A stretch of DNA of 64,000 nt from Fulvimarina endophytica (GTDB lineage Bacteria > Pseudomonadota > Alphaproteobacteria > Rhizobiales > Rhizobiaceae). The stretch is taken from contig NZ_QURL01000003.1 in assembly GCF_003403015.1 (NCBI RefSeq), forward strand, positions 434,001-498,000, given 5' to 3'. Positions 1 to 64,000 of this stretch are shown here, piece by piece (positions within the stretch are counted from its first letter, which is position 1; each line of letters starts with the position of its first letter). The notes under the pieces are model-generated. The model saw only the letters and a program-made list of their open reading frames with translations, had not been told where the DNA came from and made no database searches. A program made the translations under genes and the position numbers.

Positions 1-570
1 CTGACGACCCGGGTCACGAGCCTCGAAATGAGCGCCGAGGCCCACCGCGCCCGCGTGCGGGTCGCGGCGCGGCGGGACGATCTCAGGGTCGACGAGGTGC
101 CCCGCCTGCCGCTCGAGCGCTATCGCGAGCTCTACGTCGCGGTCGGGGCGGCCCATCACTGGACCTCGCGGCTCCTGCCCGACAGGGCGCTGGCCGACGA
201 GATCCACAATCCGCGCACGCGCATCTATCTCGCAAGCCTCGGCCACGAGACCGCCGGCTGGTTCGAGATCGAGGTGAAGCGCATGGCGCGTTCGGCGCGG
301 ATCGTCCATTTCGCCATCCTGCCGGGCTTTCGCGGCCGGGGCCTTGCGGGGCCCGTCTTCGAGGAGGCGATCGCGGCAGGCTTTGCCGAGGGGCCCGAAC
401 GGGTCACCATCGAGACCAACACCCTCGACCATCCCGCCGCCCTCGGCCTCTACCGCAAGCACGGCTTCGTGCCTTACGCGACGCGCGAGGTGAGGACGCC
501 GAGCTTCCAATCCTACGAGATGCGGCAGGCGGCCTCGGCAGGCGCGATCAGCTCGAACTCGACAGGTTGA
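1..570 (+). CDS. GNAT family N-acetyltransferase (5' end outside window)
   Basis: This is the C-terminal bulk of a GNAT acyltransferase, which moves an acetyl group from acetyl-CoA to an unidentified amine. The acetyl-CoA-binding motif A is visible as RGRGLAGPVFEEA, followed by the motif B-like LDHPAALGLYRKHGF near the end. HHWTSR near the N-terminus is typical of a GNAT subgroup whose proteins begin a few residues before a VTxLEM segment. The frame stays open from base 1 and reads TTRVTSLEM before the first ATG at 28, which has no visible ribosome binding site. I therefore think the true start lies upstream of the window. The 3' end overlaps the convergent SMR gene by 23 bases. Substrate unknown. 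Confidence 0.8.
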   Translation: MTTRVTSLEMSAEAHRARVRVAARRDDLRVDEVPRLPLERYRELYVAVGAAHHWTSRLLPDRALADEIHNPRTRIYLASLGHETAGWFEIEVKRMARSARIVHFAILPGFRGRGLAGPVFEEAIAAGFAEGPERVTIETNTLDHPAALGLYRKHGFVPYATREVRTPSFQSYEMRQAASAGAISSNSTG

Positions 571-868
571 GGACCGCAAGGCCCGCGACGACGAGGCCGG
601 CCCCGATCAGGCGTCCGGGGTTGGCGCTCTCGCCGAGAAACAGGATGCCGACGACGAAGGCGCCGATCGCGCCGATCCCCGTCCAGACCGTATAGGCCGT
701 GCCGAGCGGCAGGGTGCGCATGGCGGTGGCGAGAAGCGCGAAGCTCGCGATCATGGTGGCGATGGTGACGACGGTCGGCCAGGGTTTCGTGAACCCCTCC
801 GAGAGCTTCATGGTGAAAGCCCAGACGGTTTCGAGAAGGCCGGCGAGAACGAGAATGACCCAGGCCAT
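548..868 (-). CDS. gdx: SMR family transporter, probable guanidinium exporter (Gdx/SugE type)
   Basis: A 106-residue inner-membrane protein with four hydrophobic helices, the standard size of small multidrug resistance transporters, which work as dual-topology dimers exchanging protons for cations. The essential membrane Glu is in the first helix (GLLETVWAFTMK). GTAYTVWTGIGAIG in helix 3 matches the Gdx/SugE branch rather than EmrE. The start at 868 is preceded by a strong AAGGAG (875-880); longer in-frame starts upstream would read through the riboswitch. The gene follows a two-hairpin guanidine-II riboswitch, which makes guanidinium the likely substrate. It is convergent with, and overlaps, the GNAT gene. 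Family assignment is secure; substrate is inferred from subgroup and riboswitch. Confidence 0.93.
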   Translation of the reverse strand: MAWVILVLAGLLETVWAFTMKLSEGFTKPWPTVVTIATMIASFALLATAMRTLPLGTAYTVWTGIGAIGAFVVGILFLGESANPGRLIGAGLVVAGLAVLNLSSSS

Positions 869-886
869 GTGAGGCTCCTTCAGGAT

Positions 887-942
887 CGGGCCGTCCCGTG
901 ATGTCGAACAGGCTCCGCGGCAAAGCCGTGGGGGTCGTCCCC
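887..942 (-). promoter_or_regulatory. Guanidine-II (mini-ykkC) riboswitch
   Basis: Read on the minus strand, two short perfect hairpins each present an ACGR tetraloop: GGGG-ACGA-CCCC (942 to 931) and CGGG-ACGG-CCCG (898 to 887), separated by 32 bases. The AAGGAG ribosome binding site of the SMR exporter starts 6 bases after the second hairpin. Two GC-rich stems with ACGR loops just ahead of a Shine-Dalgarno are the defining features of the mini-ykkC/guanidine-II class, which commonly controls sugE/gdx genes. Guanidine probably brings the two loops together and frees the ribosome binding site. The class is called from structure and loop identity, not from an alignment. Confidence 0.87.
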
Positions 943-1210
943 ATCGGAGCATGCCCTTAGATAAGACCCGCGCGCGAAGAGAAAACCTGTCTTTCGCGCC
1001 TTCGGAGCGAAAAATCTTCGCTATGGCCCGGCACCGGGACCCCGGTCGTTTCCTACCGCGCGCGGCGCGGCGCAGTCGCACAGCCGATCCAGCCAACGCC
1101 CCGGACGATCCCGTAAGGGCGCCCGTGGAAGGGCAGGGCTGATGCCTCGGGGGCGGACCCGAGCCCGCCCCGTCACGCCATCCTGCCCCCGCGATCCGTG
1201 TTGCCCCTCC

Positions 1211-2470
1211 TCAGATCAGGAGGTCGGCGACGATCGGATCGTTGGTGATGTCCTGGTAGCGGATGCCCGAGGCCTCGAACCGTGCGAGCAGCGTCGCGAA
1301 GTTCTCCCGGTCCTTGGTCTCGATGCCGAGCAGGATCGAGCCGAAGTCCCGCGCCGACTTCTTCAGATATTCGAAGCGGGAAATATCGTCGTCCGGGCCG
1401 AGCAGGCCGAGGAAGTCCTTCAGCGCGCCGGGCCGCTGGGCAAGGCGCAGGATGAAATACTTCTTCAGGCCCTCGAAGCGCAGCGCCCGCTCCTTGACGT
1501 CGGGCAGCCGCTCGAAGTCGAAATTGCCACCCGAGACGACCGCGACGACGGTCTTGCCCTTGAGGCTCGCGCCGAACCCCTTCAGCGCGTCGATCGTCAG
1601 CGCGCCTGCGGGTTCGAGCACGATGCCCTCGACGTTCAGCATTTCCAGCATCGTGCCGCAGAGCCGCCCCTCGGGCGCCAGATGCACGACGCTGCTGTCG
1701 AAGCGCTTCAGGATGTCGAAAGGGATCTGGCCGATCTCGGCGACGGAGGCGCCGTCGACGAAGCCGTCGATCTTCTCCATCTTGGTGAGTACCTTCGAAT
1801 CGAGGCTGGTCTTGAGGCTCGGCGCGCCCAGCGGCTCGACGAAGCGAAGATCGCGCGGGCCCGCCTCGATGCCGTGGAAATAGCGCGTCATCCCCGAGGC
1901 GAGGCCTCCGCCGCCGACCGGCATCACCACGATGTCGGCGCTTTCGCCGCCGAGCTGGGCGAGGGTCTCCAGCGCGACGGTCGCCTGGCCCTCCACGATG
2001 TTCTCGTGGTCGAAGGGGGGCACGAGTTCGGCGTTCTCTTTCGCCGCATAGGCCTTCGCCGCCCGGTAGCAGTCGTCGAAGAAGTCGCCGACGAGTTCGA
2101 TCTCGATCGCATCCCCGCCGAAGGTCCGCGTCTTGGCGATCTTCTGCTGGGGGGTCGTCACCGGCATGAAGACGCGGCCCTTCACGCCGAAATGGCGGCA
2201 GGCGAAGGCGAAGCCCTGGGCATGATTGCCGGCCGAAGCGCAGGAGAAGCGGGCATCGGTACCGCCCCTCGCCATGCGTTTGCGCATGAAGTTGAAGGCG
2301 CCGCGGATCTTGTAGGAGCGCACCGGCGTCAGGTCTTCGCGCTTCAGGAAGATGCGGGCGTCGTATTTGGCCGACAGGTGCTCGTTGAGCTGCAGCGGCG
2401 TCATGGCGAAGAGGTCGCGCAGGGCGGTTTCGGCTTCGGCGACGCCGCGCGTGAATTCGGGATCGGTCAT
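1211..2470 (-). CDS. ilvA: Threonine ammonia-lyase (threonine dehydratase), short form
   Basis: PLP enzyme converting L-threonine to 2-oxobutanoate and ammonia, the first committed step of isoleucine synthesis, in the cytoplasm. The PLP lysine is K54 in SYKIRGA, the substrate loop is SAGNHAQG (about 79-86), and the PLP-phosphate loop is GGGGL (186-190). After residue about 330 there is a single ACT-like regulatory domain, ending IRYQDITNDPIVADLLI. At 419 residues this matches the Bacillus/Corynebacterium-type short enzyme rather than the E. coli IlvA of about 514 residues with a double regulatory domain. It stands alone; a candidate isoleucine-rich leader ORF lies 230 bases upstream. Feedback inhibition by isoleucine is expected for the family. 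Confidence 0.95.
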   Translation of the reverse strand: MTDPEFTRGVAEAETALRDLFAMTPLQLNEHLSAKYDARIFLKREDLTPVRSYKIRGAFNFMRKRMARGGTDARFSCASAGNHAQGFAFACRHFGVKGRVFMPVTTPQQKIAKTRTFGGDAIEIELVGDFFDDCYRAAKAYAAKENAELVPPFDHENIVEGQATVALETLAQLGGESADIVVMPVGGGGLASGMTRYFHGIEAGPRDLRFVEPLGAPSLKTSLDSKVLTKMEKIDGFVDGASVAEIGQIPFDILKRFDSSVVHLAPEGRLCGTMLEMLNVEGIVLEPAGALTIDALKGFGASLKGKTVVAVVSGGNFDFERLPDVKERALRFEGLKKYFILRLAQRPGALKDFLGLLGPDDDISRFEYLKKSARDFGSILLGIETKDRENFATLLARFEASGIRYQDITNDPIVADLLI

Positions 2471-2879
2471 GGGTTCGTAGAAAACCTTGGATTAGGATGC
2501 GGAACGCTGGCCCGTCTCGGCGCGTCCCCGGACGGGCCCCGTTGCGCGTTCTTTCGCGCCGGCCGGGCTCCCCGTGTCTCGGACTGATGTCGTGGAATGG
2601 ACCACTCGGCCGCCGGGCGTTCGTCCGCCTCGGTCCGGCCCGCCGGTCGCGCTCGCCTCTTCGTGTCGCATCGACCCTTCTTGCGAGGGCCGAGACCGAT
2701 CAGGCGAGGGCGCCGGCGCCGATAATCGGCAGGAAGGTCCGGTCGTCGATCGAACGAATGATCATCATCTGAGCGCTCCCCTTCCGTCTCGCCGCCGTGG
2801 TTTCCGCCGCTTGTCTTCGATCGCCGGGCGAATGTAAAGGCCGCGGGCGCCGCCCCATCCTCGAAGCTTCGATGCGCGG
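2471..2879. other. Intergenic stretch upstream of ilvA
   Basis: About 410 bases between the ilvA start and the end of the diguanylate cyclase gene. Several GC-rich open frames cross it but none has protein-like composition, apart from the 22-codon minus-strand ORF listed separately. On the minus strand the leader has GC-rich inverted repeats, including an 8-bp stem GGCCCGTC/GACGGGCC about 40-70 bases before ilvA. No run of T follows that stem. It is best read as a long 5' leader of ilvA. Confidence 0.4.
2700..2768 (-). CDS. Candidate leader peptide upstream of ilvA
   Basis: A 22-codon ORF starting at a double ATG (MMIIRSIDDRTF..., ending GAGALA), preceded by AAGGGGAG about 8 bases upstream. 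Five of the 22 residues are isoleucine (positions 3, 4, 7, 15, 16), and the next gene downstream is ilvA, whose product feeds isoleucine synthesis. That combination suggests a ribosome-mediated attenuation leader. Against it, no hairpin plus T-run terminator is evident before ilvA, and such a short ORF can arise by chance. I know no described family that matches it. Confidence 0.35.
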   Translation of the reverse strand: MMIIRSIDDRTFLPIIGAGALA

Positions 2880-4121
2880 TCAGGATGCCTGGGGGTCGGC
2901 GGAGGTGGCGGACGGGGCGATCTCCCCGTCCATGGCCGTGGTGCCTGCGACGACCACCCGGTTGCGTCCCGACGCCTTGGCCGCATAGAGCGCTTCGTCG
3001 GCGGCCGCGAAGAGCGCGGGAAGATCGCAGCCCCGACAGGTGTCGCAGGCGATCCCGATGCACACCGTCAGCCGGTCGAGGGCGGTGTTGGCGAGATGGT
3101 CGATCTCCAGCGCCATGATGCTCTGGCGCAGGCGCTCGCCGCAGAGGCGCAGCAGGCATGCCTCGACCCCGATCTCGACGACGACGAATTCCTCGCCACC
3201 CAACCGCGCAACCGATGCGCTCTCGCCCGAGATCTCGCGCAGGCAGGCGGCCACCTTGCGCAGCACCTCGTCCCCCGCCGGATGGCCATAGGCGTCGTTA
3301 TAGGCCTTGAAGCAGTCGATATCGATCATCGTCACCGAGATCGTGTCGCGCCCGTCCGCCCGGCCGAGCTTGGCCTCGAGATCTGTCTCAAGTCCGCGCC
3401 GGTTGAGGAGCCCGGTGAGAGGATCGATCGCGGCCAGCCGCACGAGCATGTCGCGCTGGCGCGCGATCGTCGCGAGCCGCACCTCCTCGCGCCGCAGCAT
3501 CGTGAAATGGCGGCGGCGCTCCTGCGATCGACGCCCGTTGGCGTAGAGCGCGAGCGCGGCGATGCTGATCGAGGCGAAGAGGGTTGCAAGGACCGCCGTC
3601 ACCGAGGCGAAGGGGGCGGCGGAGGCGGCCGCGACCTCGATCGCGATGATCGAGGCGGCAACACTTGAGGCGAGGCGAAAGGGGAGGGCGAGGAGGGAGA
3701 CCGCGAAGATCAGGATACCGTTCGTCGCCATCAGATAGACCGGCGCATGCGGATCGTTCGAGAGGGCGAGTGCGAGGGCGAAGAGCGCGGCGAACACGAC
3801 CGCGACGCCGCCCGCCGCGACCTGCTGCGAGGCAAGCGACCGCGCCGGGTCGGCCACGAAGCGCAGGAGAAGGAGGGCGAGCGGCAAAGCGAGCCCGAAT
3901 TTCAGGACCGTGAGCAGCGGCGCTATGCCGGGCACCACCAGCCAGTCGATCGCCGAGAAGCCGAGATAGACGGCGGTTCCGAGAGCGATCTCGATCCGCA
4001 TCAGCCGGCGCCGCCGATCGCGTTCGCCGTCGCCCTGCGCGGAGCCTTCGCCGAGCCCCGGCCGGTTCGTCTTCGGCGCGAGAAGGTCCGCGATCGCGAG
4101 CCCGAGCCCAATCAGCGTCAT
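2880..4121 (-). CDS. Membrane-anchored GGDEF diguanylate cyclase
   Basis: A 413-residue protein predicted to make cyclic di-GMP from two GTP at the inner membrane. Residues about 40-200 are strongly hydrophobic, with around six helices and no recognisable periplasmic sensor. They are followed by a short basic/coiled linker (RRSQERRRHFTMLRR) and a GGDEF domain starting DPLTGLLNRRG. The active-site signature is GGEEF at about 308-312, a functional variant. The inhibitory RxxD motif expected just upstream is absent (GESA there), so classical product inhibition is unlikely. The C-terminal ALYAAKASGRNRV is typical. It is monocistronic, and what it senses is unknown. Confidence 0.9.
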   Translation of the reverse strand: MTLIGLGLAIADLLAPKTNRPGLGEGSAQGDGERDRRRRLMRIEIALGTAVYLGFSAIDWLVVPGIAPLLTVLKFGLALPLALLLLRFVADPARSLASQQVAAGGVAVVFAALFALALALSNDPHAPVYLMATNGILIFAVSLLALPFRLASSVAASIIAIEVAAASAAPFASVTAVLATLFASISIAALALYANGRRSQERRRHFTMLRREEVRLATIARQRDMLVRLAAIDPLTGLLNRRGLETDLEAKLGRADGRDTISVTMIDIDCFKAYNDAYGHPAGDEVLRKVAACLREISGESASVARLGGEEFVVVEIGVEACLLRLCGERLRQSIMALEIDHLANTALDRLTVCIGIACDTCRGCDLPALFAAADEALYAAKASGRNRVVVAGTTAMDGEIAPSATSADPQAS

Positions 4122-4261
4122 ATAGTCCGTACCGAATCGCCTGTTAGTCGCCAGCGGAAACTAGGCTCCGGTATTTTCCAAAACCTTTCGGATTTCCCTT
4201 CAATCCGATGGATGGGGCGTCCGCCCGCGGCTCCGTAAAGGGTGCGGCGCGCGGCCGCATC

Positions 4262-4298
4262 CCCGCCCCACCGCCCCATGACAGGGCGGCGGGGCGGG
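4262..4298 (-). terminator. Hairpin after the RND efflux operon
   Basis: A strong inverted repeat six bases beyond the RND pump stop: 8 bp plus 6 bp of paired GC-rich sequence with one A/C mismatch and a 7-base loop (CATGACA). No T-run follows on the minus strand. It is therefore a terminator-like or mRNA-stabilising hairpin rather than a textbook intrinsic terminator. Confidence 0.5.
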
Positions 4299-4303
4299 CG
4301 GGA

Positions 4304-7300
4304 TCATTCGGCGGGCGAGGGCGCCGCCCGGCCGTCCCCGGCTTCCACCCGGGCGCGCTCGGCCGCCTCCTCGCGCCGCCGCGCCATGGTCTTCTCGCTC
4401 GGCGAGAGCAGCTTGTAGAACAGCGGAATGAAGAAGATCGCGACGAAGGTCGCAAACAGCATGCCGCCGATGACGCCGGTACCGATCGAATGGCGCGAGG
4501 CCGAGCCCGCACCGGTCGAGATCGCCAGCGGTACGACGCCGAGGATGAAGGCGAGGGAGGTCATGACGATCGGCCGGAAGCGGAGCTTGGCCCCTTCCAG
4601 CGCCGCCTCGAAGGCGTTGAGCCCCTCCTCGCGCTTCAGCACCGCGAACTCCACGATGAGAATGGCGTTCTTGGCCGCGAGCCCGACCAGGGTGACGAGG
4701 CCGATCTGGAAATAGACGTCGTTGTCGATGCCGCGCATGAAGATCGCCAGAAGCGCCCCGAACATGGCGAAGGGCACCGCGAGAAGCACCGCGATCGGCA
4801 ACGCCCAGCCTTCGTACTGGGCGGCGAGGATCAGGAAGACCATCAGGATGCCGAAGCCGATGGCGACGAGCCCCGTGCCGCCCGAGGCGATCTCCTGATA
4901 GGCCGATCCCGTCCAGGCGATCTCGTAGCCCTCGGGCAGTTCGGCGGCCGCGACCTCCTGCATGGCGGCGAGCGCCTGGCCGGAGGAATAGCCCGGCGCG
5001 GGATTGCCGGAGATCTTGGCCGAGGTGAACGCGTTGTAGCGCTCGAGGAGATCGGGGCCGATGATGCGCTTGACGTTGAGCAGGGTGTCGAGCGGGATCA
5101 TCGAGCCGCTCGACGACTGCACGTAGACGAAGCGCAGGTCGTCCGGCTTCTCGCGGAAATCGGCCTCGGACTGGAGCGAGACGCGATAATTGCGGCCCAT
5201 CAGCGTGAAGTCGTTCACATAGAGCGAGCCGAAGGTCGACTGCATGGTCTCGAAGATCGAGGAGATCGGAACGTCGAGGGCTTTGGCCTTCTGCCGGTCG
5301 ACCTCGACCTCGTATTGGGGAACGCTGGCCGAGAAGGTGGTGCGCACGCCCGCGAGTTCCGGCCGCTCGGAGGCCGCCGCGACCATCGCATTCGTCGCCT
5401 CAAGAAGTGCCTGCGTGCCCGCGCCGCGCCGGTCCTGCACGAAGAGATCGAAGCCGCCCGTCGTCGACAGGCCCTGGATCGGCGGCGGGTTGAAGGCCAG
5501 CACCATGCCGTCCTGGATGCCCGCATTCATGCCGATGAACTGGCCGGTGAGATTGCGCGCGTCGAGGGAGGGATCGGTGCGCTCGGCCCAGTCCTTGAGG
5601 GTGATGAAGGCGACGCCCGCCGAGGACTTCTGCGAGCCCGACAGAAGATCGAAGCCGGCGAAGGCCGTGACGTCGGCGACCGCCGGATGCTGGCGCACGT
5701 TCTCGGAGACCTGGTTCATCACCTCGGTCGTGCGCGACAGGGAAGCGGCCGGCGGGAGGATGGCGACGGCGAAGTTGACGCCCTGGTCCTCCTCGGGAAC
5801 GAGCGAGCCGGGAATGGTCTGGAAGAAGTAGTAGGACCCGCCCGCAAGGCCCGCGAAGAGCACCAGCGAGAGCAGCGCGCGCCGCATGAAGAAGGCGACG
5901 CCCGCCCCATAGGCCCGTGTCACCCTGTCGAAGCCCGCATTGAACCAGCGGAACGGGGCGATCGGCCGCGAATGCTTGTTCTTGAGGAGAACGCTGCACA
6001 GGGCCGGCGTCAGCGACAGGGCGACGATGCCCGAGATCGAGACCGAGACCGCGATGGTGATCGCGAACTGGCGGTACATGGTGCCGGCGAGACCGCCCAG
6101 AAAGGCGACCGGAACGAAGACCGCGCACAGGACGAGCACGATCGCGATGACCGGCCCGGCCACCTCGCTCATCGCCTTGGCCGTCGCCTCCTTGGGGCCG
6201 AGCCCCTCCGTCGTCATGATGCGCTCGACGTTTTCCAGAACCACGATCGCATCGTCGACGACGATACCGATGGCGAGCACCAGCCCGAACAGGGTGAGGA
6301 GGTTGATCGAGAAGCCGAGCGCCAGAAGCGCGCCGAAGGTGCCGATGATCGAGACCGGCACCGCGAGCATCGGGATCAGCGTCGCGCGGAAGGACTGGAG
6401 GAACAGGAAGACCACGAGGAAGACGAGGATCATCGCCTCGATGAAGGTGTGGATCACCTCCTCGATGGAGGCCTGGATGAACTTGGTCGTGTCATAGGGA
6501 ATGGCGTAGGCGATGCCGTCCGGGAAGGCCTCGGAGAGCTCGTCCATGCGCGTGCGCACGGCCTCCAGCGTGTCGAGCGCGTTGGCGCCCGGCTGGAGAT
6601 AGATGCCGATCGGCACCGTCGGCGTGCCGTTATAGGTGGCGTTGAAGCCGTAGTCCTGGGCGCCGAGCTCCACCCGCGCGACGTCCTTCAGGAGCAGCGA
6701 GGAGCCGTTCTCGTCCGAGCGCAGGATGATGTTCTCGAACGCCTGCGCATCCGGCAGGCGGCCGGCCGTCGTCACCGAATAGGTGAAGGCGAGATCGGAA
6801 TTGTTCGGCTCGGCGCCGAACTGGCCGGCGGCGAACTGGGCGTTCTGGTCGCGGATCGCGTTCGCGACATCGCCCGGCGTCAGGCCGTATTGGGCGAGCG
6901 CGTCGGGCCGCAGCCAGATGCGCATGGAATAGTCGCGCGCGCCGAAGAGCTGGGCCTGGCCGATACCGGGCAGGCGCTTCAGCTCGTCCATCACGTTGAG
7001 CAGCGCGTAGTTCGACACATAGGTCGCGTCGTAGCGCGGATCGTTCGACGACATGGTGATGACGGCGAGGATCGAGGAATTCTGCTTCGACACCGTCACG
7101 CCGAGGCGCTGCACCTGTTCGGGCAGCGAGGCGGTCGCCTGCTGGACGCGGTTGTTGACGTTGATCGTCGCCTGGTCGGGATCGGTGCCGGCCGCGAACG
7201 TCACGTTGATCGTCGCCGAACCCGTCGAGGAGTTCGTGGACTGCATGTAGAGCATGTCCTCGACGCCGTTGATCTGCTGTTCGATCGGCGCCGACACGGT

Positions 7301-7480
7301 CTGGGCGAGGGTCTCGGCCGAGGCGCCGGGATAGGTGGCGCGCACCTGCACCTGGGGCGGCACGAGCTGGGGATACTGCTCGATCGGCAGGGAGGTGAGC
7401 GACATCAGGCCGCCCAGCACGATCAAAATGGAGATGACGGCCGCGAAGATCGGCCGGTCGACGAAGAAGCGGGCGTTCAT
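4304..7480 (-). CDS. RND efflux pump inner-membrane subunit (AcrB/MexB type, HAE1)
   Basis: A 1058-residue proton-driven trimeric transporter that expels hydrophobic and amphiphilic compounds from the periplasm and inner membrane. It begins [20 protein letters not shown], the canonical HAE1 N-terminus, and has two sets of six transmembrane helices each following a large periplasmic porter domain. The proton-relay Asp pair is seen as [14 protein letters not shown] in the fourth helix. Length is standard for AcrB homologues. The start overlaps the adaptor stop as ATGA, so the two are translationally coupled. No TolC-like outer-membrane partner is encoded nearby; a channel from elsewhere must be used. 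Probably controlled by the divergent TetR repressor. Confidence 0.96.
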
Positions 7481-8892
7481 TCGATAAGCTCCGCGCGGTC
7501 ACGGCCTTCGGCCTTCGGGTTCAGCGGATTGCCCTGGGCAAGGCGCACGGCCTCGCCGTCGGGCAGGGCCGAGCGGGGAACCGGCGGGCCGCTGCGGCTC
7601 GCGGCCTTTTCGGGGGCGGCCTCGGGCTCGGCGGTCTCTCCGCCGTTCGTCGCCTTTTCGGCGGGCTCGCCCGCAGCGCCCGAAGCTTCGCCGGCCTGCG
7701 CGGTGCCGTCGGCGCCGTTCCCGGCCGGCTCACCCCCTTCGGGCTCTGCCGGCTCCTCGGCCGCCTGCGGATCGACCGGTGAGCCCGGCCGCACCTTGAC
7801 GACGCCCTTGGTGATCACCCGGTCGCCCTCCTCGAGCCCCTGGGAGACGAGGATGGAGCCGTCGAGATCGCGGGCGACGGTGATCGGGCGCACCTCGGCG
7901 GCGTTCTCCGCGTTGAGGGTATAGACGAAGGTGCCCTGGGGCCCCTGCATCAGGGCTTCGGTGGGAAGGGTGATCGCGTTCTCCACCGACAGGCCCTCCA
8001 CCACCAGGCGCACGAACTGGCCGGGCAGGAGGCGCTGGTCGGGATTGGGCAGGACGGCGCGCGACAGGATCGTGCCGGTCTGGCTGTCGATCGTGGTGGA
8101 GGTGAAGTCGATCGTGCCGGTGCGCTCATAGGTCGAGCCGTCGCCGAAGCGGATCGAGACCTTCAGGTCGCCGGGCGCGCTCGCGCCCTTCAGGGTGCCG
8201 TTCTCGATCAGCTCGCGGATCGACTGGGCCTCGGTGTCGGCGGCCGAGAAGTTGACGTTGATCGGATCGAGCTGGTCGATGCGGGTCAGAAGGTCGCCGG
8301 TCTGGAGAAGGCTGCCCTCGGGCACCTGTTCGAGGCTGGTGATGCCGCCGACCGGGGCTTCCACCGTCGCATAGTCGAGCTGCAGGCTGGCGCTGCGAAG
8401 CTGGGCGTTCGCGGCCTCCACCCGTGCCTCGCCGAGTTCGCGCGCCGAGATCGCGTCGTCGAGATTGGCCTGGGAGGAGGCGCCGCGCTGGGCGAGCGCG
8501 CGGGCGCGCTCCTCGCTGCGCCTTGCCTGGGCGAGCTGGGCCTGGGCCTCCACCACCTGCGCGCGGGCGAGCGCGACTTCCGCCTCGTAGGTCGCCGGAT
8601 CGATGCGGAAGAGGAGATCGCCCTCGGCGACCCGCGAGCCTTCCTCGAAATCGCGCTGGAGGAGGATGCCGCCGACACGCGCGCGGATCTGCACCTCGCG
8701 CGAGGCGGCCACCCGGCCGGCATATTCGTAGGTGACGGGCAGGGTGCGCGTCTTCACGGTCTCCACCGTCACGGCGGGCGGCGGCGGCGCGCCGCCTCCT
8801 GCCTGGGCAAGCGCGCCTGCGACCGGCCAGACGAGGATACCGGCGAGCGTGAGGGCGATCGGGAGGCCGATCGATGTCGCGAAGGGTCGCAT
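7477..8892 (-). CDS. RND efflux periplasmic adaptor (membrane fusion protein)
   Basis: A 471-residue adaptor linking the AcrB-like pump to an outer-membrane channel. An N-terminal signal sequence ends at about GALAQA with no lipobox Cys, so it looks exported but not lipidated. A biotinyl-lipoyl-like half motif ([19 protein letters not shown]) precedes an Ala/Glu/Arg-rich alpha-hairpin (about 100-165), then the beta-barrel and membrane-proximal domains. The last 70 residues form a Pro/Glu/Ala-rich low-complexity tail, unusual for AcrA. I chose ATG 8892 (MRPFATSIG): it has GGAAGAGA upstream and a proper signal peptide, whereas upstream starts run into the operator. It is the first gene of the operon, divergent from the TetR gene. 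Confidence 0.93.
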
Positions 8893-8945
8893 GAGCCGTC
8901 TCTTCCTGAAGCGGGGGACGCAATTGTGTTGCATTGCGGGATCAT

Positions 8946-8969
8946 TACATACATACATGAATGTAGGTG
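8946..8969. promoter_or_regulatory. AcrR/TtgR-type operator in the divergent efflux/TetR promoter
   Basis: An imperfect 24-base palindrome lies between the divergent adaptor and TetR genes, with left half TACATACAT and right segment TGAATGTA. It matches from memory most positions of the E. coli AcrR operator (TACATACAT, three bases, TGAATGTATGTA). The position, 16 bases before the TetR ATG and 54 before the adaptor ATG, suits autorepression and repression of the pump together. Confidence 0.75.
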
Positions 8970-8984
8970 CGCAAGGAGGACCCC

Positions 8985-9758
8985 ATGCGGCGAACCAAGG
9001 ACGAGGCGGAACGCACGCGCGAGGCGATCCTCGACGCCGCCGAGACCCTGTTCTACGAGAACGGCGTCGCCGGCACCTCGCTCGCGCAGATCGCCTCGGC
9101 CGCCGGCCTCACGCGCGGGGCGATTTACTGGCACTTTTCCGGCAAGCTCGACCTGTTGCGCGATGTGGCGGACCGGGCGCGCCTGCCCCAGGAGAGCTTC
9201 TTCCGCACCGCCAATGCCGAGCCGCCCAGCGTGCGCGAACTCTACGACAACACGGTGGAGGCGCTCGCCTTCCTGGCTTCCGACGAGCGCGCCCAGCGGG
9301 TGATGACCATTCTCATGTTCCGCTGCGAATATGTGGGCGAGATGCAGCCGGCCATGGAGCGGCGCACCAGCGCCGACGAGGAGATGCGGGCGGTGATCGC
9401 GCGCATCTTCCACCATTCCCTCTCGCGCCGGGCGATGGAGAGGGGCGAGGGGCAGCCGGCCTGCGATCCGCGCGCCATCGCATCGGGCTATTTCTGCGCC
9501 GTCTCCGGGCTGATCGGCGAATGGCTGAAAAGCAATCGCGCCTTCGATCTGGTGGATGTCGGAAGCCGGGTCCTCGCCCGCCTCGTCGCCGATCATCTGG
9601 ACACGCTGCCCGAGGTCGTGCTCGCCTCCTGCCGCCACGCCTCGCGCCACACGCTGGCGCCGCACGCACAGCCGGCTTCGCAGTCCTCGATCGCCCCGGT
9701 CGCCGGGTCCTGCTGCCCGCCCGCCGCGACATCGTCCCGGCGCGGCAGGACCGGCTGA
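8985..9758 (+). CDS. TetR/AcrR family repressor of the RND pump
   Basis: A 257-residue transcriptional regulator. The N-terminal helix-turn-helix is typical of the AcrR/TtgR/MexL branch (TSLAQIASAAGLTRGAIYWHFSGK, about residues 32-55), followed by an all-helical ligand-binding domain of the AcrR C-terminal type. ATG 8985 was chosen because AAGGAGG sits five bases upstream; an earlier in-frame ATG at 8967 lies inside the operator. It is longer than AcrR (215 residues) because of a Ser/Pro/Ala-rich tail after about residue 215. It is divergent from the pump operon and most likely represses both until a drug-like ligand binds. Confidence 0.92.
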   Translation: MRRTKDEAERTREAILDAAETLFYENGVAGTSLAQIASAAGLTRGAIYWHFSGKLDLLRDVADRARLPQESFFRTANAEPPSVRELYDNTVEALAFLASDERAQRVMTILMFRCEYVGEMQPAMERRTSADEEMRAVIARIFHHSLSRRAMERGEGQPACDPRAIASGYFCAVSGLIGEWLKSNRAFDLVDVGSRVLARLVADHLDTLPEVVLASCRHASRHTLAPHAQPASQSSIAPVAGSCCPPAATSSRRGRTG

Positions 9759-9926
9759 CGCGGCCGCTCGCCCGTCCTCCGGCGCCCCTCGAACGGGGAT
9801 CGGAACCTCGATCGCCTCGCTTGACGCCCGGCCCGCGCCATATCACCGTCGAGCCCGACCGGCGGCGGCCGTCTTTGCAAGACCCTCCGCCGGCGCCGCA
9901 ATGACATGCCCCGGGAGACCCGTCCG

Positions 9927-11081
9927 ATGAACGCCTTCACCTTCCAGACCACGCCCTCGATCCTGTCCGAGATCGGCTCGACCGCGCGAATCGGGCCGCT
10001 GATGGCCGAGATGGGCTGCCGCACGGTGATGCTGGTGACCGACAAGGGCATTCTCGATCTCGGCCTTGCCAATGCGGCCCTCAACGGCTTCGCCGATGTC
10101 GGCATCAAGACCGTGATCTTCTCCGAGGTCACCGCCGATCCGCCCGAGGCCATGGTGCTGGAGGCCGTCGAGACCGCCCGCAAGGCCGGCTGCGACGGCA
10201 TCGCCTCGGTGGGCGGCGGCTCCTCCATGGATACGGCCAAGCTGATCGCCGTGCTTCTGTCGGGTCAGCAGGCGATCGGCGAGATCTACGGCGTCGGACA
10301 GGTGCGCGGCGCCCGCCTGCCGCTGGTCCTCGCCCCCACCACCGCCGGCACCGGCTCGGAGGTGACGCCGATCGCCATCGTCACCACGGGCGAAGCGGAG
10401 AAGAAGGGCGTCGTCTCACCCCAGCTCCTGCCCGACTGGGCGATCCTCGATGCCGATCTGACGCTCGGCCTGCCGAAATCGGTGACGGCCGCCACCGGCA
10501 TCGACGCCATGGTCCACGCCATCGAGGCCTATACCTCGGCCCACAAGAAGAACCCGGTCTCCGACTGCCTCGCCCGCGAGGCCCTCGCCCTTCTCGGCGC
10601 GAACATCCGGATCGCCTGCGAACAGCCGTCGAACCGGGAGGCGCGGGCGGCCATGCTGCTGGGCTCGCTTCTCGCCGGCATGGCCTTCGCCAACGCCCCC
10701 GTCGCCGCCGTCCACGCGCTCGCCTATCCGCTCGGAGGCCATTTCCACGTTCCCCACGGCCTCTCCAACGCCCTCGTCCTGCCCCATGTCCTCGACTACA
10801 ACCGCGAGGCCGCCGAGGCCCACTACGCGGACCTCGGCCCCATCGTCTTCCCCCATCTCGCCGGCCTCTCCCAGACCAACGCCGCCAAAGGCCTCGCCGA
10901 CGGCTTCCGCGCCCTGAGCCAGACCCTCGAAATCCCCACCCGCCTCGGCGAGGTGGGCGTCAGCCACAACAACCTCCCCAAACTCGCCGAAGACGCCATG
11001 AAACAGCAGCGCCTGCTGGTGAACAATCCGAGGCCAATGACGTATGAAGCGGCGCTGGGGATTTATGAGCGGGCGTTGTGA
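9927..11081 (+). CDS. Iron-containing (type III) alcohol dehydrogenase
   Basis: A 384-residue NAD(P)-dependent dehydrogenase of the FucO/AdhB/DhaT family, interconverting alcohols and aldehydes in the cytoplasm. The nucleotide-binding GGGSSMDTAK (about residues 93-102) and APTTAGTGSEVTP are present. Metal ligands are in GIDAMVHAIEAY (Asp, His) and in the HALAYPLGGHFHVPHGLSNA segment (two His). ATG 9927 was preferred over 9906 because GGGAGA lies about nine bases before it. It is monocistronic and its substrate cannot be read from sequence. The last third uses unusually C-rich third positions compared with the first part. Confidence 0.93.
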   Translation: MNAFTFQTTPSILSEIGSTARIGPLMAEMGCRTVMLVTDKGILDLGLANAALNGFADVGIKTVIFSEVTADPPEAMVLEAVETARKAGCDGIASVGGGSSMDTAKLIAVLLSGQQAIGEIYGVGQVRGARLPLVLAPTTAGTGSEVTPIAIVTTGEAEKKGVVSPQLLPDWAILDADLTLGLPKSVTAATGIDAMVHAIEAYTSAHKKNPVSDCLAREALALLGANIRIACEQPSNREARAAMLLGSLLAGMAFANAPVAAVHALAYPLGGHFHVPHGLSNALVLPHVLDYNREAAEAHYADLGPIVFPHLAGLSQTNAAKGLADGFRALSQTLEIPTRLGEVGVSHNNLPKLAEDAMKQQRLLVNNPRPMTYEAALGIYERAL

Positions 11082-11176
11082 GGTGGCAGATAGACGGATC
11101 GCTCTCAACTTGTTTAATCGCCGGTTCTCGAAATTGCTCATTTAAGCACGCTCTTAGGGGGTGCCATTCAGTTAAA

Positions 11177-11218
11177 GCATGATGCGAAAAATGAATGACC
11201 CTTCCGAACGCATCATGC
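11177..11218. repeat. Inverted repeat at the edge of the low-GC insert
   Basis: A perfect 10-bp inverted repeat, GCATGATGCG and CGCATCATGC, separated by 22 bases, just downstream of the alcohol dehydrogenase where base composition drops. It resembles the small palindromic intergenic repeats of rhizobia. It could equally be a terminator-like structure, although no T-run follows. Apart from it, 11082-11362 holds no credible gene. Confidence 0.4.
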
Positions 11219-11362
11219 GGCAGAACAAAAGCTTAGAGCCACACCGTGAGTCCGGCTTCTTCCATTTCGCTATAACGGGATAAAAATACCAACTTTCCAC
11301 ATTTTTGAGCAGTTTATATCTTCGGTATTATAGTAATTTTCAGCGACCGAAAGAATATATAT

Positions 11363-12148
11363 TTAAGCTGCAATCACTCGATAAGCAGCTCTACGATATT
11401 CATCATTGCTCGCGTCGAGGGCGATAATTTCAGCAAGATCGCTGAGCATAGTTCCGCGCGCCTTATTGAATTTTGGGATGTCTTCAACTACTCCGTTGAG
11501 GGAAATAAGGTTTGCTTCGTCGGAATTGGCTATATCACTGAACATCATAAATTTGTTCGAGACTGAGTTCGTATGTGGACTTACAAACTCAAAAACAGCC
11601 TTCCCGCCAGACTCTAGGGTAACTACGTTGTGAACTTCCCACGCATCACGAAATCCATTTATTTCCATGGTTTTCGCAATGAGACTCTTGTCGAAAGCAT
11701 CCGTAATGCGATCAAATACGTCTTCGTTCCAGCGCCGTGATGTATCTTCAATAGACTTATGTATAGCCTGTGTTGCCGCCTGCACAGATGCGTTTGCTAC
11801 AGCTCCGATCGCAGCTTCAATTTGGTGCAAGCCGACTTTTATAGCAAAAACACTATGCCCGTCATATCGAATGCCATACCGCGAGGCAGCGCTATTGGCT
11901 TGTGCATCATAGTAACTTGATGCGCCTGAAAATTCGGCTTCGAAGTGCCCGAGTCCCATATCGCTTACGAAAAGCTTATCGCCGTTAGGCGTAATTTCGA
12001 CTACAGATCCATTTCCGTTCGGATACAAGATCGGCAGGTTGATTGTATACTTACCACCTTCTTCCTCCACGCGAACAATGCGAGAAAGCGCGTCGCTAAC
12101 CCTCTTCGCGACGTCAGGGCTTTCGGATCGAAGCAAACCCAACATCAT
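11363..12148 (-). CDS. DUF1828-like protein
   Basis: A 261-residue protein without signal or membrane segments. Residues about 30-75 (INLPILYPNGNG..., then KLFVSDMGLGHFEAEFSG) resemble the DUF1828 domain, where a short beta-rich segment carries a conserved D-x-G turn. I know the family only as a recurrent resident of mobile or defence-type loci, and its biochemical role is unknown. Its start overlaps the stop of the upstream gene by four bases, so the two are co-translated. Base composition is clearly poorer in GC than the flanking genes, indicating transfer. The family call is from pattern memory and moderate; a toxin-antitoxin or defence role is only an inference. Confidence 0.5.
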   Translation of the reverse strand: MMLGLLRSESPDVAKRVSDALSRIVRVEEEGGKYTINLPILYPNGNGSVVEITPNGDKLFVSDMGLGHFEAEFSGASSYYDAQANSAASRYGIRYDGHSVFAIKVGLHQIEAAIGAVANASVQAATQAIHKSIEDTSRRWNEDVFDRITDAFDKSLIAKTMEINGFRDAWEVHNVVTLESGGKAVFEFVSPHTNSVSNKFMMFSDIANSDEANLISLNGVVEDIPKFNKARGTMLSDLAEIIALDASNDEYRRAAYRVIAA

Positions 12149-12723
12149 AGTAATTCGCCTTGCGCCTCCGGCGGTAAAATTTCACTGCAATTCGTGATAC
12201 TCAATCTAGCACAAACGTAGGCCAGCGCTTCATTAAAATCACGAGGGTCAACTGCAAGAGGCCGAGCTGCGTGGACATCGCCCGCCCTCACGACGCCATT
12301 ATCATCGACGTGATCTAGACATATATGTTCATGGGTTTCGCCGTTTTCAAAATACCGGCCAGCCAAATTGCCGTCAGCTAAATCGAAGCGGTTCGAGTGC
12401 CCTGAGAAGGGATGCCATTCGAGTCTGTAAAGAACATGGATCCGGTTACCTCTCGGCGGAACCATTGCGCATTCAAGTTGGAATGTTGCAACGTTCGGCT
12501 TTCTCGGGAAAACGGAAACCCTCAATCGGATATTTCGTGGCTGCGCTTTTCCAATCGCAAGCTGAGACAAGAGATCCAAACGACCAGCAGTCGCAGGGCG
12601 CTCCTTTTGAATCTCGGTCCTTTTCTGAGGCTCTTCTTTCCGAACGGCATTCCAGCGAAAAGGGCCAGTTAGCGTCTTCGCACTCTCAAGATAATAACGG
12701 GCATCTTCGGCAGTCAGCGACAT
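12145..12723 (-). CDS. DUF6978-like protein, partner of the DUF1828-like gene
   Basis: A 192-residue soluble protein. It opens with a short helical segment (LTAEDARYYLESAK) and continues with a beta-rich domain carrying LYRLEWHPFSGHSNRF, ETHEHICLDHV and further His/Asp positions. These recall DUF6978 proteins, which are often encoded beside DUF1828 genes. It is the first gene of the pair and overlaps the next by ATGA. Codon use is low-GC like its partner and unlike the helicase and dehydrogenase genes on either side. The conserved His residues would fit a metal or nucleotide site, but no catalytic function can be assigned. Family call moderate. Confidence 0.45.
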   Translation of the reverse strand: MSLTAEDARYYLESAKTLTGPFRWNAVRKEEPQKRTEIQKERPATAGRLDLLSQLAIGKAQPRNIRLRVSVFPRKPNVATFQLECAMVPPRGNRIHVLYRLEWHPFSGHSNRFDLADGNLAGRYFENGETHEHICLDHVDDNGVVRAGDVHAARPLAVDPRDFNEALAYVCARLSITNCSEILPPEAQGELL

Positions 12724-12896
12724 ATGGCGATAGGGCCTGAGAAAACAGAATTCTGCAACCCTTCATTGTGTCGCTTACTTTGTTGACGAGTCTGCAAATT
12801 TGGAACGACGACATATCAAAGTGAACTCGGAATATTAAGGGCGGCCATCGCTGAGAGGAGGCGACGCCTTGAATGTCGAGAGAAGGGTGGCCACCC

Positions 12897-15422
12897 TCAC
12901 CCCAACGCCTCCAGCACCATCGCCTCCTCGAACACCGCGTCCCTTGCCTCTCCTTCCACCCTCTCCCGCCCGGCTTCCAGCATGATCGGCACCGCCAGCG
13001 GCGAGATCTTGTCCAGCGGCTTGTGGACGATGTGGTGCTTGATGCGGGCGAGGAGGTCGGAGACGCGGGCGACGTCGAGGAGGCCGGAGGCCGCGTCCGC
13101 CCAGGTGGCCTTCAGGAGGATGTGGTCCGGCTCGTGGGCGCGCAGCACGTCGTAGACGAGATCGGTCGAGACCGTCACCTGACGCCCGGTCTTCTCCGAG
13201 CCCGGCTGGTTGCGCTGGACGAGCTGGGAGATCACCGCGCACTGGCGGAAGGTGCGCTTCAGAAGCCATGAATCGCCCATCCAGGCTTCGAGGTCGTCGC
13301 CCAGCATGTCCTCGTCGAAGAGATCGTCGAGGGAGAGGCGCCCCTCCGCGATCATGGCGCTCAAATCCGCCTTGCCCCAGATCGAGATCGCGTAGTCCGT
13401 CGCAACGAACCCCAAGGGTTTCGCCCGTGCCCGCTCCAGCCGGCGCGTCAGAAGCATTCCGAGGGTCTGGTGGGCGATCCGCCCCTCGAAGGGATAGAGC
13501 ACCATGAAGAACTGCTCGCCGCGCGGGAAGGTCTCCACCAGAAGATCGTCCGGCCCCGGCAGCAGCGATTTCTCGGCCTGAAGCTCCAGCCATTCCCCCA
13601 CCTGCTCGGGAAGCTCGCACCAGCGGGCCGGATCGGCCAGCATCGCGCGCACCTCGGCCGCGAGAAAGGTGGTGAGGGGAAATTTCGAGCCGCCCCAATA
13701 GGGCACCTTGGGCTCGGCGCCGGGTGCGCGGGTCACGAGGCAGCTCGTCTCGAAGATGCCCTCGAAGCGCAGGACCTCGCCGCCGAAGAGGAAAGTGTCG
13801 TTCGGCCCCAGCGTCTCCAGAAACGCCTCCTCGATCTTGCCGAGGATGAAGCCGCCGCGCTGGATGGAGGATTTCGTGCGCTTCTTCACCAGCCGCACGT
13901 CCAGCGTTACCGCCTCGATGATCGTGCCGGCATTCATCCGGTAGGTCTGGGCGATGCGCGGATGGGTGATGCGCCAGGTCCCGTCCTCGGTGCGCCGGAT
14001 CTTGGCATATTGCTCGTAGACCCTGAGGGCGTAGCCGCCGGTCGCCACGAAATCGACGATCTGCTCGAAGGTCTCCCAGGTGAGCGAGGCGTAAGGGGCA
14101 GCGCTCGTGATCTCCTCGTAGAGCGCATCGGCATGGAAGGGCGCGGCCACCGCCATGCCGAGAACGTGCTGGGCGAGAACGTCGAGCGCGCCGTCGCGCA
14201 AGGGGGGCGTGTCCTGGTCGCCCAGATAGTTGGCGTTGAGCGCGGCCTGGCACTCCATCACCTCGAACCGGTTGGAGGGCACGAGGATCGCTTTGGAGGG
14301 CTCGTCCATCCGGTGGTTGGAGCGGCCGATGCGCTGGGCGAGGCGCGAGGCCCCCTTGGGCGCGCCCACATGGACGACGAGGTCCACATCCCCCCAGTCG
14401 ATGCCGAGATCGAGGGTGGAGGTCGCGACCACCGCTCTCAGTTCGTTGCGCGCCATCGCCGCCTCCACCCGTCGTCGCTGCTGCACGTCCAGCGAGCCGT
14501 GATGGAGGGCGATGGCGAGGGTCTCGTCGTTGATCTTCCACAATTCCTGAAACAGGAGCTCGGCCTGGAAGCGCGTGTTGACGAAGAGCAGCGTCGTGCC
14601 GTGCGCCTTGATCGTCTCGTAGATCTCGCCCATGGCGTAGAGGCAGGTATGGCCCTGCCAGGGCACCCGCTGGTCCGATTTGAGAATCGTGATCTCGGGC
14701 CGCGCGCCGCCCGTCACCTGGATGAGATCGGCCATCGCGTCCCCGTCCGCCCTCTGGGGCACCAGCCAGCGGCAGAGCTCGGCGGGCTCGGAGACGGTGG
14801 CCGAAAGGCCGACGGTCTTCAGGCCCGGCGCCAACTTGCGCAGCCGGGCAAGGCCGAGGGCGAGGAGATGGCCGCGCTTGGAGGTGACGAGCGCGTGCAG
14901 CTCGTCGAACACCACATATTGCAGGTCCGCGAAGAAATCGGCCGCGTCCTTGGAGGCGATCAGGAGAGCCACCTGCTCGGGCGTCGTCAACAGGATGTCG
15001 GGCGGCTTCAGCTTCTGGCGCTGGCGCTTCATCTGGCTGGTATCGCCGGTGCGCGTCTCCATCGTCACCGGCAGGCCCATCTCCTCCACCGGCCGCTCCA
15101 GATTGCGGCGGATATCGGTGGCGAGCGCCTTCAGCGGCGAGATGTAGAGCGTGTGGACGCCGCGCGGGCGGCTGCCCGGCTTCGCCTTCGGCCGAAGGCT
15201 CAGATCGGTGAGCGCTGGCAGAAAGCCCGCCAGCGTCTTGCCCGCCCCGGTCGGTGCGATGAGAAGCACCGAGCGCCCGGCCTGCGCCCGCCCCAGAAGA
15301 TCGAGCTGGTGCGGCCGCGGCGCCCAGCCATGGCGCGCGAACCAGGCGAGGAACGGCGCGGGCAGAGCCGCCGGCGGGGCGGTGGTCTCTTCTGTCTCGG
15401 GCGGGGCGAAGCGGTCGTTCAA
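12897..15422 (-). CDS. Ligase-associated DNA damage response DEXH-box helicase (Lhr-like)
   Basis: An 841-residue superfamily 2 helicase, the shorter Lhr form normally encoded with an MBL-fold exonuclease, an ATP-dependent DNA ligase and a phosphoesterase. Walker A is APTGAGKT (56-63), Walker B is VFDELHAL with DELH at 173-176, motif III SAT follows, and the helicase C-terminal domain has HHGSLD and QRIGRSNH. The long C-terminal half is the Lhr winged-helix/DUF1998-like region. The start at MNDRFAPP gives the usual length; an overlapping minus-strand frame is a shadow. Neither ligase nor phosphoesterase is adjacent, but the exonuclease partner lies about 16 kb away at 31585-32604. A role in DNA repair is inferred from the family. 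Confidence 0.92.
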   Translation of the reverse strand: MNDRFAPPETEETTAPPAALPAPFLAWFARHGWAPRPHQLDLLGRAQAGRSVLLIAPTGAGKTLAGFLPALTDLSLRPKAKPGSRPRGVHTLYISPLKALATDIRRNLERPVEEMGLPVTMETRTGDTSQMKRQRQKLKPPDILLTTPEQVALLIASKDAADFFADLQYVVFDELHALVTSKRGHLLALGLARLRKLAPGLKTVGLSATVSEPAELCRWLVPQRADGDAMADLIQVTGGARPEITILKSDQRVPWQGHTCLYAMGEIYETIKAHGTTLLFVNTRFQAELLFQELWKINDETLAIALHHGSLDVQQRRRVEAAMARNELRAVVATSTLDLGIDWGDVDLVVHVGAPKGASRLAQRIGRSNHRMDEPSKAILVPSNRFEVMECQAALNANYLGDQDTPPLRDGALDVLAQHVLGMAVAAPFHADALYEEITSAAPYASLTWETFEQIVDFVATGGYALRVYEQYAKIRRTEDGTWRITHPRIAQTYRMNAGTIIEAVTLDVRLVKKRTKSSIQRGGFILGKIEEAFLETLGPNDTFLFGGEVLRFEGIFETSCLVTRAPGAEPKVPYWGGSKFPLTTFLAAEVRAMLADPARWCELPEQVGEWLELQAEKSLLPGPDDLLVETFPRGEQFFMVLYPFEGRIAHQTLGMLLTRRLERARAKPLGFVATDYAISIWGKADLSAMIAEGRLSLDDLFDEDMLGDDLEAWMGDSWLLKRTFRQCAVISQLVQRNQPGSEKTGRQVTVSTDLVYDVLRAHEPDHILLKATWADAASGLLDVARVSDLLARIKHHIVHKPLDKISPLAVPIMLEAGRERVEGEARDAVFEEAMVLEALG

Positions 15423-15654
15423 GGGCTGGCTCGGGCGGCTCGGTCGAAGGTCCGGACGTTCGAAGGGTCCGCATACTTAACTGTGGCAGGTTCCGCCAAT
15501 ATGTGCCCCGTGAGGAGTTTTGTCGCGCGGCACCCGCAGAAGCGGCCACCCTGCACGCACGGGCGGTCATGGCTAACCCATCGTCAACTTTTCGTGTCTA
15601 TCCCTAAGGTCATCTGATCTTCTGCCGCCGGCAGTCGTCGTCCCGAAACAGGCA

Positions 15655-15966
15655 ATGTCCAACCGCTCCCGCTCCGCGCTTCTGGGCGCGCTCACCATCG
15701 CCATGTCCTTCCTCGTCCTCGTGGCCGCCATCGCCATGCCGACGGGATCGCGCGTCGTGGTCGTGGCGGGGCCCTTCGGCGACAGGCATCCCGTCCGCAT
15801 CGTGACGGAAGCCGGCGGACGCCTCGTCGCCATGGGACGGCGCGATTTTCTCGCGGTCGCCGAGGGCGAGGGCGACGACTTCACGAAACGATTGTTCGCG
15901 GCAGGGGCCTGGCTCGTCCTCGACGGCCGCTTTGCCGAGGCCTGCATGAGGGAAAACGCCATATGA
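15655..15966 (+). CDS. Small single-pass membrane protein co-translated with a chemoreceptor
   Basis: A 103-residue protein with one N-terminal hydrophobic helix ([21 protein letters not shown], about residues 9-29). It is followed by a compact soluble domain, probably periplasmic, containing [17 protein letters not shown] and ending [21 protein letters not shown] do not recognise the family. Its stop overlaps the start of the chemoreceptor as ATGA, so the two are translationally coupled and probably act together. It could be an accessory or ligand-binding subunit for a receptor whose own sequence lacks a sizeable periplasmic domain. Real gene status is supported by the coupling, the membrane segment and the absence of competing frames. 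Confidence 0.65.
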
Positions 15967-17588
15967 CGAGGCTCGAAACCCTGCGCCGCAACGCCGGACC
16001 GTGGATCCTCGGACTGCTCTGGCTCAATCTCGGCCTGCTCGCTTTGCACGCCGCCTTCGGCAGCGGTGGCTCGGCCGTTCTGACCCTCGGCGGGGGCGGC
16101 GCCATCGCCCTTCTCGCCACGCTCTCCTGGCGCGCCGACCGCACGGGCGTCTTCACCCGCATGGCCACCGGCGGCGCCCATGCCGCCCTCGTCGCGCTGC
16201 TGGTCTACGACTTCACCGGCAATGCGCTGCAGATGGACATGCACATGTACTTCTTCGCGGTGCTGGCCGTCCTCGCCGCCTGGGTGGACTGGCGCCCGCT
16301 CCTCGTCTTCGCCGGTCTCACCGCCGTCCACCATCTCGGCCTCAGCTATATTCTGCCCTCGGCGGTCTTCTTCGGGGAAACCTCGCTGGCCCGCGTCGTC
16401 CTCCACGCGGTGATCCTCGTCCTGGAGACCGGCGCGCTCGTCGCCATCGTCCACTCGCTCCAGACCGCCTTCGCCGCCACCGAAAAGGCGATCGGGGAGG
16501 CGACGGCCTCCGAAACCCGCGCCGAGCGCCTCAACACGGAGGCCGAGACCCAGGCCGAACTTCTGGCCCTGCGCGAGGAGAGCGAGCGCAAGAGCCGGGC
16601 CCTCGTCGCGGCGCTCGACGGTTTCGTGGAAGAGATCGGATCGGGGTTCGATCGCCTGGCATCGGGGGATCTGCGCACGCGTCTCGTCGAGCGCGAAGGC
16701 TCGGACTATGTCGCGATCCAGCGCCAGTTCAACAGCGCCGTCGGCCGGCTCGAGGCGGCGATCGGCCAGGTGGTCAGCTCCGCCCATGCGCTGGAAGGCG
16801 GGATCGGCGAAATCGCGACCGCGATCACCGATCTCGGCGAGCGCACCGAAAACCAGGCCGCGAGCGTGGAAGAGACCGTGGCGGCCCTCACCGATGTGAG
16901 CCGCAGAATCGACGAGACGGCGCAGGGCGCGAGGCAGGCCCAGGGCGCGACGCTGGCCGTCGCGAAGACCGCGAACGAGGGCGGCGAGATCGCCCGCACC
17001 GCCATCGCCGCCATGAACAAGATCGAGCAGTCCTCGGGCCGCATCGCCTCGATCATCGGGGTGATAGACGAGATCGCGTTCCAGACCAACCTTCTCGCGC
17101 TCAATGCCGGTGTCGAGGCGGCGCGGGCGGGGGAGGCGGGCCGGGGCTTCGCGGTCGTCGCCCAGGAGGTCCGCAGCCTCGCCCAGCGCTCGGCGGAAGC
17201 GGCCAAGGAGATCAAGCAGCTCATCGAGTCCTCGCGCGCCGAGGTGAGCGAGGGCGTGTCCCTGGTCGGGCGTTCGGCCGGCTCGCTCGGGGAGATCGCC
17301 GAGCGGATGACCGATATGCGCACCCGCATCGAGACGATCGCGAGCGCGGCGAGCGAACAGGCCGCGGGGCTGCGCACCGTCACCGATGCCGCCCAGAGGA
17401 TGGATGCCAACACCCAGCGCGACGCGGCCATGGCGGAGGAACTGACGGCGGCCAATCTGGCCCTCGTCGACGAGACGAGCCGCATGCTGCGCCTCACCCA
17501 GTCGTTCCAGTTCGACGCCGCAGATATGCCGGAGAATCGCGGCTCCGCCTCACCGGCCCGCCCGGCCGGCATCCGCCGGGCCGCCTGA
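15963..17588 (+). CDS. Methyl-accepting chemotaxis protein with multi-helix membrane N-terminus
   Basis: A 541-residue chemoreceptor. About six hydrophobic helices fill residues 1-175 with no large periplasmic loop, including the conserved [17 protein letters not shown] and [10 protein letters not shown] segments, whose Met/His residues could hold a cofactor or metal. A helical linker and HAMP-like stretch (about 195-290) lead to the cytoplasmic signalling domain. The CheA/CheW-binding tip is [20 protein letters not shown] (about 370-389). No CheR-tethering pentapeptide is seen at the C-terminus. It should signal to CheA in response to a membrane-sensed cue, possibly energy state or a hydrophobic molecule. 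Coupled by ATGA to the small upstream membrane protein. Confidence 0.92.
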
Positions 17589-17661
17589 TCGCCGACCGAT
17601 CGTCACTCTCCTGCGGAACCGCCGCCCCGGCGACACGCCGGGCGGCGGTTTCGCCTTGCGG

Positions 17662-18423
17662 TCAGCTGAGCTTCGGCTGCCCGTTGGAGGCCGACAGCCC
17701 GCCATCCACCGGCAGGTTCACCCCCGTCACGAAATGCGCGTCCTCGCTGGCGAGGAACAGGATCGGCCCGGTGATGTCCTCGGGCTTTGCGCCCCGGCCC
17801 ATGGGAATGCGGGTCTCGAAGGCCTCGACGAGGTCCGGCTGGTCCTGCATGCCCTTGGTGAAGGGCGTATAGACGAGCGAGGGATTGACCGCGTTGACGC
17901 GCACGCCGCCCGCCGCCTCGTCCATGGCGAGCGCGCGGGTGAAGTTCGTCACCCCGCCCTTGGCCGCGCAGTAGAACGAGTGGTTCCAGTCGCCGCCGAT
18001 CCCCGAGACCGAGGAGGTGTTGACGATGCAGCCCTTCGTCTCGCGCAGGGCCTTGATCGCCGCCCGGCTCATATGCACCACGCCGTAGAGATCGGCCTCG
18101 ATGATCTTGGTGAAGTCGGAGAGATCGCCCTCGTCGAGACGGCCGAGATGGTCGCGCCCGGCATTGTTGACGAGGACGTCCACCCTACCGAAGCGCTCGA
18201 TGGCGAAGGCGACGAGGGCCTCGCAGGCCGAATAGTCGCCGACATCGGTGATCTTCGCCGCCGCCTCCGCGCCGATCTCCCCAGCGACGTTCGTCAGCTT
18301 CTCCTCGTCGAGATCGGCAAGGACGAGCTTTGCCCCCTCCCGCCCGAAATGAAGCGCGGTCGCGCGTCCGATGCCGGATGCGGCGCCGGTCACGATGACC
18401 ACTTTACCGGTGAAACGGGCCAT
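17662..18423 (-). CDS. SDR family NAD(P)-dependent oxidoreductase
   Basis: A 253-residue classical short-chain dehydrogenase. The nucleotide-binding TGAASGIG is at residues 13-20, an Asp-rich second strand (LVLADLDEEK) favours NAD, and NNAG is present. The catalytic set is Ser in NTSSVSG and Tyr/Lys in SFYCAAKGG (YxxxK). ATG 18423 was chosen because AGGAGA lies six bases upstream and it places the Rossmann motif at the usual distance from the N-terminus; a longer frame adds 85 unlikely Arg/Pro-rich residues. It is monocistronic, and substrate cannot be inferred. It resembles acetoin/3-hydroxyacyl-type SDRs only in general terms. Confidence 0.92.
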   Translation of the reverse strand: MARFTGKVVIVTGAASGIGRATALHFGREGAKLVLADLDEEKLTNVAGEIGAEAAAKITDVGDYSACEALVAFAIERFGRVDVLVNNAGRDHLGRLDEGDLSDFTKIIEADLYGVVHMSRAAIKALRETKGCIVNTSSVSGIGGDWNHSFYCAAKGGVTNFTRALAMDEAAGGVRVNAVNPSLVYTPFTKGMQDQPDLVEAFETRIPMGRGAKPEDITGPILFLASEDAHFVTGVNLPVDGGLSASNGQPKLS

Positions 18424-18550
18424 GGGGAATCTCCTCGCGATTTTGCCTGTTCGTCGTGTCGGGGCATAAGGGGCGCGGGGCCGCATTGGTTGCCGGATCG
18501 ACGAGCGGGCGCTGCGAACGGAGTGTCGTCCTGCGACCTTTGCGCTCATG

Positions 18551-18592
18551 GCGCGGGCGCGGGCGCGGGCGCTGGCGGGGGCGCGGGCGCAG
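18551..18592. repeat. Short GCGGGC-type tandem repeat
   Basis: About seven imperfect copies of a GCGGGC hexamer in the intergenic region between the SDR and uvrB. Elsewhere 18424-18980 contains the 31-codon membrane peptide listed separately and nothing else I can support. The repeat is low-complexity and could be prone to slippage. Confidence 0.6.
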
Positions 18593-18711
18593 GTTCGGCC
18601 CGGCCGAAACGAAAGCCGCCGCCCGGCCGGATGCGGCGGGACGGCGGCGAATGTCGGTCCCGGGGACCTGCCTGTCATCGGCCCGATCGACGGGTCCGGT
18701 CGGTGAAATCG

Positions 18712-18807
18712 TCAGCCGGCGACGAGCATCAGGAGGGCGACGGGCAGGGCGGCGAAGACGAAGGCCACGGTGATCCCGAGGCTCGGGGACTGCTTGATCC
18801 TGTGCAT
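18712..18807 (-). CDS. Candidate small single-helix membrane protein (31 aa)
   Basis: A 31-codon ORF: MHRIKQSPSLG followed by a hydrophobic stretch ITVAFVFAALPVALLMLVAG to the stop. GGAAGGA sits eight bases before the ATG. A positively charged N-terminus followed by one transmembrane helix is the usual look of genuine small membrane proteins, which is more than chance would give in this GC-rich region. It lies between the SDR and uvrB on the minus strand. No family recognised and function unknown. Conservation in related genomes would decide it. Confidence 0.5.
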   Translation of the reverse strand: MHRIKQSPSLGITVAFVFAALPVALLMLVAG

Positions 18808-18980
18808 GCGAAACGTCCTTCCATGGGGTTGGCGTTGCCTGAAGGATCGGATGGCAGCGTAAACGAAGGCTTAACGGCATTGCTCGGAACGTCGCTTTTT
18901 CCGCCGGCACCCGCTCATGGGCCGGCGCCGGTCGCTTGGCCGCGCTTCAAAAGCCCCCCTGCCTCCTCTATATCGCGGAC

Positions 18981-22277
<3,297 letters not shown>

Positions 22278-22522
22278 TGGTGAGAGAACCGTCAGCACTA
22301 CGCCTATCGACGGTCGTTCATATTATCGCTTACGACGCGCGAAAGCGAGCATCCTTTCCATCAGGTGCATAAGGGCCATTATGGAATGACAAGCACGGGC
22401 CACACCCCCACTTTACAACATCGGCGCCGTCTTATTGAATTGCCGTAAGACGCGGAGGAGTGTAGAATAATCGAGGCAATTTATATATGATTACTATGGT
22501 ATAGAAAGATAGGGTATTGGAT

Positions 22523-23056
22523 ATGAACTTAGATAAGTTAATTAATATGATGAACAGAAGCAATCAACATAAATATTTGTATCATTTTACGGACGAAGCA
22601 AATTTCCCTTCCATTAGCGCTAAGGGGCTCATTTCGAAGGAACGCATGCGTGCGGAAGGTTGGTGGCCTCCACTAGCAACCGGGGGTAATCCTCTGAGCC
22701 ATGATTTAGACACGTATCGAGGTATTGATCCTTACGTTAGTCTATGCATGACCAGAAACCACCGCATGAAATTTTTGGCTCAGAAGGATGGTCGCCTCCC
22801 AAACCCTCGCTACTTGGCAATTCGCCCGGAGGTGCTAAAAATTGAGGGAACGCGGATCGCGTTTGGCGTAGCAAACGCGAATGACGTCGAAATCTTGCCA
22901 GTAGAAGAAGCTATACTGAAACTTGATGTGGAAGTCCTATATGAGCGCACGGAATGGTCCGACCCAACTGTTCAGCAACGCCTTCAGGCAGCCGAGAAAC
23001 TCGAGGTCCTTGTGCCACATACGGTGCCAGTAGAACTCCTCGCCGGAGTATTTTAA
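22523..23056 (+). CDS. darT: DarT1-like ADP-ribosyltransferase toxin
   Basis: A 177-residue protein of the DarT (DUF4433) family, enzymes that use NAD+ to attach ADP-ribose to a DNA base, causing growth arrest or blocking phage replication. The signature opening YHFTDEANFPSISAKGL is at residues 20-36. The segment DPYVSLCMTRNHRMKF (69-84) fits the NAD-binding region. The C-terminal LEVLVPHTVPVELL matches the catalytic strand of DarT, with E161 as candidate catalytic Glu. ATG 22523 is preferred over an in-frame TTG at 22517. The stop overlaps the next gene (TAATG). Codon use is AT-rich against high-GC neighbours, indicating transfer. Base specificity cannot be read directly. Confidence 0.82.
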   Translation: MNLDKLINMMNRSNQHKYLYHFTDEANFPSISAKGLISKERMRAEGWWPPLATGGNPLSHDLDTYRGIDPYVSLCMTRNHRMKFLAQKDGRLPNPRYLAIRPEVLKIEGTRIAFGVANANDVEILPVEEAILKLDVEVLYERTEWSDPTVQQRLQAAEKLEVLVPHTVPVELLAGVF

Positions 23057-23700
23057 TGGCAACCCGTCCTGTCTTCTTTCCTAGTACAGATGGTACCCAG
23101 CTAGTCCATGAGAGATTGTTTGAATTCCAGTGGTCGTCTGGTTTTGCTGAAATTCAGAAGAAGAAAAACATAAACGCCCTGCATTCTGTAGCTCGAGAAA
23201 ATGGTGTCCGGGACATATTGGAGATTTCTTCTAAATCGTCTGAAGAATTGGGAAGAAAGCTCAGCGCTTTCAGCCTCAAGATCGACATTGATGGGCAAAA
23301 ATACCCTTTAGAGAGCGTGTATCAGGGGGCCAAGGTTTTCGAGCAGGGCGGGCCGTTCCGAGAAGTTTTTGAATTTAGTCCGAGAGATGCCAAGCGTTTT
23401 ATACGCGAAGCCAATTTTGGAAATTTAGTTAGGTTTGAGCTTGAGGGTAGATCATACCCTCTCTCACCTATGAATGCGTTTTACGACTGGCTTTACATTC
23501 GTTCGTTGAAAGATCACGCCGACTGGATAGAACGCAAGGTTCACTATGATGCCTTCACAGACATCGAGTTCAATCCAGCAAAGCAAGTGAACTGCCAAGC
23601 ACGTGCATTCGCTGAGTACCTGACGCTCCTAAAGCGATCTAAAATCTCCGAAGCCGCCAGTAGCTTCTCGACGTTTGCGAAAATGATTCAAACCATTTGA
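23056..23700 (+). CDS. DarT1-associated NADAR-type antitoxin
   Basis: A 214-residue protein matching the NADAR (YbiA-fold) antitoxins paired with DarT1 toxins, which hydrolyse ADP-ribose off the modified base. Diagnostic segments are WSSGFAEIQKKKNINALH (26-43), ILEISSKSSEELGRKLSAFSL (54-74) and KYPLESVYQGAKVF (82-95), where E86 aligns with the conserved NADAR glutamate. A later PMNAFYDWLYIRSL is also typical. It starts on the A of the toxin stop codon, so synthesis is coupled and antitoxin follows toxin. Low GC like the toxin. DarG2-type systems use a macrodomain instead; no macrodomain signature is seen. Activity inferred from family. Confidence 0.78.
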   Translation: MATRPVFFPSTDGTQLVHERLFEFQWSSGFAEIQKKKNINALHSVARENGVRDILEISSKSSEELGRKLSAFSLKIDIDGQKYPLESVYQGAKVFEQGGPFREVFEFSPRDAKRFIREANFGNLVRFELEGRSYPLSPMNAFYDWLYIRSLKDHADWIERKVHYDAFTDIEFNPAKQVNCQARAFAEYLTLLKRSKISEAASSFSTFAKMIQTI

Positions 23701-23745
23701 CATAATTTGAACAGCTCCGCTTCCATGGTCTGTATCGATCCGCCA

Positions 23746-23776
23746 CTTGAAACAGAATTGACAATTCTGTTTCAAG
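23746..23776. terminator. 15-bp perfect inverted repeat after the DarT1-NADAR operon
   Basis: Arms CTTGAAACAGAATTG and CAATTCTGTTTCAAG flank a single A, 46 bases beyond the NADAR stop. As RNA it would fold into a long hairpin and could end the toxin-antitoxin transcript. There is no T-run, and as DNA it is also a plausible protein-binding or recombination site at the junction with the next gene. Confidence 0.5.
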
Positions 23777-23879
23777 GTAAGGCTAGATAGGCGATCGGTG
23801 GCTTCCGACATGTTTTGCCCTTCGTTCGACGAAACGACTGCTTTCAAAGCTATTGTTCGCTAACGCTTGGCCGTGGTGA

Positions 23880-24827
23880 ATGCTGTTGGTTGCACAAAGT
23901 CGCTGCCATGACTATCTTGCGGCCATGCAGATGCCAGCTGACCCTACGGCTCCTTGCCCTTGCTCTAGCGGCTTACCTTACCGGGAATGCCACAAGCCGA
24001 TTCTTGACGCCAGTGATGCCGAACTGCTGGACGTATCGCAACGCGAATACGCTCGCCGATGGGAAGGCAATGCCTCATTTTACGAGGCTCAAGGACTCTA
24101 TGGACATCTGTCCGCGCATATCCTGAAATTCGGCCGAGCGCGTCGCGTGATCGATGTTGGCTGCGGTCGTGGGCAAGGTCTTGTTGATCTCCGAAAACTG
24201 ACTGGAGAAACTGGACTTCTCGTCGGTATCGACGAGAATCCGCACTGCCTTAGAGCCGCGGCTCAACTGCTTCACTTAACGAGTCCGGCTACTCGCATCG
24301 TCCGAACACCTGCGCATGGGCGTGCCTATGATGTTCAGATGGTATCTGGAATGCTTCCGCAGATGGCACCTGTCGTCCTCGTTCAGGCTGACATGCTTAG
24401 GCCTGATTTAGAATTCGAAGATTGGATTGGAACTCTTGCGCCATTTGATGCCGTGACGTTGTGGTTCAGCGGTGTTCATCCGGCCCGCCAGTATGACAAA
24501 TTCATCCAGGAGCTATCGGTCGACAGCGACAGCAATCACCGTATGGCAAATGATCTGGCCGCCATGGATCTAGCTGGAAGTGTCTTGCGAGTGGGCGGCC
24601 TGCTCCAGATAGTTAGCCGCGGCACGACCAATGATGAGTCTAGGCTCATCGATGAAACCACGAACACTATGCAGTCGCTGACGCAGCACGGGCCGTTCGA
24701 CGTTGTTGATGTAGAACTACACCGCTATCAAGAACCAATGACAGGACCGCGCATCGCTGTTGGCGCCGCGGGCATATCGGGTCATCCCCTTTATGCAGTG
24801 TCTGCGATCCTTCGACGGCGGCTCTAA
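23880..24827 (+). CDS. SEC-C motif class I SAM-dependent methyltransferase
   Basis: A 315-residue protein with an N-terminal SEC-C zinc-binding motif (CPCSSGLPYRECH) followed by a Rossmann methyltransferase: VIDVGCGRGQGLVDL is motif I and VGIDENPHCL motif II. A later AVTLWFSGVHPARQ occupies the motif IV region. SEC-C usually mediates protein or ribosome contacts (as in SecA). Joined to a methyltransferase it suggests a protein or nucleic-acid target, but none is known to me. GC content is intermediate, and it sits beside the toxin-antitoxin pair, so it is probably part of the same acquired segment. Start uncertain: ATG 23880 has a poor binding site; 23925 and 23931 would start just before the zinc motif. 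Confidence 0.7.
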   Translation: MLLVAQSRCHDYLAAMQMPADPTAPCPCSSGLPYRECHKPILDASDAELLDVSQREYARRWEGNASFYEAQGLYGHLSAHILKFGRARRVIDVGCGRGQGLVDLRKLTGETGLLVGIDENPHCLRAAAQLLHLTSPATRIVRTPAHGRAYDVQMVSGMLPQMAPVVLVQADMLRPDLEFEDWIGTLAPFDAVTLWFSGVHPARQYDKFIQELSVDSDSNHRMANDLAAMDLAGSVLRVGGLLQIVSRGTTNDESRLIDETTNTMQSLTQHGPFDVVDVELHRYQEPMTGPRIAVGAAGISGHPLYAVSAILRRRL

Positions 24828-25827
24828 ATTGTCCGAATTCCAACAGTTGCATGTTTGAGCTTTTTAACGCCTGCCTTCTTAACGCTACCGTCCTGCTTTC
24901 CATCCATCCTAGGCCTTCGAACGCTCGTTTTCGAACCACTTTCACTGTATGCTGTTTCAGCCTGCTCAAAGCCGTCCGGTCATAGACCGAACAGGCGCAA
25001 AACGCGTTTGTGCTTATTTCTGAGCACCCCTCAAATGAGGGGATCAAACCGGCCATTTTTATGTGGCCTGAATGCTTCGTAATTCGCAAGCTGATCGAAT
25101 GGACGCATGATCCGCCCCAACGCGAAAACCGCGCCAGCAGTGAGGGTTGCTGGGCAAGACTCCCGGAGCGAGCTCGGGATGACGACAGCCGGAAGTCAAC
25201 GGCCCTAGCCGACATGGAAATCTTATCCCCGCCCCATCACCCCACCCCCATACTCCGCTCACCATTCGCCCCAAGGGCACGGGTGATCGCCGGGATCGTT
25301 CGGGTGGATGGTGCGGGTCTGCGGCGGGGTCTCTTCCGGAGGGATCGCGCCCCGGACGTCTCGCGGCTCCGCCGACCCCTCGCGTAATACGGCGCGGGTG
25401 CGGATCGGTCCGCTTGAACGGAAGGCCGGCAAGGCTTTCCGTGAAGCGTCGGCAGCCGCCGAGGATTTGAGCCGAGACCCTTCGAGGTCCCGTCCGGCAC
25501 GCCTGCCCCTGTCAAGCGGGGGGAAGATGGGCGTTTCCCGGCGGACACTTCGAGGGGGCGAGGCGGGAATCCGAGGCGAAGCGAGACGGCAAATCCCGCG
25601 CGGTGCGCCGGAAGCGAGCCGTTCTTTACCACCTCAGCCGGGTTCGCCCCGGCGCACCGCCGCCCTTCCCCTCATCGGGCCGGGCGGGTTTCGAGTTCGC
25701 CGGCCCACACGCCCCGGCCCGTCCTGCCTCACCCCCGGCCGCAAGCGGCACGGGGCGGCGAAGCCTGCGTGATCGTCCAAGCCTGACTGCCCCTGCGTGT
25801 CCGACCCGGCGTGATCGGTCCTACGCA
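24828..25827. other. One-kilobase stretch with no credible gene
   Basis: Between the SEC-C methyltransferase and the end of the thiamin operon. The first 200 bases are AT-richer and continue the island composition; the rest is GC-rich. Open frames on both strands are Arg/Pro/Ser-rich with no motif, membrane segment or ribosome binding site. Small hairpins occur, for example CCCCTC-AAAT-GAGGGG at 25027-25042 and a 10-bp stem at 25418-25442. It may be a decayed insertion scar; nothing identifiable remains. Confidence 0.5.
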
Positions 25828-25851
25828 ATCGACCCGGCGCGCCGGGTCGAT
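25828..25851 (-). terminator. 24-base perfect palindrome after thiE
   Basis: ATCGACCCGGCG followed immediately by its exact reverse complement, 2 bases beyond the thiE stop. In RNA it would give a very stable hairpin at the end of the thiamin operon transcript. No T-run follows, so it may act as a 3' stabiliser or a factor-assisted terminator. Confidence 0.5.
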
Positions 25852-25853
25852 CC

Positions 25854-26483
25854 TCAGTCCGGCTCCCGCCGCCACGTCTCCGTCGCCGCGATCCATTCGC
25901 GGGTGCGGGCCTCGGGGTCGGCATGGCGGGTGATGTCGGTCACCACCGCCGCGCTGTCGGCGCCCTGGGCGAACACCTCGGGCAGGCGCTCCACCGTCAC
26001 CCCGCCGATGGCGACGAGGGGGAGGGGGCCGATCGCCGCGCGCCAGAGGGCGAGCCGGTCGGGCGTCTGGGGCGCCCAGGCCATGGCCTTCAGAATGGTC
26101 GGCCAGATCGGGCCGAGGGCGACGTAATCGGGCTCGGCTTCGAGCGCCGTCGCAAGCTCGCGCTCGTCATGGGTGGAGAGGCCGAGCTTCACGCCGGCGC
26201 GGGCGATCGCGCCGCGATCGGCCGCCGCCAGATCCTCCTGGCCGAGATGGACGAGATCGCAGCCCTCCTCGATCGCGAGCCGCCAGTGGTCGTTCACCAC
26301 CAGCCGGCAGCGATGGGCGGCGCAGGTCTCGCGGGCGCGGCGGATCTGGCGGCGCAGCTCCGCCTCGGGCAGGTTTTTGGCGCGCAGCTGCACCAGCTTC
26401 ACGCCCAGCGGCACCAGCCGCGCCACCCAGTGGGCCGTGTCGACGATGAGATAGAACGGGTCGAGGGTAAGCGGCGCGCTCAT
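25854..26483 (-). CDS. thiE: Thiamine phosphate synthase
   Basis: ThiE joins the pyrimidine (HMP-PP) and thiazole (carboxy-THZ-P) halves to give thiamin phosphate in the cytoplasm. It is a 209-residue TIM barrel with the conserved LVQLRAKN strand (about 31-38), VVNDHWRLA (about 62-70), [10 protein letters not shown] (about 76-85) and [13 protein letters not shown] phosphate-binding segment. IGGVTVERL near residue 160 is the late phosphate loop. It is the last gene of thiCOSGE and its start overlaps the thiG stop by four bases. Slightly divergent sequence around the pyrimidine site ([11 protein letters not shown] instead of KxxxxxxR) is common in rhizobial ThiE. Confidence 0.92.
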
Positions 26484-27250
26484 GCGAAGCTCGCAAGGCC
26501 GAGAACGGGCGTCGAGGGCTCCGCCATGTCGCGCGGGGCGAGGGGGCCCGATGTGAAGCCGAGCCGCCCGGCCTCCACCGCGAGGCGAAAGCCCTTCGCC
26601 ATCCCCACCGGATCGCCGGCAAGCGCCACGGCCGAGGAGAGCAGCACCCCGTCATAGCCGAGTTCCATGGCATGGGCCGCATGGGAGGGGACCCCCAGCC
26701 CGGCATCCACGATGAGCGTCAGATCGGGAAAGCGGGCGCGCATCGCGCGCAGGCCATAGACATTGTTCAGCCCGCGCGCCGAGCCGATGGGCGAGCCCCA
26801 GGGCATCAGCACCCGGCACCCCGCCTCCACCAGCCGGTCCGCCGCCACCAGATCCTCCGTCGTATAGGCGAGCACCTTGAACCCCTCCTCCGACAGCACG
26901 CGCGTCGCCTCCACCAGGCCGAAAAGGTCCGGCTGCAGCGTGTCCGCATCGCCGATCACCTCGATCTTCACCCAGTCGGTGCCGAACACCTCGCGGGCCA
27001 TCTGCGCCGTGGTCACCGCCTCGGAGACGGAATGGCATCCGGCGGTGTTGGGTAGAACCCGGCATCCGGTCTCGCGGATGATGTCCCAGAAGGCCTGCCC
27101 CGCCCTCTCCCCCGCGCTCTCGCGGCGCAAGGAAACGGTGACGATCTGCGCCCCCGAAGCGGCGATCGCCGCCTTCAGCACGTCGGGCGAGGGATAGCGG
27201 GCGGTGCCGAGCATCAGCCGGCTTTCGAATGTCTCCCCGTAGATGTCCAT
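26480..27250 (-). CDS. thiG: Thiazole synthase
   Basis: ThiG builds the thiazole ring of thiamin from 1-deoxy-D-xylulose 5-phosphate, dehydroglycine (from ThiO) and the ThiS thiocarboxylate. A 256-residue TIM barrel: it begins with [18 protein letters not shown], has the catalytic Lys in [17 protein letters not shown] (about residue 98), and late loops [15 protein letters not shown] and [23 protein letters not shown] that bind phosphate. Length and motifs are standard. It starts five bases after thiS and overlaps thiE, consistent with one transcript from thiC. Confidence 0.95.
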
Positions 27251-27255
27251 CCGGG

Positions 27256-27453
27256 TTAGCCTCCCTGCATGGGCGCGATGATCTCGATCCGGTCGTTCTC
27301 GGACAGCCGGGTTTCTCCCCTGAGGGGCGCGGGCACGAACTCCCGGTTGAGGGCGGTGGCGACCAGCGCCTCGCCATAGCCGAGTTCTTCCAGCGCGCCG
27401 GCGAGCGTCGCGGCCTCCACCTCGGCGCTCTCGCCGTTGACGATGATCTTCAT
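27256..27453 (-). CDS. thiS: Sulfur carrier protein ThiS
   Basis: A 65-residue ubiquitin-like carrier ending in the obligatory Gly-Gly (IIAPMQGG). The terminus is adenylylated by ThiF and converted to a thiocarboxylate that donates sulfur to Thi[13 protein letters not shown] opens the fold, and ALNREFVP and ENDRIEII are typical. No thiF is seen in the window, so adenylylation must use a protein encoded elsewhere (a MoeB/ThiF homologue). The start overlaps the thiO stop by four bases. Confidence 0.95.
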
Positions 27454-28433
27454 GGGGTCTCGCTTTCTGGCCCTTCTTCAGGGCCGAGGATCAGGTCCGC
27501 AGCTTTCCTGGCGCAGTCCGGCGCCAGCAGAAACCCGTGCCGGTAGAGCCCGGCCAGGGTCACCACGCGGCCCGCTTGCGTCACGCGCGGCAGGTTGTCG
27601 GCGAAGGCAGGCCGCAGCCCGGCCCGCATCTCCAGCACCTCCGCCTCCGCAAAGGCCGGGTGCAGCGCATAGGCGGCATTCATCAGCTCCACCGCCGAGC
27701 GCAAAGTGACGCCGCCGGGGTCCGAGCTCTCGATCATGGTGGCCCCCACCATGAACCGGCCCCCGCCGCGCGGCACCACATAGATCGGGCTGCGCGGATG
27801 CAGCAGCCGCACCGGCCGCGACAGGCTCACCTCCCGGCTGGAAAGGATCAGCATCTCCCCGCGAACGCTCCGAAGGCCTGCGGCCCCGGCCGCGATGCCC
27901 CGGCAGTCGACCACATGGTCGCCCTCCGCCATCTCGGGATCGGCCGCGCTCGAAAACCGCATCGCACCGCCGAGCGAGACGAAGCGCTCCGCCAGCGCCT
28001 CCATCGCCCGGCGCGGATCGAGATGGGCCTCGCCGGGATAATGCAGCCCGCGCCGGAAGCGCCCGCCGAGCTGCGGCTCCAGCGCCGCCACCCCCTCCGC
28101 ATCGAGCCGCGATCCGGCGCCCTTCGTCCGCGCGGCGAAACGGTCGAGCTCCGCAGCATCCCGGGGCGGGGCGAGAACGAGCGTCCCCCCGGTCGTCACA
28201 TCCGGCACGCGGTCCCGCCACCAGGCGATGCCCCCGAGCCCCGGCCCGATGATCGCCGTATCGGCACTCTCGCTCTCGCAGAACGGCGCGAGCATGCCGC
28301 CGGCGAGCCAGGAGGCAGCCTCGCCTCCGAGGCTGGCCGAGCGCTCGTGCAGGATCACCCGCGCGCCCCGCTCGGCAAGGGTCACGGCCGAGGCCAGCCC
28401 CGCGACACCGGCTCCGATGACGGCGACATGCAT
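27450..28433 (-). CDS. thiO: Glycine oxidase ThiO
   Basis: FAD-dependent oxidase that converts glycine to dehydroglycine (2-iminoacetate) for thiazole synthesis in the ThiO branch of the pathway, replacing the radical-SAM ThiH. The N-terminal dinucleotide motif [21 protein letters not shown] is at residues 3-23, followed by the flavin-contacting [16 protein letters not shown]. The C-terminal [14 protein letters not shown] is the usual end of DAO-fold enzymes. ATG 28433 gives 327 residues, and longer frames would overlap thiC. It lies four bases after thiC and overlaps thiS by ATGA. Dependence on oxygen suits an aerobic host. Confidence 0.94.
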
Positions 28434-28437
28434 GCAG

Positions 28438-30303
<1,866 letters not shown>

Positions 30304-30410
30304 TCATCGGTGATCGAATGCGGCCCTCGATATGCGGGGCTCCGTGATCCGTCGGAAGATACACATCTCCGATCACCGAGGCCGCGCGGGGAGAGAACTC
30401 CCGGCCGTCT

Positions 30411-30498
30411 TCCATCCCTACGCCAGTACGAGCTGGATCAGGTTCGACGGGTCGCCGCGCATCAGCGGCCTCTCAGTTCCTATGCTGGAACTCCCCTT
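30411..30498 (-). promoter_or_regulatory. TPP riboswitch (thi box) of the thi operon
   Basis: On the minus strand the leader carries the invariant thi-box blocks in order: GGGGAG, then CTGAGAGG, then ACCCGTCGAACCTGATC, then GTACTGGCGTAGGGA. These form the pyrimidine-sensing (CTGAGA) and pyrophosphate-sensing arms of the TPP aptamer. It ends about 150 bases before the thiC ATG, leaving room for an expression platform that would shut off the operon when thiamin pyrophosphate is plentiful. Confidence 0.97.
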
Positions 30499-30615
30499 GG
30501 ACGAGAGAAAGCGTAACGGCGGCCTTGCGGTGGGTCAAGGACCGGCGGAACGCGGTTTCGTGACCGGGCCTCGATACGGACGCGGACCTGCATCCGACCG
30601 CCGGCTCCGGCCCGC

Positions 30616-31308
30616 TCACCGGGCGAGGTAGCGATCGGTGCGGTGGTTGATCGCAAGAAAGCCGTTGAGGCAGACGGCGCCGAGGATCGAGTAGAGGACC
30701 TTGTCCCAGTCGACGACGGCGAAGGCGAGGCCGAGGATCGTGAGGTCGATGGCGAGCTGGGTGAGGCCCGCGCGCCAGCCGAGCTTGTCCTGAAGATAGA
30801 TCGCAAGGATGCCCGCGCCGCCGAGGCTGGTGCGATGGCGAAAGAGTGCGAGAAGGGCGAAACCGAGAAGGAGGCCCGCGACGACCGCGCCGACGGCCGG
30901 ATGTATGGAGCCGAAGGTGAGGTAGTCCGGCTGGACGGCGGTCATCACCGAGAGCCCCGCGACGGCGAGAAAGGTCTTGATGGTGAAGGCCGGGCCCATG
31001 CGCAGGGCGGCGAGGAGATAGAAGGGCATGTTGATGACGAAGAAGGCGAGGCCGACATTCACGCCGAAGGCGTAGGAGGCGATCAGCGCCAGACCCGCAA
31101 CGCCGCTGGTGAGGAAACCGAGATGGGCGAGGATCGCGATGCCGAGGGTCGCGAGCACCATGCCGGTGACGATCGCCTGGGCGTCTTCGAGGGGTGTGTG
31201 ATGGGTGGGCGTCGCGTGCCAGTCGCCGAAACGCCAGCGAATGGGCCGTGAGGCCGCCGCCGAAAGACCTTCGGCCGTCTTGGGGTCGTGGAACGGGCGC
31301 CGGCCCAT
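30616..31308 (-). CDS. YitT family membrane protein
   Basis: A polytopic inner-membrane protein of the YitT family (DUF161/DUF2179 group), about 230 residues with five to six hydrophobic helices. Family landmarks are TGMVLATLGIAILAHLGFLTSGVAGLALIASYAFG, where glycines and the small-residue loop are conserved, and HRTSLGGAGILAIYLQDKLGWRAG in the second repeat. The biochemical role is unknown; a transporter has been suggested for the family. ATG 31308 was chosen because GAGGAG lies six bases upstream. In-frame starts at 31326 and 31356 are possible. Monocistronic, downstream of no obvious partner. Confidence 0.85.
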   Translation of the reverse strand: MGRRPFHDPKTAEGLSAAASRPIRWRFGDWHATPTHHTPLEDAQAIVTGMVLATLGIAILAHLGFLTSGVAGLALIASYAFGVNVGLAFFVINMPFYLLAALRMGPAFTIKTFLAVAGLSVMTAVQPDYLTFGSIHPAVGAVVAGLLLGFALLALFRHRTSLGGAGILAIYLQDKLGWRAGLTQLAIDLTILGLAFAVVDWDKVLYSILGAVCLNGFLAINHRTDRYLAR

Positions 31309-31584
31309 TGTCCGCTCCTCGTCCATTGGGATGGGCCTGTCGATATCGTCGCTCATGAGGCGCGATCATAGGGCATCGACCGGGCGAAGCGTATCGGGTT
31401 TTCGCATGTCTCACCCCGATGCGAGGCAGGTCTCTGGCGAGCCGCGGTGCCTTTGCGGGAGCGCAGCGACGGCGACGGGGCCAGACGCCGCAGACACTCG
31501 CGGGACCTGCGGGTCCTGGCGTCTCGCGCCGGTGGGACGAAACGCCCGGCGGGACCGTTTCGCCCCGCTCCAAGGCCGCCCTAG

Positions 31585-32604
31585 ATGCGGGGCATGAAAC
31601 CCGACGATCTCCTCCATCCGACGCCCAAGGGCCTCTACTGCCCGCCCGGAGACTTCTACATCGACCCGGTCGGCCGGGTCGACCGCGCGCTCGTCACCCA
31701 TGGTCACGCCGACCATGCAAGGCCGGGCAACCGGGCCGTGATGGCGACGCGCGAGACGCTGGACATCATGGCGATCCGCTACGGGGAGGACTTCTGCGAG
31801 ACACGGCAGGTCGCCGAACCCGGCAGGCCGGTCTCGATCGGCGATGTGAGCGTCAGCTTCCATCCGGCCGGCCACGTCTTCGGCTCGGCCCAGATCGCCG
31901 TCGAATGGAAAGGGCTGAAGATCGTCGCCTCCGGGGACTACAAGCGACGGCGCGATCCGACCTGCGCGCGGTTCGAACCGGTCCGGTGCGACGTGTTCAT
32001 CACCGAGGCGACCTTCGCGCTCCCGGTCTTCAGGCACCCGGACACGGCCTCGGAGGTGGACAAGCTGATGGCTTCGATGATCCGCTTTCCGGAGCGGGCG
32101 CATATCGTCGGCGCCTATGCGCTCGGAAAGGCGCAGCGCGTCATCCGGCACGTGCGCGAGACGGGCTACGACGCCCCGATCTATATCCACGGGGCGCTTC
32201 GCAAGCTGTGCGATTACTATCAGCGAGAGGGCGTCGATCTCGGCATTCTGGAGCCGGCGACCGTGGAAGGGGGGCGGAAGGGCGATTTTGCCGGCGCTCT
32301 CGTGGTCGGAACGCCGTCGGCCTTCGCGGACAAGTGGGCCCGGCGGTTTCCCGATCCGGTCGCCTGCTTCGCCTCCGGCTGGATGCGGGTGCGTCAGCGG
32401 GCGCGACAGCGCGGCGTGGAACTGCCGCTCATCCTCTCCGACCATGCCGACTGGGACGAGTTGACGCAGACCATCCGGGATGTGGAGGCGAGCGAGGTCT
32501 GGGTGACCCATGGCCGCGAGGAGGCACTGGTGCGCTGGTGCGAACTCGCCGGCGTCAGGGCAAGACCCTTGCATCTGGTGGGATACGAAGACGAGACCGA
32601 TTGA
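31585..32604 (+). CDS. Ligase-associated MBL-fold/beta-CASP DNA exonuclease
   Basis: A 339-residue metallo-beta-lactamase-fold nuclease of the family normally encoded with an Lhr-like helicase and ATP-dependent DNA ligase. The metal-binding motif is HGHADH in ALVTHGHADHA (about residues 37-47). Further His/Asp ligands are in FHPAGHVFGSAQ and VASGDYKRRRDP, and the beta-CASP region ends with LSDHADWDE and VWVTHGR. The opening LLHPTPKGLYCPPGDFYIDP is specific for this family. The start may be 31585 or 31594. Here it is separated from the helicase (12897-15422), and no ligase is present nearby. A DNA end-processing role in repair is inferred from the family. Confidence 0.9.
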   Translation: MRGMKPDDLLHPTPKGLYCPPGDFYIDPVGRVDRALVTHGHADHARPGNRAVMATRETLDIMAIRYGEDFCETRQVAEPGRPVSIGDVSVSFHPAGHVFGSAQIAVEWKGLKIVASGDYKRRRDPTCARFEPVRCDVFITEATFALPVFRHPDTASEVDKLMASMIRFPERAHIVGAYALGKAQRVIRHVRETGYDAPIYIHGALRKLCDYYQREGVDLGILEPATVEGGRKGDFAGALVVGTPSAFADKWARRFPDPVACFASGWMRVRQRARQRGVELPLILSDHADWDELTQTIRDVEASEVWVTHGREEALVRWCELAGVRARPLHLVGYEDETD

Positions 32605-32806
32605 GCCGCCGGATGGCCCGGATCGGCCGGATCGGCCGGATCGTCGCGACGCAAAGGCGAGAGCTGCGGCACGCGCCCGAAAGCTTGCGCGGGACCGGAA
32701 ACGAAACGAACCCGCAGCCCGGGAGAGGGTGCGGGTTCGAAGTGCAATTCGATGAACGGTGTGCCCGGCCCGTGCGCGGGAGCACCCGCTTCCTCAAAAA
32801 CCCGAA

Positions 32807-33073
32807 CTACTGGGGAACGCGAACGCCTTCGTTCTCTTGCGGCTCGGCCTCGGACGGCGTCACCGTGTTGCCCTCGACGGCGGTGGTCGCCGGATCGGGA
32901 GCGTCGAGGGTCTCGGTCTGCTCGAGGGACCCGTCCGGCTCCGTCGCGACCCCGATTCCGCCGATGATCACATAACCGAGGACGACCAGGACGATGCCGA
33001 CGATCAGGACGATGAGGATCGGCTTTCCGGCGCGTCCTTGCCTGGCTTCGTCCGGTTTCAATTTTTCAGCCAT
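32807..33073 (-). CDS. Small single-pass membrane protein
   Basis: An 88-residue protein: a charged N-terminus (MAEKLKPDEARQGRAGK), one strong transmembrane helix (PILIVLIVGIVLVVLGYVIIGGIGV, about 18-42), then an acidic, Pro/Thr-rich disordered tail ending VRVPQ. I do not recognise a family. ATG 33073 was chosen because upstream starts add Arg/Cys-rich residues; an AAGGAG lies somewhat far upstream (14 bases). It sits alone between the exonuclease and another lineage-specific membrane protein. The composition looks like a real membrane-anchored protein, function unknown. Confidence 0.6.
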   Translation of the reverse strand: MAEKLKPDEARQGRAGKPILIVLIVGIVLVVLGYVIIGGIGVATEPDGSLEQTETLDAPDPATTAVEGNTVTPSEAEPQENEGVRVPQ

Positions 33074-33328
33074 TCGGTTCGGTCCGTTCTCCTTGGGCAC
33101 ACTTCGTGCGGTTTCGTCGGGCCTCGCACACGACCTGCAGCGCAACGCTTTCGTGCGCTTTCGGGGCCTGCGATCGGCCGGGCGGAGAGATCAGGCGACT
33201 GCCGCCTCCCCATCCGATGTCAACCAATATGGAGCGGCAATGTTTCCGAAGGAGAGGGGCGGCGGCATTTTGCCAAGGGTTGGCCTTCGCCCCAGGGCGG
33301 CCGCCTCAGCCCGCCCTCATATCCGATG

Positions 33329-34138
33329 TCACGGACGGTGACGCACCGGAACGGTCTCGTCGTCGGCGGTTTTCGTCGCCACGACGAGGGTGTAGCGATC
33401 GGGGCTCGCGACCTCCCGCTCCAGCCGGAAGTCGGCCTTTTCGGTCTCCGCCCTTGCGTCCTCGAGGCTGGTCACGCTCTTCAGGAAGCCCGAGGGGGCC
33501 TGGAGTTCGGCGAGCGCGAGGGCGTCGCCGAGTTCAGATCCGAGGGTGACGCCGGCATAGGCGGACGCCGTCTCGTCCTCGACGTCGAGCTTCAGACGGA
33601 TCTCGTCGATCCGGCCTGCTTCGCTGCCGCGCGCCACGCGATCGATGGCGAAGCCCTCGCTCGTCTCGCGCGAGGCGCATTCCTTGTGTCCGGCAAAGAG
33701 GGCGCTTTCGGCCCAGACGGCATCGCCGAAGGACTTGCAGAGGGAGGCTGCATCCGCCAGCCCCGGAATGTCGCTCGCGATCCGCGCCGGTTCGGGCGCT
33801 GAAACGGGTTCGGGCTGGATACGTTCGAGGGAGGCGGTCTTCAGGAGACGCGGCTCGGCTGCGTTGATCTCGGTCGCCGGTTTGATCTCGGCCGAGGCGA
33901 TGGTGGCAGCCTTTGCGACGTCCCCTGCGGTCTGCGCGTCGATCGCACGGATCTGTGCGGTCTGGAAGGCATCGCTCGTTCGCACCGCGAAGGTCGCGCC
34001 GCAGACGGCGAATGCCAGCAGCATGAAGCGGAAGGAGGTGCTGCCGCAGAACCGAATGAGGAGATCGCCGCCGCCGTGATCGTCACCGACCAAGGTCTTC
34101 AACTGCCGCGCGCGACAAACCGGATTCCAACGGCTCAT
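33329..34138 (-). CDS. Hypothetical membrane-anchored secreted protein (possibly DUF6030)
   Basis: A 269-residue protein with a short cytoplasmic N-terminus and one hydrophobic segment (FRFMLLAFAVCGATFAV, about 37-53), which would anchor or export a periplasmic domain. A Pro/Ala/Glu-rich linker (about 60-115) leads to a folded domain with SLCKSFGD, GHKECASRETSEGF and a closing TLVVATKTADDETVPVR; the two Cys may form a disulphide. It may belong to DUF6030, a family of hyphomicrobial proteins of unknown role, but I hold that loosely. ATG 34138 was chosen over an in-frame TTG at 34144. Monocistronic. Confidence 0.6.
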   Translation of the reverse strand: MSRWNPVCRARQLKTLVGDDHGGGDLLIRFCGSTSFRFMLLAFAVCGATFAVRTSDAFQTAQIRAIDAQTAGDVAKAATIASAEIKPATEINAAEPRLLKTASLERIQPEPVSAPEPARIASDIPGLADAASLCKSFGDAVWAESALFAGHKECASRETSEGFAIDRVARGSEAGRIDEIRLKLDVEDETASAYAGVTLGSELGDALALAELQAPSGFLKSVTSLEDARAETEKADFRLEREVASPDRYTLVVATKTADDETVPVRHRP

Positions 34139-34484
34139 TGGCAAGGGGTCCCCACTCGTTTCAGCATCATCGGCCCGTTCCCATTCGACCGCCCGCCCAT
34201 CCCCTGGGCTTTCGGTCGAAACATACGGCCTTTGGAGTGCACGCGAGCGCGAGCATCGCCACTGGCCGGAAGGCCCGATATCGGTGATGAAAATAGGACA
34301 GGATTTCGGCTAGAAAGGGGCGAGCCCGACAAGGTTCGCGCATGCCGGTGCGCCGCCAGTGGAGCCAAGCCGTTCGCCTCGCCGCCAACCCGTTGATCGA
34401 AAAGGGAAACGTGCGCGAGGACCGGCGGGCGGCGAAGCGGCCTCCACCGGACAATTTCAGGGCCGCCGGTGCCGAGGAAGGCGC
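34139..34484. other. Intergenic region without gene
   Basis: About 345 bases between the hypothetical secreted protein and the SGNH hydrolase. Three overlapping open frames on both strands are Arg/Ala/Pro-rich with no motif or binding site. The stretch around 34280-34320 is a little AT-richer and might hold a promoter. I see no RNA gene or repeat in it. Confidence 0.4.
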
Positions 34485-35276
34485 TCAGCGACCCGGCACC
34501 ACATAGTCGAGGAGGTGATCGGCATAGTAGACATAGCCGGCCTCGGAGGCATGGAAGCCGTCACGGGCAAAGCCGTGCGGCTCGACCCTCGGCAAGGTGG
34601 TGGCGGTGACGGCGCCGCGCTCGTAGCACAGGCTCGTTCCCATCCGGCGGATGATCCGGGCCCGCAGTTCCAGGACATGCGCGAGCCCCTTGGGCAGCGC
34701 CGGCACGCGCTTGAAGTCCACGGGCGGCGCCCAGACGATGCGTGCCTCGGGCCATTTCGTCCTCAAGGCGTAAAGAAGCGTTCCGAAGCTCTTCTTGAAG
34801 CGGCGCGCACCGTGGAAGTTCTTGGCATCGTTGGTGCCGACCATCAGGACGATATGCGTGAAGGCCTCGCGGGCGAGATTGGGGACCACGTGATCGCGGA
34901 CATCTGCGCTGACGGCAGAGTTGCAGCCGGCATTGCGCCAGAACACCGATCGTCCGGTCAGCGCATGGATGCGCTCGGCGAGCTTCGGGCCGAGAGAATC
35001 CTCCATCCGGCCGACGCCGACGCCTGCGGCGCTGGAATCGCCGAGAACGAGAAGGCGTACGGCCGCCTCGCGGATCTGGTCGGTTCCGACGAGGCCCGAC
35101 AGCGAGCCGATGGGCGGCCCCATGCGCAGGATCGAGCGGCGCGCCCTGAGGCCCTGCCAGATATAAACCGGCAAGAGAAGCCAAGAGATCAGCGCCGTCT
35201 TCGACGATGCCGCGACGCCGCCGGCTCCGAACGGATCGAACACCGGAGACAGGTTCTGGAGGTGTCCCTGGCTCAT
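34485..35276 (-). CDS. SGNH/GDSL hydrolase
   Basis: A 263-residue esterase/lipase-fold protein. Block I is [15 protein letters not shown], with the nucleophile Ser at about residue 81; block III is [10 protein letters not shown]; block V is [12 protein letters not shown], supplying the catalytic Asp and His. Residues about 28-45 are hydrophobic ([16 protein letters not shown]), so it is probably membrane-anchored with the catalytic domain outside the cytoplasm. ATG 35276 overlaps the pgk stop as ATGA; a longer frame would run into pgk. Translation is coupled to pgk, but no functional link is obvious. The substrate may be an acyl or acetyl ester of a cell-envelope glycan. Confidence 0.85.
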
Positions 35277-36469
35277 TCCTTCAAGACCTCCACGCCCGGC
35301 AGGGCCTTGCCTTCCATCCATTCGAGGAAGGCGCCGCCGGCGGTCGAAATATAGGTGAAGTCCTCGCTGACGCCGGCCTGGTTGAGGGCGGCGACCGTAT
35401 CGCCGCCGCCAGCGATCGAGACGAGCCTGCCCGCGCGCGACAGCTCCGCCGCATGGTGGGCGGCTCCCATGGTCGCGACGTCGAAGGGCTCGGTCTCGAA
35501 GGCGCCGAGCGGGCCGTTCCAGACGAGGGTCTTCGCTCCGTCCATGCGCTGCTTGACCATCTCCAGCGATTTCGGGCCGGCATCGAGGATCATCATGTCC
35601 TCCGGCGTCTCTTCGACCGGAACGGTCTCGGTGGGCGCGCCCGAGCGCAGGCCGCGCGCGAGAACGACGTCGACCGGCAGGACGATCTCGCAGCCCTTCT
35701 CCTCGGCGCGGGTCATGATGGAGCGGGCGGTGTCGCCGAGATCGTGCTCGCAGAGAGACTTGCCGACATCGATCCCCTTGGCCGCCAGGAAGGTGTTCGC
35801 CATGCCGCCGCCGATGACGAGAATGTCCACCCGGTCGATCAGATTGGTGAGAACGTCGATCTTGGTGGAGACCTTGGAGCCGCCGACAATGGCGAGCACC
35901 GGTGGCTCGGGGGATTCCAGGCCCTTCTGCAGGGCCTCGATCTCGGCCTGCATGGTGCGTCCGGCATAGGACGGCAGATGATGGGCGAGGCCCTCCGTCG
36001 AGGCATGGGCGCGGTGGGCGGCGGAGAAGGCGTCGTTGACGTAGAGATCGCCGAGCGAGGCGAGGCTCTCGCAGAACTCTGCCTCGTTGGCCTCCTCACC
36101 GGCGTGGAAGCGGGTGTTTTCCAGAAGCACCACGTCGCCGTCCTTCAGGACCTCGACGATCCCGGCCGCGACGGTGCCGATGCAGTCGTCGGCAAAGCCC
36201 ACGGGTCGGCCGAGCCGCTCGGACAGGACCGGCGCGATCGGCGCGAGCGTCATCTCGGCATTGGGCTTGCCCTTGGGCCTGCCGAAATGGGCGAGAAGGA
36301 TCACCCGGGCGCCCTTGTCGGACAGCTCCTTGATGGTCGGCAGCGCCCGGTCGATCCGGGTCGCGTCGGTGACCCGGCCGTCCTTCATGGGAAGGTTGAA
36401 GTCGACGCGAAGAAGCACCCTCTTGCCGGTCACGTCCGCATCGTCGAGGGTTCTGAAGGTGAAAGCCAT
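35273..36469 (-). CDS. pgk: Phosphoglycerate kinase
   Basis: Transfers phosphate between 1,3-bisphosphoglycerate and ADP in glycolysis and gluconeogenesis. 398 residues, the usual bacterial length. Signature elements are [16 protein letters not shown] (substrate-binding arginine, about 19-34), [21 protein letters not shown] in the hinge, [10 protein letters not shown] and the ATP-loop [12 protein letters not shown] near the C-terminus. In many alphaproteobacteria pgk follows gap and tkt; here neither is adjacent and pgk is instead coupled to an SGNH hydrolase. A single housekeeping copy in the window. Confidence 0.97.
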
Positions 36470-36642
36470 ATGTCGCGTATCCGGGCGTTGAGTGAAGGAT
36501 CCGGCGGGAGGGCGTGCTGCCGCAGATCACCTGGTGTCGTTCCAATCTTCTAGGGCGGCGACGGGCTCTCGGGCAAGCGAAAGCGTGCGTCGGACCGGCG
36601 GCAGGAAGCCGGTCGCAGCTTTCGGTCCGATGCTTGCGGCGC

Positions 36643-38451
36643 TCAACTCTTCCCGAGAATGCGGCGGGCGCCCTTTTTCAGGAGATCGAGCGCGTCCTTG
36701 GGGCCTTTCGGAACGGGGAAGGGAAGGAAGGTATCCGGCGTCGGCGTCAGCGAGAGACCGGCGCTCGTCACCTCGCCCTCCTCGTTGGTCTCGCGCACGA
36801 TCATCTCGACCGTGCCGACGAGGGTGCGGTCGCCATAGGACGGATGGCCGCCGAGGCGCTTGCCGATGAGTTCGGAGACCTTGAGGTCACGCTCCTCTTC
36901 CGGCAGCTGAAACCCGTAGGCCTCGGCGAGCGACTGGGCGGGCGAGGCGGGATTGATCGTGAACTCGCCGAAGAACTCCTCGTCGTCCTCGGCGACCGGG
37001 GCGGGGCTCGCGAAGAGACGGTCTAGAAGGGGCGGAAAGCGCGGCGAGATGAACAGGAAGACGTAGTCGCCCGGCTGGAGGCGGCCGGCATACTGGTAGC
37101 GCATGGACCGCCCGTCGCGGATGACGAGGGATGGCCGCGCCCAGCGCGGCACCCGCGCGCCCGTCGCGACCGGCGAGCCTTCCACGACCCTGTAGGAGAG
37201 AAGCTCGTGCTGGGCGCCGCCGGGAAGCTCCAGCTCGTATTTCTCGATCGGCCCGATGCGCTTGGGCACCGTCAGCTTCAGCCAGCGCGAGACGCTGGCC
37301 AGCGTCCAGCCCTGAAGGAGGAGGGAGGTGAGGACGATGACGAAGGCGATGTTGAAGAACTGCCCCGAGACCTGGAGGCCCGCGAGGATCGGCAGGATCG
37401 CAAGCAGGATCGAGACCGCGCCGCGAAGGCCCACCCATGAGACGAACACGGTCTCGCGCCGGCGGAAGCCGAACGGGATGAGGCAGAGCGAGACCGCGAT
37501 CGGGCGGGCGACGAAGATCAGGAAGAGGGCGAGCAGGATGCCCGGCACCAGGATCGTGTCGAAATCGCGCGGCGTTGCGAGGAGGCCGAGGATGAGGAAC
37601 ATCACGATTTGGGCGAGCCAGGTCATGCCGTCCTGGAAGCGCTTCAGCGTGGCGGCACGCTTGAGGCCCCGATTGCCGGCATAGAGCCCGGCCACGTAGA
37701 CGGCGAGGAAGCCGGATCCGCCAATGGCGCCGGTGAGCGCGAAGAGCGCGATGGCAAGGGCGATGATGAGGATCGGCAGAAGGCCGCGATCGACGCTCAG
37801 CTTCTCGATGAAGAACGAGATGCCGTAGCCGCCGGCAAGGCCGAGGATGAGGCCGAGGCCCATCTGCTCGAAGAAGCCGAGCACGACATCGGCGCCGAGC
37901 GTCTCCACGCCGCCGCCCTGGCGCACCGCCTCGACGAGGGCGATGGTCAGGAAGATCGCCATCGGGTCGTTGGTCCCGGATTCGATCTCGAGCAGCGATT
38001 TCACCCGGTCGCGCAGGATGATGCCGCTGGTCTTCAGGAGGAAGAAGACGGCGGCCGCATCGGTCGAGCCGACGATGGCGCCGAGGAGCATGCCTTCGAG
38101 AAGGCCGACGCCGAGCAGCCATTCGGCGAAGAGACCGAAGAGCAGGGACGTTCCCATGACTCCGACGGTCGCGAGCGTGATCGCGGGACCCGCCGCCTGC
38201 CGGAAGGTGGCGATGGGGGTCTGAAAGCCGGAATCGAAGAGAATGACCGCCAGCGCCAGATTGCCGATGAAATAGGCGAGCGCGGCATCGTTGAATTCGA
38301 GGCCGAGACCGTCCGTTCCCGCGAACAGGCCCACGGACAGGAAGAGAAGCAGGAGGGGCGTGCCGAAACGCGACGCGAGCAGGCTGGAAAAGGCCGCAAG
38401 AAGGACGAGGACCGTGCCCACGAGAATGATGATGTAGAGCTCGTCGAGCAT
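36643..38451 (-). CDS. cvrA: Potassium/proton antiporter (CvrA/NhaP2 type)
   Basis: A 602-residue CPA1-type antiporter predicted to exchange K+ (or Na+) for protons at the inner membrane. Twelve or so transmembrane helices occupy residues 1-395, including the ion-binding LEIESGTNDPMAIFLTI segment with its Asn-Asp pair. They are followed by a TrkA-C-like regulatory domain (about 405-490) and a CorC/HlyC-like C-terminal domain (about 510-590), the arrangement described for K+/H+ antiporter NhaP2/CvrA. ATG 38451 (MLDELYIII) was chosen over an in-frame GTG at 38478. Monocistronic. A role in osmotic or pH adaptation is likely. Confidence 0.92.
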   Translation of the reverse strand: MLDELYIIILVGTVLVLLAAFSSLLASRFGTPLLLLFLSVGLFAGTDGLGLEFNDAALAYFIGNLALAVILFDSGFQTPIATFRQAAGPAITLATVGVMGTSLLFGLFAEWLLGVGLLEGMLLGAIVGSTDAAAVFFLLKTSGIILRDRVKSLLEIESGTNDPMAIFLTIALVEAVRQGGGVETLGADVVLGFFEQMGLGLILGLAGGYGISFFIEKLSVDRGLLPILIIALAIALFALTGAIGGSGFLAVYVAGLYAGNRGLKRAATLKRFQDGMTWLAQIVMFLILGLLATPRDFDTILVPGILLALFLIFVARPIAVSLCLIPFGFRRRETVFVSWVGLRGAVSILLAILPILAGLQVSGQFFNIAFVIVLTSLLLQGWTLASVSRWLKLTVPKRIGPIEKYELELPGGAQHELLSYRVVEGSPVATGARVPRWARPSLVIRDGRSMRYQYAGRLQPGDYVFLFISPRFPPLLDRLFASPAPVAEDDEEFFGEFTINPASPAQSLAEAYGFQLPEEERDLKVSELIGKRLGGHPSYGDRTLVGTVEMIVRETNEEGEVTSAGLSLTPTPDTFLPFPVPKGPKDALDLLKKGARRILGKS

Positions 38452-38621
38452 CGATGCGCTTTCCACAACCGTTCGCACCGGATGGGTTCGTCCGGCGTCG
38501 TCTGTTCTTCAGCGGGGATTTCGGAACGCCCTGCGGCGTGCCTGTTGCGTGATGGATGGTTGGCTACCACCATATGCGCCGGATCGGGCCGAGGGCCACC
38601 TCAATTTTCGCGGCGCAACGC

Positions 38622-38646
38622 AAAAACCGGCCGTCGAGGCGGCCGG
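38622..38646 (-). terminator. Intrinsic terminator of the autotransporter gene
   Basis: On the minus strand CCGGCCG, a 6-base loop and CGGCCGG are followed directly by TTTTT, 42 bases after the esterase autotransporter stop. Stem plus T-run is the standard Rho-independent signal, one of few clear ones in this window. Confidence 0.8.
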
Positions 38647-38687
38647 CTCGCTGTTTGGAAGACGGAGCGGGGAAAAGTCCCGTACCC

Positions 38688-40547
38688 TCAGAAGGCGATG
38701 CCGAGGGAGATGCGCCCTTCGTGGCTCTGGTCGATCTCGTCGCCGAAGCCGACCGAATAGGAGGCCGCGATGCTGGTCGCATCGCCGAGAGCGGTCTTGG
38801 CCCCCGCGCCGAGAACGAAGCCTCGACCCGGCAGGTCGCCGAAGCCCGTCACGCGCGCCCGGTTCGGGCTGCCGTCGATGCGCGAGACCAGTCCGTCGTC
38901 GTTGGAGAGGAGTTCGTCCTCGTAGGCGATGGTGCCGGTGAGGGTCGCCATGCGCCCGCCTAGGCTCGCATCGTAGGACAGATCGATGCCGGCCGAACCG
39001 TAGAGCGCGTCGCGGTCGTATCCGCCATAGGCGATCCGGGCGGCAAGGCCCGTTTCGGTAAAGCCGTCCACATCGAAATGGGCATAGGTGAGCGAGGCGT
39101 TCGGGGTGACGACGAGCTGCCCGAGGAGGATGTCGTAGCCTGCCGAAAGACCGATATCGGCAAGGGCCGCATTGGTGTTGCCGCCCTGGTTGGTCACCAT
39201 CGGCAGGAGGGTCCGGCGCTCGATATCGTCGAAATCCACATGGGCGATGCCGGCCGATGCGGTGAGATGGGCCGGGCCGAAGAGCATCGTCGCGTAGACG
39301 TCGGCCGCAAAGCTCCGCGTGTCGAATTCGAACCGGCTGTCGTCCGCGCTGCCGGCCGCGAAGGAGGCCGAGACGCCGGCAAGGACCCGTTCGCCGATGG
39401 GGGTCTCGTAGCCGATCGTCACGCCGCCCGAGGAATAGTCGTAGGACCCGATGCCGCCACCGGCGTCCCGGTCGTAGACGAGGCCGTCGACGTTCGCATA
39501 GGCGCCGGCCCGCGCGGTTCCGGCACGCGAGGCCGCGGCGAAATCGGCGCCGCGCTCATAGGTCGACCGGACCTGTCGCAGACGGTCCGCAAAGGCGGTC
39601 TCCGACATGGCTCCCGCCGCCGCTGCCTGATCGGCGGCCGTCAGATAGTCGAGGATCAGCGCCGAGTAGAGGGCATGGCCGGCCGTCGTCGGATGGACGT
39701 CGTCGAAATAGAGAAACTGGTTCTGCTGGGCGGCCGGCGCCGTGCGGCAGGAGGGGACCGCGAGGCAGGCCGTGGTGACGTTCGTGAAGCCGAAGCGCTG
39801 GGGGTCGGCGACGATGGCGTCGGCGAGGCGGCGGACGTCCACATAGTAGTAGTCGCTGCCCGGATTGGCCGCGGCGACGCCTTCGAGATTGGCCCCGAGC
39901 CGCTCGTTGAAGACGCCCGTCGCCGAGGTGCCGGCGAAGGATGCGAGCGGATCGGAATTGAGGCGCGGGATCGCGCCGAGATTCGGCAGGTTCGGAACAA
40001 CCACGCGCGGCGCGCCGATGCGCCCGAGAAGGCTCGCCGCACCGGCGACGTCGCGGGCCGCTGCGGCCGAGCCGGACGCGATGCCGGCAGGCGTGATGCC
40101 GGGCGTCTGGAGCGTGGCGAAGATGTCGTTCGCACCGGCATAGAGCGTGACCACGTCGTTCGGCGCGAAGCGTCCGTCCTGGACGGTGAAGAAGCCGATC
40201 TGGTCGTAGATGTCGGGCGGCGTGTTCGCGTTCGGATTGGCCCGCGCCCCGCCGAAGGCGTAGTTCTGGTTGGCGTTGGGGTCGATCCGCACGCCGCCCA
40301 GGCTTGCCGCGCCGGCGCGCTGCATCGGCCCGTTCAGGCGTTCGGTGAGGACCGGGCCGTTGGAAAAGCGGCCGGCGAAATAGGGCGGCGAGTTCGGCGT
40401 GCCGCTGACGGCGAAGAGATTGCCGTTGTCGCTGAGACTGTCGCCGAAGGCGATGACGGTGCCGATCTCCTGGGCGCTCGCCGTTGCAGCCGCGCCGAGC
40501 GAGACGATCGCCGTCGTCGCCAGAATTAGATTTCGAATGATGGTCAT
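38688..40547 (-). CDS. Autotransporter GDSL esterase/lipase (EstA-like)
   Basis: A 619-residue surface esterase. A signal peptide (cleavage near ASAQ, residue 26) is followed by a GDSL catalytic domain: block I IAFGDSLSDNGNLF with Ser37, block III LYAGANDIF, block V FDDVHPTTAGH with the catalytic Asp and His. The C-terminal third (about 340-619) is an autotransporter beta-barrel ending in Phe (SLGIAF), which inserts in the outer membrane and leaves the esterase on the cell surface. The architecture is that of Pseudomonas EstA, although the helical linker is short. Monocistronic with its own terminator. Substrate probably an acyl ester or lipid. Confidence 0.94.
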   Translation of the reverse strand: MTIIRNLILATTAIVSLGAAATASAQEIGTVIAFGDSLSDNGNLFAVSGTPNSPPYFAGRFSNGPVLTERLNGPMQRAGAASLGGVRIDPNANQNYAFGGARANPNANTPPDIYDQIGFFTVQDGRFAPNDVVTLYAGANDIFATLQTPGITPAGIASGSAAAARDVAGAASLLGRIGAPRVVVPNLPNLGAIPRLNSDPLASFAGTSATGVFNERLGANLEGVAAANPGSDYYYVDVRRLADAIVADPQRFGFTNVTTACLAVPSCRTAPAAQQNQFLYFDDVHPTTAGHALYSALILDYLTAADQAAAAGAMSETAFADRLRQVRSTYERGADFAAASRAGTARAGAYANVDGLVYDRDAGGGIGSYDYSSGGVTIGYETPIGERVLAGVSASFAAGSADDSRFEFDTRSFAADVYATMLFGPAHLTASAGIAHVDFDDIERRTLLPMVTNQGGNTNAALADIGLSAGYDILLGQLVVTPNASLTYAHFDVDGFTETGLAARIAYGGYDRDALYGSAGIDLSYDASLGGRMATLTGTIAYEDELLSNDDGLVSRIDGSPNRARVTGFGDLPGRGFVLGAGAKTALGDATSIAASYSVGFGDEIDQSHEGRISLGIAF

Positions 40548-40698
40548 GATGAACTCCCCCCGAGCCTAGGCGAGAGCGAACCGCGTTCGCGCGATCATGG
40601 CAAGACGGGAAACGACGAGCCCGCCATCGGGCGCGATTCCGAGCGGGGCTTGTGCCCGGCGAAGCACACATGATGCAGGGATGCCGGGCGCTTTTGCC

Positions 40699-40802
40699 CT
40701 GGAGCCTCGGACCCGATTTAAGAATCGGGTCCGAGGCTCCAGTTTCTTGCTGACGGATCGGATGGGCCGAAAACCGGGTCCACTTTTCGGTCCGATGCTC
40801 TA
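40699..40802. repeat. Two-hairpin intergenic palindromic repeat, copy 1
   Basis: The first half is a perfect 20-bp inverted repeat (699-718 and 723-742 of the 40 kb block) around a TAAG loop. The second half has a weaker palindrome built on CCGAAAA and TTTTCGG and ends TCCGATGCTCTAG. A near-identical unit lies at 50421-50520. It sits between the autotransporter promoter region and the hemW stop. The tail resembles rhizobial intergenic mosaic repeats. Because it abuts hemW's end, it may also end that transcript. Confidence 0.8.
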
Positions 40803-40822
40803 GGCGTCCCGGGTCGGCCGGT

Positions 40823-42019
40823 TCAGGCGAGGTCGGCGACCACGGCGTCGAGAACCAGCATGCCAGCCGGCGTGCAGCGCAGGCGGTCGCTGCCGATGCG
40901 CTCGATCATGCCGTGTTCGGTGAGATCGCGCTCGGCGCGCTCGTCGATCGGGCGGCCGGACAGGCGGCTCCAGCGTTTGACGTCGATGCCTTCCACGAGG
41001 CGCAGGCCCATCAGCAGGAGTTCGTCGGCCTGTTCGGAGAGGCTCAGCGCCTCCTCGACCACCATGCCGTGGTCCCAGTCCTCGACCATCTGCAGCCAGG
41101 TCTCGGGCAGGGTCTCGTTGGCGGTGGCGAAGCGATGACCGTCGTAGCACAGGCGGCCATGGGCGCCGGGACCGACGCCGGCATAGAGGCCATAGCGCCA
41201 ATAGGTGAGATTGTGCCGGCTCTCGGCGCCTGGAACCGCGTGGTTCGATATCTCGTAGGCCGGCAGGCCGCGCGAGCGGGTGAGGACCTGCGTCGCCTCG
41301 TAGAGATCGGCGGACAGATCGCCGTCCGGCACGATCAGCTTGCCCGCCGCGTGCAGGGCGTGGAAGGCCGTGCCCTCCTCGATTGTGAGCTGGTAGAGCG
41401 ACAGGTGATCGGCCGCCAGATCGATGGCGCGGGCAAGTTCGGCCTCCCATGCCGCCACGGTCTGGTCGGGCCTTGCATAGATGAGGTCGAAGGACAGGCG
41501 CGGGAAGATCTCGCGGGCAAGGCCGATGGCGCGCAGCGCCTCGTCCACGTCGTGCAGGCGGCCGAGCCGCTTCAGGTCGCGATCGTTGAGGGCCTGGACG
41601 CCGAGGGAGACCCGGTTGACGCCGGCCGAGCGATAGCCGCGAAAGCGCGTCGCCTCGACGCTGGAAGGGTTCGCCTCCAGCGTGATCTCGGCATCGGGGG
41701 CGACGGTCCAGATATTGGCGATGGCGTTGAGGATGATGCCGACCGTCGCCGGCTCCATCAGGGAGGGCGTGCCGCCGCCCAGGAAGATCGAGGTGACGCG
41801 TTCGCCCTTCGAGCGCCGGCCCATCTCCGCAAGCTCCCGCTCGAAGGCGGCGGCATAGCGCGCCTGATCGATCGGCTTCATGCGGACATGGCTGTTGAAG
41901 TCGCAATAGGGGCACTTGGCCGCGCAGAACGGCCAATGCACGTAGACCCCGAAGCCGGGCTCGGGGGAGACCGGCTTGAAGTCGAGTACGTTGGGCTGAC
42001 GTTCTGCGAGGAGGCTCAT
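40823..42019 (-). CDS. hemW: Radical SAM heme chaperone HemW
   Basis: A 398-residue radical SAM protein of the HemN-like family, now regarded as a heme chaperone rather than an oxidase. The cluster motif C-x3-C-x2-C is CAAKCPYCDFN with C32, C36 and C39, preceded by GVYVHWPFC. IFLGGGTPSLM, the SAM-contacting EITLEANPSS and RVSLGVQALND follow, and the C-terminal HemN-like domain includes NLTYWRYGLYAGVGPGAHGR. It lacks the extra N-terminal residues of true HemN. Last gene of rph-rdgB-hemW, 15 bases after rdgB, an order widespread in alphaproteobacteria. Confidence 0.94.
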   Translation of the reverse strand: MSLLAERQPNVLDFKPVSPEPGFGVYVHWPFCAAKCPYCDFNSHVRMKPIDQARYAAAFERELAEMGRRSKGERVTSIFLGGGTPSLMEPATVGIILNAIANIWTVAPDAEITLEANPSSVEATRFRGYRSAGVNRVSLGVQALNDRDLKRLGRLHDVDEALRAIGLAREIFPRLSFDLIYARPDQTVAAWEAELARAIDLAADHLSLYQLTIEEGTAFHALHAAGKLIVPDGDLSADLYEATQVLTRSRGLPAYEISNHAVPGAESRHNLTYWRYGLYAGVGPGAHGRLCYDGHRFATANETLPETWLQMVEDWDHGMVVEEALSLSEQADELLLMGLRLVEGIDVKRWSRLSGRPIDERAERDLTEHGMIERIGSDRLRCTPAGMLVLDAVVADLA

Positions 42020-42034
42020 GGAATGAACGGGTCT

Positions 42035-42679
42035 CTACTGTGTTCCGAGTGCCGCGCGCGCGAACTTCTGGAAGGCCCGGGCGCGGTGGGACAGGGCATC
42101 GGGCTGCCCCGGCTTCCAGGCGTGCTTCTCGGCCGACATCATCTCGCCGAAGGTCTTGCCGAGGCCGTCCGGCAGGAAGATCGGATCGTAGCCGAAGCCG
42201 AGATCGCCGCGCGGCGGCCAGACGATCTCGCCCTCGACCTCTCCCCTGAAGAGATGGGTCTCGCCCGAGGGCATCGCCAGGCAGAGGACCGCGACGAAGG
42301 TGGCCCGGCGCTTGTCCGGCGTCGTCGCGCCGGCGGCCTGGAGCTTCTCCTCCACCAGGCGCATGGCCTGGTCGAAGTCGCGCGGCTCGCCCGCCCAGCG
42401 CGCCGAATAGATGCCCGGATCGCCGTTCAGCGCCTCGATCGAGAGCCCGGAATCGTCCGACAGGCAGGCAAGGCCGGTGGCCGCATGGGAGGCGAGCGCC
42501 TTGATTTCGGCATTCGCCTCGTAGGTGGTGCCGGTTTCCTCGGGATCGGCGAGGTTCTTCTCGGCCGCCGAGGTGACCTCGAAGCCGAACGGCTCCATGA
42601 GCTCGCGGATTTCCCAGATCTTGCCGCGATTGTGGCTCGCGACGAGAAGCGGGCCGTCCTCGGGTTTCAAAAGCGCCAT
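42035..42679 (-). CDS. rdgB: XTP/dITP diphosphatase (RdgB/HAM1)
   Basis: House-cleaning pyrophosphatase that removes ITP, dITP and XTP from the nucleotide pool. 214 residues. The N-terminal nucleotide-binding [12 protein letters not shown] (about 15-26), the [20 protein letters not shown] metal/substrate motif and the C-terminal [12 protein letters not shown] and [10 protein letters not shown] are all present. ATG 42679 follows AAGGAC; the codon before it is an in-frame GTG. It lies between rph and hemW, 31 bases after rph, and is probably co-transcribed with both. Confidence 0.95.
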
Positions 42680-42710
42680 CACCTGTCCTTTCGCGTCGTC
42701 CGGCGGCCGA

Positions 42711-43433
42711 TCAGGCGTCGCCGAGGGCCTTGGCCTGGGCTTCGACCAGTTCGCCGATGCCCTTGCGTGCCAGATCGAGGAGCTTCAGGAACTCGTCCTG
42801 GGAGAAGGGGGCGCCCTCCGCCGTGCCCTGGATCTCCACGATACCGCCGGCGCCCGTCATGACGAAGTTCGCATCCGTCTCGGCCGTCGAATCCTCGGCA
42901 TAGTCGAGATCGAGCACCGGCTCGTTCTTGTAGATGCCGCAGGAGATGGCCGCCACATGGCCCTTCAGGACGTTCTTGCGGGTGACCATGCCCCGCGTCT
43001 CCATCCATTTCAGGCATTCGGCGAGTGCCACATAGCCACCCGTGATGGCGGCCGTGCGGGTGCCGCCATCGGCCTGGATCACGTCGCAATCGACCGTGAT
43101 CTGGCGCTCGCCGAGAGCGCCCATGTCGACGACGGCGCGCAGGGAGCGGCCGATGAGGCGCTGGATTTCCTGGGTGCGGCCGGACTGCTTGCCGGCGGAA
43201 GCCTCGCGGCGCATCCGGTCGCCGGTGGCGCGGGGCAGCATGCCGTATTCGGCCGTCACCCAGCCCTTGCCGGAATTCCTGAGGAAGGGCGGCACGCGCT
43301 CTTCGAGGGAGGCGAGGCAGAGGACATGGGTCTCGCCGAACTTGACGAGGCAGGAGCCTTCCGCATGGCGGTTGACGCCGGTTTCGAGGCTCACCTCGCG
43401 CAGGGCGTCGGCGGGGCGTTTGGATGGGCGCAT
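42711..43433 (-). CDS. rph: Ribonuclease PH
   Basis: Phosphorolytic 3'-5' exoribonuclease that trims tRNA precursors; a 240-residue hexameric enzyme. The N-terminal [30 protein letters not shown], the arginine-rich phosphate-contacting [19 protein letters not shown] and the active-site [21 protein letters not shown] are intact, as is the C-terminal [19 protein letters not shown]. First gene of the rph-rdgB-hemW operon, divergent from the flavin oxidoreductase gene. No frameshift of the kind known in E. coli K-12 rph is seen. Confidence 0.96.
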
Positions 43434-43608
43434 GAGAGGGTCCGCGATTTCAGAATGACCGTTAAGGATTGGCGCGCTTCTAACGGGGATGGATGGCCGA
43501 GGGAAGGCGGGGGGTGAAGGCCGTGTTCAACGCCGCCCGCTTTCGCACGGCAAGCAGGCTTCCCATATCGGGATCAAGACGCCGAACAGACCCCTCGAGG
43601 CAAGCCCC

Positions 43609-44625
43609 ATGTCCATTCCCTATTCCGTTCTCGATCTCTCGCCCGTTCCGGAAGGTTCGACCACCGGCGAGGCCCTGCGCAATTCGGCCGATCTCGCGGC
43701 CCATGCGGAGGCGCTCGGCTACAAGCGCTACTGGATGGCGGAGCATCACAACATGGAGGGGATCGCCAGCGCCGCGACGGCGGTCGCGCTCGGATATGTG
43801 GCCTCGAAAACGAAGACGATCCGCATCGGCTCGGGCGGCATCATGCTGCCCAATCACTCGCCGCTGATGGTGGCGGAAGCCTTCGGCACGCTCGCCGAAC
43901 TCTATCCGGGGCGCGTCGATCTCGGCCTCGGCCGGGCGCCGGGCACCGACCAGAAGACGGCGATGGCCCTTCGCCGGGCGATGAGCGCTACCGACAGCTT
44001 CCCCCAGGACGTGGTGGATCTGATGGGCTATTTCGCCAAGGACGACGGCACGCCGGGCCGGGTGCGGGCGATCCCGGGCGAGGGCACGGAGATCCCGATC
44101 ACCATTCTCGGCTCGAGCCTCTATGGCGCGCAGCTCGCCGCCTATCTCGGCCTTCCCTATGCTTTCGCCTCGCATTTCGCGCCGGGGGCGCTGGAGCAGG
44201 CGATCGATGTCTATCGCAGCACCTATCGGCCGTCCGAGCGCTTCCCCGAGCCCTATTTCATCCTGGCGGCGAACGTCTTCGGGGCGGCGAGCGACGCGGA
44301 GGCGCGCTTCCTGATGAGTTCGATGCAGCAGGCCTTCGCCAATCTGCGCTCGGGACGGCCCGGCAAGCTGCCGCGCCCGATCGAGGATTTCGAGGCAAGC
44401 GCCCATCCGGGCATCCTCGCCGGGGTGCACGAGGCGCTGCGCGTCTCGGCGGTCGGCTCGCCCGAGAGCGTCAGGACGGCGCTGGAGGGGCTGATCGGCC
44501 GCTACCGGCCGGACGAGATCATCCTGACCAGCCAGATCCACGATCACGCCAAGCGCAAGGAGAGCCACCGGATCGCGGCCGAGGCCATGCGGGCCATCGG
44601 CGAGGCTCGGCGCGAGGCGGCCTGA
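43609..44625 (+). CDS. LLM class (luciferase-like) flavin-dependent oxidoreductase
   Basis: A 338-residue monooxygenase of the bacterial luciferase-like superfamily, expected to use reduced flavin. [22 protein letters not shown] opens the chain, [14 protein letters not shown] (about 44-57) is the conserved flavin/substrate segment, and [39 protein letters not shown] is the family signature. It belongs to the subgroup annotated as MsnO8-like or group 1 LLM proteins, substrate unknown. ATG 43609 was chosen: GAGG lies about ten bases upstream, while the longer frame begins inside the divergent promoter region. Monocistronic, 117 bases before hisS. Confidence 0.9.
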
Positions 44626-44742
44626 GGGGCACGCTTCCGCCCTCCGCCCCGCATGGCGATCACCCGCAAAACTTGTCGGTCCAAAATCCATCGGCTAGAG
44701 CCTGCCGCGAACTCACGATGACGAACGGACGGAACCTATCCC

Positions 44743-46290
44743 ATGGCCAAGGACAAGAAGCCCAAGCGCGTCGCCCCGCGCCTGCCGCGCGGCTTCGTCG
44801 ACCGGGAGGCGGGGGACCTGCGCGCCCAGGAGGCGATGCTCGCCACCATTCGGCGCGTCTATGAAAGCTACGGGTTCGAGCCGGTGGAGACGCCGGTCTT
44901 CGAATTTACCGACGCGCTCGGCAAGTTCCTGCCCGATTCGGACCGCCCGAACGAGGGCGTGTTCTCGCTGCAGGACGACGACGAACAGTGGATGAGCCTG
45001 CGCTACGACCTGACGGCGCCGCTCGCCCGGTTCGTGGCTGAGAACTACGAGGCGCTGCCGAAGCCCTATCGTTCCTATCGTGCGGGCTATGTCTTCCGCA
45101 ACGAGAAGCCGGGACCGGGCCGCTTCCGCCAGTTCATGCAGTTCGACGCCGATATCGTCGGGGCGCCGAACGTCTCGGCCGATGCCGAGATGGCGATGAT
45201 GATGGCCGACACGATGGAGGCGCTGGGCATTCCGCGCGGCCAGTACGTGATCCGGGTGAACAACCGGAAAGTCCTGGACGGGGTGCTGGAGGCGATCGGC
45301 CTCGGCGGCGAGGAGAATGCGGGCCGGCGCCTGACGGTGCTGCGTGCGATCGACAAGCTGGACAAGTTTGGCGTCGAGGGCGTGCGGCTGCTGCTGGGCG
45401 AAGGCCGGAAGGACGAGAGCGGAGATTTCACGCCGGGTGCGGGTTTGTCTCGCGAGCAAATCGCAGATCTACTTTCGGTTCTTCAGTTCACTGAGCTAGA
45501 GTTCCGCGGGGTTGGGTCTAACACAGCCGCATATACGCTTCAGAACTCTAAGTTCATGACTGTGTCCACATTCGCTGCGGGCGTTGAGGAGTTGGTAACT
45601 ATCACGTCTTTCGTCGAGTCTGCAGGCTACGACTCGAAGCGAATCTACATTGACCCCTCCGTCGTCCGTGGCCTCGAATACTACACGGGCCCGGTCTTCG
45701 AGGCCGAACTCCTCTTCGATGTCGTCAACGAGAAGGGCCAGAAGGTCCAGTTCGGCTCGGTCGGCGGTGGCGGGCGCTATGACGGGCTGGTCTCGCGCTT
45801 CATGAGCCAGCCGGTGCCGGCGACGGGCTTTTCCATCGGCGTCTCCCGGCTGATGACGGCGCTGAAGAATCTCGGCCGCCTGGAAACCGAGGAACGCGCC
45901 GGGCCGGTGGTCGTCACCGTGATGGATAAGACCCGCATGGCCGATTATCAGGCCATGGCGACCAGGCTGCGCAGCGCTCTCAACGCCGATCCGTCGGCGC
46001 CGCCGGTTCCCGTCGAGGTCTTCCAGGGCAATCCGAAGCAGTTCGGCAAGCAGCTGCAATATGCCGATCGCCGCAACTCTCCTTGCGTCGTCATCCAGGG
46101 CGAGGACGAGAAGGCGGCCGGCAAGGTGCAGGTGAAGGATCTGGCGCTCGGCAAGGAGCTGTCCGCCGAGATCACCGACAATGCCGAATGGCGCGAGGCG
46201 CGGGCCGGCCAGGAACTCGTCGACGAGGCGCAGATGGTGGACGCGGTAAAAGCGATCCTCGCCCGCCAGGCCGGAACGCGCGCGCGATGA
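44743..46290 (+). CDS. hisS: Histidine-tRNA ligase with a mosaic internal segment
   Basis: Charges tRNA-His with histidine. 515 residues, the long alphaproteobacterial type. Class II motif 1 region, motif 2 ([26 protein letters not shown]), histidine A motif RGLEYYTG, histidine B motif and motif 3 ([21 protein letters not shown]) are all intact. Between about 45436 and 45665, corresponding to the variable insertion before the RGLEYYTG motif, GC drops to about 52% (94 of 180 bases at 45481-45660 by my count) against about 67% upstream (81 of 120 at 45241-45360). The frame stays open, so the protein should work. First gene of hisS-hisZ-hisG; overlaps hisZ by ATGA. Confidence 0.96.
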
Positions 46291-47432
46291 GCCTGTCGCC
46301 GCAGACGGACGGGCTCGCCGATCTCTTCGCCCTGCGCGGTGCGGTGCCGATCGCCATGGACATCGTGCAGCCGGCCGAGCCCTATCTCGACACGGCGGGG
46401 GAGGCGCTGCGCCGCCGCATCTACCTGACGCGGGGCGAGGCGGGCGAGAACCTGTGCCTGCGCCCCGACTTCACCATTCCCGTCTGCCTGCATCACATCG
46501 CGAAGGACGAGCCGCTGCCGCGCCGTTACTCCTATCGCGGCCTCGTCTTCCGCCAGCCCAGGAGCCCGGACGGTCCACGCGAACTCGAACAGGCCGGCAT
46601 CGAGGATCTCGGCGATCCCGGGCTCGCCGAGGCCGATGCGAGAGCGCTCGCCGATGCGCTCGCGGCCTGCGAGACGCTGGGCGTCTCTACCGGCGATCTC
46701 GACGTGGTGCTCGGCGATCAGGGCCTGTTCGAGGCGGTGCTTTCGGCCGTCGGCCTGCCGGTCGGCTGGCAGAAGCGGCTGGTGCGCACCTTCGGCGAGG
46801 ATCGCCAGCTCGACCAGGTTCTGGACGCGCTCTCCGACCCCTCGGCCATTCCCCTCGGCGACGTGACGCCGGAGCTTCTGGACCTTGCCCGGGCCGGCGA
46901 GGAAGGCGCTCTCATCCGCGCCATCCGCGAGCGCATGGAGGAGGCGGGCCTGCCGCCCCATTCCGGCCGCAGCCCGCAGGAGGTGGCCCAGCGCCTGATC
47001 GAGAAGGTGCGCGCCGCCGACGGCAAGCTGAATGCGGCCTCGATCGACCTGTTGCGCCGCTTTCTTTCGATCCATTGCCCCCTGTCGGAGGCGGGTGCGA
47101 AGGTGCGCCAGCTCGCAGGCGAGGCGGCTCTCGATCTCGGCCGGGCCCTCGGCTTCTTCGAGGCCCGCATCCTCGCCCTGAAGGCGGCCGGCGTCGATCC
47201 CGCGCTCATCGCCTATCGGGCCGCCTTCGGCCGGCCGATCGACTATTATACCGGCATGGTCTTCGAAATGCGCCCGGTGGGCGGCGGCGAGCCGGTGGCG
47301 GGCGGCGGACGCTACGACCGGCTGTTGACGCTGCTGGGCGCGCGCGAGGTCGTTCCGGCCGTCGGCTTCTCGCTCTGGATGGAGCGGCTGGCCGATCGGC
47401 GCGCGGCCGTGACCGGCGGAGAGAGCGCATGA
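46287..47432 (+). CDS. hisZ: ATP phosphoribosyltransferase regulatory subunit
   Basis: A 381-residue histidyl-tRNA-synthetase paralogue that lacks the anticodon-binding domain and does not charge tRNA. It binds short-form HisG and confers histidine feedback. Class II-like remnants are [53 protein letters not shown] and [13 protein letters not shown] 46287 lies on the hisS stop (ATGA), and hisG begins on its own stop in the same way, so the three are translationally coupled. Presence of hisZ fits the short HisG downstream. Confidence 0.95.
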
Positions 47433-48136
47433 CGATCACCCTCGCGATCCCCTCCAAGGGCCGCCTCAAGGACAAGGCGATCGAGACGCTGGCCGAGGCG
47501 GGCATCCGCGTCGAGCCGGCCGCCGACGCGCGCTCCTACCGAACGACGGTCTCCGGCTTCGACGGTCTCGACGTCCTCCTCCTTTCGGCCTCGGAGATCG
47601 CGCGGCAGCTGCGCGACGGCGCGATCGATTTCGGCGTCACCGGCGAGGACCTGATCCGCGAATCGATCCCCGAGCCCGAGACGGCCGTTGCGATCGTCGC
47701 GCGGCTCGGCTTCGGCCATGCCGACGTGATCGTCGCGGTGCCCGAGGCCTGGGTGGACGTGGAGACCATGGACGATCTCGGCGACGTCGCCGGCGCCTTT
47801 CGCGCAAAGCACGGGCGCCGCCTGCGCATCGCCACGAAATACTGGCGCCTCACCCAGAGCCATTTCACGCGCAATCACGGCATCCAGAGCTATCGCATCG
47901 TCGAAAGCCTCGGTGCCACGGAAGGCGCGCCGGCGGCAGGGTCTGCGGACGTCATCGTCGACATCACCTCGACGGGCGCGACGCTCAAGGCCAATCATCT
48001 GAAGGTGCTGTCGGACGCGCCGATCCTGCGCTCCGAAGCCTGCCTCGTGCGCTCGAAGACGCGGCGGCGCTGCGAGGAGGATGGCGATCTCGCCGACAGG
48101 TTCGAGACCCGGTTCGCGGAGCGGACGAAAGCCTGA
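47429..48136 (+). CDS. hisG: ATP phosphoribosyltransferase, short form
   Basis: First enzyme of histidine biosynthesis: ATP plus PRPP gives phosphoribosyl-ATP. The 235-residue short form lacks the C-terminal ACT-like regulatory domain and depends on His[18 protein letters not shown] opens the chain (start ATG 47429), [12 protein letters not shown] and the PRPP loop [20 protein letters not shown] are conserved. It overlaps hisZ by ATGA. The context explains its regulation: HisZ provides histidine inhibition, and hisS in the same operon links charging and synthesis. Confidence 0.95.
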
Positions 48137-48333
48137 GTTCCAGGGTTGGGCTTCACGGGCCCGGCCTGTCATCCCTCCATGCATGGGCTTGAAACCGGCT
48201 GCCTTCGCCCGTCCGTGCCTCGAACCGTTTCCGGGAATCGCCGGCTCGTCTGGCGCCTTAGCCTTCCCTCAAACCTTTTCGGCCATTCTCTCTTTCGTCT
48301 CGTTTCCCCTCAGCGAGCCGAAAGGCCCTCGTC

Positions 48334-49545
48334 ATGCATCTTCTGGTTCTCGTCTCCCTCCTGCCCGACGGCAATCCCTCGACCGGCTACGAGATCGCCA
48401 ATCAGTCCATTCTCGACGCCTATCGGCGCGCCGGCGTGCGCCTCACCCTCGTCGGCTACAGGCGGCCGGGCGCGACCATTCCGGAGAATGCGATCTGCCT
48501 CGGGGATCTCGCCATCGAGAACGCCTCGGCCTCGCCCTTCCAGAAGGCCGCCTGGGTGGCGGCCGCCCTGCGGCGCCGGCTCCCGGTGATGGCGGCGAAG
48601 GTCGCGCGTCTCGGCGAGCGCGAACTGCGCGAGCGCCTCGATAGCGCCGGCCCCGCCGACGGTCTCGTCCTCTCCTCCATGGCGATGGCCGCGGCCTATC
48701 CGTTTCTCCTCGACGCCTATCCGACGATCTTCATCGCCCACAATGTGGAGCATCGCTCGGCGCTGGAGAATGCCGAGAACGCCCGCAGCGCCGTCGACCG
48801 GATGCTCTACCGGCGCGAGGCGCAGCTTCTGGAGCGTGCGGAGATCGAGACCTGTGCGAGGGCCGGGACGATCCATACCCTCGCCGAAGACGACCGGATC
48901 GGCCTCGGCCTTGCCGGCGACCGGCGCGCCATCACCCTGCCGCTGGTGGTGGGGCGCAGCCCGGTGGACGACGACGGCGTGCGCAGCCACGATGTCGGCC
49001 TGATCGGCACCTGGAGCTGGGCGCCGAACCGGGTGGGCCTCGACTGGTTCGTGGGCGAGGTGGCGCCGCTCCTCCCGCTCGACTTCAAGATCGCCGTCGC
49101 GGGGCGGTTCGATGGCGAGCCCCCGAAGGCGACACCCAATCTCTCCTTTCTCGGCCGGGTCGAGGATGCGCAGGCCTTCGTTCACGCCTCGCGGGTTCTC
49201 GCGCTCGCGACCCGGGCCGGGACGGGCATCCAGCTGAAGACCCTCGAGACCTTCGAGGAGGGCATGCCGGCCGTCGCCACCGGTCGAGCCCTTCGTGGCG
49301 TCTCCTTCCTGCCGGACAATGTGCGGCGGGCGGACCGGCCGGGCGATTTCGCCAAGGCCCTCATCGACCTCGTGGAGCGGGAACGGGCCGGCCGGCTCGG
49401 CCGCCTCGACGGGAGCCGGTTCGCCGGCGACCAGCGCGCGCTTCTGGACGAGGCGGTCGCGGAAGGGTTGGAGCGCCTTTCGGCCTCACTGAAGCCTGCG
49501 GCCGCCGCGACCCACCCCGCCTCGCCGCAGAAGGCCTGCGCCTGA
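48334..49545 (+). CDS. Glycosyltransferase family 4 protein
   Basis: A 403-residue GT-B fold glycosyltransferase, expected to add a sugar from a nucleotide donor to a growing surface polysaccharide on the cytoplasmic face. Seen: an N-terminal Rossmann-like LLVLVSLLPDGNPSTGYEIANQSIL with an acceptor-site glycine-rich turn, FIAHNVEHRSA, LIGTWSWAPNRVGLDWFV, and the donor-binding ATRAGTGIQLKTLETFEEGMPAVAT, where the GT4 E-x7-E pattern is relaxed to KTLETFEEG. The start at 48334 gives a natural N-terminus. It overlaps the WecG-type gene by one base, starting a polysaccharide cluster. Confidence 0.87.
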   Translation: MHLLVLVSLLPDGNPSTGYEIANQSILDAYRRAGVRLTLVGYRRPGATIPENAICLGDLAIENASASPFQKAAWVAAALRRRLPVMAAKVARLGERELRERLDSAGPADGLVLSSMAMAAAYPFLLDAYPTIFIAHNVEHRSALENAENARSAVDRMLYRREAQLLERAEIETCARAGTIHTLAEDDRIGLGLAGDRRAITLPLVVGRSPVDDDGVRSHDVGLIGTWSWAPNRVGLDWFVGEVAPLLPLDFKIAVAGRFDGEPPKATPNLSFLGRVEDAQAFVHASRVLALATRAGTGIQLKTLETFEEGMPAVATGRALRGVSFLPDNVRRADRPGDFAKALIDLVERERAGRLGRLDGSRFAGDQRALLDEAVAEGLERLSASLKPAAAATHPASPQKACA

Positions 49546-50378
49546 TGCGCGCCGATCTCGAGGATGTCGGCAGCTCGCCTTCGCCATCCATCGGGGCAGG
49601 CCCGGCGCCCGGTCCCGCCCGCCTGACGATCGCCGGCATCGCCGTCGAGAACGCCATGGCGGAGCGGATCGTCGACCGGCTCGAACGGGCGATCGCGACA
49701 GGCTCCATGCCCGGCGCTCTGCCCGGTCCTCTGCTCCGCGTCGCCTTCCTCAACGCCCATTGCGTCAATGTCTCGCGCAAGGACGAGGCCTATCGGGCCG
49801 CGCTCGGCGAGTGCACGGTGCTCGCCGACGGCATCGGCGTCGATCTGGCGGCCCGGATGCTCCACGGCGCGCCCTTCGTCGCCAATCTCAATGGCACCGA
49901 CTTCGTGCCGCTCTTCCTGAAGACGGTCGGCAGGCCCTTGCGGGTCGCGCTGGTGGGCGGTGCGCCCGGGATCGCCGAACGGGCGGCGGCGGCCTTGGCA
50001 GCCGCCCAGCCGAGGCACGCCTTCGCAGCGGTCTCGGACGGCTTCTTCGGCGAGGCGGGACGGGAGCGGGTGCTCGCCGATCTTCAGACCGGCGGCTTCG
50101 ACGTTGTTCTCGTCGCCATGGGGGTTCCGGCCCAGGAGCTGTTCCTGACACGGCATCTCGACGCGCGCCACGGCCGTGTCGCCATGGGCGTCGGCGCTTT
50201 GTTCGATTTCCTGGCCGGTGAGGTGTCCCGCGCCCCGCCCGTGATCCGGCGCCTACGCCTCGAATGGGTCTGGCGGCTGATGCAGGAACCCGGCCGGCTC
50301 TGGCGGCGCTACGTCCTCGGAAATCCGAGCTTCGTCGCCGGTATCCTCGCCGACCGGTTCCGCATGCGTGAAGAATAA
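49545..50378 (+). CDS. WecG/TagA/CpsF family glycosyltransferase
   Basis: A 277-residue family GT26 enzyme that typically transfers ManNAc, ManNAcA or another sugar to an undecaprenyl-linked intermediate. Conserved blocks are FLNAHCVNVSRKDEAYRAAL, the active-site VLADGIGVDLAARM, LNGTDFVPLF, RVALVGGAPGIAERAA, and VLVAMGVPAQELFLTRH; the C-terminal PPVIRRLRLEWVWRLMQEPGRLWRRY is typical and membrane-associating. It overlaps the upstream GT4 gene by one base and is followed by a palindromic repeat and the DUF6492 gene. Confidence 0.92.
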   Translation: MRADLEDVGSSPSPSIGAGPAPGPARLTIAGIAVENAMAERIVDRLERAIATGSMPGALPGPLLRVAFLNAHCVNVSRKDEAYRAALGECTVLADGIGVDLAARMLHGAPFVANLNGTDFVPLFLKTVGRPLRVALVGGAPGIAERAAAALAAAQPRHAFAAVSDGFFGEAGRERVLADLQTGGFDVVLVAMGVPAQELFLTRHLDARHGRVAMGVGALFDFLAGEVSRAPPVIRRLRLEWVWRLMQEPGRLWRRYVLGNPSFVAGILADRFRMREE

Positions 50379-50420
50379 GGCAGCTTGACAGTTCCCCTCG
50401 GGTCTTTTCCAAGGACTTGA

Positions 50421-50520
50421 AGCCTCGGAGCCGATCCGAAAATCGGGTTCGAGGCTCCGGTTTCCTGCCGACGCATCGGATGGTCCGAAAACCGGGGCCA
50501 TGTTTCGGTCCGGTGCCGTC
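50421..50520. repeat. Two-hairpin intergenic palindromic repeat, copy 2
   Basis: Same unit as at 40699-40802: arms AGCCTCGGAGCCGAT and ATCGGGTTCGAGGCT (two mismatches) around CCGAAA, then TTCCTGCCGACGCATCGGAT, then CCGAAAACCGGGGCC and TTTCGGTCCGGTGCC. Compared with copy 1 the first stem is shorter and mismatched, so it has diverged. It lies between the WecG-type and DUF6492 genes and could weaken read-through between them. Confidence 0.8.
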
Positions 50521-50537
50521 ACGAACGAACGGAAGGT

Positions 50538-51434
50538 ATGAGAGCCCGCGTGTCCCAGGTCATCGTCACGTCAAGCTATCGTGGAGACTTCGAGCGGTGC
50601 CGCCTGTTGTGCGATTCGATCGATGCGCGCGTGACCGGCCATAGCCGGCACATCATCGCCGTGGAGGCGCGCGACGTCGCCATGTTCAAGGTGCTGGAGG
50701 GCTCAAAGCGCGAGATCGTCGACGAGCGGGACCTCTTCCCCTGGTGGCTGCGCGCCGTTCCAGATCTCACCCATCGGGGCCGCCGCAGCATCTGGCTCTC
50801 CCTGAAGGGGCCGATCATGCACGGCTGGCACACGCAGCAGCTGCGCCGGATCGTGCTCGGCTCGCGGCTCAGGGAGACGACCATGGTGACGGTGGATTCC
50901 GACGTGGTCTTCCTGCGCCCCGTCCATACGAGCCAGTTCGAGACGGCGTCCGGCAAGACCTATTTCTATCGCAAGCCCGGCGGGGTCGCCGAAGCCTTGC
51001 CGCAATACCGGGACGAACACCGGCGCTGGTCGAAAAAGGCCGGCGAGCTTCTCGGCATCGAGACGCCGCCCCACACCGATACCGGCTATATCTACAATCT
51101 CGTCACCTGGGCGACCGACAGCGTGCGCGACATGAATGCGCGCATCGAGGCGGTGAGCGGCAAGGACGCCTTCCGCACGCTGGCGGCGACGCGCATCCTC
51201 TCCGAATGCACGATCTTCGGCCGCTTCGTGGAGGAGGTCGAGGGCGTGACGAAGCGCCACGAGGAGACCAACGAGCCCTTCGCCGCGACCTATTGGGACC
51301 ACGAGCGGCTGGACGAGGCGGCGCTCGACCGCTTCGTTTCGGCGATGAGGCCGAAGGAGATCGCCCTCGGCGTCCAGTCCTTCACCGGAACCGATACCGG
51401 GCTCATTCGCCGGGTTGCAGGACTGGAAGGCTGA
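50538..51434 (+). CDS. DUF6492 family putative glycosyltransferase
   Basis: A 298-residue protein resembling DUF6492 proteins found in alphaproteobacterial polysaccharide clusters. The N-terminal QVIVTSSYRGDFERCRLLCDSID is Rossmann-like, TTMVTVDSDVVFLRP carries a D-x-D that would bind a nucleotide-sugar metal complex, and HTDTGYIYNLVTW with the later ILSECTIFGRFVEE recall GT-A fold enzymes. Position among GT4, WecG-type and flippase genes supports a role in building a surface glycan. It is convergent with the flippase gene and overlaps it by 32 bases. Enzymatic activity is inferred, not established. Confidence 0.78.
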   Translation: MRARVSQVIVTSSYRGDFERCRLLCDSIDARVTGHSRHIIAVEARDVAMFKVLEGSKREIVDERDLFPWWLRAVPDLTHRGRRSIWLSLKGPIMHGWHTQQLRRIVLGSRLRETTMVTVDSDVVFLRPVHTSQFETASGKTYFYRKPGGVAEALPQYRDEHRRWSKKAGELLGIETPPHTDTGYIYNLVTWATDSVRDMNARIEAVSGKDAFRTLAATRILSECTIFGRFVEEVEGVTKRHEETNEPFAATYWDHERLDEAALDRFVSAMRPKEIALGVQSFTGTDTGLIRRVAGLEG

Positions 51435-52716
51435 ACCGCTCGGATCCCGCCTGCCTGCGGCGATGCCGGTCGAGGGTGGTGTAGGCGGTCACCGCCGCGC
51501 CCAGCCAGAGGATCGCGAAGCAGATGTTGAGGGCGAGGAGAATCTCGCCGATCTCGGTGAACTGCAGGAGGAGGAGGGTGAGGAGCCCGGCCTTCGCGGC
51601 GGCAAGCCCGGCCAGCATCGCGACCCGCACCCCGGTGCGCCCTGCCGCGTAGAGGAGTTCGCTCTCGTATTCGACGAGATTGCGGAAGGCGGGAACGAGA
51701 AGCGCGAGAAGGACGAGGGGGGCGGCATCGGCCACATTGTCGCCGAGCGCCCTCGGGAAGAACCGGAGAATGCCGCCGAGGCCCGCGATCCCGGCGATGG
51801 AGACGGCCGCCACGAGCGCCTCGATGCCGATCCGCCGCTTCCAGGAGTCGAGGAAGCCGGGCGCCTTCATGATCTTCTGCACGATCAGCGTGTTGAAGGA
51901 GCGCACCGGCAGGGCCGTGAGGTCCACGAGGCGCATGACGATGGCGTAGATGCCGGCGGCGGTCGGCCCGCCGACGGCGAGGACGAGAAGCTTGTCGAGA
52001 TCGGACTGGAGATAGAACACCACGTCCGCGCCGCAGACCGAGACGCTGTCGCGCCAGCGCGCGAGCCAGAGACGCGGCCTGAATTTAAGCCGCTGGCGCG
52101 GATACCACAGAAGCACCGAGCCGGCCGCGGCGACGAGATTGCCGGCGAGATAGAGCGCGCACCAGACGAGGAGCGAGCCGTCCGAAAGGGCGAAGAACAG
52201 GACTGCGGCCAAAGCCTTCAGAAGCGTGCCCGCGATCGTCAGGATCGCGCCGCGCCCGAACCGGCCGAGGCCGTTGTTGACGACGATGACGATCTCAAGC
52301 GTGCGCCAGCCGACGATTTCGGCAAGAAGGATCAGCGAGAAGGCCAGCGCGCTCATCTCGCCTGCGAAGGCGAGGAGATAGAAGATCGCGGCCATCACCG
52401 CGACGAGGGGAAGCGAGGCGGCGGAGGCGATGAGGAGGCCCGCCGTATAGGTGCCGATGAGGCGCGGGCGCACGGTCGCCGTGCGGTAGAGCGGTGAATA
52501 GAAACCGAGGCCGAACACCCGCGACAGCATGACGCCGGCGGCAGAGGCCGTCGCGAACAGGCCGAAATCGCCGATCGACAGGCTGTTCGCCACGCAGACG
52601 AAATAGAGCAGCGACAGGACCAGCCGCCCGGCCGATCCGGAGACGAGAGACGCGTAGTCGGCAACGACGCTTAGGTCGCCCTTAAGCCTCTCGCGCAACA
52701 CTCGCACGGTGTTCAT
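51403..52716 (-). CDS. Polysaccharide flippase (Wzx/MOP family)
   Basis: A 437-residue polytopic membrane protein with about 12 hydrophobic helices, resembling oligosaccharide flippases that move lipid-linked repeat units across the inner membrane. It begins with a short cytoplasmic arm (NTVRVLRERLKGDL), then DYASLVSGSAGRLVLSLLYFVCVANSL and AEIVGWRTLEIVIVVNNGLGRFG. The central SDLDKLLVLAVGGPTAAGIYAI is the signature segment of this superfamily, ahead of a variable C-terminal half. It is opposite in direction to the other cluster genes, convergent with DUF6492 and divergent from GH10. Substrate probably the product of the adjacent transferases. Confidence 0.85.
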   Translation of the reverse strand: MNTVRVLRERLKGDLSVVADYASLVSGSAGRLVLSLLYFVCVANSLSIGDFGLFATASAAGVMLSRVFGLGFYSPLYRTATVRPRLIGTYTAGLLIASAASLPLVAVMAAIFYLLAFAGEMSALAFSLILLAEIVGWRTLEIVIVVNNGLGRFGRGAILTIAGTLLKALAAVLFFALSDGSLLVWCALYLAGNLVAAAGSVLLWYPRQRLKFRPRLWLARWRDSVSVCGADVVFYLQSDLDKLLVLAVGGPTAAGIYAIVMRLVDLTALPVRSFNTLIVQKIMKAPGFLDSWKRRIGIEALVAAVSIAGIAGLGGILRFFPRALGDNVADAAPLVLLALLVPAFRNLVEYESELLYAAGRTGVRVAMLAGLAAAKAGLLTLLLLQFTEIGEILLALNICFAILWLGAAVTAYTTLDRHRRRQAGSERFSLPVLQPGE

Positions 52717-52753
52717 GGGGCAGGATGCTCCGCTTCGTTCGAAGGATGCGCAG

Positions 52754-53896
52754 ATGGCAGACGGTCGCGATACCGCACTTCCCCGGTCCCATCCTGACGG
52801 GGACGGACCGTTCGCGCAGCTTAGGAGCGAGCCGTTAACGCGGCGTTCCGTGCTGCTCGCCGGCGCGGGCGCGGCCTTCTCGACATTTGCGGCGGGCGCG
52901 GGCCGGGCGCGGGCGGAACCTCTGCGAAAAATCCCCTTCGGCGCAGCGATCCAGAGCGAGTTTCTCGACAGCGATCCGCTCTACGGGCCCGCTTTCCTGC
53001 GCTATTGCGACCTCGTGATGCCGATGAACGAGCTGAAATTCGATCAGATCCATCCCGAACGCGATGTCTGGCGCTTCGAGCCGGCGGACCGGCTCGTCGA
53101 ACTGGCGCTTTCGAACGGGAAGCTCTCGCGGGGCACCTGCCATGTGTGGTGGGGCTCGACGCCGGCCTGGGTGGAGGCGATCACCTCCGAGCGGGAGGCC
53201 GAACGGGTGCTGGTGGAGCATATCGAACGGGTGGGCGACCGCTATCGCGGCAAGCTGACCGGATGGGACGTGGTCAACGAGCCGCTGGCCTACGATCCGC
53301 GCGAGGAGGGTCCCTTGCGCGACACGCACTGGCTGAGGGTTCTCGGTCCCCGGCACATCCCGCTGGCGCTCTCGACGACGGCGCGGGTCGATCCTCAGGC
53401 CCGGATCGTCGTCAACGACTACGATCTGGAATTCGAAGGCCCCCTCTACGACGCCCGGCGCTCGGTGATGATCGACCTCCTGCGCCAGCTCCAGGACGGC
53501 GGCGTGCGCGTCGACGGGCTCGGCATCCAGGGCCATCTCTACGGCGACCGGACGATCGACAAGGACGCACTCGAAGCCTTCCACCGCACCCTCGACGAGA
53601 TGGGCATCGAGCTCCTCGTCACCGAACTCGACGTGATCAACCGGGAGAGCCCGCCGGATCCGGAGAGCATGGACGCACTCGCCTACGATCTCGTCGATGA
53701 TTTCCTCGATGGCGTCTTCGCCCACAAGCCGCCGGCCATGGTCGTCACCTGGGGTCTCACCGACCGCTATTCCTGGATACCGGACGTGATGCCCCGCTAC
53801 GACGGAACGCCGCACCGGCCGCTGCCGCTGACGGCGGATTATGCCGAGAAGAACTGGCTGCATCTCCTCCAGCGCCGGCTCGCGGCCGGGCGATGA
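52754..53896 (+). CDS. Secreted glycoside hydrolase family 10 enzyme
   Basis: A 380-residue GH10 (endo-beta-1,4-xylanase family) retaining glycosidase. A twin-arginine signal (LTRRSVLLAGAGAAF, about 29-43) directs export of the folded enzyme. The acid/base Glu is E176 in GWDVVNEPL and the nucleophile E291 in LLVTELDV; VMPMNELKFDQIHP, the WW of CHVWWGSTPAW and a late TWGLTDRYSW complete the family set. ATG 52754 was chosen because GAAGGA lies seven bases upstream; earlier in-frame ATGs add an Asp/Lys-rich leader. In a polysaccharide cluster it may trim or release the exported polymer rather than degrade plant xylan. Confidence 0.93.
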   Translation: MADGRDTALPRSHPDGDGPFAQLRSEPLTRRSVLLAGAGAAFSTFAAGAGRARAEPLRKIPFGAAIQSEFLDSDPLYGPAFLRYCDLVMPMNELKFDQIHPERDVWRFEPADRLVELALSNGKLSRGTCHVWWGSTPAWVEAITSEREAERVLVEHIERVGDRYRGKLTGWDVVNEPLAYDPREEGPLRDTHWLRVLGPRHIPLALSTTARVDPQARIVVNDYDLEFEGPLYDARRSVMIDLLRQLQDGGVRVDGLGIQGHLYGDRTIDKDALEAFHRTLDEMGIELLVTELDVINRESPPDPESMDALAYDLVDDFLDGVFAHKPPAMVVTWGLTDRYSWIPDVMPRYDGTPHRPLPLTADYAEKNWLHLLQRRLAAGR

Positions 53897-53926
53897 GAGG
53901 ATCGCCAACAGTTCACGGTGTGGGCG

Positions 53927-54582
53927 ATGTGGCGTTGTCTGCATATCCGACCCGGCGGGTTCTATTCATTGGTGAAGAAGCCGTTGAGCAGGCGGGCTCG
54001 GGAGGATGCCCGACAGATCGATCTGATCAGGAAGGCCTGGAAGCATAGCGGCAGGGTCTAGGGCTACCGCAAACTGTACGACGATCTTCTCGACCAAGGC
54101 GAGACCAGTTGCGCCAATCGGGTCGCTCGTCTTGCAAAGTTGGCCGGCATCAAAGCGCAGATCGGCTACAGGCGTCGACCTGGTTCCTACGGTGGCAAAC
54201 CGTCGGTCGTGGTCGACGACGCCCTTGCCCGGCAGTTCGATGTCGATTCGCCGGGCAAGGCATGGGTGACAGACATCACTTCCACCCGAACCCAGGAAGG
54301 CTCTGCCTATCTGGCCGTGGTGATCGACCTGTTTTCCCGCCGTATTATCGGATGGTCGATGCAGAGCCCGCAGACGACCGACGTCGTGCTGCAGGCATTG
54401 CTCATGGCGGTCTGGTGTGGAAAACCGAAGAACGCGGTCCTGATCCATTCCGACCAGGGCTCCCAGTTCCCGGGATAGATTGGGCAACGTTCCTCAAGCA
54501 CCACAATCTCGAGCCCTCGATGAGCCGTCGTGGCAACTGTCACGATAACACCGTGGCCGAAAGCTTCTTCAATCTCTTCTAG
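53927..54582 (+). pseudogene. Decayed IS3-family transposase (OrfB)
   Basis: Remnant of an IS3-family DDE transposase. In one frame it reads from about 53927 through HSGRV, a TAG stop at 54059, then GYRKLYDDLLDQGETSCANRVARLAKLAGIKAQIGYRRRPGS and the catalytic core with AWVTDIT and VVIDLFSRRIIGWSM. A one-base shift near 54470 moves it to IDWATFLKHHNLEPSMSRRGNCHDNTVAESFFNL, after which the gene breaks off where an IS5-like sequence begins. The C-terminal part and OrfA are missing and no terminal inverted repeats were found, so it cannot transpose. Confidence 0.85.
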
Positions 54583-55012
54583 CGCAGGCGCAAGGCGAAG
54601 GTTGATCTGCGGGAGGTGGTGAATGCGATCCGCTACTAGACGCAACGGGCGTGGACTGGCGCATTCTCCCGGAGAACCTCCCAGCCTGGCAGACGGTCTA
54701 CTAGTGCTTTCGACGTTTCGTCCGGCTGATGCGGTCCAAGTCGATCTACAACCTGGCGCTGATGCTTGACCGTGAGCGGCAGGCGCGGGAGGCCAGCCCG
54801 ACAGCGTGCGTCGTTAAGAGCGAGAGCGTGAAGGCACCGGCACCCAGCGCAAAACATGGGTTCGACGGCGCAAAGAGGGTTGCCGGTCGCAAGCGCCATA
54901 TCGTCGTGGACACGGACGGGCGCATGCTGATGGTCAATCTGACGTCTGCCGATATCTCTGGCCGCGCTGGTGCACAGCATATTCTGGATACGATCCGCAG
55001 ACGCTGGCCCTT
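54583..55012 (+). pseudogene. Decayed IS5-family transposase fragment
   Basis: Begins abruptly after the IS3 remnant with RRRKAKVDLREVVNAIRY, a stop, then in a shifted frame DWRILPENLPAWQTVY, another stop, CFRRFVRL and [35 protein letters not shown] and [20 protein letters not shown] follow. This is the N-terminal and central part of an IS5-type transposase. At the usual first catalytic Asp (DSQS) it has KSES, a further sign of decay. It ends at RRWP where a reversed recombinase fragment starts. Confidence 0.83.
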
Positions 55013-55402
55013 GCCCTCCTCCCGCGCCCGCTTCAGCCCTGCATGGGTGCGCTCGATCAGAAGATCGCGCTCGAACTCGGCGACCGCGTTGATGACGCCC
55101 ATGGTCATGCGGCCCGCCGCACTCGTCAGATCGACACCGCCCAGCGCCAGGCAATGGACCCGGATGCCCTGCTCAGCGAGATGATCCACCGTCCGGCGCA
55201 CGTCCATGGCATTGCGTCCGAGCCGGTCGAGCTTGGTGACGACGAGGACGTCCCCCGCCTTCAGCCGGTCGACCAGCTTAGCAAAGCCCGGCCGCTCCAT
55301 CGCGGTGTGGGAGCCCGACACCGTCTCGGAGACGACACGGCGCGCCTGAAGATCGAACCCTGCCGCGCGGATCTCGCCGAGCTGGTTCTCGGTGGTCTGC
55401 AT
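55007..55402 (-). pseudogene. Truncated serine recombinase (resolvase/invertase) fragment
   Basis: On the minus strand an open frame reads [17 protein letters not shown], then [31 protein letters not shown] and [27 protein letters not shown], the core of a resolvase-type serine recombinase. The N-terminal strand with the catalytic Ser (RVST-type motif) has been replaced by unrelated sequence, and the DNA-binding helix-turn-helix is lost at the junction with the IS5 fragment. It continues open to 54746 only by reading backwards through the IS5 remnant. Not functional. Confidence 0.8.
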
Positions 55403-55616
55403 ATGAACATGCTCGAAATGAAGAAAGGCGGCTTTTCGAACAGATCGCGGCGCGAATCTTCGAAACTGGACGGTTTTGGCGATCTCCAGAGTGCATCATG
55501 CGTTGCAGATCCCATTATGCTCCTGTGAAGGAGAACTAACGAACTATTTAATTTCTGATTATGGACGCGTTTTTCTTCCCCGCCTAGTTTCGTTTCTGCA
55601 ATCTGGGAGGAAAGCG

Positions 55617-56471
55617 ATGAACGCGGATCATCCGCGCGGGATCGGGGACAACGTGTCCCTCGCCCGACGCGCCTATAACATTCGGCGTAAGGCGCTCCGC
55701 ATGGGCGAGGTGCAGGGCCAAGGCTATATCGGACAGGCGCTCGGCGTCGCCGATGTTCTCGCCGCCAGCTACTTCCATACGATGAGCTATCGATCCGACG
55801 ACCCGGAATGGGAGGGGCGCGACCGCTTCCTCCTGTCGATCGGCCACTATGCGATCGCGCTCTATGCCGTCCTGATGGAGGCGGGCATCCTGCCGGAAGA
55901 CGAACTCGAAACCTACGGCATGGACGACAGCCGCATGCCGATGTCGGGCATGGCCTCCTATACGCCGGGCATGGAGATCACGGGCGGCTCGCTCGGTCAG
56001 GGCCTGGGGATCGCCGTCGGGATGGCGATGGGCCTGAAGCGAAAGGCCTCGGACGCCTTCGTCTACAACCTGATGAGCGATGGCGAACTCGACGAGGGTT
56101 CGACCTGGGAAGCCGCGATGGCTGGAGCCCATCATGGTCTCGACAATCTCGTCTGCCTCGTCGATTTCAACAACCAGCAGGCGGACGGACGCTCGACAGA
56201 AATGAGCGCACTCGAGCCGCTTCCTGAAAAGTGGCAGGCGTTCGGCTGGCACTGCCAGCGGGTCGACGGGAACGATCTCGACGCGGTCACAGCCGCCTTC
56301 GACGCCGCACGGGCGCTCAAGGAGCCCCGGCCGCGCTGCATCGTCTTCGACACCAAGATGTGCAAAGGCGTGCCGTTCCTGGAAGCCCGCGACAAGAACC
56401 ACTTCGTGCGCGTCGAGGCCGACGAGTGGGAAAAGGCGCTCGCAGAACTCGACGAGAGGGCGCCGGCATGA
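55617..56471 (+). CDS. Transketolase, N-terminal (TPP-binding) subunit
   Basis: A 284-residue protein equal to the N-terminal pyrophosphate-binding half of transketolase. GHYAIALYAVLMEAG and MEITGGSLGQGLGIAVGMA are present, and the TPP/Mg motif reads SDGELDEGSTWEAAMAGAHHGLDNLVCLVDFNNQQADG. Together with the next gene it makes one split transketolase, which moves a two-carbon ketol unit between sugars. ATG 55617 follows GGGAGGAAAG. It opens an operon with an SDR, a TRAP importer and a second transketolase, and overlaps the C-terminal subunit by ATGA. Split forms occur in archaea and in catabolic operons such as the sulfo-transketolase sulfoquinovose pathway; substrate here unknown. Confidence 0.92.
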   Translation: MNADHPRGIGDNVSLARRAYNIRRKALRMGEVQGQGYIGQALGVADVLAASYFHTMSYRSDDPEWEGRDRFLLSIGHYAIALYAVLMEAGILPEDELETYGMDDSRMPMSGMASYTPGMEITGGSLGQGLGIAVGMAMGLKRKASDAFVYNLMSDGELDEGSTWEAAMAGAHHGLDNLVCLVDFNNQQADGRSTEMSALEPLPEKWQAFGWHCQRVDGNDLDAVTAAFDAARALKEPRPRCIVFDTKMCKGVPFLEARDKNHFVRVEADEWEKALAELDERAPA

Positions 56472-57511
56472 CTGCGAATTCCATGGCCCGCAAGTACGAG
56501 CCGCGCCAGGTTCTCCGGCGTGCGGACGGCCAGAAGCTCACGACATCGGCGATGATCGCCTCGCTGGAGGCGGAAGGCTACGAGAGCGTCAGGGCACCGT
56601 TCGGCAACGCTCTCGTGGACCTTGCGAAGACCAATGACAAAGTCGTCGGCATCACGGCCGACCTTTCGAAATACACCGATCTGCACGTCTTCGCCGAAGC
56701 GATGCCGGACCGGTTCTATCAGATGGGAATGGCCGAGCAGGTGATGCTATCGGCTGCTGCCGGTCTCGCCCGGGAGGGGTTCATGCCCTTCGCGACCACC
56801 TATGCGGTCTTCGCCTCTCGCCGCGCCTACGATTTCATTGCGATGGCGATTGCGGAGGAGAATCTTCCGGTTCGCATCGTATGCGCGCTGCCGGGGCTGA
56901 CGACCGGCTACGGTCCGAGCCACCAGGCGACGGAGGATCTCGCGATCTTCCGGGGCCTGCCGAACATGACGATCGTCGATCCCTGCGATGCCGACGACGT
57001 CATGGGCATGGTGCCTGCGCTCGCGGCTCACGATGGGCCGACCTATTCCCGCCTCCCGCGCGGCAATGTCCCGAAGGTCCTGACGAAGCACAAGCCGGAC
57101 TATCGCTTCGAGCTCGGCAAGGCCCAGACGATCCGCGAGGGTCGCGACGTCCTCGTCATCTCGACCGGCTTCATGACCATGCGCGCGCTCGACGCTGCGG
57201 TGAAGCTCGAAGCCGAAAACGTGGATGTCGGGGTCCTGCATGTCCCGACCATCAAGCCGCTCGACGTGGAAACGATCGCCGCCGAGGCGGCGAAGGGCGG
57301 CCGGCTCGTCGTGACGGCGGAGAACCACACGGTGGTCGGCGGCCTCGGCGAGGCTGTCGCCGCCGCCCTTCTGACGCGCGGCATCGCGCCGACCTTCAGG
57401 ATGATCGGCCTGCCGGACGAATTTCTGGAGGCCGGCGCCCTGCCGACGCTTCACGACATGTACGGCATCTCGGTTGACAAGGTCGCCGAGCGCATCAAGG
57501 CTTGGCTCTAG
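56468..57511 (+). CDS. Transketolase, C-terminal subunit
   Basis: A 347-residue partner holding the pyrimidine-binding (Pyr) and C-terminal domains of transketolase. The catalytic Glu that activates TPP is in MGMAEQVMLSAAAGLAREG, with FATTYAVFASRRAYDFI and GLTTGYGPSHQATEDLAIFRGLPNM following. The His of the phosphate-binding THDSIG of canonical enzymes is absent here (ALPGLTTG). A C-terminal Rossmann-like domain starts near DVLVISTGFMTMRA. It overlaps the N-terminal subunit gene and precedes the SDR by nine bases. Loss of phosphate-binding residues is usual in split, DXS-like transketolases and leaves substrate choice open. Confidence 0.91.
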   Translation: MTANSMARKYEPRQVLRRADGQKLTTSAMIASLEAEGYESVRAPFGNALVDLAKTNDKVVGITADLSKYTDLHVFAEAMPDRFYQMGMAEQVMLSAAAGLAREGFMPFATTYAVFASRRAYDFIAMAIAEENLPVRIVCALPGLTTGYGPSHQATEDLAIFRGLPNMTIVDPCDADDVMGMVPALAAHDGPTYSRLPRGNVPKVLTKHKPDYRFELGKAQTIREGRDVLVISTGFMTMRALDAAVKLEAENVDVGVLHVPTIKPLDVETIAAEAAKGGRLVVTAENHTVVGGLGEAVAAALLTRGIAPTFRMIGLPDEFLEAGALPTLHDMYGISVDKVAERIKAWL

Positions 57512-57520
57512 GGGGAGACG

Positions 57521-58279
57521 ATGGCTCAAGGACTGCTCGAAGGACGGTATGCGATCGTGACGGGCGCGGCGAGCGCGCGCGGTCTCGGCAAGGCGACCGC
57601 GAAACTTTTCGCCGACCATGGCGCGACGATCGCGATCCTCGATCTCGATGCGAACGCCGCGAAGGCGGCCGCCGCCGATCTCGGCGAAGACCACGTGGGC
57701 TTTGCCTGCGATGTGACAGACAAGACGGCCTGTGCCTCCGTTGCCTCCGAACTCAAGGCCCGGTGGGGCCGGATCGATGTTCTTGTCAACAATGCCGGAA
57801 TCACACAGCCGTTGAAGCTGATGGAAATCGAGCCGCAGAACTACGAGGCTGTGCTCGACGTCAATCTGCGAGGTACGCTTTATATGAGTCAGGCCGTCAT
57901 TCCGGGCATGCGGGAGGTCGGATCGGGCTCGATCGTCAATCTCTCTTCAGTATCCGCGCAACGCGGCGGCGGGATCTTCGGTGGCCCCCATTATTCGGCG
58001 GCCAAAGCCGGGATTCTCGGACTGACCAAGGCGATGGCCCGGGAACTCGCACCGAGCGGCGTCAGGGTCAACGCAATCTGTCCAGGCTTCATCGCGACCG
58101 ACATCACCGCGGGCAAACTGACCGATGAGATGCGGGCGCAGGTTCTTGCCGGCATCCCGATGGGACGGGCCGGCGAGGCGTCCGACGTGGCAGGTTGCGC
58201 GCTGTTCCTTGCCTCGGACCTCTCGGCATACTGCACGGGAACCGAGGTCGACGTGAACGGAGGTTCGTTGATCCACTGA
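57521..58279 (+). CDS. SDR family oxidoreductase of the transketolase-TRAP operon
   Basis: A 252-residue short-chain dehydrogenase. The cofactor loop is TGAASARGLG, one residue longer than the usual TGxxxGxG. Asp at the end of the second strand (AILDLDANAAK) favours NAD(H). NNAG, Ser in NLSSVSAQRGG and Tyr/Lys in HYSAAKAGI form the catalytic centre. It starts nine bases after the transketolase C-subunit in the same operon (GGGGAGA upstream). Its likely job is oxidation of the imported hydroxy acid or polyol to the ketose-type compound cleaved by transketolase, or reduction of a product; neither is proven. Confidence 0.9.
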   Translation: MAQGLLEGRYAIVTGAASARGLGKATAKLFADHGATIAILDLDANAAKAAAADLGEDHVGFACDVTDKTACASVASELKARWGRIDVLVNNAGITQPLKLMEIEPQNYEAVLDVNLRGTLYMSQAVIPGMREVGSGSIVNLSSVSAQRGGGIFGGPHYSAAKAGILGLTKAMARELAPSGVRVNAICPGFIATDITAGKLTDEMRAQVLAGIPMGRAGEASDVAGCALFLASDLSAYCTGTEVDVNGGSLIH

Positions 58280-58351
58280 CGTTCGGGCAGCGCCGATGGG
58301 AGTTCGGCGTCGCTCGGAATGTTCAGGTGAAGTCAATCCAGGGAGGAAATC

Positions 58352-59386
58352 ATGAAAGCTCTACTGACCGCGCTCATCGGCGCGACCATAATGGCCGGGA
58401 CCGCCGCTGAGGCTCAGGAGGTGACGTTCGGCCACGGCGCCAATCCGGGCAATCCGCGCTTCGTCGCGGCGGAGAAGTGGGCCGAACTTTTCAAGGCGTG
58501 TTCTTCGGACGCGACCGTCAATGTCGCGCCGTCGGCGACCATGGGCGACGATGCCGAAATGCTCACCTCGGCTCAGGCCGGCGTCATCCAAGTGACCGCC
58601 AACAGCCAGGGCGCGATGAGCCAGATCGTTCCCGAGGTCGGCCTTCTCGGTCTGCCTTTCCTGTTCAAGGATCTGCCGACTGCCTGGAAGGTGCTCGATG
58701 GCGACGTGGGCAAGATGATAGACGAGCGCTCCCAGGAAGCGGGCCTCAAGGTGCTCGGCTTCTGGGACAACGGCATCCGCCAGGTGACGCACGTGTCGAA
58801 GAACGTGCCGGAACCGGCCGACATCAAGGGAATGAAGATCCGCACGCCGCCCGACGAGCTGCGTCTCGCGATCTTCGAAGCGCTCGGCACCTCACCCGCG
58901 CCGCTCGCCTTCTCGGAACTGCCGAGCGCGCTGCAGGCTGGCGTATTCGACGGCCAGGAGAACCCGCTCACCAACATCTACTCGTCGAAAATCCATGAGA
59001 TCACCCCGTTCATCACTCTGACGAACCATGCCTATGAGGCCACACCGGTACTCGCCGGTCTTTCCTGGTGGGAGGGTCTCGACGACGCAACGAAGCAGTG
59101 TGCACTCGATGCGACCGCGGAGGCGGGCAAGATGCAGCGCCAGCTCTCGTTCGAGGCCGACGAGAAGCTCAAGCCGATGATGGAGAAGGAGGGCGTCACT
59201 TTCGTGGAGGCTGATCGCCAGGCCTATGTCGATGCGACCGCTTCGGTCTACGATACCTATGCCGAGCGCTATCCGGATCTCGTCAAGGCTCTTCGCGAGG
59301 CCGCCGGTCAGTCGTCCGGCTCGGGCGAAGGCTCGTCCTCGGGAGAGGCTCCGCAGGCAAGCGGGGACGGCGCTCCGGCGCAATGA
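58352..59386 (+). CDS. dctP: TRAP transporter substrate-binding protein DctP
   Basis: A 344-residue periplasmic binding protein. The signal peptide (MKALLTALIGATIMAGTAAEAQ) is cleaved after about residue 22. The DctP core has HGANPGNPRFVAAEKWAE at the start, GLLGLPFLFKDLPTAW, and the carboxylate-binding Arg in DIKGMKIRTPPDELRL. QAGVFDGQENPLTNIYSSKIHEI follows, typical for the family. A Ser/Gly-rich tail of about 25 residues is added after the fold. The Arg suggests an organic acid ligand. AGGGAGGAAA precedes the ATG, and the stop overlaps dctQ by ATGA. Likely the most highly expressed gene of the operon. Confidence 0.94.
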   Translation: MKALLTALIGATIMAGTAAEAQEVTFGHGANPGNPRFVAAEKWAELFKACSSDATVNVAPSATMGDDAEMLTSAQAGVIQVTANSQGAMSQIVPEVGLLGLPFLFKDLPTAWKVLDGDVGKMIDERSQEAGLKVLGFWDNGIRQVTHVSKNVPEPADIKGMKIRTPPDELRLAIFEALGTSPAPLAFSELPSALQAGVFDGQENPLTNIYSSKIHEITPFITLTNHAYEATPVLAGLSWWEGLDDATKQCALDATAEAGKMQRQLSFEADEKLKPMMEKEGVTFVEADRQAYVDATASVYDTYAERYPDLVKALREAAGQSSGSGEGSSSGEAPQASGDGAPAQ

Positions 59387-59955
59387 CCGGCCAGGCCACC
59401 GACGGTCTTCCGGACCAGCATGGGGAGACGCCGCGCGGCGTCCCCCGCTTCGTCGAATACGTGATCCGCGCGATCGACTTCGTCGGTTGCGCGATCTGCG
59501 CCGGCACGCTTGCCTTCCTCTTCGCAGCGATCCTCATCAACGTCATCCTGCGCTATCTGTTCGGCACCGGTATCGTCTGGGCTTACGAGATCCATGCGTT
59601 GCTCCTGCCATGGCTCGTCGCAGGCGGCGTCACGATCGCCTCGACGCGCGGGCGGCACATCGCCGTGACGCTCATGCCGGCGATGGTCTCCGGCTGGGCC
59701 CGCTACGCGGTCTACGTGGCCGTCCATCTCGCGGTGATCGCGATCTCGGTCGAAGTCGTCCTGTCGAGCCAGCCGATCCTCAGGGCCTCCCAGTTTCAGT
59801 CGCTCGCCTCGCTCGGGATCAAGCAGGTATGGGGCTATGCCAGCATCCCTGCGGCGTTCGGCGTCATGGCGCTGGTTTCGGCACTCGAACTCCTGCGCCT
59901 GATCCTCGGCGGCCGCGAAGCGGCGCCCGATCCTTCCACCGAAAGCCTGAGCTGA
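59383..59955 (+). CDS. dctQ: TRAP transporter small permease DctQ
   Basis: A 190-residue inner-membrane protein with four hydrophobic helices, the small subunit that pairs with DctM. Family landmarks are ILINVILRYLFGTGIVWAYEIHALLLPWLVAGGVTIASTRGRHIAV, in which the tryptophan-Ala-Tyr-Glu and Arg-Gly-x-His positions are conserved, and SLGIKQVWGYASIPAAFGVMALVSALE near the end. It starts on the dctP stop (ATGA) and ends 12 bases before dctM. The short N-terminal extension (TGQATDGLPDQHGE...) is variable in the family. Confidence 0.92.
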   Translation: MTGQATDGLPDQHGETPRGVPRFVEYVIRAIDFVGCAICAGTLAFLFAAILINVILRYLFGTGIVWAYEIHALLLPWLVAGGVTIASTRGRHIAVTLMPAMVSGWARYAVYVAVHLAVIAISVEVVLSSQPILRASQFQSLASLGIKQVWGYASIPAAFGVMALVSALELLRLILGGREAAPDPSTESLS

Positions 59956-59967
59956 GGAGAGCTGACG

Positions 59968-61224
59968 TTGACCGGCTTTATGATCGCAGCCTTCTTCGTG
60001 CTGATCGCGCTCGCCGTTCCCATCGCTCACGCGATGGTCGGCGGAGCAGCCGTCGCGCTTCTCCTCGAGGGACGAACGCTCGCCGTTCTCGCACAGCGGC
60101 TTTACACGCCCACCCAAAGCTTCCCGATGCTCGCGATCCCGTTCTTCATCATGGCGGGAAGCTTGATGATGAGCGGCAAGTTCGGCGTCTATCTCGTCAA
60201 TATCGCCCGCTTCGCGGTCGGCCGCTTCCGCGGCGGTCTCGGCCAGGTGTCGATCATCGGCTCGGTGATGTTCGGCGGGGTCTCGGGATCGGCCGTCGCA
60301 GATGCCTCGGCACTCGGCAATGCGCTGATACCGGTGCAGAAGAAGGAGGGCTATTCCGGCGGCTTCGCCGCGGCGATCAACTCGGCCTCCTCGACGGTCG
60401 CGGTGCTGATCCCGCCCTCCATCCCGCTCATCCTCTTCGGGCTCGTTGCGAACACCTCGATCATCGACCTCTTCGTCGCCGGCATCCTGCCCGGCCTGAT
60501 GCTCGGCATCGGCATGTGCACGGCGGTCTGGTGGGTCGCCCGCAAGCGCAACCTGCCACGCTCTCCGCTCGAGGGCGGCTTCCAGACGATGAAGAAGCAG
60601 TTGCTGGTCGCAACGCCCGCCCTGATGATGCCGGTCTTCATCATCGGCACATTGCGCTTCGGCATCGCAACGCCAACCGAGGTATCGGTCATGGCGGTCG
60701 CCTATGCGCTGCTCGTCGCAGGCCTCATCTATCGCGACCTGACGCTTGCCATGCTCTGGCGCACCTGCGTCGAGACCGGACTGATGACCGGCGCGGTGAT
60801 GCTGATCATCATGGGCTCCTCCGTGCTGCAATGGGTGCTGACGGCCGAGCAGGTGCCGCAGAACCTTGCCAACTGGGTCGAGATCACCTTCGCCGAGCCC
60901 TGGATGGTGATCCTCGCGCTCAACGTGGTGATGCTCGTCGTCGGCGCCTTCCTCGACCTTCCGGCGGCCGTCCTCCTGCTCGGTCCGATCTTCGTCGTTA
61001 TCGCACAAACGATCGGGCTCGACGTGGTTCAGCTCGGCTTGATGATGGTCGTGAATCTCGCGATCGGACTCTATACGCCACCCGTCGGGACGACGCTGTT
61101 CATCTCCGCCGCGATCGCGCGGGTGGGCATCTGGGAGGTCACGCGCTCGCTCCTGCCGTTCTATCTGGTCGCGATCTTAGTCCTCGCCCTCATCTCCTAC
61201 GTTCCGGCGCTGACGATCTACTGA
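59968..61224 (+). CDS. dctM: TRAP transporter large permease DctM
   Basis: A 418-residue transporter core with about 12 helices that imports the DctP-bound substrate using the sodium gradient. Seen: IPFFIMAGSLMMSGKF, GQVSIIGSVMFGGVSGSAVADASALGNALIPVQKKEGYS, and NSASSTVAVLIPPSIPLILFGLVANTS, which are the strongest family signatures, and TPPVGTTLFISAAIA near the end. The start is probably TTG 59968: GAGGAG lies eight bases upstream, whereas the first ATG (59980) is 20 bases away. Third gene of the TRAP set, 91 bases before the full-length transketolase. Confidence 0.94.
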   Translation: MTGFMIAAFFVLIALAVPIAHAMVGGAAVALLLEGRTLAVLAQRLYTPTQSFPMLAIPFFIMAGSLMMSGKFGVYLVNIARFAVGRFRGGLGQVSIIGSVMFGGVSGSAVADASALGNALIPVQKKEGYSGGFAAAINSASSTVAVLIPPSIPLILFGLVANTSIIDLFVAGILPGLMLGIGMCTAVWWVARKRNLPRSPLEGGFQTMKKQLLVATPALMMPVFIIGTLRFGIATPTEVSVMAVAYALLVAGLIYRDLTLAMLWRTCVETGLMTGAVMLIIMGSSVLQWVLTAEQVPQNLANWVEITFAEPWMVILALNVVMLVVGAFLDLPAAVLLLGPIFVVIAQTIGLDVVQLGLMMVVNLAIGLYTPPVGTTLFISAAIARVGIWEVTRSLLPFYLVAILVLALISYVPALTIY

Positions 61225-61315
61225 ACAGGCTGAATCGCCGCCATCCGGCCGACACGTCCTTGCGATCGGCAGGATCTCGATTCCGCCTTAAGCGAAGGAG
61301 CGTGAGGTTTCCAAC

Positions 61316-63289
61316 ATGCGAAAGGTGCCCATGAGCGATCTTCAATCCATGGCCCACGCGATCCGTTTCCTTGCGATGGACGCGATCGAGCGGGTGGGGG
61401 AGGGGCATCAGGGCGTCCCGCTCGGCATGGCGGAGATCGCGACGGCGCTCTACGCCCGTCACCTGAAGTTCGATCCGTCCGATCCGACTTGGCTGGACCG
61501 CGATCGCGTCGTCCTGTCGAACGGTCACGGATCGATGCTCCTCTATGCGCTCAATTATCTGAGCGGCTACACGAAGATCGACATCGACGCGGTCCGGACC
61601 TTCCGCGAGCTCAACTCCCATTGTGCGGGCCATCCCGAGATCGATCAGACGGCCGGCATCGAAATGACGACCGGCCTTCTCGGACAGGGTGTCGCTTCGG
61701 CCGTCGGGATGGCGGTCGCGGAGGCGCGCCTGGCGACGCGCTATCCGGGCCTCGTCAACCATCGGACCTGGGTCTTTCTCGGTGACGGATGCCTTGAGGA
61801 GGGTATGGGTCAGGAGGCGATCAGTCTCGCCGGCCACTTGAAGCTCGGCAAGCTGACACTTCTCTGGGACGACAACGCGATCACCGACGACGGTGCGACC
61901 TCGCTTGCGATCTCGGAGGACATACCGGCTCGCTTCGAGGCTGCGCACTGGCACGTGCAGAGCGTCGACGGTCACGACATCGAGGCGGTCTCAGCGGCGA
62001 TGGGAGCCGCGAAGGCCGATCCACGCCCCTCGATGATCGCGTGCCGGACGTCGATCGCTCGCGGCATTGCCCGCATCGAGGGCCGGCGTGCGGGCCATTC
62101 GGGAAGGATCACCCGGGAGGACACCGACGCAGCGCGAACGGCCCTCGGTTGGTCTGCGCCGGCGTTCGAGGTGCCGGACGACGTGCTCGACGCCTGGCGA
62201 GCAAGCGGACGGCGCGGCGCGCGGACCAATGCGGCATGGCGCGAAGCGCTGTCGAGCGATCCGCAAGCCGACATGTTCCTTGCAGCTCTCAGCGGAACCG
62301 GCGAGACGTGGCGGATGCCGCTGGAGGCGAGCGCGCGCGCGCTCGTCGGACGCGAGCAATCCACCGTCCACTCGTCCGGAGAGGTCTGCGAGGCGATGCG
62401 AGAGGATTTCGACGGGCTCCAGATCCTCTGCGCCGATCTCGAGGCGCCGACCGATCACAAGCGAGGACGCGATGCCTTCACGGCCGACGACCGATCGGGC
62501 TCCTACGTTCATTGCGGTGTGCGCGAGCATCTGATGGCCGCCATGGCGAACGGGATCGCGAGCCATGGCGGGCTCTACCCGGTCCCCGTTACCTATTTCG
62601 CCTTCACCGACTACATGCGCGCCGCGATCCGCATGGCAGGGCTGATGGGGCTGCCCGGCCTTTTCGTCCTCAGCCACGACTCGATCGGGGTTGGACGGAA
62701 CGGTCCGACCCACCAGCCGGTGGAGACCCTTGCAGGCTTCAGGGCCATGCCGAACGTTCTGATGATGCGCCCAGCCGACGGCGTCGAAACCGCGGAAGCC
62801 TGGGAAATCGCACTCGAGCGCCGGACCGGTCCGGTGCTCCTCGCCCTGACAAAGCAGGCCGTGCCGCCGGTGCGCAACGAGGCGTCGGAAAACCGTTCGC
62901 GCCGCGGCGCCTACGTCCTTGTCGAGCCGGCGACTGGCGACCGTGACGCGACCATCCTCGCGACCGGATCTGAGGTTTTCGTCGCGTTGCGTGCCCAGTC
63001 GATACTCGCAGACGAGGGAATCTGCGCCGCTGTCGTCTCCATGCCATGCTGGGAGCTCTTTGCCGAGCAGGACGCCGACTATCGCGCACAGGTGCTCGGG
63101 CAAGCGCCGCGATTTGCCGTCGAAGCCGCGGTACGCTTCGGTTGGGATCAATGGATTGGCACCGAAGGCGGTTTCGTCGGCATGACAGGATACGGCGCAT
63201 CGGCTGCAGCCGAAACCCTCTACGATCACTTCGGAATCACGCCCGAACGGGTGGCGGAAACCGTCCGGCGGACCGTTTCGAAGGCGTGA
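61316..63289 (+). CDS. Full-length transketolase with altered phosphate-binding site
   Basis: A 657-residue single-chain transketolase. The TPP motif is FLGDGCLEEGMGQEAISLAGHLKLGKLTLLWDDN, the catalytic Glu is in GVREHLMAAMANGI, and SHDSIGVGRNGPTHQPVETL is present. Compared from memory with yeast and E. coli enzymes, the phosphate-binding Arg of ATRKxS is V351 here (STVHSS), the Ser of TPSN aligns with PT, and the Arg of SRQN is K513 (TKQA), while the His of HDSIG is kept. That argues against the usual phosphosugars. It ends the operon with split transketolase, SDR and TRAP importer. ATG 61316 (GAGG eight bases upstream) or 61331. Confidence 0.92.
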   Translation: MRKVPMSDLQSMAHAIRFLAMDAIERVGEGHQGVPLGMAEIATALYARHLKFDPSDPTWLDRDRVVLSNGHGSMLLYALNYLSGYTKIDIDAVRTFRELNSHCAGHPEIDQTAGIEMTTGLLGQGVASAVGMAVAEARLATRYPGLVNHRTWVFLGDGCLEEGMGQEAISLAGHLKLGKLTLLWDDNAITDDGATSLAISEDIPARFEAAHWHVQSVDGHDIEAVSAAMGAAKADPRPSMIACRTSIARGIARIEGRRAGHSGRITREDTDAARTALGWSAPAFEVPDDVLDAWRASGRRGARTNAAWREALSSDPQADMFLAALSGTGETWRMPLEASARALVGREQSTVHSSGEVCEAMREDFDGLQILCADLEAPTDHKRGRDAFTADDRSGSYVHCGVREHLMAAMANGIASHGGLYPVPVTYFAFTDYMRAAIRMAGLMGLPGLFVLSHDSIGVGRNGPTHQPVETLAGFRAMPNVLMMRPADGVETAEAWEIALERRTGPVLLALTKQAVPPVRNEASENRSRRGAYVLVEPATGDRDATILATGSEVFVALRAQSILADEGICAAVVSMPCWELFAEQDADYRAQVLGQAPRFAVEAAVRFGWDQWIGTEGGFVGMTGYGASAAAETLYDHFGITPERVAETVRRTVSKA

Positions 63290-63330
63290 ACGCAAAGGGG
63301 GAACGCGTGGACAACTCGTCGATCCGGAAC

Positions 63331-64000
63331 TCAGGCGATGTCCATGCCGGCGGGCGGACTGAACGTGCATCCGAGGCGGGTGAGGAGATTGCGGGCGAGC
63401 CGGTCGTGCTCGGTGGCCTCCTCTCGGATCCAGTTCGAGAAATTTGCGACGATCCGCCGGTTACGATGGCGCGCCGGACAGACGATCCAGTAAGCCGGAA
63501 ATTCGATCACCGGCAGGGACGGCGACAACGGAACGAGATCGCCGTTGACCAGCTCGCGGATCGCGAGCGTCGAGCTTTCGAGAACGACGCCCCCGTCGTC
63601 GACCGCCAGCTGGATCGCCATGGAGGAACGATCGAGCTGGATCGGGAAGACCGACGGAATGGTGTCGATGCCCTGTTCCGTCAGCCAGAAATCCCATCTG
63701 TAAAGGGCCTTGACACTGTCTATCAGCCGCGCGCTCGCAAGCTGCTGCCGCGGATCTTCGGAGATTCTCGTCAACTCGTCGCGATAGGCCGGCGAGCACA
63801 TCGGCAGTACCAGGTCGTTGAGGACGGCTTCGGAATGAAGTCCGCTCCAGGCGCCCGGTCCATAGCGCAGGTCGATGTCCGTGATCTCGGTCTCGAAGCG
63901 CGAGAAGTCCGGAGTCGCATCGATCCTGAGATCCCAACCGGAATTGGTGTCGAGAAAGCGCTTCAGCCTCGGCCCGAGCCAGCGCACGCCGAAGGATGGC
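63331..64000 (-). CDS. LysR family transcriptional regulator (N-terminus outside window)
   Basis: The effector-binding domain of a LysR-type regulator. The frame is open to the window edge and begins with PSFGVRWLGPRLKRFLD, the canonical TPSFxxRWLxPRL start of a GcvA-like ligand domain, followed by DLRYGPGAWSGL and VLPMCSPAYRDEL. The DNA-binding helix-turn-helix must lie beyond base 64000. The gene points towards the transketolase operon, tail to tail with it (42 bases between stops), so it is not divergent at its own promoter. It may still regulate the operon or a neighbour outside the window. Residues DGGVVLESSTLAIRELVNGDLV are typical of the GcvA group. Confidence 0.9.
   Translation of the reverse strand, partial: PSFGVRWLGPRLKRFLDTNSGWDLRIDATPDFSRFETEITDIDLRYGPGAWSGLHSEAVLNDLVLPMCSPAYRDELTRISEDPRQQLASARLIDSVKALYRWDFWLTEQGIDTIPSVFPIQLDRSSMAIQLAVDDGGVVLESSTLAIRELVNGDLVPLSPSLPVIEFPAYWIVCPARHRNRRIVANFSNWIREEATEHDRLARNLLTRLGCTFSPPAGMDIA

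Follow-up and report, generated by a model that had tools for sequence, protein, structure and literature searches.

Within a window of 64,000 nucleotides of the Fulvimarina endophytica genome we found a seven-gene unit which encodes a split transketolase, a short-chain dehydrogenase (SDR), a TRAP importer (DctPQM) and a second, single-chain transketolase (TK2), and whose parts recur in relatives. Sequence comparison suggests that the substrate pockets of both transketolases are no longer made for phosphate-tagged sugars. In our estimation the chances are about even that an unphosphorylated sugar acid is imported, oxidised by the SDR and then split by transketolases that have adapted to substrates without phosphate.

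The gaps between the seven genes (Table 1) are, in order, -1, 9, 72, -4, 12 and 91 bases, and the ATG of the N-terminal transketolase subunit is preceded by ggaggaaagcg. No kinase, aldolase or isomerase is encoded inside the unit (55617-63289). An earlier note on this DNA had treated these genes as one unit devoid of just these enzymes, a view with which the common strand, the tight spacing and the gene content agree, and co-transcription of the seven genes is plausible on these grounds. Between 55300 and 64000 a single terminator-like site was detected, located on the opposite strand (4.5 expected by shuffling), and the one promoter-like site corresponds to chance level (0.9 expected). Extension of the locus past 64 kb, as the earlier note had advised, revealed the remainder of a convergent LysR gene (whole reading frame L006:11331-12296) followed by a gene for a D-erythronate dehydrogenase.

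Table 1. Genes of the unit and the adjoining regulator; the best Pfam match of each gene exceeds its gathering cut-off.
Feature	Position	Strand	Pfam match
Transketolase N-terminal subunit (TKN), split enzyme	55617..56471	+	PF00456, 141 bits
Transketolase C-terminal subunit (TKC), split enzyme	56471..57511	+	PF02779, 116 bits; PF02780, 98 bits
NAD-type short-chain dehydrogenase (SDR)	57521..58279	+	PF13561, 234 bits
DctP, TRAP substrate-binding protein, family 7	58352..59386	+	PF03480, 233 bits
DctQ, TRAP small permease	59383..59955	+	PF04290, 68 bits
DctM, TRAP large permease	59968..61224	+	PF06808, 388 bits
TK2, single-chain transketolase, remodelled pocket	61316..63289	+	PF00456, 364 bits
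LysR-type regulator (GcvA-like), convergent	63331..64000, running on to about 64296 in the genome	-	PF03466, 50 bits

Two recurring parts can be distinguished, namely a core of SDR, split transketolase, LysR regulator and usually an anion-type transporter, and TK2. Since the core was found in well over 100 loci, the gene set is not a chance neighbourhood, and the combination, which had been unfamiliar to the earlier note, proved real and recurrent in the neighbourhood survey. Among 142 loci of the C subunit, which contain about 134 distinct C subunits and thus in some cases represent one genome twice, an SDR was found nearby in 122, a LysR regulator in 112 and a TRAP binding protein in 77; these counts rest on open reading frame calling, which misses some genes. 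An MFS transporter was present in 23 loci, and the one scanned reached 250 on the D-galactonate transporter family, whose cut-off is 395. By their families, the transporters of the relatives would suit anions. The loci examined span Alpha-, Beta- and Gammaproteobacteria as well as Actinomycetota, and the C subunit was also detected in 189 plasmid records. In 7 loci an oxidoreductase is encoded divergently beside the split enzyme, the one member scanned having a DRL catalytic domain (PF21135), and a sulfatase-family protein occurs in 6. In a literature search whose coverage excluded most subscription journals, no paper on this gene set was recognised.

The transketolase domains PF00456, PF02779 and PF02780 score above the Pfam cut-offs in both enzymes, but neither has the residue set Arg358, Ser385, His461, Asp469 and Arg520 of canonical pentose phosphate transketolases. 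In the alignments of the split enzyme, Ser385, His461 and Asp469 are replaced by Tyr, Leu and Tyr in all 135 C subunits, whereas Arg520 is retained, and the sites of TktA His26 and His100 are occupied by Tyr and Ser in 116 of 116 N subunits. In ordinary transketolases His26 and His100 contact the ketol donor. As both are missing, ketol transfer by the split enzyme may be absent. Among solved chains, the two subunits are best matched (188 and 234 bits) by the split-gene transketolase of Carboxydothermus hydrogenoformans (6yaj, 6yak), which differs from the window enzyme in having His at 26, 100 and 461, Ser385 and Asp469.

TK2 sequences form a fully supported clade (100) apart from other transketolases, and 22 of its 26 members have a split transketolase no more than 10 kb away. 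All 26 carry Asn at the Asp469 site and have lost Arg358 and Ser385, while all three residues are kept in 25 out of 25 other transketolases. The Ser385 site is occupied by Pro or Ala; in the window enzyme the three positions read Asn469, Pro385 and Val358. Position 520 is still basic, and the catalytic His and Glu residues are retained along with Arg91 and His461. The window TK2 remains under the cut-off that TIGR00232 sets for bacterial transketolases (638 vs 682). Among the 23 loci labelled TK2 are L182, whose enzyme groups with the other clade despite a split transketolase at a distance of 6 kb, and L195, which is cut by its contig stretch and absent from the tree. Within 6 kb of 12 of the 26 TK2s a D-2-hydroxyacid dehydrogenase is encoded, which we count among the clues to a four-carbon substrate. 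A glycerate kinase lies beside TK2 in L131, L132 and L155 and near it in L195, which would fit C5 or C6 acids better than C4 acids. In both Azospirillum records examined, TK2 is part of an operon without split enzyme; hence TK2 and the split enzyme may be parallel modules.

Changes at positions 385, 469 and 520 shifted the acceptor preference of E. coli transketolase from phosphorylated to non-phosphorylated aldehydes; according to that report, Tyr385 would clash with phosphate, and docking indicated that Asp469Thr frees Arg91 for carboxylate binding (PMC5073344). The same positions are thus altered in the laboratory variant S385Y/D469T/R520Q, and Tyr385 occurs naturally in the split enzyme of the window. 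However, this variant was evolved for aromatic aldehydes (PMC5073344), and the split enzyme keeps Arg520 and is additionally altered at His26 and His100. The recurrent pairing and the rebuilding of both pockets away from phosphate favour the original idea of a catabolic unit with two dedicated transketolases for an acidic substrate.

The importer belongs to the DctP family of TRAP transporters, with DctP, DctQ and DctM domains all above cut-off and NCBIfam scores of 239 for TIGR00787 (cut-off 175) and 413 for TIGR00786 (cut-off 268). Two alignments of overlapping sets, with 20 DctPs each, show Arg143 and Arg164 of DctP without exception. One of them, presumably, is the carboxylate-binding Arg whose retention in DctP the earlier note had claimed. 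For the DctP model, Foldseek returned the sugar acid binding protein 7bbr as top match, with others almost level, and VIA-align placed 4xeq in the top row (Z 38.0), followed by ties and with isethionate and ectoine binders also among the rows. In the 128 labelled SDRs the active-site Ser, Tyr and Lys are kept in 127, 127 and 126, respectively, and an Asp at position D41, which we take to be the mark of the NAD type, is kept in 120.

We infer substrate, acceptor and products of the route as follows. The LysR regulator would control an operon for a sugar acid used without prior phosphorylation. DctPQM, considering its family, would import a polyhydroxy acid, of which the NAD-dependent SDR would oxidise the hydroxyl adjacent to the terminal carbon, so as to form a ketone open to attack by a transketolase (HOCH2-CO-CHOH-...-COO-). 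Thiamine-dependent cleavage, by enzymes whose class is evident from their sequences, would then transfer the two-carbon ketol to an acceptor and leave a short aldehyde acid. The simplest acceptor would be glyceraldehyde 3-phosphate, resulting in xylulose 5-phosphate, although loss of the phosphate pocket could make this compound a poor acceptor. The presence of two transketolases may reflect a need to handle two stereoisomers, or to cut twice in succession.

The likeliest substrates would have four carbons, with 3-oxo-tetronate as SDR product and glyoxylate as aldehyde product; a route confined to such acids of the erythronate or threonate type is nevertheless a tentative proposal. The D-erythronate dehydrogenase (DenD) gene is located two genes downstream of the operon (362 vs cut-off 325), and L-threonate dehydrogenase, 3-oxo-tetronate kinase and decarboxylase, all above cut-off, are encoded 9 to 13 kb beyond the end of the operon. 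In L153, L180, L183 and L201 the same L-threonate set is found no more than 8.5 kb from the split enzyme. L-threonate-dehydrogenase-like neighbours occur in 24 loci; of two scanned, L-threonate dehydrogenase was the best model, under its cut-off (316 and 284 vs 350). At NCBIfam cut-offs, neither LtnD or DenD nor OtnK nor OtnC was found inside 55617-63289. The tetronate pathway (LtnD or DenD, OtnI, OtnK, OtnC), whose genes are located just downstream in this genome, would share 3-oxo-tetronate as intermediate, but reaches dihydroxyacetone phosphate via a kinase and a decarboxylase, both missing from the operon. As the genome already has this kinase route, a second tetronate route would be redundant. 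In favour of the four-carbon version, OtnK was present in 45 of the 59 genomes of the order sample that have the split enzyme and in 127 of the 337 that lack it, these genomes being related. Only the window's own genome, among the matches listed, had OtnK no more than 20 kb away from the split enzyme, and only 4 of the 142 loci had it within 8.5 kb. We lowered our confidence in the four-carbon version because this sample revealed no general OtnK link, among the matches listed, beyond the window's genome.

Asp469 contacts the C4 hydroxyl in transketolase. C5 and C6 donors retain this hydroxyl and both enzymes have lost Asp469, which speaks against the longer-chain form of the sugar-acid reading, in which a pentonate or hexonate would be converted via a 4- or 5-keto acid to tartronate semialdehyde or tartaric semialdehyde and on to glycerate, possibly by sequential cuts. 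We regard this sub-case as unlikely; a tartronate-semialdehyde reductase was not found over cut-off among the proteins scanned. It would explain why two Azospirillum operons and L155 have genes for glycerate kinase and D-2-hydroxyacid dehydrogenase next to TK2 and why the L195 cluster contains both, and the top rank of the sugar-acid binder 7bbr, nearly tied as it is, points the same way. Tartaric semialdehyde is reported to be made by a mutant E. coli transketolase (PMC12016104).

The replacement of His26 and His100 could also mean that the split enzyme, rather than being a ketolase, is DXS-like or acyloin-cleaving, with the SDR turning a diol into an acyloin from which an acyl unit without C1 hydroxyl is removed. 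This is quite unlikely. Among solved chains DXS ranks second for the C subunit (161 bits) after the Carboxydothermus enzyme, the window SDR reaches 209 on the meso-2,3-butanediol dehydrogenase model (cut-off 270), and the divergent PF21135 oxidoreductase would fit. The NCBIfam dxs score of the C subunit alone, a part-length protein, is 196 and thus far under the cut-off of 466. Furthermore, the N subunit matches transketolases, an active split transketolase (that of Carboxydothermus) ranks first among solved chains for either half, and the adjoining TK2 keeps the full His set.

TK2 as an ordinary spare transketolase feeding the pentose phosphate pathway would explain its retained catalytic residues, but is very improbable in view of its separate clade, tied to the split enzyme, its pocket altered in every member, and a Calvin-type and another transketolase, both canonical in make-up, in the same genome. 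In view of the tree and the pocket columns, we discarded the idea of a housekeeping copy.

The earlier note had named a sulfonated sugar as one option and pointed to the route for sulfoquinovose, which two cuts would convert to sulfoacetaldehyde. In the SqwGH, SqwI, SqvD pathway a split transketolase is likewise catabolic, the sugar has an acidic non-phosphate head group, and C2 units are passed to glyceraldehyde 3-phosphate (PMC9594981, PMC11659671). A split transketolase and two cuts would be expected there, and a putative TauE-like permease is encoded past the window (L006:15163-15990; by reading). In contrast, the head-group residues of SqwGH, reported as RAFDR (PMC11659671) and mapped onto TktA columns from this published motif rather than from SqwGH sequences, want Ala and Asp where all 135 C subunits have Tyr and Leu and where TK2 has Pro or Ala, and His. 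The window is further distinguished by its SDR, its TRAP importer and the second, single-chain transketolase. As neither enzyme has canonical or sulfo-transketolase head-group residues, the sulfoquinovose reading is unsupported. No sulfonate-sugar enzyme was found among the recurrent neighbour families scanned, and no GH31 (PF01055) match, which concerns the GH31 type of sulfoquinovosidase only, in the 99% complete genome (control matched in 6 of 14 genomes). We consider the suggestion extremely improbable.

In relatives, the split enzyme is accompanied by a TIM-barrel protein (17 loci) and a dihydroxyacetone-kinase-like protein (15 of 142), which could form a ketose and phosphorylate it; we had presumed them to be the apiose set. 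This assignment was dropped, the E. coli apiose cluster having an FGGY kinase (aplK in E. coli SE15) and AptAB being distant. That the split enzyme is an apulose-4-phosphate transketolase (AptAB), with which it shares the catabolic cluster and, in AptB, Tyr at the Asp469 site, is scarcely credible, since identity to AptA and AptB of E. coli SE15 is 37% and 31% (gene tags from PMC13001218), AptA has His26 and His100, the window has neither the kinase nor the sugar ABC importer of that cluster, and a dihydroxyacetone-kinase query, run without positive control, had no match in its genome.

The sugar-acid reading may, somewhat doubtfully, be extended to a carboxylate counterpart of the sulfo-transketolase pathway, in which a free sugar acid is imported, oxidised once and stripped of two-carbon units by split and single-chain transketolases with replaced phosphate pockets, so that glyoxylate or a similar aldehyde acid is left over and the pentose phosphate pool is supplied with no kinase involved. 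Transketolase is usually regarded as a phosphosugar enzyme. Here, two transketolase families, one of them widespread, differ at 385 and 469, the very positions at which laboratory changes turned E. coli transketolase away from phosphorylated aldehydes. If free sugar acids are indeed their substrates, these families would define a catabolic route that needs no kinase and supply biocatalysts ready for use, and a testable function could be assigned to many genes annotated just as transketolase.

The operon described in the earlier note is present as proposed: the N and C subunits of a split transketolase, an SDR, DctP, DctQ, DctM and a single-chain transketolase (TK2) lie on one strand between 55617 and 63289. 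The seven genes are separated by -4 to 91 bases, and no terminator-like site on the forward strand was found between them. Kinase, aldolase and isomerase are absent from it. Enzyme classes, gene order and conservation of the operon can be read directly from the sequences compared. DctP is a TRAP-family protein, and its AlphaFold model (pLDDT 80.6) is closest, by a narrow margin, to a sugar-acid binder; binders of sialate, isethionate and ectoine are likewise among the matches.

In the numbering of E. coli TktA, all 26 members of the TK2 clade carry Asn for Asp469, Asp for Ile189 and Arg at 258, have lost Arg358, Ser385 and Glu468, and keep Arg91, His26, His66, His100, His261, His461 and His473. 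Arg358, Ser385, Glu468 and Asp469 are kept in 25 of 25 other transketolases, a set of top matches to TK2 mainly from the same order. In the split enzyme, Tyr and Ser occupy the His26 and His100 sites of the N subunit (116/116), and Tyr, Leu and Tyr the Ser385, His461 and Asp469 sites of the C subunit (135/135), with Arg520 kept; because the loci were chosen by similarity to the window C subunit, this invariance is valid for that group only. A closer alignment with the Carboxydothermus split enzyme agrees on these sites, with Asp469 equally readable as deleted. We take the His26/His100 pair to contact the ketol donor, Arg358 the phosphate in TktA, and Asp469 the C4 hydroxyl. Judged by these alignments, both enzymes have lost phosphate-pocket residues.

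PMC5073344 describes contact of Ser385 with the substrate phosphate in E. coli transketolase, a clash of Tyr at 385 with this phosphate, an Asp469-Arg91 salt bridge, and opening of Arg91 to the substrate carboxylate by Asp469Thr. In PMC11659671, the residues that orient the phosphate are RSFHR in canonical transketolases and RAFDR in sulfo-transketolase. We assigned this motif to TktA columns; its places 1, 2, 4 and 5 are filled by a variable residue, Tyr, Leu and Arg in the split enzyme and mostly by Ile, Pro, His, and Arg or Lys in TK2. In its working, the operon comes nearest to the routes of sulfo-transketolase and apulose-4-phosphate, which likewise use a catabolic split transketolase, but it lacks the features of each that were tested. 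The general idea of the earlier note, dedicated transketolases for an acidic, oxidised sugar, gains support from the pockets, whereas its sulfonate form gains none. Open-access searches turned up no published account of this gene set.

When 52 single-chain transketolases were placed in a tree (quick method, SH-aLRT), the window TK2 fell inside a clade of 26 with support of 100; the 26 outside include TktA and the window genome's two other high-scoring transketolases. A split transketolase lies within 10 kb of 22 clade members. Two others, in genomes G072 and G108, have it elsewhere in the genome, and two belong to Azospirillum operons of SDR, TK2, D-2-hydroxyacid dehydrogenase and glycerate kinase, without the split enzyme. 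Outside the clade, one enzyme (L182) also has a split transketolase nearby. In the order sample, the split enzyme occurs in 11 of 11 other TK2-clade genomes, top matches selected on identity and tree position, versus 48 of 385 remaining genomes (Fisher p about 3e-10, an overstatement because genomes are related), and lies within 10 kb of TK2 in 9 of the 11. Twelve of the 26 TK2s have a D-2-hydroxyacid dehydrogenase within 6 kb; the window has none and its genome no close copy (best 37%).

The neighbourhood survey suggested in the earlier note covered 142 loci with 134 distinct C subunits: the window itself, 39 loci of the order survey, 22 on plasmid records and 80 named ones. Genes labelled no more than 8.5 kb from the C subunit, counts being lower bounds because ORF calling overlooked some genes, were the N subunit (123), SDR (122), LysR (112), TRAP binding protein (77), L-threonate-dehydrogenase-like proteins (24), TK2 (23), MFS carrier (23), TIM-barrel protein (17), dihydroxyacetone-kinase-like protein (15), D-2-hydroxyacid dehydrogenase (13) and amidohydrolase (11). 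LysR, SDR, split transketolase and a transporter therefore recur together as a unit in which the transporters are interchangeable. The TIM-barrel and dihydroxyacetone-kinase-like neighbours possibly represent another substrate class for the same split-transketolase family; no NCBIfam model matched the TIM-barrel proteins scanned. At loci with an ABC importer and amidohydrolase, this route may also take in a sugar or a lactone; the top NCBIfam match of the amidohydrolase, L-fucono-1,5-lactonase, was far under cut-off.

Features in and beyond the window and beside the split transketolase of relatives (L-numbers, loci of relatives)
Feature	Position	Basis or remark
Flippase-like membrane protein	51403-52716	adjoins GH10 protein
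GH10 (xylanase-family) protein	52709-53896	N-terminal signal-like stretch
Transposase fragment (+) and resolvase (-)	54100-55402, immediately upstream of operon	fragment read from sequence; resolvase PF00239
Split transketolase, N subunit	55617-56471	
Split transketolase, C subunit	56471-57511	
DctP additional Ser/Gly-rich C-terminal tail	59310-59386	~25 residues; 344 aa vs ~321 in close relatives
TK2	61316-63289	
D-erythronate dehydrogenase	past window	NF043036 (NCBIfam), 362 bits vs cut-off 325
Hydrolase	past window, after D-erythronate dehydrogenase	read from sequence, also scanned
TauE-like permease	past window	read from sequence only
TctABC-like transporter	past window	read from sequence; TctC-like protein scanned, no match
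LacI-like regulator	past window	read from sequence only
L-threonate dehydrogenase	past window, downstream of those genes	417 vs cut-off 350
3-oxo-tetronate kinase (OtnK)	past window	561 vs cut-off 350
3-oxo-tetronate-4-phosphate decarboxylase	past window	275 vs cut-off 250
2-oxo-tetronate-isomerase-like protein	past window	233, below cut-off 325
Divergent protein with DRL catalytic domain	L118, L180, L190-L193, L201; example L193:6485-7924	seven loci; PF21135, one member scanned
Sulfatase-family protein (780 aa) and TctABC-like transporter	L091, L092, L095, L098, L167, L169; example L092:8159-10501	six loci
TIM-barrel and/or dihydroxyacetone-kinase-like protein	L126, L127, L157, L158, L164, L165, L172-L176, L179, L181	
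Ribose-type ABC importer and amidohydrolase, beside SDR and split transketolase	L125, L138-L140, L143, L152, L170	

Extension past 64 kb, also suggested earlier, led first to a convergent LysR regulator and then to D-erythronate and L-threonate genes. DctPQM would import an acid, the SDR would turn it into a ketone, and thiamine-dependent cleavage would follow. With a C4 acid, a tetronate would give 3-oxo-tetronate, whose cleavage would yield glyoxylate and pass a two-carbon unit to an acceptor. Such a substrate would fit the D-erythronate and L-threonate genes neighbouring the operon in this genome, the proximity of the L-threonate set to the split enzyme at L153, L180, L183 and L201 (all four named loci), the L-threonate-dehydrogenase-like and D-2-hydroxyacid dehydrogenase neighbours, and the loss of Asp469 in both enzymes as in AptB of apulose-4-phosphate transketolase, whose substrate presumably has no C4 hydroxyl. 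OtnK is also present in 45 of 59 genomes having the split enzyme versus 127 of 337 without it; however, a by-eye comparison of the places listed showed no other order-sample genome in which the two are 20 kb or less apart. A C5 or C6 acid would better suit the glycerate kinases close to some TK2s. Given the missing His pair, the split enzyme may also be something other than a ketol transferase.

Of the 397 genomes examined in the order, 60, including the window genome, matched the C subunit at E <= 1e-80; 13 of these form a more distant group with 46 to 56% identity. The subunit was also found in 189 plasmid records; a scan of named genomes gave at least 550 relatives, the best 80 of which were taken further. 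The operon was probably acquired, because the genus's two other species have no close C-subunit copy (best matches 32 to 33%), and the putative transposase fragment and the resolvase upstream are mobile-element remnants in keeping with transfer. Among Actinomycetota, an Arthrobacter plasmid (L137) and Enemella (L190) carry the split transketolase, the latter with TK2, which points to transfer of these modules across phyla.
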